NCBI GenBank assembly: GCA_001803465.1
Contig: MHDE01000019.1
Span: forward strand, 1-36,561
DNA: 36,561 nucleotides
Reading direction: 5' to 3'
Origin: Microgenomates group bacterium RIFCSPHIGHO2_01_FULL_45_11
Lineage (GTDB): Bacteria > Patescibacteriota > Microgenomatia > UBA1400 > 2-01-FULL-45-11
A program made the position numbers and the translations under genes. Positions within the stretch are counted from its first letter, which is position 1, and every line of letters begins with the position of its first letter. The notes under the pieces were generated by a model. The model worked only from the letters and a program-made list of their open reading frames with translations. It ran no database searches and was not told the origin of the DNA. Positions 1 to 36,561 of the stretch are shown in pieces.

Positions 1-410
1 AAACCCCCCAACGACTCTTCGAGGCTAAACCGCACCAACTGATTCACCAAAGCTCCACTTTCGGCTTTTACTACCGCCGCTTTAACCCCCGCCTTGGACT
101 CCTTGACTCTGCCGGTAAAACCAACTAGTGAAATCTTATCGGCTCGATTTTTAATTACCAACCCTCGAATCCCTTTATCTCTCACCAAAACATTACTCCC
201 ACCACCCAAAATGGTATAGGGAATGTCAACCTTCCCCGCCGCTTGCACCGCCAACTTCAACTCATCTGCGCTCGTCGCCGTGAAAAAAATATCCGCCGGC
301 CCGCCTATTTTAAAATAGGTATGCCGAGCCAGTGACTCGTTAAACTTCACTCGTTCTTTACCCAGTATTGCCGCCAGTTTATCACCTTTTTGCCAAGAAA
401 ATTTGCTCAT
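1..410 (-). CDS. murB: UDP-N-acetylmuramate dehydrogenase (MurB), N-terminal part, truncated by window edge
   Basis: Reverse-strand translation from ATG at 410: MSKFSWQKGDKLAAILGKERVKFNESLARHTYFKIGGPADIFFTATSADELKLAVQAAG...YTILGGGSNVLVRDKGIRGLVI; HTxFxIGGPAD and LGGGSNxLVxDxGxxGLVI are MurB FAD-binding signatures. Not in ORF track because it is open at the edge. Confidence 0.93.
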   Translation of the reverse strand, partial: MSKFSWQKGDKLAAILGKERVKFNESLARHTYFKIGGPADIFFTATSADELKLAVQAAGKVDIPYTILGGGSNVLVRDKGIRGLVIKNRADKISLVGFTGRVKESKAGVKAAVVKAESGALVNQLVRFSLEESLGG

Positions 411-1797
411 GAACTTTATAAATATCTCCCGCCCCCAAAGTTAATAAAATATCTCCTTCTCCGACTCTCTCACTTAAGTATTCTACCAAACCAGATTGCG
501 GCACAAACTCCACTTGGGGATGAAATCTAGCCGTCGCTTGTGCTAGCTTTTCACCAGATACAGTTACATCCGCCCGTTCTCGAGCCGAAGCATAGATATC
601 GGTAATAATTACCTGATTCGCCTGGTTAAAACTCTGAGCAAATTCGCTCATCAAAGCCTTTGTTCTGGAAAAAGTGTGTGGTTGAAAAACCGCTATCAAC
701 CTTTTTTGCGGCCACCAAAGTCTAGCAGCCGCCAAAACTGCAACAATTTCACTCGGATGGTGGGCGTAATCATCATAGAAAATGGTACCTCCTACTTCAC
801 CCACTTTTTCAAACCGTCGCTTGGTTCCGGTAAATGCCTCTAACCCAGCTAAAGCTTCTTCCATCGAAATTCCAGATAACATTCCGGCCGCCGCCGCTGC
901 CAACCCATTTCTCGCATTATATTCACCACAAACGGTCAATCTGAATTGAAACCGCTTCTTTTCAAACTCCATCTCTACGATCTGTTTTCCTTTCTCCATT
1001 TCCACCCTCACCAACCTCATCTCGTTTCTCACACCTTTACCATACCGAATAATCCTTCTTCCCTTGGGAATTAATGACAACGCTACCGAATCATCGCCGT
1101 TGACTACCAAGCCGCCGTCTCTTGGTAATTTATTAAGAAAGCCACCAAACACGCGCTTGGTGTCAGTCAGGGTTGGATAAACATCAGGATGATCGTGCTT
1201 AATATTTGTCAAAACGATAATTTCCGGCCGCTGAAACAAGAATCTAGGTCGATTATCAACTCCTGGAGAAACTACATATTCATCCGCCTCGGCAATAAAA
1301 TACCTACCCTTATCAAATTTTCCCGGTACCCCTAAATTGAAAATATTTCCCACCCCCACCGCAAAACTTGGGTATAATTTAGCCTCCGTCAATATTGTCG
1401 CTATCATCGCCGCCGTTGTCGTCTTTCCTCCCACCCCACATACCGATATCCCGCTTTTCTGTCCCATAACTATTCCTAAAGCTTCAGCGTGGCTCATTAC
1501 TGCTATACCCCGCCGCTTAGCTTCGATAACTTCAGTATTTAAAGGCCCTGAATGTGCCCCGGTATAAATGACCAAATCAATCCCTTCCCGAATATGACCC
1601 GCGCTAAACCCCACCGTTAATGGTATTTTTCTTTTGTTTAAAATCTCATCCGTCACAAATTTATCTGCCACATCACTACCTTCCACAATTTTTCCCAGAT
1701 CTTGACTGACGAGTACCAACGCCGTCATCCCCACTCCCTTAATGCCGGTGAAGTGAATGGTTTCCGCCTGAAGAAAATTATCCTTTAACTTAACCAT
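382..1797 (-). CDS. murC: UDP-N-acetylmuramate--L-alanine ligase (MurC)
   Basis: ORF 471 aa; N-terminal GIKGVGMTALVLV, ATP-binding GVGGKTTT, YDDYAHHPSEI and FQPHTFSRT motifs. Confidence 0.95.
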   Translation of the reverse strand: MVKLKDNFLQAETIHFTGIKGVGMTALVLVSQDLGKIVEGSDVADKFVTDEILNKRKIPLTVGFSAGHIREGIDLVIYTGAHSGPLNTEVIEAKRRGIAVMSHAEALGIVMGQKSGISVCGVGGKTTTAAMIATILTEAKLYPSFAVGVGNIFNLGVPGKFDKGRYFIAEADEYVVSPGVDNRPRFLFQRPEIIVLTNIKHDHPDVYPTLTDTKRVFGGFLNKLPRDGGLVVNGDDSVALSLIPKGRRIIRYGKGVRNEMRLVRVEMEKGKQIVEMEFEKKRFQFRLTVCGEYNARNGLAAAAAGMLSGISMEEALAGLEAFTGTKRRFEKVGEVGGTIFYDDYAHHPSEIVAVLAAARLWWPQKRLIAVFQPHTFSRTKALMSEFAQSFNQANQVIITDIYASARERADVTVSGEKLAQATARFHPQVEFVPQSGLVEYLSERVGEGDILLTLGAGDIYKVHEQIFLAKR

Positions 1798-2507
1798 ACT
1801 ATCGTTCCCTCTTGTCCGTTAGGCTCACCAATTATTTTATGACGTTGGTAAGAAAACCATTCCCGCCCATGATAGGTACAATCACGGCTGTCAACAATCC
1901 TCTTCATCTTTACTCCAGATTTAACTAGACCATGCTTTACAAATCCTACGAAATCTACCATCCATTTATCCTTATTGTATTCGATATAGCGACCAAACTC
2001 TAATCGTTGCTTTTGCCGCGGCTCCCGCCTTGAAGTAAAACAACAACCGCGAATTGCTGGCCCTATCCATACAAAAACGTCTCCAAATTTTGTATTAAAT
2101 CGTTCTTTCATTTGTCGTAAAGCTGCTAAATGAATTTCTTTTGTAGCTCCGCGCCAACCACAATGGACAACAGCCAAACCCTTAGCCCGGCTGTCAAAAA
2201 AGACTAGTGGCAAACAATCAGCCGTCTTTAAAAGTATTGGCACTCGTCTCAATCTCGTCATTACCCCGTCCGTCGCTGGAATCTTCTTCCCGATCCACAA
2301 CTTGCAATTATCTTGAGTAAGATAAAAAACCCTGTTGCCGTGCACCTGATTTAACTCAATCACTTCTTCTAGACTAAAACCACACCTTCGAAGCAATTTT
2401 CTCCTCGTCTCTATCTCTTCTTTTGACGGTTTAAGGCTTCCCACTGAACCATCGCTCTTCTCACTGACTGCCACCCCAACCTCTGGACGAAAGTCAAAAA
2501 TGCGCAT
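1785..2507 (-). CDS. pgeF: Peptidoglycan editing factor PgeF / YfiH-type (multicopper polyphenol oxidase fold)
   Basis: ORF 240 aa; QVHGNRV, ATDGVMT, TADCLPLVF, VVHCGWRG, DCTYH motifs typical of the YfiH family. Confidence 0.88.
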   Translation of the reverse strand: MRIFDFRPEVGVAVSEKSDGSVGSLKPSKEEIETRRKLLRRCGFSLEEVIELNQVHGNRVFYLTQDNCKLWIGKKIPATDGVMTRLRRVPILLKTADCLPLVFFDSRAKGLAVVHCGWRGATKEIHLAALRQMKERFNTKFGDVFVWIGPAIRGCCFTSRREPRQKQRLEFGRYIEYNKDKWMVDFVGFVKHGLVKSGVKMKRIVDSRDCTYHGREWFSYQRHKIIGEPNGQEGTIVWLS

Positions 2508-3249
2508 ACCCTCGCCGCTGTCGCATCTTCCTGTCCGCCACTACTAATTGATCGGGGGTATTGACACCCCACCAAATCGATGCATCTGACCAGGACAAAC
2601 CCTCCACTTTCTCACCGGCCCGTACGGCTACTTCCACAATGTCGGTCAAATAATATTCGTTAGCGACCGGATTCTTTTTAATTCTTCCAATTCCTGTTTC
2701 TAGAAAGTCTCTGGAAAAACAATAAAGACCCGTGTTTATCTCCGTTATCTTGCGCTGTGAGTTAGTGGCATTTTTCTCTTCGATAATTGCCACAATCCTT
2801 CCTTCTCGGTCACGAACGATTCTACCTAATCCCGCCGGCTCCCTCTTTTCAACTGTGACCACGGTTACCGCCGCCCCACTCTTAAGGTGAGTCTTATAAA
2901 GCTGTCGAAATAAAGTCGGTGGGTAGAAAGCCGAATCGTCCCCATACATCGAAATAACATACTTAATCTTTTTCGGTAACAAAGGTACTGCCTGCTGCAA
3001 GGCATGCGCCGTTCCCAACCGTTGCCTTTGATAGACATAACTCACTCTAGTTTTTAATACCTCTTGAACCGAATCTTTTTGAAAACCGACAACGACGACA
3101 ATGATGGAAATTTTTGCTTTTTCTAGATTCTCTACCGTATAGCCAATCATTGGCCTTTCAGCCAGTGTTAAAACTACTTTGTTCCTGAGCTTAGACTTCA
3201 TTCGTTTGCCTTTGCCCGCCGCTAGAATCACTGCTGCCACATCTTTCAC
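2494..3249 (-). CDS. NTP transferase, GlmU N-terminal (UDP-GlcNAc pyrophosphorylase)-like, no LbH domain
   Basis: ORF 251 aa; VILAAGKGKRMKS, QRLGTAHAL, YGDD, GLGRIVRD, EINTGLY, NEYYLTDIV motifs. Confidence 0.85.
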   Translation of the reverse strand: MKDVAAVILAAGKGKRMKSKLRNKVVLTLAERPMIGYTVENLEKAKISIIVVVVGFQKDSVQEVLKTRVSYVYQRQRLGTAHALQQAVPLLPKKIKYVISMYGDDSAFYPPTLFRQLYKTHLKSGAAVTVVTVEKREPAGLGRIVRDREGRIVAIIEEKNATNSQRKITEINTGLYCFSRDFLETGIGRIKKNPVANEYYLTDIVEVAVRAGEKVEGLSWSDASIWWGVNTPDQLVVADRKMRQRRGYAHF

Positions 3250-4244
3250 TGCCTCTCCTCCACTATCCTCATGAGGATCTTGGCTAGTTTGTCTCGATTA
3301 TGACGTAATAAACTTCGCCGCACCTCATCACCTTTTTGTTTTTGATCGCTGGCCACACTGGCAAAATTGTCAGTAATTATCTTATAAGTATTGTCGGATA
3401 AATCGTTTACTACCGGAAACTCATTTTCCTTTTGATAAAGTCGTAATGCCGTCTTTGGAATCTTTCCCGAATTGACTATCACGTAGTCTGACTTTCGCCC
3501 TAAGTATGCCTCCACTTCTGCCACGTGATCGCTGGCTTTAAAGTTATGGGTTTGAGTGTAGCGGGTCATCAGATTGACTATATAAACTATGGTTGCTTTA
3601 GTTTTAGCAAATGCTTGTTTTACGCCGCTAACTACCAAATTGGGCAAAATGCTAGCATAAAGGTCTCCAGGACCAATGACAATCATGTCTGACGCTTCGA
3701 TACTTTTTCTCGACTTCTCGTATAATTTCGCCCGGGGAGACAGCCTGATTTGTCTGATTTTTTTGCCACCCACCTCGTCGGGGTTTAGATGATGTTCACC
3801 AATTACAAAACTGCCGTCTGCGTACTCGACCACCAAATCTACTCTTTGAGTTGTTACGGGATAAATATTTCCCTCCAGTCGAAAAATTCTGGCCGCTATT
3901 TCTAAGGCTTTTGGCGTCGATCCCACCATATCCTGAAGTGAGGTCAAGATAAGATTCCCCAAATTGTGTCCCTGTAAACCTTCGCCATGAGAAAATCGGT
4001 AGAGCAACAGGTCTCTAATCCAACTTTGATGATTCTCCTCGGCCAAAGCCGCCAGTGACTGACGGAGATCCCCAACCGGTAGAAAGCCGAATTCATCCCG
4101 TAACCTTCCGGTTGAACCACCTGAATCAGCTACCGTAACAATCGCCGTTATTTTGAGAGGGTAACGCTTCAAACCAGAAATCACCACATAGGTTCCGGTT
4201 CCTCCCCCCATCACCACCACTTTAAACTCATCTTTTTTTATCAT
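3246..4244 (-). CDS. yvcK: YvcK/CofD-like gluconeogenesis factor family protein
   Basis: VVVMGGGTGTYVVISGLKRYPLKITAIVTVADSGGSTGRLRDEFGFLPVGDLRQSL. Start trimmed from the ORF track (4340) to the internal ATG at 4244 (MIKKDEFKVVVMGGGTG), which removes most of the overlap with the upstream gene. Confidence 0.9.
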   Translation of the reverse strand: MIKKDEFKVVVMGGGTGTYVVISGLKRYPLKITAIVTVADSGGSTGRLRDEFGFLPVGDLRQSLAALAEENHQSWIRDLLLYRFSHGEGLQGHNLGNLILTSLQDMVGSTPKALEIAARIFRLEGNIYPVTTQRVDLVVEYADGSFVIGEHHLNPDEVGGKKIRQIRLSPRAKLYEKSRKSIEASDMIVIGPGDLYASILPNLVVSGVKQAFAKTKATIVYIVNLMTRYTQTHNFKASDHVAEVEAYLGRKSDYVIVNSGKIPKTALRLYQKENEFPVVNDLSDNTYKIITDNFASVASDQKQKGDEVRRSLLRHNRDKLAKILMRIVEERQ

Positions 4245-5511
4245 CTTTCTCCGATAACCTTCCTTTGCTAAGTAAAGTTTGTTTAACAAAAACTCTGGTG
4301 TTAGCCAAAATAGGTTCTTTGACGAGTGTCCCTGGACCAATCATTGCCATCGTTCCCAGACTCACTCCTGGCATCAAGCTAGCATTAACTCCCACTTTAA
4401 CGCCTTTAGCTACCAAGGCGCCCAACTTGATTTTGCTGGTTAGCAATTTTCCTCCCAAAACATCCACTCCTACCTCCTTCCCGTCTAGACGAAAGTTACC
4501 TGTTACCGCTCCCGAACCAAAAGCCACATCTGATTCTAACACAGAATCACCGATATAATTCGTATGTAGCCAACAATTTTCACCAATATAACTTCTGGCT
4601 ACCTCGCTGCCAAAACCGATTACACAGTCTCCCTCAATAATTGACTCCCTTATCAAAACATTATTCCCTACTACCGTGTTTACTCCGATATAACTCGGGG
4701 CTTTGATCACTGCTCCGGCCATTACCCGCACTCCCTTTCCTAAAAACACTCCCTTATCCACCACTGCCATCTTTTCAACCTCTGCCCCTTCTCTGCCCGG
4801 AATTAGTCTCTCCTTCAAAAAAACCTCTACCATATCTAGGATATGCCACGAATATTTAAATGGCTGCCAATAATCCTCATAGCTTACCACCTCAACCGGC
4901 CTCGTTTGAATTAGCACCGACAGCGCTTTTTCATAGGCGTCATCTTTATCACTGGTCGTAGCCTTAATCAGAGTCAAAATTTCTTGAGCTGACGAAAAGT
5001 AGTCAAAGACAAGTTTAACCAAATCGCTCGGTTCCTTACCTTCCCCAGGCTTTTCTCTAATTCCCACCAACCGCTTTCCGGCAAATACTAAATAACCGCC
5101 GGGAAAATAGCTACTGACTCTACAGGCCGCTATCAAAGGTTTTCTCTTTAAGATTTGAGTTTTCAAATTTATAAGCAGTGAGTCTGCTACCACATCTGTC
5201 GCGTTGACTACCAGAATAGGCTTGTTAGCTATTCTATTCTCCACCGTAAGCAGCGCGTCGGCCATCCCCGAAGGCCTGTTCTGAACTACGACCGTCATCT
5301 GTCTTTGAGAACTTATCAACCGTTTGATATCGGAAAAGTTGTCAGCTGAAGCCACCACTATCACTTGCCCCCACCCCGTCCTCGTCAACTGATCGAGAAG
5401 ATGCTTAAGTAGCGGTATTCCAAAAAAAGGAAATAATGGTTTGGAGGTGATAAACGGCACAAACCGTTTTCCAATTCCACCCGCCAAAATTACCACCGTC
5501 GGCTTCATCAT
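4228..5511 (-). CDS. Sugar-nucleotide NTP transferase with C-terminal left-handed beta-helix (GlmU-like bifunctional architecture)
   Basis: ORF 427 aa; N-terminal VVILAGGIGKRFVPFITSKPLFPF; C-terminal hexapeptide-type repeats (IGVNTVVGNNVLI, VTGNFRLDGKEVG, IKLGALVAKGVKVGVNASLMPGVSLG). Confidence 0.82.
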   Translation of the reverse strand: MMKPTVVILAGGIGKRFVPFITSKPLFPFFGIPLLKHLLDQLTRTGWGQVIVVASADNFSDIKRLISSQRQMTVVVQNRPSGMADALLTVENRIANKPILVVNATDVVADSLLINLKTQILKRKPLIAACRVSSYFPGGYLVFAGKRLVGIREKPGEGKEPSDLVKLVFDYFSSAQEILTLIKATTSDKDDAYEKALSVLIQTRPVEVVSYEDYWQPFKYSWHILDMVEVFLKERLIPGREGAEVEKMAVVDKGVFLGKGVRVMAGAVIKAPSYIGVNTVVGNNVLIRESIIEGDCVIGFGSEVARSYIGENCWLHTNYIGDSVLESDVAFGSGAVTGNFRLDGKEVGVDVLGGKLLTSKIKLGALVAKGVKVGVNASLMPGVSLGTMAMIGPGTLVKEPILANTRVFVKQTLLSKGRLSEKDDKKR

Positions 5512-5517
5512 CTGATT

Positions 5518-6702
5518 TTAATACAATGATAGAGCTTGCTGTACCACTTTAATATCCGACCAAGGCAATTCGTCCCGACCGTTAAGGTTAATCGACCTCT
5601 CATGACCTTTACCGAATATTCCTACCGTGTCTCCTGCCCTAGCCAGTTTAGTGATAGCAAAATTAATCGCCTCTTGCCTATCCACAATACCATGCATATG
5701 ACCACTGTTACCGCTAACCCCGCCTTTTATTTGAGTAATAATCGTATTCACATCTTCTCCTCGCGGATCCTCTGCAGTCAACACTACTTCATCCGCCAAC
5801 TCGCTAGCCACTTTTCCCATCAATGGTCGCTTACCGGTATCACGCTTCCCAGCTGCCCCAAAAACCGCTATTAATCGCCCCTGTGTTTGTTTGCGCAAAG
5901 ACTTCAATGCTTGCTCTAATGCATTCGGCGTATGGGCAAAGTCGATAACAATCTTTATCCCTAAAAAGTTTTTAACTTCTTGCATCCTACCTTCAACTCC
6001 TGGAAAAGATTCAATCCCCTTCTGTATTGTTATCTCGTCAATATCTAAAAGCTGCACTACAGCTATCGCCGCCTGAGCATTAAGTTGATTATAGGGTTCT
6101 AAAAATCGCTGCTTTACTAATTGGGACACGTCTTCATCAGAGTAACTGATAATTTTCCCCTGGGCCAGTTGTTTCAACCGATCAAATGATTTGTCAGTCG
6201 CATTCAACACCGAAAATCTTGTCTTCTGGAATAACTTCGCTTTAGCTGCTAAATAAGCTTCATACGTCTTATGATAATCCAAATGCTCATGGGTAATATT
6301 GGTCACGACACCAATTTTAAAATTGCTCCCCAACAATCGATGCTGATCCAAAGCGTGAGAAGTTACTTCCAAGACTAAATGGGTAAAACCCTCATCCGCA
6401 ATTCGCTTAATTAGCTTCTGCAGCGACCAGGGGTCTGGACTAGTAACATGAAAACCTGTATCAATCTTTTCATCGCCAAGATACGCAGCCACCGTACTCA
6501 CCAACGCTACCTTTATTCCGACAGTCTTTAAGATGTGGTAGATAAGCGTTGCCGTCGTCGTCTTCCCATCCGTCCCCGTTACGCCGATGACTGTCAACTT
6601 CCTAACCGGATAGCGATAATAAATAACTGCGCCTAAGGCAATGAAGAAATGGAAAACGTTTTTAAGGCCTTGAGGAAATAATCGGCTTAGAAAATCAACC
6701 AT
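5518..6702 (-). CDS. murE: MurE-like Mur ligase (UDP-MurNAc-tripeptide synthetase family), short N-terminus
   Basis: ORF 394 aa; GVTGTDGKTTTATL, HVTSPDP, VLEVTSHAL, FAHTPNALEQAL, AEDPRGED, GKGHE motifs; the ATP-binding loop is only about 40 aa from the N-terminus. Confidence 0.87.
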   Translation of the reverse strand: MVDFLSRLFPQGLKNVFHFFIALGAVIYYRYPVRKLTVIGVTGTDGKTTTATLIYHILKTVGIKVALVSTVAAYLGDEKIDTGFHVTSPDPWSLQKLIKRIADEGFTHLVLEVTSHALDQHRLLGSNFKIGVVTNITHEHLDYHKTYEAYLAAKAKLFQKTRFSVLNATDKSFDRLKQLAQGKIISYSDEDVSQLVKQRFLEPYNQLNAQAAIAVVQLLDIDEITIQKGIESFPGVEGRMQEVKNFLGIKIVIDFAHTPNALEQALKSLRKQTQGRLIAVFGAAGKRDTGKRPLMGKVASELADEVVLTAEDPRGEDVNTIITQIKGGVSGNSGHMHGIVDRQEAINFAITKLARAGDTVGIFGKGHERSINLNGRDELPWSDIKVVQQALSLY

Positions 6703-6720
6703 GGCTTCATTATACCCAAC

Positions 6721-7059
6721 TCAGCCCTCTGTCTCACCCAAGCCTAAAAATCCTTTCAAGATTTCAATTTCGGCCGATGTTAATTGGACTTTAAATAATC
6801 CCGCTGCCCTATATTCATCGACAATCACCTGCCATTGCGAACCATTCGGTAAAGTTAATCCCAAGTGTAACCTAACTGCTTGATCTCTCAACTTCATCGC
6901 CAATCTTCTTACCTCGGCAGGGACTTCCCACCAAATCGTGCTAGTTACGCTCGCCGGATTAGACGCCTGTTCCAGTATCCAGGCTTGTTCTGGACTTAAC
7001 CCCAATTCCGACAGATCCAATTCAATTGTTTCTCCAGGTCCAACTTCGGCTTCAGACAT
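6721..7059 (-). CDS. Hypothetical protein (112 aa), divergent from the hydrogenase small subunit
   Basis: Intact ORF with GGAGG about 10 nt upstream of its ATG on the minus strand; no family recognised. Confidence 0.6.
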   Translation of the reverse strand: MSEAEVGPGETIELDLSELGLSPEQAWILEQASNPASVTSTIWWEVPAEVRRLAMKLRDQAVRLHLGLTLPNGSQWQVIVDEYRAAGLFKVQLTSAEIEILKGFLGLGETEG

Positions 7060-7093
7060 AACAATCAGCCTCCGATTATGATATTTTAGAATA

Positions 7094-7609
7094 ATGAGTC
7101 AAGCAAAGAAACTTCGCCTTGGTTGGTTTAGCTTCACTTGCTGCGAAGATTCTACCATTATGTTCACCGAGCTCATGAATGAACATTTTTTTGAGTGGAA
7201 AAAGCTGATTGACTTTCGCCACGCTCGGGTTTTGAAAGCCAAAAACACCCTTGATGAACTTGACGTCGCCTTTGTCGAAGGCGCTATCGCTAGCGATATT
7301 CAAGCCGAAAAGCTCAAAGAAATCAGAAGCAAGTCAAAAAAACTCATTGCCATCGGCTCCTGCGCTGTCACCGGCTTTCCTTCCGCCCAGCGTAACCTCT
7401 TCCCTCCAGAAATGAAGGCGGAAATTCAACATATTCTTGACCAGTTCCACCATGCCGAAAAAATCCGCCGCTTAGACGAAATTGTCCCTGTCGACGCCAT
7501 TGTCCCCGGTTGCCCCATGGACACCGATAAGTTCCTTAAACTGCTCAACCAATTGCTCATAGAATTTGACATTACCCCAATCACCTCGCCACTAACCACT
7601 AATGGCTAG
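7094..7609 (+). CDS. [NiFe]-hydrogenase small subunit-like protein (single proximal [4Fe-4S] cluster size class)
   Basis: ORF 171 aa; LGWFSFTCCEDST, FVEGAIAS, IGSCAVTGFPSAQRN, VPGCPMD correspond to the small-subunit/NuoB-fold cluster ligand pattern (N-terminal Cys, GxCA, GCP). Confidence 0.9.
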   Translation: MSQAKKLRLGWFSFTCCEDSTIMFTELMNEHFFEWKKLIDFRHARVLKAKNTLDELDVAFVEGAIASDIQAEKLKEIRSKSKKLIAIGSCAVTGFPSAQRNLFPPEMKAEIQHILDQFHHAEKIRRLDEIVPVDAIVPGCPMDTDKFLKLLNQLLIEFDITPITSPLTTNG

Positions 7610-7628
7610 TCGCTAATTACTATTGCTG

Positions 7629-8915
7629 ATGCATAACCAATCTTTTGACCTGTCTCTCAAGGAAATTTCTAAAATTGAAGGCACTGCCGGCATAGACGTT
7701 AAAGTCACTGATGGCAAGGTCGAAGACGTCAAACTCAAACTCACCGATTACCGTCGCTTTTATACCAACGCCGTTCGCGGTAAACCGGTTAACGCCGTCC
7801 CCCAATTAGTTGCCCGCATCTGCGGCACCTGCAGTAACGCTCATCTTCTCGCCAGCCTCAAGGCCATTGAGCTCGGCCTCAACATAACCCCATCTCCCCA
7901 AACTCAACTGATGCGCCGTCTGCTTACCAATGGCCTCATGATCCGCGACCACGGCCTCCACCTTTACGTTTTCGCTTTACCGGACGTTCTCGGCAAAGAT
8001 TCAATTCTTGATTTTGACGAAGCTAACCCCCATGAGCATCAACTTCTCCACGACACCTTCACCGTCAAACAAGCCGGCAACCAACTTTCGGTTGCCTTCG
8101 GCGGCCGTAGCGTCCACGCTCCTTACCCCACCATCGGCGGCTTCACTCACTTTCCCAGTAACCAAGACATCAAAATATCTATAAAACAACTTGAAGAAGC
8201 CCGCCCCGCCGCTCTTTTCTTAATCAAAGTCTTTACCAACTGCTCCTTCAACCAAGAAGATAAAACCCTCTACGTCTCCCTCACTCACGACCATTACGAC
8301 TTTCTTGATGGTTTAGTTACCACCTCAACCAGTCTGAAAATATCTCCCAGTGAAGCTCGACCACATCTTAACCGGATCGACATTCCCTACTCTCAAGGCG
8401 CTAGCTATACTTGGGATAATCAAGCATTCATGGTCGGTGCTTTATCCAGAATTAATCTAGCCAAAACAAAACTTCATCCTTCTACCCAGCGTGATGCCGC
8501 TTCTGCACTTAATTTCTTTCCCTCCACCAACATTTTCCATAACAACCTCGCTCAAGCCATTGAAATTCTCCACTGCCTCGACGACAGTTTAGACATTCTC
8601 CGCTCACAAACTTTTTCTCCTGAACCATTAGCTCAATCCTCGCAGGCAGAAGGGCAGGGAACTGGTATTATCGAGGCACCGAGAGGCCTCCTCTACCACG
8701 CTTACGACATAAAAGACCGACTGGTAACCAAAGCCGAAATCATTGTTCCCACCGGTCAAAACCAGTTGAGCATGGAGAAAAATGCTCGCCAAGTTGTTGA
8801 AAAAAATCTTGACCAAGAAAAAGAAATTATCGCCTTAGAACTGGAAAAATGTATCCGCGCCTACGACCCCTGCATTTCTTGTGCAACCCATTTTCTCAAA
8901 ATCCGTTGGCTTTAA
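7629..8915 (+). CDS. [NiFe]-hydrogenase large (catalytic) subunit
   Basis: L1 motif RICGTCSNAH and L2 motif DPCISCATH both intact, so all four Ni-ligand cysteines are present. ORF track starts at TTG 7623; ATG at 7629 preferred. Confidence 0.95.
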   Translation: MHNQSFDLSLKEISKIEGTAGIDVKVTDGKVEDVKLKLTDYRRFYTNAVRGKPVNAVPQLVARICGTCSNAHLLASLKAIELGLNITPSPQTQLMRRLLTNGLMIRDHGLHLYVFALPDVLGKDSILDFDEANPHEHQLLHDTFTVKQAGNQLSVAFGGRSVHAPYPTIGGFTHFPSNQDIKISIKQLEEARPAALFLIKVFTNCSFNQEDKTLYVSLTHDHYDFLDGLVTTSTSLKISPSEARPHLNRIDIPYSQGASYTWDNQAFMVGALSRINLAKTKLHPSTQRDAASALNFFPSTNIFHNNLAQAIEILHCLDDSLDILRSQTFSPEPLAQSSQAEGQGTGIIEAPRGLLYHAYDIKDRLVTKAEIIVPTGQNQLSMEKNARQVVEKNLDQEKEIIALELEKCIRAYDPCISCATHFLKIRWL

Positions 8916-9312
8916 GGATACCAGCAACCTCAACTGCCGCCTTTTTTTCTGACAAATTTGCTGGCACTGCCACGATGTTAATTTTTGGCAGCTTCTTTAA
9001 TTTCTTTAGAAGCGATAGTTCAAACCCCAAATCATAATCATGAACGCTAACACTTTTTACTAGAATAAACTTGTCTATGTCGTCAAATACAGTGGTTGTA
9101 TCAATTCCCACTGCAGAGTCTAATAACCAACATTTTCCTACAGACTGCTCCAATGTTTCGGTCGGATCAAACTCTTTGAATTCAACTTTAGGAAATTGCC
9201 GCTTCAGCCTTGGCAGCAACTTAATTACCAACGAATCTTGAGGCACCACCGGACTCCCTAATACCCGTACTATTTTTTTAACACTACTCATTACTTTCTG
9301 TTCATTGTTCAT
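8896..9312 (-). CDS. Hydrogenase maturation endopeptidase (HycI/HyaD/HoxW-type) family protein
   Basis: ORF 138 aa; VLGSPVVPQDS near N-terminus, LLDSAVGID, SVHDYDLGFELSLLKKL (conserved His region). True start may be the internal Met of MSSVKKIVRVLGSP. Confidence 0.78.
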   Translation of the reverse strand: MNNEQKVMSSVKKIVRVLGSPVVPQDSLVIKLLPRLKRQFPKVEFKEFDPTETLEQSVGKCWLLDSAVGIDTTTVFDDIDKFILVKSVSVHDYDLGFELSLLKKLKKLPKINIVAVPANLSEKKAAVEVAGILKANGF

Positions 9313-9315
9313 TCA

Positions 9316-10062
9316 CTAAAGCGTCTCATTCGCCAACCGCAAATTATGACGAGTATAATGGGAAAGCCACGCTACTTGCTTTAAAGTCAGTTTCTCACAG
9401 ATAAACCCCCAGTGATAACTCACCCAATCACCAGGCTTTAAAGACTTGGCTAACCCAACATCGACTGAAGGAATTACTTCTCTAATAACATTACTTTCAA
9501 TAACTAGCTTACCCTTTCGATAAATCAACTGTTGAGTTTTAAGCTGTATTTTTAAACTTTGAAATTTTAAATTTGAATTATTAATTATCCTTCCCCACCC
9601 TATCCGACACTCGTTCATTGAGTCAATTGTGTGATCAATAGTCAGATGACCTGTTCGAGTAAAAATAGAGAACACATGAAAACTATGGTGAAAAAAAGCA
9701 CCCTTAGGAATCTTATCCGTTATCCACCGCCACACTTTAGTCTGAAGTCTTTTTTTTAACTGCTGCCCATAAAGCAGTGTCTCTGCCATTTCTTTTTGAC
9801 GAACTTGATGTAATAAATTATTTCCCACCCAATAAGCCTCCACTACCCGCTCGTCAAATGGGTCAGATAAATTATTTTCAGTGGCTATTGTTTTTAAATA
9901 CGGATAAAGCCCTTCAAAATCGACTAAATACTCTCTCAAACCCGTATCAACAATCTTCTCCGATAAATAACCCTCTAACCGTTTCCGGTTATCTGGACCA
10001 CAGTACCGGTAGTAATTCGGCGCAAACGCGTACCGGGAACACTTCAATAAGCCATCTCGCAT
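9316..10062 (-). CDS. DUF6390-like protein, hydrogenase-associated
   Basis: ORF 248 aa; MRDGLLKCSRYAFAPNYYRYCGPDNRKRLEGYL and C-terminal LTLKQVAWLSHYTRHNLRLAN. Family name recalled from resemblance, not searched. Confidence 0.65.
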   Translation of the reverse strand: MRDGLLKCSRYAFAPNYYRYCGPDNRKRLEGYLSEKIVDTGLREYLVDFEGLYPYLKTIATENNLSDPFDERVVEAYWVGNNLLHQVRQKEMAETLLYGQQLKKRLQTKVWRWITDKIPKGAFFHHSFHVFSIFTRTGHLTIDHTIDSMNECRIGWGRIINNSNLKFQSLKIQLKTQQLIYRKGKLVIESNVIREVIPSVDVGLAKSLKPGDWVSYHWGFICEKLTLKQVAWLSHYTRHNLRLANETL

Positions 10063-10064
10063 GA

Positions 10065-10985
10065 TTACTCGGTAGCAAACGGTGCTCTCACACCCTTACC
10101 CACTCTTCCTTCCACCGCCCATAAAGAAAAAAACCATACCCCAGCTACCACTAAAACCATCACCGCCACCTGTTGGAAAGGAAAAGCTTGTTTCTCAACA
10201 GCCGTCAACCCATTAGTTACCAACGTCGCCACAGTCAAAACAGTCGCCACCTGCGTTACCGGAACCAACTTTAAGGCTCGATACCACGTCGCCACATAAC
10301 CCAACAGCAATAAAGAAGTAAAACCTATCAACCCATACTGAAAAAGGGTCAATTGCGTCATCAGCTGCGCTTTGCCCTCAATCACCACCCAGGCTAAAAG
10401 TACCACTGACCCCAACCCCATCCGCGCCCCCACCACAATATCAGGGTCGACTCGACGCAATACTTTCTTGACAATCACATTCTCTATCGCCCATAACCAA
10501 GTCGCTCCCAAAATCATCAATTCTGCTTGACTAAACCGAAAACTCTTAAATCCTCCCACGAGCAGATTTGCAGAAAAAATAAGACCGAGTGCTCCCCATT
10601 GCCAAGACGACACTTTCTCTTTCAGTAACGGTATGGCGATCAGCGCCACCCAAAATACCAGCGTTTTGTGAATGAGGGAAGCATTGATTGCTGAAGTCTG
10701 GGCTAAGCCGCCAAAAAATAAATAAAAAGGAATGCTTCCACCCACAATCGCAATCACCACTAGAAGACTAATTTCCCTTTTACTCAACTGTCTTAATTTA
10801 GGCAACTTTTTAGAAATGACCAAAAAAGAAACTATTAACAACCCCACTAAGGCATTTTTCAAGGTGGTATGCACCAACGGATCACCCACTGCTGTCAGAG
10901 TAAATTTATTGGCATAATTAGCTACACCAGAAAAAAGCGCGGTTAGCACTGCTAACCAAAGACCTTTTTTAAGACCTGATCGCAT
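10065..10985 (-). CDS. EamA/DMT-superfamily membrane transporter
   Basis: About 10 hydrophobic segments; GLWLAVLTALFSGVANYANKF, LASLIHKTLVFWVALIAIPLLKEKVSSWQWGALGLIFSANLL-type EamA layout. ATG at 10985 preferred over TTG 10991. Confidence 0.82.
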   Translation of the reverse strand: MRSGLKKGLWLAVLTALFSGVANYANKFTLTAVGDPLVHTTLKNALVGLLIVSFLVISKKLPKLRQLSKREISLLVVIAIVGGSIPFYLFFGGLAQTSAINASLIHKTLVFWVALIAIPLLKEKVSSWQWGALGLIFSANLLVGGFKSFRFSQAELMILGATWLWAIENVIVKKVLRRVDPDIVVGARMGLGSVVLLAWVVIEGKAQLMTQLTLFQYGLIGFTSLLLLGYVATWYRALKLVPVTQVATVLTVATLVTNGLTAVEKQAFPFQQVAVMVLVVAGVWFFSLWAVEGRVGKGVRAPFATE

Positions 10986-11184
10986 TAACAACTCCTTTTA
11001 AAACCTGCTGCATCGTCAGGACTTCAGATGCCTTTAATTTTTCCACGGCTAAATTTGACTTTACCAGCAGCCATTGCTTTGCTCGCACCTTCCCCACCAA
11101 TCCCAGCGCTACTTCCCGCCCGTCTGTCATCATCGCCGTCTTCTCACCTGCCTTTTTTACTTGCAACGGTACCGCCAAACACAT
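10969..11184 (-). CDS. hypC: Hydrogenase maturation factor HypC/HybG family
   Basis: 71 aa starting MCLAVPLQV with the essential Cys2; HypC size and fold. Confidence 0.9.
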   Translation of the reverse strand: MCLAVPLQVKKAGEKTAMMTDGREVALGLVGKVRAKQWLLVKSNLAVEKLKASEVLTMQQVLKGVVNAIRS

Positions 11185-11196
11185 AGGAAAATCCTA
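11184..11196 (-). promoter_or_regulatory. Perfect inverted repeat abutting the hypC start codon
   Basis: Plus strand TAGGAAAATCCTA; minus strand reads CTAGGATTTTCCTATG, placing an AGGA (SD-like) in the 5' arm and the A of ATG in the 3' arm. Confidence 0.4.
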
Positions 11197-11271
11197 GCAA
11201 AACTCCTCTTCAAATACAATTCAAACTGATCTGAATTTTTCTAATGTAATCTTTCTCATTACTTATTGCTC

Positions 11272-13044
11272 TTATTCATTATTTTCCGGTGGAATATTTA
11301 AATAAAAAAAGAGTTCTTTAGCTATTTCCATCCACAAAGGCGCCGCTGTTTCAGCCGCCCAGGGCGAGATCGTCGGTTCTCGCAGTTTAACCAGCATCAC
11401 AAATTTAGGGTCATCAGCCGGCGCAAATCCTACAAAACTAGCTATCGTCTTCTCTTCATCATAATGACCGGCAATCGGAATTTGTGCCGTCCCGGTTTTA
11501 CCGGCTATCCGATAACCTCTAAGTTGGGTCCACTGGGCTTCACCGCTTTTAACCGACGCCACCATCATTTCGGTAATACTCCGGGCAGTCTTCTCCGACA
11601 CCACTTGCCGTACCACTTTCGGAGATACCGCTTGAATCTCTTCCCCTATCACTTCTTTTACCACATGAGGTTCCATCAACTTGCCGCCATTGGCCAAAGC
11701 CGCCACTGCTCTTAACATCTGTAAACTTGTCACCGCCAACCCCTGGCCAAACGACCCAGTCGCCAAATCAATGTCCCCCCACCGCTCTCGTAACTTTGGC
11801 ACCGCTTCTCCATCCAAATCAACATTAGTTGCCTCTCCGAAACCGAACCGTCGAATATAATCAACGAATTTCTCCTTGCCTAACTTCTGCCCGACAAAAA
11901 CCATCCCCACATTATCAGACCTCTCTAAAATCTCTGCCGTTGTTTGACCCGGATGATACTCATCATTCCACGTCCGTATCGTATAGGGACCAATAACTAC
12001 TCTGCCTCGACATGGTTCATCACACGTTGTCTCCGGTGCCACCACTCCCTCTTCCAAAGCTGCTGACATCACTATCACCTTAAAAGTTGATCCTGGCTCA
12101 TAAGTGTCAGCAATCGAGGGCAAGCGATAAAGATTAGAGTCGAACTTCTGATAAAAGGCCTGATCATATCCTGGCAAGCTAGCCAAAGCGACAAGCCCTC
12201 CAGTTTTAGGATCCATAATTACCACCTCACCGCTACTCGCTCCGTATTTTTTTAAGGCCTCTTCCAGTTTTTGCTCTGCCAGCCACTGGATACCTCGATT
12301 AAGATAAGTCCGAAGATCCCGACCCGTTCTTGGAGATACGTCTTCAAACCGCCCCACTGTGATTGGCCGTCCCAAAGCATCGATTTCTTGCCGGACTAAA
12401 CCTGGTCTACCGGTTAACTCAAGATTATAGAACCCCTCCAAACCAAAATAGCCTGTCGATCTACCAGTCTCATCAGAACCCAAAAATCCTGTTAGTTGCG
12501 CCGCCATCGAAGCTTCCGGATAAAATCTTGCACTCGTTTCTTCAAATCCAATCCCCGCAAAACCTAATTTTTCTACTGCCTCCTTAATTTCCGCCGCTAC
12601 CGACCGCTTTAATATTACCCATGCCAAACGAGTAGTAGTAAATTTATTCAACAATGTTTGCTGTGTCGACAACCGTAATTCATCAACCAACGCTGCCGAT
12701 GCCGTCGCCTTCATCTCTTCTGGTGAAGGCGCCAATAAAGAAGCCAGCTTTTCACTCATAACCTCTGGCTTTTCTTCCAGCTTCGGTAAATCAGCATAGA
12801 CTAGATACGCTGGCTGATTGGCAACGATTGGAAACCCGTCTTCCGCTAAAATACGGCCTCGGCTACTCGGTATTTCAATGGTCGTTGTTTGCTGTACCTC
12901 GGCAATCGCTTGCAGCTTATCTGCCGCCAGCACCTGCCAATAAAATAGGCGGCTAGTAATCATCCCCGCTACCAAGAAAAATCCTATCCGCAACCAAATG
13001 AATCTTTTCGCTAACCCGTCAGTTTTTTGAGACCTTCGTCTCAT
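11272..13044 (-). CDS. ftsI: Penicillin-binding protein 2 / FtsI-type transpeptidase
   Basis: ORF 590 aa; N-terminal TM, catalytic EPGSTFKV (SxxK), RSDNVGM (SxN), GKTGTAQ (KTG); located after rsmH/ftsL. Confidence 0.93.
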   Translation of the reverse strand: MRRRSQKTDGLAKRFIWLRIGFFLVAGMITSRLFYWQVLAADKLQAIAEVQQTTTIEIPSSRGRILAEDGFPIVANQPAYLVYADLPKLEEKPEVMSEKLASLLAPSPEEMKATASAALVDELRLSTQQTLLNKFTTTRLAWVILKRSVAAEIKEAVEKLGFAGIGFEETSARFYPEASMAAQLTGFLGSDETGRSTGYFGLEGFYNLELTGRPGLVRQEIDALGRPITVGRFEDVSPRTGRDLRTYLNRGIQWLAEQKLEEALKKYGASSGEVVIMDPKTGGLVALASLPGYDQAFYQKFDSNLYRLPSIADTYEPGSTFKVIVMSAALEEGVVAPETTCDEPCRGRVVIGPYTIRTWNDEYHPGQTTAEILERSDNVGMVFVGQKLGKEKFVDYIRRFGFGEATNVDLDGEAVPKLRERWGDIDLATGSFGQGLAVTSLQMLRAVAALANGGKLMEPHVVKEVIGEEIQAVSPKVVRQVVSEKTARSITEMMVASVKSGEAQWTQLRGYRIAGKTGTAQIPIAGHYDEEKTIASFVGFAPADDPKFVMLVKLREPTISPWAAETAAPLWMEIAKELFFYLNIPPENNE

Positions 13045-13054
13045 TGAAACTACC

Positions 13055-13372
13055 TTACTCGGAAACCAATTGTTGCGCCACTATAGCTGAAGTCGGTAAC
13101 ACCAACAGTTTAGGCTGATCGGTAAATCCCAGCTCATTGGCTTTAATCCTTATCTCCGACAGAGAAAACCGTCTCAGCACTTGCTTCTCTGCCAACTGAG
13201 TACTATACCGTAACGTCTCTGCCTCCTCCACCAGTTTTTGCAACCGTTCACCAGTTGTGGCTAGTTGCGCCGATAAAACGACGTTGACTCCGGCCAGCAA
13301 AAACCCACCCACCATCAACGTCCAAATGATCAGTGGCGGACGGTATCTAGCTGTCTGATTGTCTTTTTTCAT
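13055..13372 (-). CDS. FtsL/DivIC-like small single-TM division protein
   Basis: 105 aa with TM segment (PLIIWTLMVGGFLLAGVNVVLSA) followed by coiled-coil-prone region; synteny between rsmH and ftsI. Confidence 0.68.
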   Translation of the reverse strand: MKKDNQTARYRPPLIIWTLMVGGFLLAGVNVVLSAQLATTGERLQKLVEEAETLRYSTQLAEKQVLRRFSLSEIRIKANELGFTDQPKLLVLPTSAIVAQQLVSE

Positions 13373-13381
13373 TGTTATAAA

Positions 13382-14269
13382 TTAGATTATTTTTTCAATA
13401 CACCTAAGTTGAGCGCTCCGAGCCCGGATGTTAAATCTTTTTTCCTCCTCGCTGGGACTAAGCGGTTTGGGCGTAACCAGTTTTCCTTTTTCCTCCCCGA
13501 TCCAATCCTGAAACGTCTGTTTTACCACCCGCGCCTCTCCTTCATGAAAGCTAATGACCACCATTCGCCCCCCTCGCTTAAGCAGTGACCAGGCTTTGGG
13601 AAGAGTTTCCCTTAAGCTATTCATTTCATCGTTTACTGCCATACGTAAGGCTTGGAAAACTTTGGTAGCGGGATGAAGTCTACCCCTTCTGATCCGATAG
13701 ACTCGCTCTACCAATGAAGCCAATTGTTGGGTAGTCGTAATCGGTTCCTTACGCCGCTTATCAACTATCTCTTGAGCAATTTGTGTAGCTTTTGGCTCCT
13801 GACTGTATTTACGAAATAGGTAGGTAAGTTCCTTTTTCCCTAGCCCGTTAACCAAATCTTTGGCGGTTACTGTTAGCGTCGACGACATTCGCATATCCAA
13901 AGGCCCCTCGCGGTATAAACTAAAACCTCGCTCAGCTGTCTCCAGTTGAAAACTTGACACCCCCAAATCAAACAACACCCCATCTAAATCTTTAAAATCA
14001 TACCTTTTGGCCACCTCGTCAATCTGACTAAAGTTGTCACAAACCAAAATTAGTCGTTCATGATTCAAATCGTCTCTCTCCTTAACATAGTCAATTGCCG
14101 CTGGGTCTTGATCAATCCCTAATACCCCGGCCCCACGGCTTAACAATTCTTGACTATGCCCTCCGCCGCCGATAGTGGCATCGATGTAGCGCTTACCAAC
14201 TTCAGGTTGTAAAAGTGCAGTCACCTCGGTGACGAGAACCGGCTGGTGAAAGCTGTTACTTAAAGACAT
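13382..14269 (-). CDS. rsmH: 16S rRNA (cytosine(1402)-N4)-methyltransferase RsmH (MraW)
   Basis: ORF 295 aa; HQPVLVTEV, YIDATIGGGGHS, GVLFDLGVSSFQLE, FQALRMAVNDEM, RSAQLR. Confidence 0.95.
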   Translation of the reverse strand: MSLSNSFHQPVLVTEVTALLQPEVGKRYIDATIGGGGHSQELLSRGAGVLGIDQDPAAIDYVKERDDLNHERLILVCDNFSQIDEVAKRYDFKDLDGVLFDLGVSSFQLETAERGFSLYREGPLDMRMSSTLTVTAKDLVNGLGKKELTYLFRKYSQEPKATQIAQEIVDKRRKEPITTTQQLASLVERVYRIRRGRLHPATKVFQALRMAVNDEMNSLRETLPKAWSLLKRGGRMVVISFHEGEARVVKQTFQDWIGEEKGKLVTPKPLSPSEEEKRFNIRARSAQLRCIEKII

Positions 14270-14283
14270 GGTTCCCGCCTAAA

Positions 14284-14424
14284 TTACTTCGCTAAACGGT
14301 AGAGCGGTGTCATTGATTTAGCCTTGCCCACCGGCTCCTTCTCACCGTTCTGCTCAATTTGAGCCATGATGCGCTTAAGGTGATCCTCAAGCTGTTGGCG
14401 CATGGCTTGACCATTAAGCTGCAT
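14284..14424 (-). CDS. 46-aa small ORF between mraZ and rsmH (unknown, absent from ORF track)
   Basis: Hand translation: MQLNGQAMRQQLEDHLKRIMAQIEQNGEKEPVGKAKSMTPLYRLAK*; GGAGG 8 nt upstream of ATG; starts 3 nt after the mraZ stop and ends 14 nt before the rsmH start. Confidence 0.75.
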   Translation of the reverse strand: MQLNGQAMRQQLEDHLKRIMAQIEQNGEKEPVGKAKSMTPLYRLAK

Positions 14425-14427
14425 GGC

Positions 14428-14862
14428 CTAATCCTCCGTTTGGTCAATCGCCTCGGCAATTTCCTCGGCTCGACCTTCTAATTTTTCCAGGTAAGTATGA
14501 TACCGCTCTTGCTGCCAGATTTCTATCCGATTAAGCGCCCCTGCCAGCACTACCTTTTCCGTAAGTCCCGCAAATTGGCGCAAATGATCTGGCACCAAGA
14601 TTCTCCCTTGGGCGTCAAACTCCACTCTTTGGGCATTATAGGTTAGTAACCTGACCCACTCCCGGCTCGCCCGACGCGTCAGTGGCTTTCTTTCTGCCGC
14701 GGCAACTACTTCCTGCCAAGTCGTTTGGGGAAAAAGAAACAGACACCCTTCCAATCCTCGGGTTAAAACTGGTTCTTTCCCGAGATTTTTTCGAAATAGC
14801 GCTGGTATCGCCAGCCTCCCTTTTTGTTCAAGTGCGTGGTAATAGTGGCCTAAAAACTGCAT
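14428..14862 (-). CDS. mraZ: Transcriptional regulator MraZ
   Basis: MQFLGHYYHALEQKGRLAIPALFRKNL...YNAQRVEFDAQGRILVPDHLRQFAGL (double SpoVT-AbrB/MraZ repeats). ORF-track start (GTG 14955) rejected in favour of the conserved family start at 14862. Confidence 0.93.
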   Translation of the reverse strand: MQFLGHYYHALEQKGRLAIPALFRKNLGKEPVLTRGLEGCLFLFPQTTWQEVVAAAERKPLTRRASREWVRLLTYNAQRVEFDAQGRILVPDHLRQFAGLTEKVVLAGALNRIEIWQQERYHTYLEKLEGRAEEIAEAIDQTED

Positions 14863-14937
14863 CCTCTTTACCTTGCTCTTGATAGTTGTATTATGTAACT
14901 GGTAGTTTATATCTTGTAGCTTTTTATTACCAGTCTC

Positions 14938-14991
14938 TTCACCACTTTTCACCACTGAAATTAGTTAACGACCTTTCTATATCACTGTCAA
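14938..14991 (-). promoter_or_regulatory. Candidate mraZ promoter and MraZ operator (10-bp-period direct repeat)
   Basis: Minus strand: TTGACA (14986-14991), 17-nt spacer, weak -10 TTAACT (14963-14968), then cAGTGGTGAAaAGTGGTGAA (14938-14957), a direct repeat with 10-bp period and TGG core, overlapping the expected start site. Confidence 0.55.
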
Positions 14992-15096
14992 CCAGAAAAA
15001 GACCCGAACCTAACCTGGATGAAAACAAAAGGTGAAAATACCAAACCTTCTATCCTAGTTACCTACTTACCCCGACCAACAATAATCAGTCAGGTG

Positions 15097-15102
15097 TATA
15101 AT
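15097..15102 (+). promoter_or_regulatory. -10 box (TATAAT) for a probably leaderless transcript
   Basis: TATAAT ends 10 nt before ATG 15113; no Shine-Dalgarno in the interval (atctcaaaat). Confidence 0.5.
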
Positions 15103-15112
15103 ATCTCAAAAT

Positions 15113-15571
15113 ATGTCAGCAGAAGACGGTCGCGTATTCGATCTTCAAAGAATCACATCGATGATTGAACGCATGGAAGGAGACCTACCCGACCTCTTTA
15201 CCATCGCCAACCTCACCTGTTTATTTAATCAAGATTTAGTTAGAAAAATAATTGAGGGCGGCACTCCAATGTCATTAAAACCACTAGATGAACAGAAAGG
15301 AATCATAGAATTGACCCCAATCTTTACTGTCCCTCAACTGACCACCATCCGCACTAATTTAGCAACAGAATTTGATGTTAATATACCCTCAACTGAAATT
15401 ATTACCGACACTCAGGTTATACAACTGCCACCGCAGCCCACTGAAACCGGAGTGTTAGGCACTTCTGGTCAAATTGAAGCAAGATTTGAAGTTTACGAAA
15501 TATCAGAAGACCAAACCGCCTACCCCTTCAGTGATATCTTCGATCCGCCTCCAGATGAAAATAGCCAGTGA
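15113..15571 (+). CDS. Hypothetical protein (152 aa), divergent from mraZ
   Basis: Intact ORF preceded by a good -10 box; no family recognised. Confidence 0.6.
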   Translation: MSAEDGRVFDLQRITSMIERMEGDLPDLFTIANLTCLFNQDLVRKIIEGGTPMSLKPLDEQKGIIELTPIFTVPQLTTIRTNLATEFDVNIPSTEIITDTQVIQLPPQPTETGVLGTSGQIEARFEVYEISEDQTAYPFSDIFDPPPDENSQ

Positions 15572-15615
15572 AAACTACGCAAATTTTTCTGAGCTTAAAT
15601 ATATTAATCGAGGAA

Positions 15616-16092
15616 TCATCTAATTATATTCTGACGCCACCTTATCCTATTAACTAACTGCTTTCCTTCCTGTTCCCGATATTTCTTTAAATCCTGCTGA
15701 GTAATGAGCGAAAGAGGTTTTGGTAGTCTGTTCAGAGAAAACCAACCAATATCACTACATTTACCTGGCTCTAATATCTTTGGTTTCTGGTCCGGCCGGA
15801 TTTTAGCTAAAAACGTTGTCGCCACCCAATGCTGTTTCTCGCCGCGAATAATATGATCCGCCGCCGGTAACTGCTCAATAATTTCAATCCCAATCCCATA
15901 CTCTTCTTTAATTTCTCGTCTGACTGCCGCCTCCAAGGTTTCATTAAATTTTACCGCTCCCCCTGGGTTCTCCCATGTCCCCCGTTCATTCTTAGCCAAA
16001 GGTCCTCGCTTAGCCAATAAAATCTCGCCTTTATCATTAAAAATCATCGCCCCGGCCGATACTCCAATGTAATCAACTCCCACCCGCATCAT
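15616..16092 (-). CDS. Nudix hydrolase
   Basis: Nudix box GGAVKFNETLEAAVRREIKEEYGI. Confidence 0.93.
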   Translation of the reverse strand: MMRVGVDYIGVSAGAMIFNDKGEILLAKRGPLAKNERGTWENPGGAVKFNETLEAAVRREIKEEYGIGIEIIEQLPAADHIIRGEKQHWVATTFLAKIRPDQKPKILEPGKCSDIGWFSLNRLPKPLSLITQQDLKKYREQEGKQLVNRIRWRQNIIR

Positions 16093-16892
16093 GAAGACAC
16101 CACAACGTAAGTAGACACCAAATCACCCTTAGCACTCACCGTTTTCCCTTCAATCGTCGTTTCATAATCAACCCACTTTGTCCCATCCCAACCGTAAACT
16201 ACTGCACTATCGGACTCTTCCGCCATCCGAATCTTGACCTCCGCTGTCGTTTCTGGCAACTCTCCCACCGTCGCCACCAAAAATGGCCCCGCCAGCACCT
16301 TGCCCTCAATTAATTCTGGCAATCCCGGCGACTGCATGACAATTACTTTTGCTTGTTTAATCGGCTTGGTTAAAGATAACTGGAAGAAACCATCAGTAGT
16401 CGCTAGTTGACTGTAACTTTTCTGGGTATCATCATACCGCCACGGCACTTCCAGAGCATATTCCTCATCGTGAAAGTCTAAGCGGAGCGTCCCCCCAATC
16501 ACGTCCTCATGGTAGGTAATATGTCCCCCGGCGCTCTTTGACCCCAAAAACAATTCCATGGTAAAAGGAAAGTTAGTCAGAGAAAACGTCCGATACACCG
16601 AATCCAAAACTCCTTTATTCCGATCATACTCAAGGGTTACTTCTCCGTTGCTGGCCGGCTTTTTCAATTCGTAAATCTTAAGTTCCAATTCATTTCGGCC
16701 TGCTAAAGGCTGTAAAGTCACATACGGCCGCTCTTCCAGTGGAATAATATTTACCGCCGCCTTCGGCTTATTTGGCTTAGTCATTTCGGTAGGTATCTTG
16801 GGGCTTATCAACCGCCAAATTCCCATCCCCACGCCGATAATAACTAACCCCACCGTTCCAATTATCAGTTTTTTTGGCACTTTCCGACTCAT
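16089..16892 (-). CDS. Hypothetical membrane-anchored extracytoplasmic protein
   Basis: N-terminal TM (KLIIGTVGLVIIGVGMGIWRL) then soluble beta-rich 230 aa; no family recognised. Confidence 0.6.
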   Translation of the reverse strand: MSRKVPKKLIIGTVGLVIIGVGMGIWRLISPKIPTEMTKPNKPKAAVNIIPLEERPYVTLQPLAGRNELELKIYELKKPASNGEVTLEYDRNKGVLDSVYRTFSLTNFPFTMELFLGSKSAGGHITYHEDVIGGTLRLDFHDEEYALEVPWRYDDTQKSYSQLATTDGFFQLSLTKPIKQAKVIVMQSPGLPELIEGKVLAGPFLVATVGELPETTAEVKIRMAEESDSAVVYGWDGTKWVDYETTIEGKTVSAKGDLVSTYVVVSS

Positions 16893-16901
16893 AACTATAC
16901 G

Positions 16902-18191
16902 CTAAACGCTACTCCCTAATCGCTTCCCAAGATATTCTTCCAATTTAGCCACTCCCACCCGAACTTGAGCAGTGGTATCCCGGTCTCGCACCGTCACCGA
17001 ATCATTATCTAAGGTCTCAAAGTCAATCGTCACGCAAAACGGCGTTCCTGCTTCGTCTTGGGAAAAATAACGCTTCCCAATATTTCCCCGCTCGTCCCAA
17101 GTCGAGCGGAGCGAGAGTTTGAGCTTGTCGAAAACCTGCCTGGCCTTTTTTACCAGTTTATCCTTATTAGCTAACAAAGGGAACACCGCTACCTTAACCG
17201 GCGCCAGTTTAGGATGAAGTTTTAAAACTACCCGTTTCTCCTCCTTACTATAGGCATCCATGAGGAAAAAAAGCGCCGATCGATCCACCCCACCCGAAGT
17301 CTCAATCACCAAAGGAGTATATTCCTCATTAGTATCTGGGTCTTTATACTTTAGACGGTGATTTTTCAAGTCATAATCGCCCCGATGATGAATCCCCTCA
17401 AACTCACTCCAGCCAAACGGAGCTTCATACTCAATGTCCTCGGCAAACCGGGCGTAGTGCGCTCGTTCGTCTGCTTTATGCTCCCGAAATCGCAATTTAT
17501 TCTCCTTCATCCCTAATGACACATACCACTGCCTTCGTAACTGCTTCAATGCCTCAAATGTCTTTTTACTTTCTTTCTCGTCTGGCCTAACAAAATATTC
17601 TAATTCCATCTGCTCAAACTCGCGGCTTCGGTAAGTAAAATTACCCGGCGTAATTTCATTTCTGAATGCCTTACCGATTTGAGCAATCCCAAAAGGAATC
17701 TTAACTCGCGTTGACTGAATAACATTGGCAAAATTAACAAACACGCCCTGAGTAATCTCACCCCGAAGATATGCTTTCTGCTTTGGTTCAGTTGTACCTA
17801 AAAGCACTTCAGTCAGAAGGTTGAATTTTTTCGGTTTAGTCCAGATCACTTTTTCACCATGCTCCTTCTCGTGCAACGTTATCTCTTCCTGCTTATCCGC
17901 CCGAAACCGCTTATGACACACTTTGCACTCAACCAAAGGATCTGTAAACGCCTCCGTATGTCCTGAAGCTTCCCATACTTTCGGACTCATCACAATCGCC
18001 GTATCCACCCCCACCACATCCTCTCGACTGTAAACCATCGTTTTCCACCACTCCCGCTTAATATTGTTTTTAAGCTCTACTCCCAAAGGTCCATAATCCC
18101 AAAAACCCCGAAAACCTCCGTATATCTCTGATCCGGGATAAATAAACCCCCGCCGCTTGGCCAAAGCCACAATTTCTTGAAGATTCTCCAT
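16902..18191 (-). CDS. glyS: Glycine--tRNA ligase (single-chain, class II)
   Basis: GFIYPGSEIYGGFRGFWDYGPLGVELKNNIK, FRNEITPGNFTYRSREFEQMELEYF, GIHHRGDYDL, DERGNIGKRYFSQDEAGTPFCVTID. Confidence 0.96.
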   Translation of the reverse strand: MENLQEIVALAKRRGFIYPGSEIYGGFRGFWDYGPLGVELKNNIKREWWKTMVYSREDVVGVDTAIVMSPKVWEASGHTEAFTDPLVECKVCHKRFRADKQEEITLHEKEHGEKVIWTKPKKFNLLTEVLLGTTEPKQKAYLRGEITQGVFVNFANVIQSTRVKIPFGIAQIGKAFRNEITPGNFTYRSREFEQMELEYFVRPDEKESKKTFEALKQLRRQWYVSLGMKENKLRFREHKADERAHYARFAEDIEYEAPFGWSEFEGIHHRGDYDLKNHRLKYKDPDTNEEYTPLVIETSGGVDRSALFFLMDAYSKEEKRVVLKLHPKLAPVKVAVFPLLANKDKLVKKARQVFDKLKLSLRSTWDERGNIGKRYFSQDEAGTPFCVTIDFETLDNDSVTVRDRDTTAQVRVGVAKLEEYLGKRLGSSV

Positions 18192-18255
18192 AGTTACCTA
18201 TTGTAGCAGATGCCAGGTGAGTCTATCAGCAGTCACAACCTTACTTAGTCAATGA

Positions 18256-18807
18256 TTAGTCGCTGTCGGCAAGATGAGGAGTAAGAAACCGCTTTGTTTT
18301 AAGCGGCCGTTCAGCCAACTCCTCAAGATATAACTTAATTCCTTGCTCATTTAACCCCGCCGGAGGACCAAAACCCAACGCTTTCAGGAGTCTTTGGACC
18401 TTGGCTACCAGTTTTAACCGTTTCGAACCATCAGTCGTCAGAAGCCGTAGCGAGTCCACCAGTATTAAAAACACCTCCTCATTCTCCTGACCGTCAGGCG
18501 TTAACAAATCCACAATTTCTAGCATTTGAAACATGCCGGTAACACCTCCTAAGTGCTTTCGGGCTGGAGTAAATGTCTCAACAATTTTCACTTGAGTCAC
18601 AATCGGCAAACCTCTCTCTCCTACCCAAAAAAAATCACTTACAGTACCAGGTTCCAAACCACCCTTTTTTTTGGATAATAACTTTCGGCTCCCCTTAGCA
18701 ATAACCGTAACTTTTCCGTACTTCCTAGTAAACACCGTCACCAATCGATCAGCTTCGCTAAAATTGCGCCTCTTTAACACCACGCCGACAGAATGAAAAC
18801 TCCGCAT
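18256..18807 (-). CDS. recO: DNA repair protein RecO
   Basis: MRSFHSVGVVLKRRNFSEADRLVTVFTRKYGKVTVIAKGSRKLLSKKKGGLEPGT. Start trimmed from 18915 to ATG 18807 because the extension is encoded by a hairpin repeat and lacks RecO similarity. Confidence 0.88.
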   Translation of the reverse strand: MRSFHSVGVVLKRRNFSEADRLVTVFTRKYGKVTVIAKGSRKLLSKKKGGLEPGTVSDFFWVGERGLPIVTQVKIVETFTPARKHLGGVTGMFQMLEIVDLLTPDGQENEEVFLILVDSLRLLTTDGSKRLKLVAKVQRLLKALGFGPPAGLNEQGIKLYLEELAERPLKTKRFLTPHLADSD

Positions 18808-18848
18808 AAATTCCTTTAGGTTTATTTGAATTACCAATAGCGTGCAAT

Positions 18849-18887
18849 CCCTCCGAAGTCCCGAGCGAAGTCGAGGGACGAAGGGGG
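18849..18887. repeat. REP-like imperfect hairpin between the glycan operon and recO
   Basis: CCCTCCGAAGTCCC gagcgaagtcga GGGACGAAGGGGGG: 5-bp GTCCC/GGGAC inner stem plus 6-bp outer stem (one G-U) with a 3x3 internal loop. Confidence 0.6.
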
Positions 18888-18893
18888 GTAAGT

Positions 18894-20921
18894 TCAAGGA
18901 AGTGCTACCCGCCAATCTTTATCTACCGTCAACTCAAATTCCTGCCTCTCCGCTCCGAGTATTATGGTGTACTTCGGCGAATACGTACCCGGCTGTTTTT
19001 GAATCGTCATTAAATAAGTCCCTTCTGGCCGATACGGCACCGTGTATGTCAACTCTAGTTTCGTTTGCGATTGAGGCGTTAACGTAAAAAACCCCTCAAT
19101 CGCCGTCTTCTCCAGCTCCTCATAGGTAGTAACCGAATCTTCCTCAAAACCGCTGCTCTCTATAAGCTTACTCCCTTTAGGCACATACAACCTGAAAAAG
19201 TCTTGAAGTACTCCGTTAAGACACAATTTACCGGCCTCTAAATTGCAGTTACTGCCGGCAAAAGGGTTTTTGTAAAGTATCGTCACCATCTTCTTTACCT
19301 TATCTCCCTCAAGACTAATTTCCTGCTCAACTTCTTGAGTAATAAACAGGTTGCTTTTGGCTCCTCCAAAATTAGCATCATTGATAAGGAAATAATCGCC
19401 GTCGCCTCCGGTAATTCTGCCTCCGGCATTAAATCCTTCCACCGCCCCTTGTACCTTATTATCAATCATGTAAAAAATAATATGTTTCTCGGTCACATTT
19501 TTGTAGAAAGATTGAAACAATGCTGGCCAAGCGTTACTCTCCGCATCGTAAGCCTTTTGAATAATGGTTTGCATCATCGGCCCTAGCACCGCTTTCCGAT
19601 CACTCCGAATCGTAGCCACCGGTCTAGTCACTAAATCTTCCAATTTATAAATAACTTGCGGACAATTACATCGCTCGTCCGTCTCCATGGAAAAAGTTCC
19701 AAATTCCGACACCTCCAAGGGTCCAAGAATGGCCACCAAATCTTTGAGCACCTTGGTATCAATGGCAATTACCCCATCAATCTCCGCTTCACCAGGTAAC
19801 TCTCGATAGTAGCTTAAAAACATCTTCATGCTCTCGGCAAAATCTGGTGAAAAATTCATATCCCTCAAATACCAAGAATTCACCTCTAAGTATTTTTTAA
19901 TCGGTTCCGGGGGCTCTAATCGTTTCCTGAATTTGGCATCAAGTTCATAAATATCGACCGATCTCTCTGCAATAATTCGCCCCCGATCCACTGTCATAAT
20001 GGCGTACGCGGTCATGAACCCACCCGTTGGCCGAAGTTCCGCATCGTTTTGAAACAAAACCAAATACCGCTGCTGCTCTTCCACTCCCGCCATTATCGGC
20101 AAAACTTCTAAAACCGGCTGAATTCTGGTTACCACTGTCACTACTTCATCCATCGTCCCTTTTACCCTAAGAATTAGACTTTCTAATTCTTTTCCCTTAA
20201 CAGTCAATCGGTACCGTTCGGGTTTAATCGCCCGAATTTCTTCTTGAGCCATCGTTAACTTTTCGGCCGCTTCCGCCACACTGGGCCTTATCTCATTAAG
20301 AGTTCCCAAAATGGCCACAATCCGATCTTCGGTAGTTCCGCCGGTAAACGTTCCCTCACCTTTAAGTCCCAAAACATCGACGTGGGGTTCCACCGCCGTT
20401 ACCAATATCCGACCAGCCTGAACACTTTCTACCGCCGCCGCCAAAGCATGCTCTCCATCTTGATAATAGGCAGTGATGGGAGTAAATCTCAACCACCCTA
20501 ACAATCGATATGTTTTTTGCAAAGTTACTACCTCCCGTTCCGCTTCGGCCAATGCTGTTTTTGCCTCTGGCAAATCTTGACGTTTAACCGCCTCAACCAC
20601 TGTCTGGACTTTGGCATATGCTTCTTTTCCACCTCTCACTAACTGCCAAGCTGGCCAACCCGCAAGCAGCACCAAACCCAGTACCACCATCGCTAAAACC
20701 AATAATCTACCCCACCATCTACGTCTATTCTTAAGTTTTAAAGACAAAACCGTATTTGATTGTGACAGCTTCACCTTTTTATCGCCAAAAGCATCCTCCC
20801 CCTTCTTTTCGATAACCTTGGCCCCTCCAGATTCCTCCTTTGGCTTCTCCACCATTCTCACTGCAGTGCCCTCTTTAGAAAAAGATATTTTTGGTACGTC
20901 TTCCATATTTTCTCTTACCAT
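18894..20921 (-). CDS. DUF4012 domain membrane protein
   Basis: ORF 675 aa; N-terminal TM, YLVLFQNDAELRPTGGFMTAYAIMTVDRGRI signature of DUF4012. Confidence 0.85.
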   Translation of the reverse strand: MVRENMEDVPKISFSKEGTAVRMVEKPKEESGGAKVIEKKGEDAFGDKKVKLSQSNTVLSLKLKNRRRWWGRLLVLAMVVLGLVLLAGWPAWQLVRGGKEAYAKVQTVVEAVKRQDLPEAKTALAEAEREVVTLQKTYRLLGWLRFTPITAYYQDGEHALAAAVESVQAGRILVTAVEPHVDVLGLKGEGTFTGGTTEDRIVAILGTLNEIRPSVAEAAEKLTMAQEEIRAIKPERYRLTVKGKELESLILRVKGTMDEVVTVVTRIQPVLEVLPIMAGVEEQQRYLVLFQNDAELRPTGGFMTAYAIMTVDRGRIIAERSVDIYELDAKFRKRLEPPEPIKKYLEVNSWYLRDMNFSPDFAESMKMFLSYYRELPGEAEIDGVIAIDTKVLKDLVAILGPLEVSEFGTFSMETDERCNCPQVIYKLEDLVTRPVATIRSDRKAVLGPMMQTIIQKAYDAESNAWPALFQSFYKNVTEKHIIFYMIDNKVQGAVEGFNAGGRITGGDGDYFLINDANFGGAKSNLFITQEVEQEISLEGDKVKKMVTILYKNPFAGSNCNLEAGKLCLNGVLQDFFRLYVPKGSKLIESSGFEEDSVTTYEELEKTAIEGFFTLTPQSQTKLELTYTVPYRPEGTYLMTIQKQPGTYSPKYTIILGAERQEFELTVDKDWRVALP

Positions 20922-21544
20922 TTTGACAACATTGCTCTCGGTGTTTTGAGAATAATTATAATATCTTTGATGATAGATTTTTGCCTGGCGTACTGAGCAT
21001 CGAGCTTGGCCCTTTGATCAAAAGGGATAATATTCCTTCCGGAAGTCTGCCATGGTCCGGTAATTCCCGGCTTGATTCTTAAAATATCCCGGATAAACTT
21101 TTTAGTTTCCGGATAACGCCTGGGTTGTTCAGTTAATTCGTCGGTAACGTAAGCCCGCGGTCCCACCAAACTCATTTCTCCCTTGATAACGTTTATCAAC
21201 TGAGGGAATTCATCAATAGTTAACGACCTTAACACTCGACCCAATGAGGTTATACGAGGATCACGTTCTAACTTCCAGTCTCCCCGCTTGAAGCGCTTGA
21301 GCAAATGGGGATTTTTAAAATAAAGATACTCATCTGCTCCGTCAACCATCGACCTAAATTTGTACATATGAAACGGCTTACCATTCTTTCCCACCCGTTT
21401 ATGGCGGTAAATTATCGGTCCTGGAGAATCCAACCGGATTAAAATTGGCACAATTACCCAAAACGGCAAAAATAAAACCAAAAGGATTAAGGCCAGGCTT
21501 ATATCTATGCCCCGCTTTACCAGGTCATAAAAAACCACTTTCAT
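20915..21544 (-). CDS. Bacterial sugar (undecaprenyl-phosphate phosphohexose) transferase
   Basis: VKRGIDISLALILLVLFLPFWVIVPILIRLDSPGPIIYRHKRVGKNGKPFHMYKFRSM; SLVGPRAYVTDE; KPGITGPWQTSGR. Confidence 0.93.
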   Translation of the reverse strand: MKVVFYDLVKRGIDISLALILLVLFLPFWVIVPILIRLDSPGPIIYRHKRVGKNGKPFHMYKFRSMVDGADEYLYFKNPHLLKRFKRGDWKLERDPRITSLGRVLRSLTIDEFPQLINVIKGEMSLVGPRAYVTDELTEQPRRYPETKKFIRDILRIKPGITGPWQTSGRNIIPFDQRAKLDAQYARQKSIIKDIIIILKTPRAMLSKW

Positions 21545-21546
21545 GA

Positions 21547-22653
21547 CTAGACGTACTTCTCTTTCTCTGTCCCATCAAATGATTTGAGCATGTTTTTAAT
21601 TTCCGGAATCGACTCCTGAGGTGTCACTAAAATCGCATCCTCCGTTACTACCACCACCATACCTTTTAAATCAATCGCACTTACCAACTGGTTTGTATAG
21701 TTAAAAACCAAACTGTTCTTAGTTTTCCAAGCCACCACCCTACCCTTTGTTAAGTTATCTTCAGGCTTCGCCTGCAACGCCTCTTTAAAAGCCTCCCACG
21801 TTCCCACATCACTCCAACCTAAATCCACCGAAATTACCACCGCCTCATGAGGTGAAATCTTCTCTAAAATTGCATTATCAAAATGTACTTGCTCAAACTT
21901 GGGGTAAATTTCTTCAAGTTCTTTTTGATGATTCTTGTTGCCATAACTGGCTTGTAGCTTCATCAGTCCCTTATACATTTCCGGAACGTGCTTCCTAAAT
22001 TGCTCCAGTACAAACTTAGGCGTCACCACAAAGTATCCTGGATTCCAAGCATGATTATCGCTGTCAAAATAAGTATTCGCCCGCTCTAAACTAGGTCGAT
22101 AGTGCCAGGATATAAACTCTCTCACCTCAAAACCGTTTACCACTTCCAACTGCCTACCAAACTCAATCCAGCCCAAATTTTGATTGGCAAACCGCGGCTC
22201 TTGACCAATAAAAACAAACAAATCTTTCTTTTTTGATAGATACTCTGCTCCACTAAAAATCGCTCGTTTAAAACGGTTAACATGCTTCATCACATGATCG
22301 CTCCATAAGATCGCCACCGCTCCCTCCGGATCTTTCTTAGCCAAAATCGCCATCAGATACCCAACCGCCGGCGCTACATCCCGCATTGTCGGCTCACCGA
22401 TGATATTCTCAATGGGAATATCGGGAAGTTGGTTTTTAATGATTCCTTTGTAAGCTTGTCCAGAAGATATATAGATGTTTTCCAGTTTGACCTCGGGCTG
22501 CACCCGTTGAATAGCCAGTTGCAGCGTCGACTGGTTATCAATCATCTTCTCAAACTGTTTAGGCGTCTTCTTTCTTGATAGCGGCCACATCCGCGTCCCC
22601 ACTCCCCCAGCGAAGATCACTACTCGTAAATCTAGTGCTGATAGTTTTGCCAT
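21547..22653 (-). CDS. manC: Mannose-1-phosphate guanylyltransferase
   Basis: VVIFAGGVGTRMWPLSRKKTPKQFEKM; DNAILEK; DLGWSDVGTWEAF. Confidence 0.93.
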   Translation of the reverse strand: MAKLSALDLRVVIFAGGVGTRMWPLSRKKTPKQFEKMIDNQSTLQLAIQRVQPEVKLENIYISSGQAYKGIIKNQLPDIPIENIIGEPTMRDVAPAVGYLMAILAKKDPEGAVAILWSDHVMKHVNRFKRAIFSGAEYLSKKKDLFVFIGQEPRFANQNLGWIEFGRQLEVVNGFEVREFISWHYRPSLERANTYFDSDNHAWNPGYFVVTPKFVLEQFRKHVPEMYKGLMKLQASYGNKNHQKELEEIYPKFEQVHFDNAILEKISPHEAVVISVDLGWSDVGTWEAFKEALQAKPEDNLTKGRVVAWKTKNSLVFNYTNQLVSAIDLKGMVVVVTEDAILVTPQESIPEIKNMLKSFDGTEKEKYV

Positions 22654-23738
22654 GCCTTCTCCACTACTTTCCTAAATTGGCCTTGAAAATTTACTGTATC
22701 AAATTGTTGAGCCGTTGTAATAAGCATCTTCGAATCAAAATTCATTGTCTCGAATCGACGGATAGCTTTCATTATACCGCCGGGTGTACAGTCCCCAAAG
22801 AACGTCCCGGTTTTCCCCTCAATCACTATCTCCCTTACCCCTCCGGCGTTGAAACTGATAACCGGTTTACCAGCTGCCAATGCCTCTAAAGCTACTATCC
22901 CAAAATCTTCTTCTTGTGGCATAATCACCGCTCGACAGTTTTGGTAGTAACCCACCAGTTCATTATCGGTCACCAACCCGGTAAAAGTCACGTTAGCCGT
23001 GGCTTGAATTTTAAGTTTTTTCTCTTCACTGCCTGTCCCCACCACCACCAGCCGGTCAGAAAGCTTCCTAAAAGCTTGCACCACTACCTCCACTCTTTTG
23101 GCTGGCACCAAACGTGATACCAGTAAAAAATATGAGCTCTTCAAGGAATTTTTACCAACTTCTTGAAATCTTTGAATATCAACCGGGGGATAGACAACTT
23201 CGTCGACTTCTCGGCGGTAGTACTTTTTAACTTTACCTGCTACCGACTGTGAAATAGCTACCAGATAGTCAGGTCTTTGACCGGCAAAATAATCCCACCG
23301 TCGCATTCTGCTAAAAAGTGGCAAAAGTATCAATTTCCCCATTCGTCCCAATGGATTCTGATCCAAATGTAATTTTGTCTGACTCCATAAGTATTTTGGC
23401 GGAGTTAAAAAATAACAAACATGAAACGTTCTAGGAGCTGTAATCACTCCTTTCGCCTCGGCACTTGTTACCGAAATGACGACGTCAAACTGGCTAAAAT
23501 CAAAACTTTCAAAAGCCAGTGGCATCAACCAAAATAACCACTCATGATGGGCCCTTAATCCAGGTAATCGATTTAAAAATGATGTGATTACCGTAAATTC
23601 TCTCGCCCAGGGCGCGTGAGCAGGCGAATAAACCGAAGTAAAAAGAGGTGCCTCCGGCCATATCCCATGTAGCGCCATCAACACTCTCTCTGCCCCACCC
23701 ACCTTGTTGACACGATCATAAACCAGTGCTACCCGCAT
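22632..23738 (-). CDS. Glycosyltransferase family 4
   Basis: LVYDRVNKVGGAERVLMAL; LLVSRLVPAKRVEVVVQAF; MPQEEDFGIVALEALAAGKPVISFNAGG. Confidence 0.92.
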   Translation of the reverse strand: MRVALVYDRVNKVGGAERVLMALHGIWPEAPLFTSVYSPAHAPWAREFTVITSFLNRLPGLRAHHEWLFWLMPLAFESFDFSQFDVVISVTSAEAKGVITAPRTFHVCYFLTPPKYLWSQTKLHLDQNPLGRMGKLILLPLFSRMRRWDYFAGQRPDYLVAISQSVAGKVKKYYRREVDEVVYPPVDIQRFQEVGKNSLKSSYFLLVSRLVPAKRVEVVVQAFRKLSDRLVVVGTGSEEKKLKIQATANVTFTGLVTDNELVGYYQNCRAVIMPQEEDFGIVALEALAAGKPVISFNAGGVREIVIEGKTGTFFGDCTPGGIMKAIRRFETMNFDSKMLITTAQQFDTVNFQGQFRKVVEKAWQNYQH

Positions 23739-23748
23739 AAGATATGAA

Positions 23749-24876
23749 TTATCTAACCGCCTGCTTATAAACCTTTAGTGTTTCTTTTGCCATTGTTTGC
23801 CAACTATAATCCACCACTCTCTGCCAACCAAGTCTAATTAATTTCTTCCTAAAGTCAAAATTACTAACAACTTCACCAATTACCTCTACCATCTCTTCAA
23901 CGTTGAAAGGATCAAAATAAACTGCCGCTTCACCATATATTTCAGGCAAAGATCCTGATTTAGCCGCCGCCACTGGTGTTCCAAGCGCCATCGCTTCCAA
24001 CCCGGTCAAACCAAAACCTTCAGACAATGATGGTTGCACCACTAGTGTAGCCTGCTGATAGATTTTCGAAAGGTCCTCATCCGACACAAATCCTGTTAAC
24101 TTAACCGCCGACAATAACTTCTGTCGCCCGATAGCTTTAGTCAGTCTGCCCAAGAAAACATTACGAGAACTTACGATTACTAAAGTAAATTGAGGGAAAT
24201 TCTTCTTTCTAAGGATAGAAAACGCCACCAAAAGTCTATCTAAGTTCTTGTGAGGATAAACATTCCCCACATATAATAGATATGGTTCTGATATTTGATA
24301 CTTAGCCAGTATCTGCTTTGCCTTATCCTTACTTGATATTCCATAACTATCAACACCTTCGTAAATTGTAGTAATTTTGTCCTCGGTTATCTTTTCTAAA
24401 TCTTTTATCTCGTGTTTTACAAAATTGCTGGGTACAATTATTGTTCTTGAACGTTTTATGGCATTTCGAGCCACCAATCGATATCCTAAGTACTTTAGTA
24501 AATAAGTCGTCGGCGACAAAGTAGTCACCGCTAATCCCTTCACCCTATGCCACAATAAATCATGAATAGTCACTATAAATGGTTCTCGAAAAAATAAAGG
24601 AACGTTAAAATGAGGAAAGTGAACAAGATCCAACTTGTGTCTATGTAGCGTTTGTATCAAACCTACCTGTTCCCCTAGAGTATAATGCCTAAAATCTGCC
24701 ACCACCACTTCCACATTATCAGCTCGCCTAACCCTACCAACATCCACCTGTCGTACGAACAAAATGAATGTATCAGTCGGAGACAAAGGCGGTATATCTT
24801 CCACCAAATGTTTAACATATCGACCAATGCCGGCATGCCGCAATCCGTACATTCTCGCATCAATGCCGACAATCAT
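23749..24876 (-). CDS. Glycosyltransferase family 4
   Basis: HAGIGRYVKHLVEDI; LLYVGNVYPHKNLDRLL; PSLSEGFGLTGLEAMALGTPVAAAKSGSLPEIYGEAA. Confidence 0.93.
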   Translation of the reverse strand: MIVGIDARMYGLRHAGIGRYVKHLVEDIPPLSPTDTFILFVRQVDVGRVRRADNVEVVVADFRHYTLGEQVGLIQTLHRHKLDLVHFPHFNVPLFFREPFIVTIHDLLWHRVKGLAVTTLSPTTYLLKYLGYRLVARNAIKRSRTIIVPSNFVKHEIKDLEKITEDKITTIYEGVDSYGISSKDKAKQILAKYQISEPYLLYVGNVYPHKNLDRLLVAFSILRKKNFPQFTLVIVSSRNVFLGRLTKAIGRQKLLSAVKLTGFVSDEDLSKIYQQATLVVQPSLSEGFGLTGLEAMALGTPVAAAKSGSLPEIYGEAAVYFDPFNVEEMVEVIGEVVSNFDFRKKLIRLGWQRVVDYSWQTMAKETLKVYKQAVR

Positions 24877-25745
24877 AGTTTTACCTTAGTCGCCCCTCTC
24901 GAAACCACATCAATTCCCCAATGCACCAGCTGTCGGAACCAACGGGGTTGATGAGAATAGTATTTATCGTAATATTGCTTCATCGTCATAAAAAAATGAT
25001 GGCGGGACACTGACCGCCGCACCCTCTCACCTTCAACCCTCTTTCCCGATCTGCTCTTAAAATGAACAATCTTCGCTTCAGACACGTAATATACCTGCCA
25101 ACCAGCCTGCCATATCCGCTGACACCAATCGATATCCTCGGCGTACAAAAAGAACCGCTCATCTAAATACCCAACATCATCGATTACTTTCTTTCTTACC
25201 ATCATCGCCCCCCCACAAATCACTTCCACCGGATGAGCCTTGCCAAAATCCTCCCATGACCGATGATAACCACCCAACCAACGCGAATTGGGAAAAAACT
25301 GTTCCAGCCTGACAAAGTAAGTCAAAGCATTCCAGGGCGTCGGAAAACCCCGGTGGCAAGCCAAATCAATGGCACCATCAGCCAAAACCAATTTCGGCCC
25401 TACCGCTCCCACTTGCAGATGATTCTCCAAAAAAGCTACCAGCGTTTCCAACGCCTCATCACCAATCTCCATGTCAGAATTAAGTAGCATCACATATTTT
25501 CCTTGCGCCCGCTTAATGCCAACATTATTTCCCGCTGCAAATCCCAGGTTTTGACTATTAACAATTACCTCTACTCCAGGAAACTGTTTCCGTAACATTT
25601 CCACCGAGCCATCGCTCGACGCATTATCTACCACCATCACCTGCCACTCTGCTTTGCGCTTGATTGAAGCCAAAGTCTTTTCCAAATAGTTTTTGGTGTT
25701 GTAACTCAAAATAATTATCGATAATTGATACTTCATATTTTTCAA
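24873..25745 (-). CDS. Glycosyltransferase family 2
   Basis: LSIIILSYNTKNYLEKTLASI; VMVVDNASSDGSVEMLR; LLNSDMEIG; FFLYAEDIDWCQRIWQAGW. Confidence 0.93.
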   Translation of the reverse strand: MKNMKYQLSIIILSYNTKNYLEKTLASIKRKAEWQVMVVDNASSDGSVEMLRKQFPGVEVIVNSQNLGFAAGNNVGIKRAQGKYVMLLNSDMEIGDEALETLVAFLENHLQVGAVGPKLVLADGAIDLACHRGFPTPWNALTYFVRLEQFFPNSRWLGGYHRSWEDFGKAHPVEVICGGAMMVRKKVIDDVGYLDERFFLYAEDIDWCQRIWQAGWQVYYVSEAKIVHFKSRSGKRVEGERVRRSVSRHHFFMTMKQYYDKYYSHQPRWFRQLVHWGIDVVSRGATKVKL

Positions 25746-25764
25746 TCGTCATCCTGAATTTAAC

Positions 25765-26964
25765 TCAGGATCTATTTGTTTTCCCCACCTCCGAATAGAC
25801 CCTATCTAACTCGTAAGATATAGTTGCCCAGTTAAACTTTTTTTCAACCAGCGCCTTACTATTTTTTGCCAAGGTCTCCCGCAGCCTATCGTCGGTTAAA
25901 GCCTTCACTGTCAAGCTCGCCAACTCTTCTGCCGTATCCCCCACCAACACATGGCTATTCGGATCAACTCCAATCCCTTCCACCGCCAAACTGGTGGCCA
26001 CAATCGGCGTTCCCGTCGCCATCGCCTCCAAAACCTTGTAGCGCGTCCCTTTGCCGCTTCGAATCGGCGCCAAAAGCACGTCGGCTTGACTGTAAGCCAA
26101 TCGAATATCTTCAATGTCCCCGCGGACCGTAATCGAAGGATACTTTCCGTATTCCAGTATCTTTTTACTGGGGCTAAAACCCACAATCAATAATTTCGCT
26201 TTAGAAAGTTTCTCTAAAACTTGCGGCCAAATCTCCTCAACCAAAAACTCCACCGCGTCAATGTTCGGTAACCATTTAAAAGTCCCCACAAATAACACCG
26301 TCGGCTCTTTAGGAAATTCCTTTTTAGTTTTACTAAAAAAACCAATATCCACCCCGTTAGCCACCACGTCAATCGGCACCCCGCTCCCCACTTCCAGTTG
26401 AATCGCCCGTTTATCCTCGTTGGACATAGTTATCAACCGATTAGCGGTTCGCCAATAGGCAGTTTCCCACCGCCTGATTTTCCAAACATCAAGATAAAGA
26501 AAAGGCTTAATTGGCCAGAGCCACGTTTGCCAAACATAAGTTTGATACGCTAAATACTCAATCGTTTGTTCCACTAGAATAATTGGCACCTGTGTTTTAG
26601 GAATATTCGGCATCATGTAAAAAGTTTCGGCATGGATAAGATTGTAGCTAGTCTCGTTAAGCTCTCGCCGAATCGCTTCTTGAAATCGCCGGGACAGATA
26701 AATGGTTACTAAAAAAGGATAGCTCGAAAACGCTGACCCCAAAATATTTCGTAAATTCCACGCCGGCCGCCGCTTAAACACCAGTACCTTTTTACAGTAC
26801 TTTTCCAATTCTTTAACATACTTTCGCTCGCTCTCCCGCCGAATGTAAGCAAACAAAGTAATCTCGTGCTTATCTTTGAGGTTTTTGAGTAAGTTGTACG
26901 TCCGTATCTGCCCCCCCGAAAGCAGGGGATAAGGCAAATACGGCGTCAACATGAGAATTTTCAT
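25765..26964 (-). CDS. Glycosyltransferase family 4
   Basis: PYLPYPLLSGGQIRTYNLLKNL; VLFVGTFKWLPNIDAVEFL; GKGTRYKVLEAMATGTPIVATSLAVEGI. Confidence 0.92.
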   Translation of the reverse strand: MKILMLTPYLPYPLLSGGQIRTYNLLKNLKDKHEITLFAYIRRESERKYVKELEKYCKKVLVFKRRPAWNLRNILGSAFSSYPFLVTIYLSRRFQEAIRRELNETSYNLIHAETFYMMPNIPKTQVPIILVEQTIEYLAYQTYVWQTWLWPIKPFLYLDVWKIRRWETAYWRTANRLITMSNEDKRAIQLEVGSGVPIDVVANGVDIGFFSKTKKEFPKEPTVLFVGTFKWLPNIDAVEFLVEEIWPQVLEKLSKAKLLIVGFSPSKKILEYGKYPSITVRGDIEDIRLAYSQADVLLAPIRSGKGTRYKVLEAMATGTPIVATSLAVEGIGVDPNSHVLVGDTAEELASLTVKALTDDRLRETLAKNSKALVEKKFNWATISYELDRVYSEVGKTNRS

Positions 26965-27605
26965 TATGTTTTCTTTAGTTTAAACGCTGTCAAATTTCGA
27001 CTTCTTCCATCTGGATATTCCCACGCAGCTAAAAATTGCCTCAGGGGAATCCGCATGTTATCTTTTCTAGGTAGACCCGGATCATGCAACCGTACCGACC
27101 GTTTATCAATTGACAATACAATCACAAAATGGCCAGAATAACCAGGCTGTCTATACAAAGGATAATAGTTGACGTTAACAATCGCTATGTAACCCTTTCG
27201 CAAAAAATCTCGTATTGTCTTTAAGGTCGGTAACACGAATTTTGTACCAAAAACCTTTATAAATTCCTTAGCTATCCGTTGCTCTTTAGAAATATCGCTC
27301 ATTTTTATCTGTTCCTCAGCCGCTTCCTTCCCGTATTTTTCCACTAAATAGTCTCCCCCGCGCTTAATAAACGCTTGGTAATCAAATTCTTCATAATTTG
27401 CTATCTCAAAACCCATCTTTTGAAAATTCAACAACCCCTGCATCGGCCAAGTCCACTTGCCTTTCTTTTTGGCTGTTAATTGATCTAATTCCTCCCAAGA
27501 AAAATCCTTTCCAGGCACAAAATATTTGACCATCATTTTAATGACCGCCTGATAACAATGGCTGTCATCGCTCGTATTAGAATAAAAAGGGATCTTCTTC
27601 TTCAT
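26964..27605 (-). CDS. C39-like (papain-fold) cysteine peptidase
   Basis: IPFYSNTSDDSHCYQAV (Cys17) and GHFVIVLSIDKRSVRLHDPG (His, Asp) match the Peptidase_C39_2 layout. Confidence 0.78.
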   Translation of the reverse strand: MKKKIPFYSNTSDDSHCYQAVIKMMVKYFVPGKDFSWEELDQLTAKKKGKWTWPMQGLLNFQKMGFEIANYEEFDYQAFIKRGGDYLVEKYGKEAAEEQIKMSDISKEQRIAKEFIKVFGTKFVLPTLKTIRDFLRKGYIAIVNVNYYPLYRQPGYSGHFVIVLSIDKRSVRLHDPGLPRKDNMRIPLRQFLAAWEYPDGRSRNLTAFKLKKT

Positions 27606-29056
27606 CGCATCAATCGGACGACAACATACGTCTCCGTTCGATCCACAACTGGATAAGCGTCCATTAAACTTTGACTTTCCTCATCAAAACTGACCGAAAC
27701 ATAATAATCCGCCCCTTTGCTTATTTTGTCTTCAATTTCTCCTCCAATCGGCCAGCCGCGCCGATTAGTTTGGTACAAAAACGCCGCATCGCCGTTGTAC
27801 GGCGCTATCACCAAAGCATCTGCCGGAGTCAATCGATCAATAGCTTTACCCGCCTCAACAATCGCCCAATTGTTAATATTGTAATATCCCCGCACCTCAA
27901 ACCAACTGAATGCCAACATGAATAACAAAGAAGTAATGAGTAAAGAGTAAGAAATAACGTTCTTTCGTTCTATTAAATAGAATATTCCCTTGGCTACAAA
28001 GATAGAAATTATAGGAATTAACGGTATTTGATAATAATCGTGCCGCACATTACCGGTGGCAAAAACTGTTACATAAACTAACACCGCCACCATCCACCAG
28101 ATAAAAAACCAGCCTTCCTTTTTCATTATCGGCTTAATTAATCCCAGCCCTAAGAAAATTAAACCCCAGTAACCCAAAATTAGTTTCCCTATCCTTTCGG
28201 CAAAAATCCACCGAAAAAACGCTCCTTTAAACCGAATCCCATCACCATTAAATAACCAACCAAACGCCGGAATCCCCTCCGGAAACTGACTTATCCATAT
28301 TCGCCACAAAAGTAGCGGCGTCAGCGCCAGCACCGGATAAAGGTAAGTCGTCAAACTTTTGAAAACTCTCCCCCCGCAGCGTTTCCAAGCCAAATACGCC
28401 ATGGGTAAAGCTAGGAAAATTGCATACGGCTTCAAAAGTAACGCCAAGGCTGCCGCCATTGCCGACAGCCAATAATGAAAGGAACGGATAGAGTGTTGGG
28501 ACAAAGCTAGCCACCGCACCAGAAAATAAATCGACACCAAACTAAAAAACACCATCGCTACTTCGGGCAGAATCGTCCGCGAATAATAAACGCTGTAGGG
28601 AAGGACGACAAACACCAGTGCCGTTAACAGCGCTTCTTTCTTACCTGAAAACTCCAAAACCAAAAGGTACAAAAAAATCAATGTCCCCAACGAGAAAAAA
28701 ATCGATATCAATCGCGAAAAAACATGTAGATCGAAACGAGGAAAAAATTGATATAACCGAGCCGTCAAACCATTAATAATCGGAAACTCCACCATCCGGT
28801 AGCCATTAGGGTTATCTAACCCTGACGGAATATTAGACAGGTCGTGGTACTGCGGCATCAACAAATCAACCCCATTCTTAACGTACTCTCGCGTCACCGA
28901 CGCCGTATCTGCCTGCCGCCACGAATGCCAATCTGCTAGAGGCGTAGTCAGTCGATATAACCTTAGCCAAAAAGCCAATCCGACAATCAGGCTAATCCCG
29001 ACCAACTCCAAGACTTTAGGATTTAGCCTGAGGTGCTGATTTAGTTCTCGAAACAT
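27602..29056 (-). CDS. GT39/ArnT-like polytopic glycosyltransferase
   Basis: WLRLYRLTTPLADWHSWRQADTASVTREY, multiple TM segments, FSRLISIFFSLGTLIFLYLLV. Confidence 0.85.
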   Translation of the reverse strand: MFRELNQHLRLNPKVLELVGISLIVGLAFWLRLYRLTTPLADWHSWRQADTASVTREYVKNGVDLLMPQYHDLSNIPSGLDNPNGYRMVEFPIINGLTARLYQFFPRFDLHVFSRLISIFFSLGTLIFLYLLVLEFSGKKEALLTALVFVVLPYSVYYSRTILPEVAMVFFSLVSIYFLVRWLALSQHSIRSFHYWLSAMAAALALLLKPYAIFLALPMAYLAWKRCGGRVFKSLTTYLYPVLALTPLLLWRIWISQFPEGIPAFGWLFNGDGIRFKGAFFRWIFAERIGKLILGYWGLIFLGLGLIKPIMKKEGWFFIWWMVAVLVYVTVFATGNVRHDYYQIPLIPIISIFVAKGIFYLIERKNVISYSLLITSLLFMLAFSWFEVRGYYNINNWAIVEAGKAIDRLTPADALVIAPYNGDAAFLYQTNRRGWPIGGEIEDKISKGADYYVSVSFDEESQSLMDAYPVVDRTETYVVVRLMR

Positions 29057-30647
29057 ACATAATCCCCAACGTTAAACCTACCAGCGCCCAATACATTTCC
29101 GCAACCTTCGAGGCAGCAAATACGTCTATATAAAAGGCATTAAACAACAGCCCGATCGATGCCGCCACCATTCCCAAAGCGAATGCTGAAAATATCGGCT
29201 CTCGACGCAACAGTTTAAGTTTTTTGATTATTAAAACCATAAACGCCACTATCATCCCAAAAAAAGTAATAAATCCGGCTAGACCCGTCTCCCCCAGTAC
29301 CCTAAGAAAGTTATTGTCAGTCGATTCCGCCTCGGTAAACACCCCCACCGCTTCCTTAGTTAGGGTAGAGTAACCTGATCCTAGAAGGGGATTACGCTTA
29401 AAGCCGGCAATGGCTCTCGGCCACAGGGCGTCAAAGCGAATCGCTGCTGACAAACCGTACTTATAGGCATTTTCCGAATATGTCCTAGATACCGCCACCC
29501 AATCGCCTGATTCAGTCGCCACCGGCAAGGGAATATCCTCGTACACATCAGGCGGTAATTCTTTCGGTTGAGCTTCCCCTCCTGGCTTTGTCGGTACCGG
29601 TGGTGTATCCGAAGAGGTCGTCACTAAGGTAATCTCCTCAACTTCCTCCACCGAAACAGAATTCTCAGGCTCTGCTACTTTGGCTCGAAAGGCCAAACTG
29701 GCATATTTTTCTTTGATTTTGTTGAGTCCCAGTAGCTGGGTAAACCGCTCCGACAAATCGCCAAACGACAGCATCACTGCAATACTAAAAAACATCACCC
29801 CGAACCACCGCGGCAACGCCCATTTCCAATTCTTGATCGCAAGGAGTATTCCCATTAAGATCGTCACCGCCACTAGGTAAGCAATAAATGAGGTTCGGGA
29901 AGCGGTTAAAATTAAGAGCCAAAAGGCTAAAATAAAACTGACTCCAAACACTAATTTAAGTAATTTCTGGCTTGTCAAAAAAAACAGAGCCAACAAGATC
30001 GTCAACATTATCATGGTAAATGCCGCCAGGTCATAATGGCCGCCAAAAGTACTCGGCACTCGGGCATGTTCAGTTAGATACAGTCGCCAGCCTTTAGCAA
30101 ATTCCCGATTCATCGTTGAATACACCGGCCAATACAGATACTTCTGCCCATAACCGTAAAGAGAAATACCTATCATCACTAGCGCCAGAAGAATGACCAG
30201 TAACTTACCTTGAAGCTTAGTCCGCACCGCGCTGTAAAAAATAAACATCAAAGTAAAGTACTCAATGTAACGAAAGTAATGAAAATACATTTTGCCGATA
30301 TGAAGCCATTCGTAAGGCACAGTCCTAGTGATAAAAATTGCCGATAAAGTCGACAAAAAACCAAAACCCAAGTAAACACCAATCCAACTAGCCAAAGGAT
30401 GAAGCCAACGCGCTTTTTTACGAACTATCTGAACCAACCAAACGCTTACTGCCAAAGCAATTAAAAAGTCCTCGAGTCGCACTCGCACAATATAACCAGG
30501 AATAACATCAAACAGGGGTAACTTGGGGTAAAGCGGAATAAACACCAATAAAAATCCGGCCAGAATCGCCAACAGGTTCTGGTCAAGCCAAGTCAAAAGC
30601 TTTCTGGTAGATAGCTTTTTTGCTTCCATCTCCCAATATGATACCAA
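29016..30647 (-). CDS. O-antigen ligase/polymerase-like membrane protein
   Basis: Polytopic; Wzy/WaaL-like VPSTFGGHYDLAAFTMIMLTILL, FILAFWLLILTASRTSFIAYLVA, NPLLGSGYSTL, DNNFLRVLGETGLAGFITFF. Confidence 0.85.
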   Translation of the reverse strand: MVSYWEMEAKKLSTRKLLTWLDQNLLAILAGFLLVFIPLYPKLPLFDVIPGYIVRVRLEDFLIALAVSVWLVQIVRKKARWLHPLASWIGVYLGFGFLSTLSAIFITRTVPYEWLHIGKMYFHYFRYIEYFTLMFIFYSAVRTKLQGKLLVILLALVMIGISLYGYGQKYLYWPVYSTMNREFAKGWRLYLTEHARVPSTFGGHYDLAAFTMIMLTILLALFFLTSQKLLKLVFGVSFILAFWLLILTASRTSFIAYLVAVTILMGILLAIKNWKWALPRWFGVMFFSIAVMLSFGDLSERFTQLLGLNKIKEKYASLAFRAKVAEPENSVSVEEVEEITLVTTSSDTPPVPTKPGGEAQPKELPPDVYEDIPLPVATESGDWVAVSRTYSENAYKYGLSAAIRFDALWPRAIAGFKRNPLLGSGYSTLTKEAVGVFTEAESTDNNFLRVLGETGLAGFITFFGMIVAFMVLIIKKLKLLRREPIFSAFALGMVAASIGLLFNAFYIDVFAASKVAEMYWALVGLTLGIMYVSRTKSAPQAKS

Positions 30648-31473
30648 ACACCACCATCCGTAACCAGGCTCCCAGCTTTAATAAAACTCTAAGAAAAGGC
30701 CATTCCCAGGCAGGCTTATGTTTACCGAAAAAATACTTGAGTCCCCGATATTCTCCGAGAATTGCCTGTTCTCTGCCCCCGCTCCCATGCCCCATATGTT
30801 TAATTATTGGTTTGGCAAAATAGTACACTTTCTCCCCCGCCTTTTTAGCTCTGTAGCAAAACTCGAGGTCCTCACCGTACATAAAAATCTTTTCATCAAA
30901 ACCACTCAGCTTGAAAAATAAATCCCTCTCCACTAAAAGCGCCGTTCCACTAACCCAACCCAAAATCTGATCTCGTTCAAAAAAGTGTTTACGCCTTTGT
31001 TGATATGGTCGTATCAAGTCTCCTATCATTGGTAAATCATCTAAAAAAAGCATCCAGGCCGCTATCTTAGACAACCTCGGCAAAAACCCACCCTGCGGCT
31101 GGATGCTTCCATTCGGGTTCACTAACCGACAACTAGCCACCCGCACTCCACTCTTTCTAACTAAATTGATCAATTCAACCAATGTGTCTTTGAACACCGT
31201 GGTATCACTATTGAGAAACAAAAGATAATCACCTTTGGCCTCTCGCGCACCGACATTATTTGCCATGCCAAAACCAAAATTTTCTTTGTTGATAATTACT
31301 CGACAGTCAGGAAATTCCCTTCTTACCATCTCCACCGAACCATCAGTGGACGCATTATCAATAATAATTACTTCTTTCTCTAGGGAATCAACCGATTCTT
31401 GGACACTCTTCAGGCAATTTCTAAGAAGCCTCTCCGTATTATAACTAACAATAACAATCGATAAATCAATCAT
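30583..31473 (-). CDS. Glycosyltransferase family 2 (rhamnosyltransferase-like)
   Basis: LSIVIVSYNTERLLRNCL; EVIIIDNASTDGSVEMVR; FLNSDTTV; IFMYGEDLEFCYRAKKAG. Confidence 0.92.
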   Translation of the reverse strand: MIDLSIVIVSYNTERLLRNCLKSVQESVDSLEKEVIIIDNASTDGSVEMVRREFPDCRVIINKENFGFGMANNVGAREAKGDYLLFLNSDTTVFKDTLVELINLVRKSGVRVASCRLVNPNGSIQPQGGFLPRLSKIAAWMLFLDDLPMIGDLIRPYQQRRKHFFERDQILGWVSGTALLVERDLFFKLSGFDEKIFMYGEDLEFCYRAKKAGEKVYYFAKPIIKHMGHGSGGREQAILGEYRGLKYFFGKHKPAWEWPFLRVLLKLGAWLRMVVFGIILGDGSKKAIYQKAFDLA

Positions 31474-32275
31474 TAAGATTTCTCACCATCAACTTTACTG
31501 TAGAAGGCACACCAGCAAGAACCTGAAAATTAGACGCGTCTCTAAGTAACTTATTACCAAGTTCACGACCAGAAGAATCTACAACCCCTCCTCCTACCCC
31601 AGTAATTAATCCATAAATCGCTCCCACTTCCTCGATTTTATTCTGCCTAAGCGCCATCGCCGCTGCGACATTAGCTAAAACATTTCGTAAATTCCCCACC
31701 GTAGAACCCTCGTTACGAATAAATAACTTCTTGGAAATAGAACGGTACTCCGAAAAACCTTGCTTATGATAAAGATCTAAATAAACTGGTGTAGATATAT
31801 CGTTCACCCAGTCGTCTTTAATCTTTACCTTCCTTTTATTCAAGTCGTACGTCTTACCATCAACATACAACCACCCGAGCTTTCGGGTATACTCGTACAT
31901 CCCCGCTGCTACAATATCTGCTAATTTTGGCTCCAGCCCGTTAAATACCGCTACAAACGTTCCAAAAGCCAGAAGGTTTCTGCCAATTTTATAGTTAGTT
32001 GTTCCATCCAAAGGATCAAAAGCCAAAAAATATTTCGGTTGAGAATAACAATCAATCAAACCATGCTCTTCAGAGAAAACTTGTACCGGTAAATTATGAG
32101 CTTTTATATAAGCTAGAAATGCCTCTTCCACCGCAATATCTATGACTGCCGATATTTCTCCCCCTACATTGATGTTACCGGTATTTTCCCGAGTATGTGG
32201 TTGACACTCAACCGTTTTCCGCCATACCTCCAGTAAGCTTTGGATGTGGAGCCACCAATTAATACCCATAGCCAT
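31466..32275 (-). CDS. Inositol-monophosphatase-family phosphatase
   Basis: VFSEEHG, FDPLDGTTNYKIGRNLLAFGTFVAV and GVGGGVVDSSGRELG: IMPase metal-binding motifs. Confidence 0.85.
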   Translation of the reverse strand: MAMGINWWLHIQSLLEVWRKTVECQPHTRENTGNINVGGEISAVIDIAVEEAFLAYIKAHNLPVQVFSEEHGLIDCYSQPKYFLAFDPLDGTTNYKIGRNLLAFGTFVAVFNGLEPKLADIVAAGMYEYTRKLGWLYVDGKTYDLNKRKVKIKDDWVNDISTPVYLDLYHKQGFSEYRSISKKLFIRNEGSTVGNLRNVLANVAAAMALRQNKIEEVGAIYGLITGVGGGVVDSSGRELGNKLLRDASNFQVLAGVPSTVKLMVRNLND

Positions 32276-32880
32276 TATTGGAATAAGCGAAATCTGCCTA
32301 AACGATAATTCAGTTCTCTAACATTCCGTTTGCGAATTTCCCGAGCCGGCACGCCACCCACTACCGTCATGGCAGGAACATCTTTAGTCACTACCGCCGC
32401 GGCTGCTATCACCGCTCCTTTCCCAATCGTCACCCCCGGTAAGATGATGGCCCTCGGCCCAACAAAAACATAATCCTCAATCGTTACCGGTTTCTCGATA
32501 GGATCAAACCCTTCCGAATCAATGTCGTGCTGGCTGTTAAAAATCATCACTTCCGAAGCCATATCCACATGATTACCTATGGTTATCGGCGCTCGACCGT
32601 CGAGGGTAGCATGATCGCCAATTATCGTTCCTTCACCAATTAGCACATTCTTCGGTTCATAAAACCGGCAACCGATGTGAATAGTTGATTTTTGCCCCAG
32701 CTTGACTCCCGCCAGGGTAAAAACTAACCGCCGAAACCAATGAAGAGGCACGTATCCCAAAAGCCACAAAACCGCAATCTTGGCATCAAGATAATAATTA
32801 TAAAACCGATTCGCTCCTTTGTTTACTATCTCTTTAAAAGTCAATTCCCTTCCCACCCGATCTTTAAATGGCAACGCCAT
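32275..32880 (-). CDS. Left-handed beta-helix acyltransferase (WcaF/maltose O-acetyltransferase-like)
   Basis: IHIGCRFYEPKNVLIGEGTIIGDHATLDGRAPITIGNHVDMASEVMIFNSQHD... VGPRAIILPGVTIGKGAVIAAAAVVTKDVP. Confidence 0.9.
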   Translation of the reverse strand: MALPFKDRVGRELTFKEIVNKGANRFYNYYLDAKIAVLWLLGYVPLHWFRRLVFTLAGVKLGQKSTIHIGCRFYEPKNVLIGEGTIIGDHATLDGRAPITIGNHVDMASEVMIFNSQHDIDSEGFDPIEKPVTIEDYVFVGPRAIILPGVTIGKGAVIAAAAVVTKDVPAMTVVGGVPAREIRKRNVRELNYRLGRFRLFQ

Positions 32881-33997
32881 TGACTACCTCCAAAATCTTT
32901 GTCGCTGATTTTTGCCAATTAAACTGCTGCAATTGCTCTTGAGCCAACTGGTTAAACTTCTTTCGCTCCTCTAAAGACAATTGTAACGCTTTCAAAAGAG
33001 TTTTTGAAATCGCTTGTGAATCTAGCGGTTCAAACAGCAATCCAGCCGCACCCACTACTTCAGGCAAAGACGCGGTCTTAGCTACTAAGGGAACTGTCCC
33101 ACACGCCATAGCCTCAAGAGCTGGAATCCCAAAACCTTCATAAATTCCAGCCATCACTACCCCTACCGCTCCGCCATACAAAGCCGGCAAATCCCCCAAT
33201 GGTACATAACCGAGCAACCGAATATTATCTGGAGTAGGAAATCTCTTTATCGCTGCCAGAATGTCATCTGCCATCCATCCCACCTTTCCTACCAACACCA
33301 GCTGCACCTCACTACTCTTCTCCACTAACACTTTAAATGCCTCGATGAGTCGGACCAAATTCTTCCTCGGTTGCAACGTACCCACATGCACAAAATAATT
33401 CTTTCTCAAACTATATTTTATTCTTACTCGCTTCACTGCTTCTTCACTCACTGGACTAAACAACTTTCGATCTACTGCCGGATACACCACTTCGATCGCA
33501 TCTCCGCTTTTACCATACCTTTCTTGAATATCTCTCTTGGTTTGCCGAGAGATAGCTATCACTTTAATCGCCTGTTTTACTGAGTATTCTGTCCAGCGCG
33601 TCAACTGCCATAAGTCTTTCTTCCTAAAGAACAAAGGATACTTTAAAAAACTCAAGTCCATCACTGCCATCACCGTTGGCACCGACGAAAATCGCGGCGC
33701 ATAATGCCCCGGGCTGAAAAATACATCTAGACGCTCGCGTCTAAGATACAGTTCCAACGGTAACCGCCACTGCGTCCATAAAAAACTCGGTGGAATCACT
33801 CTATACTGCCAACCTTCCCGCTCGATAGGTAAATCTGCCACAATGGGCGCGCTTGAATACAAAGTAAACCTGTACGGTGTTGACAACCCATAAATTGCCC
33901 TAATAACCTCAAAGGCGAACTGATTACTCCCCACCCGCTCTCTAACATTAGCCTCATTAACATCAATCCCAATATGAATCTTATTTTTGGCTTTCAT
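32864..33997 (-). CDS. Glycosyltransferase family 4
   Basis: FVHVGTLQPRKNLVRLIEAF; AGIYEGFGIPALEAMACGTVPLVAKTASLPEVVGAAG. Confidence 0.93.
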   Translation of the reverse strand: MKAKNKIHIGIDVNEANVRERVGSNQFAFEVIRAIYGLSTPYRFTLYSSAPIVADLPIEREGWQYRVIPPSFLWTQWRLPLELYLRRERLDVFFSPGHYAPRFSSVPTVMAVMDLSFLKYPLFFRKKDLWQLTRWTEYSVKQAIKVIAISRQTKRDIQERYGKSGDAIEVVYPAVDRKLFSPVSEEAVKRVRIKYSLRKNYFVHVGTLQPRKNLVRLIEAFKVLVEKSSEVQLVLVGKVGWMADDILAAIKRFPTPDNIRLLGYVPLGDLPALYGGAVGVVMAGIYEGFGIPALEAMACGTVPLVAKTASLPEVVGAAGLLFEPLDSQAISKTLLKALQLSLEERKKFNQLAQEQLQQFNWQKSATKILEVVNGVAI

Positions 33998-35085
33998 TTC
34001 TCACTCACAACCTTCTCATATATTGCCATCGTTTCCTCTGCTGCCTTCTCCCAACTAAATAGTTTTAACCTTTCTTTGCCCAACTTAACTAATTCATCTT
34101 TTTTCTCAATCGCTCTTACTATTCCCTGCCTTATCGAATCAATTTCGTAAGGATCGATTAAAACCGCAGCTTTTCCCGCTACCTCTGGCATACTAGAAAC
34201 GTTACTGGTTACCACTGGCACCTCATAGTAAAACGCCTCCAAGATAGGCAACCCGAAACCTTCATATAACGACGGATAGGCCAAACAAATCGCTCCCGCA
34301 TACAAAGCCGCCAGGGTTTTTCCCTCGACGTAACCAGTTACAATTATTCCTTCTTTGGACTCGACCGTCTCGTAACCTGACTTTCCCACCAAAACCAAAT
34401 CAAAATCGTTTTGCAGCTTTCTCCAAGCAGAAATTAATCTTCGAATATTTTTTCGGGGTTCAAAAGACAACACTGCCAAAATATAAGGCTTACTAATTGA
34501 ATACTTTTTTTTTACATTATCAACCTCACTTTTCACAATTTTCACTTTACTCTCTTCCGACAAAGCTTCGTATACAACGTGTATTCTTTTTTCCTCGATG
34601 CTCAAAATAGATACAATATCTTTTTTGGTTGTTTCGGAAACAGCAATCACCGCCGCTGTCTCTTTTTTAATCCACTCCAACGCCATCCGATGTTGCCGCA
34701 CTATCTTCGGATTAGTATCATTGGGAAACTTAATAGCCGATAAATCATGAATCGTAGTGACCAATTTTCCACTTGTCACTTTGGGGGTATACCAATCCCA
34801 GCTATGGAAAATGTCGAGATTTCCCATAAACCACTCAATCGACAAATGCCACTTATTGAATAACAACGTACTTAACTTCGGAGGTAAAGGATAGTACTTA
34901 ATCTGCGGCATTGACGGCAAACTTGAAGCAAAACTCTTTAATAAAGGCAGCTGCCGAAATGAACCACCAAAAAGTACGTAGTCTTCTTGAGGATACAGCC
35001 TAACCAATGCCCTCACCAAATTGGTCGTATATCGTGACACTCCGGTCCCGTAAGGAATTGCCGAAACATCCCACCCAATCCGCAT
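33994..35085 (-). CDS. Glycosyltransferase family 4
   Basis: MRIGWDVSAIPYGTGVSRYTTNLVRAL; AVLSFEPRKNIRRLISAW; PSLYEGFGLPILEAFYYEVPVVTSNVSSMPEVAGKAA. Start trimmed from 35214 to ATG 35085. Confidence 0.92.
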   Translation of the reverse strand: MRIGWDVSAIPYGTGVSRYTTNLVRALVRLYPQEDYVLFGGSFRQLPLLKSFASSLPSMPQIKYYPLPPKLSTLLFNKWHLSIEWFMGNLDIFHSWDWYTPKVTSGKLVTTIHDLSAIKFPNDTNPKIVRQHRMALEWIKKETAAVIAVSETTKKDIVSILSIEEKRIHVVYEALSEESKVKIVKSEVDNVKKKYSISKPYILAVLSFEPRKNIRRLISAWRKLQNDFDLVLVGKSGYETVESKEGIIVTGYVEGKTLAALYAGAICLAYPSLYEGFGLPILEAFYYEVPVVTSNVSSMPEVAGKAAVLIDPYEIDSIRQGIVRAIEKKDELVKLGKERLKLFSWEKAAEETMAIYEKVVSEK

Positions 35086-35125
35086 GGCCTTATTGTAACC
35101 CACTCCTGGAAAAACCGCTAATTGA

Positions 35126-36561
35126 TTATTTACTAGGCTTAAAAAGTCGGACTTTAGTAGTCGGATTATCATAAACCATCTGCCAGACTTTATATCTCTC
35201 CGGCAACTGCACATTGTGGGTCAGAACAGCCGAAACTGGCTCACCTTGGTAAAACGACTCATGGATAAAGGGGAAATTGACATAATAAAGACTATGACCA
35301 CCGATAATCAAAACGTTATCTGAAGCAGTAACATTCCTCTCAAACCAACCGTCGACATCAACAAAGACATAACTTAAATCAACATTGTTAGCTAAAAATT
35401 CTCTCTTGTCTTGCTGACCCAATATCACCGACAGATACTTAAGATTAAGGTAACCTCGAATCATTAAATTTCCAATCGCTACCAAAAAAATAAACCCCAC
35501 CATTGTTAACTTCATGTTCTTAACCGACTTTCCTACAAGCATCAAAAACGAAGTACTTACTAGCGCCCAGGCCGGTAGATATGGCACCATAAATCTGCTG
35601 CCGCCGATTCGTGGAATCAAAAACCACACCCCATATGTCAAAAGACAATAAAGACCGATAACTAGCACTGTTCGCTTCTTAAATACCACATACACGCTAA
35701 CAGGCAACATCACTAGATATAAAGGCGACATGGCCGAATCCCAACCCAGGGGTCGATTCGACAAGCGCATAAAATCTGGTACAAATTGTGTCAGCGACGG
35801 CCACTGTATTTGTCGAGTTTCTACCAACACCGGATTAAATAGAGGATAAATCGGATTGCCCGTTACCTTATAAGCCAAAATTAGCCATACTCCACCAAGA
35901 ATCACAGCCGAAAATATCACTGTCAAAGCATCTACCCATCTCCTACGCTTCGATAACACCAGTACCATCAAACTCACCACCCCTACCGTTCCCCATGCGA
36001 AAAGTTTGGTTCCAGTAGCTATACCTAAAGCCACCCCTATTCGCACCAAACCCCTATTCTCTTGATTCTGCCACCATGAAAGCAACCAAAAAAACGCCAG
36101 AGTCTCGAAAAAGGTTCGACCCAAATCCACATACGCTGATTGGGATAACCACAGCACTGAAAGATCCGTGTAAAAAATTAAAGCGGCCAAAATTGCCCCT
36201 TTTTTTCCCAGCCATCGCCGACCGTAATTAATAATCAACCCTGCGGTCAATACTCCAAACAAAAAATGAACTGACTTTGCTCCCGTTTCCCCCCCAAAAA
36301 CCAGCGCCGGCACGAACAGCATTTCCGTAAATCTCGGCAAAGCACTATGATAAAACGGTCGGTTAGGAAAAATCTCCACTCGTTCTCGCATTAAATAAAC
36401 CTTGGGGAGCGTCAAGTGGTACCACAACGAATCAAAGTTAATCTCTGGTCCCAGCGCTCCAATCAAGTTAATTACGATTGCCACCAAAAGCAACAAGCCT
36501 GAAATTTTAGTGACTTTATCTTCAAAAAATAACCTTACCAACGAATCAAACTTACCCCTCC
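35126..36561 (-). CDS. Polytopic GT39/GT87-like glycosyltransferase, probably open at the window edge
   Basis: Multi-TM; PEINFDSLWYHLTLPKVYLMRERVEIFPNRPFYHSALPRFTEMLF. The frame stays open through 36561; the tracked TTG start at 36541 is probably not the true start. Confidence 0.8.
   Translation of the reverse strand, partial: RGKFDSLVRLFFEDKVTKISGLLLLVAIVINLIGALGPEINFDSLWYHLTLPKVYLMRERVEIFPNRPFYHSALPRFTEMLFVPALVFGGETGAKSVHFLFGVLTAGLIINYGRRWLGKKGAILAALIFYTDLSVLWLSQSAYVDLGRTFFETLAFFWLLSWWQNQENRGLVRIGVALGIATGTKLFAWGTVGVVSLMVLVLSKRRRWVDALTVIFSAVILGGVWLILAYKVTGNPIYPLFNPVLVETRQIQWPSLTQFVPDFMRLSNRPLGWDSAMSPLYLVMLPVSVYVVFKKRTVLVIGLYCLLTYGVWFLIPRIGGSRFMVPYLPAWALVSTSFLMLVGKSVKNMKLTMVGFIFLVAIGNLMIRGYLNLKYLSVILGQQDKREFLANNVDLSYVFVDVDGWFERNVTASDNVLIIGGHSLYYVNFPFIHESFYQGEPVSAVLTHNVQLPERYKVWQMVYDNPTTKVRLFKPSK

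Follow-up and report, generated by a model that had tools for sequence, protein, structure and literature searches.

The two-subunit 'hyd2' clade of [NiFe]-hydrogenases has been described in CPR bacteria (Jaffe et al. 2020, PMC7304191). In the sections of that report devoted to the clade, hyd2 consists of a large and a small subunit with no consistent beta and gamma subunits, is scattered over the CPR including Roizmanbacteria, and forms a long branch near group 3b; its authors call the partners unclear and the function uncertain, and those sections make no mention of a cysteine pair. A text search of the open-access literature found no paper that mentions a cysteine pair in the hyd2 small subunit. 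Elsewhere among hydrogenases, FrhG binds its proximal cluster through three cysteines and a non-cysteine ligand, Asp60 (PMC3930138, PMC3591093), and the group 2a enzyme Huc has a proximal [3Fe-4S] cluster (PMC10017518). The tandem cysteine pair of complex I has been called strained (PMC8042128). For the active site, HypCD is the hub of Fe(CN)2CO assembly, with HypC as its carrier (PMC11565642).

We analyzed a contig of 36,561 nucleotides (the window, meaning this whole stretch) from a Patescibacteria-type genome of 1.08 Mb that is 94% complete, encodes a single PF00374 protein, and has the Chisholmbacteria as its closest relatives by tree. The ORF at 7094..7609 on the plus strand encodes a [NiFe]-hydrogenase small subunit of 171 aa with one cluster site, whose translation reads ...LGWFSFTCCEDST...IGSCAVTG...VPGCPMD. 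It matches PF01058 with 70 bits, and its best model matches are sulfhydrogenase delta subunits, far below their cut-offs. Within TCCEDST, the motif C16-C17-E18-D19-S20 (7139..7153, +) aligns with positions -1, 0, +1, +2, and +3 of the CxxC in canonical small subunits. The only other cysteines of the protein are C90 of GSC (7361..7363, +) and C140 of GCP (7511..7513, +), both at cluster ligand positions that are conserved by alignment counts. The AlphaFold model has a pLDDT of 93.8. Three claims of the initial annotation are upheld by these data: a hydrogenase-type small subunit with adjacent cysteines in place of CxxC (from the translation, PF01058, and 103 relatives), room for one cluster only (at 171 aa the chain is comparable in length to HoxY and HydS, and it lacks the C-terminal extension that the Pyrococcus delta subunit and MvhG carry), and a partner large subunit in which the four cysteines that ligate Ni are all intact (RICGTC and DPCISC, PF00374).

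The cysteine pair is a trait of a whole family. A scan of 85,462 species genomes yielded 56 related loci, nearly all of them with CCEDS. Because the bait was partly a CC-containing peptide, we added wider sampling, comprising every PF01058 protein of 381 Patescibacteria genomes and the hits of a profile search in two classes, which enlarged the family set to 103 distinct proteins. The pair in the window protein is not due to chance: relatives from Patescibacteria, Micrarchaeota, Aenigmarchaeota, Woesearchaeota, and Nitrososphaera share WFSFTCCEDST exactly or almost exactly. CC is conserved across homologues: residue 16 is Cys in all 103 proteins, and at residue 17 only Cys (83 proteins) and Ser (20 proteins) occur. 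Having both cysteines is not a requirement, given that a fifth of the proteins have Ser17. The residues that follow vary little, with E18 in 103/103, D19 in 101/103, and Ser (98), Asn (3), or Cys (2) at position 20. Where group 3 enzymes have the canonical CxxC, the family has CCEDS or CSEDS, with CCEGC in 2/103. C90 and C140 are Cys in every protein that is complete at those positions, the lone non-Cys at position 90 belonging to a truncated sequence. The best tree implies 9 changes between C17 and S17, and no fewer than 3 are needed when well-supported branches alone are considered.

Among the first 82 proteins, Cys92 was present in every one with Ser at position 17, which had suggested a ligand swap. 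We rejected C92 as a replacement ligand, as L172, L177, L186, and L190 have Ser17 without Cys92; the frequent occurrence of CAC in aligned canonical small subunits is further evidence against such a swap rule. A stepwise path through TCCEGC was also rejected, the carriers of CCEGC being either an independent gain or an apparent return. A hyd1-like CPR clade (L073, L079, and L088 in genomes G251, G233, and G335) has CCEGC with the -1 Cys gained and CxxC kept, and this extra Cys is an independent gain because the corresponding large subunits (L135-L137) fall in the hyd1-like clade. The CCEGC of L054 and L181 looks like a return of the +3 Cys, not an ancestral state, because the two form a sister pair inside hyd2. 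Separately, other CPR proteins with PF01058 (L062, L063, L064, L067, L068, L070, L071, L075, and L076) have lost most cluster cysteines, with the motifs GSTNACEQEL or GSTNAEE and with GDPP replacing GCP. These are probably Ehr-type small subunits.

Adjacent cysteines are also found in NuoB, and the initial annotation took the window pair to be of the complex I type and the protein to be a possible intermediate between hydrogenase and complex I. Neither view was borne out. A BLAST alignment of E. coli NuoB with HycG places GLSCCYVEM on GCNGCEIEI without gaps, and C63-C64 of NuoB therefore lie at +2 and +3 of the hydrogenase CxxC. The window protein aligns by BLAST with a canonical CPR group 3 small subunit as WFSFTCCEDS on WFDFTSCEGC, which puts C16-C17 at -1 and 0 and S20 in place of the +3 Cys; alignments to PDB structures give the same register. 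Homology of the two pairs was thus rejected: they differ in register by three residues and so arose by different substitutions.

We find that the enzyme belongs to the group 3 [NiFe]-hydrogenases, on which fold, sequence, and large-subunit tree agree. In Foldseek searches, the group 3 small subunits HydS, HoxY, and the P. furiosus delta subunit occupied the top ranks with a TMq of 0.72-0.78, compared with 0.53-0.58 for complex I, and the nearest system by profile search was the alpha-delta heterodimer of Pyrococcus furiosus soluble hydrogenase I (SHI; 9e1j, 9e15). The partner gene at 7623..8915 (+) encodes a large subunit of 430 aa, identified by PF00374, motif counts, and tree position, with the L1 motif RICGTCSNAH, the L2 motif DPCISCATH, and a 7-residue tail, FLKIRWL. 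It branches with group 3 and not with groups 1, 2, or 4 in a quick tree search with few references (HycE/HyfG, HoxG/HyaB, HoxC, and HoxH). The hyd2 large subunits form one clade with a support of 100, beside other CPR group 3b-like enzymes and apart from the hyd1-like CPR enzymes. The four Ni-ligand cysteines, the EAPRG motif, and a short tail starting with FL are kept in the 92 readable large subunits. In 30 of these 92 (e.g. L015, L024, L025, L035, and L043), the His of DPCxxCxxH is replaced by Asn to give DPCMSCATN, a change apparently confined to one CPR subclade. No group 3b beta or gamma (diaphorase) genes lie beside the small and large subunit genes in the window, nor are such genes conserved neighbours among the 56 loci. 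The family matches the published description of hyd2 and, on the strength of that description, is probably the same clade.

These observations also bear on whether the small subunit is an evolutionary intermediate leading from hydrogenase to complex I, with an N2 cluster of the NuoB type. Its adjacent cysteines, its PF01058 membership, and weak matches of its GCP end to NuoB models are what such an intermediate might have; against this, the pair is three residues out of register, the fold and sequence of the small subunit are nearer to group 3, and the partner is a complete hydrogenase large subunit placed inside group 3. Complex I combines a 49-kDa partner without Ni ligands with membrane subunits, and the window contains no membrane or quinone-module genes. 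We consider an intermediate extremely improbable.

How the cluster is held can be approached from the pattern of conservation, from which we infer the iron-binding residues and the cluster type. That residue 17 is Cys or Ser and nothing else suggests, as far as sequences can, that it is the fourth ligand; putting Ser in place of a ligand Cys is the classic conservative substitution. The enzyme would then have one Fe-S cluster beside the NiFe site, held by the three fixed cysteines 16, 90, and 140 together with residue 17, mostly Cys and Ser in a fifth of proteins. One ligand would have moved from +3 to -1 of the old CxxC, independently of complex I, and the adjacent cysteines possibly tune the cluster. 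The occurrence of Ser17 is equally compatible with this residue being no ligand at all. Only Cys 16, 90, and 140 would then bind, either to a [3Fe-4S] cluster or to a [4Fe-4S] cluster completed by D19, S20, or water, with residue 17 a mere neighbour. L172, L177, L186, and L190 carry just these three core cysteines, E18 is invariant and D19 nearly so, and the Huc cluster (PMC10017518) and Asp60 of FrhG offer precedents. On the other hand, a mere neighbour would not readily account for Cys at residue 17 in 83/103 proteins with Ser as the sole substitute, and we regard ligation by three cysteines alone as a minority possibility, somewhat unlikely but of some weight. Overall, a soluble two-subunit group 3 hydrogenase with one cluster, ligated by Cys16, Cys90, Cys140, and residue 17 and fed by ferredoxin or an oxidoreductase, is a reading to which we give about an even chance.

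Four genes lie on the minus strand in the transcription order HypC (11184-10969), EamA, DUF6390, and a short HycI-like protein. HypC (10969..11184, 71 aa; PF01455, 36.7 bits) begins with MCLAVP and keeps the Fe-binding Cys2 position. An EamA-family membrane transporter (10065..10991; PF00892) was identified together with neighbour analysis, and this transporter is linked to the hydrogenase at many CPR and DPANN loci and absent from loci with HypD/E. The DUF6390 protein (9316..10062; PF19927) appears to combine a helical N-terminal part with a C-terminal OB domain resembling HypC. A weak HypC profile match at residues 195-228 and Foldseek matches to HypC with E about 0.03 accompany this assignment. 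P15, N16, C21, G22, W78, H126, C152, and H217 are invariant among DUF6390 homologues. In Micrarchaeota, Woesearchaeota, and one Aenigmarchaeota locus, the place of DUF6390 is taken by a shorter relative whose HypC domain is clear. EamA, DUF6390, or the short relative (cluster 7) occurs at 54/69 hyd2 loci without HypD/E, compared with 0/5 loci with them. The last gene (8896..9312) is probably a divergent HycI-like maturation protease; the HycI matches of the window copy (E=0.06) and of a homologue (E=0.0003) are both below the cut-off. A gene of ~134 aa on the opposite strand is found in this protease-like position at 43/56 loci.

To our knowledge, no [NiFe] cofactor synthesis proceeds without HypD. 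Of the full HypCDEF set of group 3, the 94% complete window genome has HypC; we found no HypD and no HypE in it, and its HypF matches are far below the cut-off. HypD was found in 0/24 hyd2-bearing Patescibacteria searched directly and in 1/26 hyd2 genomes of the 381-genome Patescibacteria draw; with both sets combined, it is absent from 34/35, single-contig genomes included. The sole CPR hyd2 genome with a HypD match is G267 (L099), in which the match is split over two contigs. HypD was also found in 0/14 DPANN hyd2 genomes, several of which have no completeness figure, and in 2/2 Nitrososphaera genomes, where the hyd2 members are accompanied by HypC, HypE, and HypF as well, as in the genome of locus L013. 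HypE and HypF above the cut-off follow the HypD pattern in the subset tested, the exception being the hyd1 controls G041 and G074, in which HypF is partial and below the cut-off; HypD was found in both of these genomes by the identical search. Low, single-domain HypF matches elsewhere probably represent relatives of acylphosphatase, YrdC, and Kae1. Most hyd2 genomes retain HypC, often beside DUF6390 and EamA. Incomplete assembly alone is an unlikely cause of the HypD absence, as the single-contig genomes G168, G198, G147, and G489 (98-99% complete) also lack it. Several hyd1-like CPR genomes are likewise without HypD, and so its absence is not unique to hyd2.

That HypD was not found, and that HypE and HypF gave no match above the cut-off, counts against our main reading, which does not account for how the NiFe site is assembled. 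One tentative possibility, which we rate as rather doubtful, is that the [NiFe] site is matured without HypD, HypE, and HypF through HypC, DUF6390, and EamA, using either an unknown Fe(CN)2CO route or an imported precursor. The same distribution, with HypD in 1/35 CPR and 0/14 DPANN hyd2 genomes and HypE and HypF above the cut-off missing from those tested, would also be expected if the protein were no active Fe(CN)2CO hydrogenase but instead carried another metal site made without HypDEF, was a relic, or served as an electron-transfer protein. Conservation of the Ni-ligand cysteines, EAPRG, and the putatively cleavable tail across 92 large subunits argues against these alternatives, as do the retention of HypC and of the protease-like gene and the presence of HypD/E/F in Nitrososphaera members, and we consider them unlikely.

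If the enzyme is an active hydrogenase, its most likely direct electron donors are reduced ferredoxin and a 2-oxoacid:ferredoxin oxidoreductase, either of which would lead to H2 release in fermentation. Genes for a Fer4_13-type ferredoxin or for KorA/KorB are present at 24/74 hyd2 loci versus 1/24 other hydrogenase loci, counts that are not independent because the loci are related. None of these ferredoxin and Kor genes lies beside the window copy; the window genome does encode a POR_N protein. From such associations we infer a fermentative, H2-evolving enzyme fed by the oxidoreductase or by its ferredoxin. For an engineered two-subunit form of P. furiosus SHI, POR is a direct electron donor but ferredoxin is not (PMC3200332), so that the precedent extends to one proposed donor and not to the other.

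Altogether, the enzyme is a stripped-down two-subunit hydrogenase found mainly in ultra-small bacteria and archaea. Since the proximal cluster governs electron exchange with the partner as well as oxygen tolerance in hydrogenases, a moved ligand with repeated Cys/Ser flips at the neighbouring site provides natural variants for testing what such a cluster needs. If active, this would be a very small hydrogenase driven by ferredoxin or POR. HypD is almost entirely absent, and HypE and HypF are missing from the genomes tested for them, which raises the question of how the [NiFe] site is built or whether the site is a different one; if maturation is indeed HypD-free, the enzyme would depart from the norm there as well as in its shifted cluster ligands.

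Compared with known systems, the family resembles the hyd2 clade, as set out in the sections of the 2020 report cited above, in its two subunits, its spread over the CPR, and its place near group 3b, and it extends beyond that CPR description to DPANN and Nitrososphaera. NuoB/NDUFS7 of complex I shares the superfamily and an adjacent cysteine pair, but has the pair at +2/+3 instead of -1/0, indicating that such pairs arose more than once in the superfamily. HoxY (5xf9) and HydS (7t2r), both of group 3, are the best Foldseek matches and similar in length; however, HoxY has a CxxC proximal motif, and both are parts of larger complexes with diaphorase subunits. FrhG of group 3a likewise has the fourth cysteine of its proximal cluster replaced, but by an Asp ligand, with no extra Cys at -1 and with a C-terminal ferredoxin domain. 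The SHI dimer of P. furiosus is of group 3b, has two subunits, and is close by fold, whereas its delta subunit is a longer chain with a canonical CxxC (TSCYGC), and the dimer holds three [4Fe-4S] clusters by published count where hyd2 has room for one.
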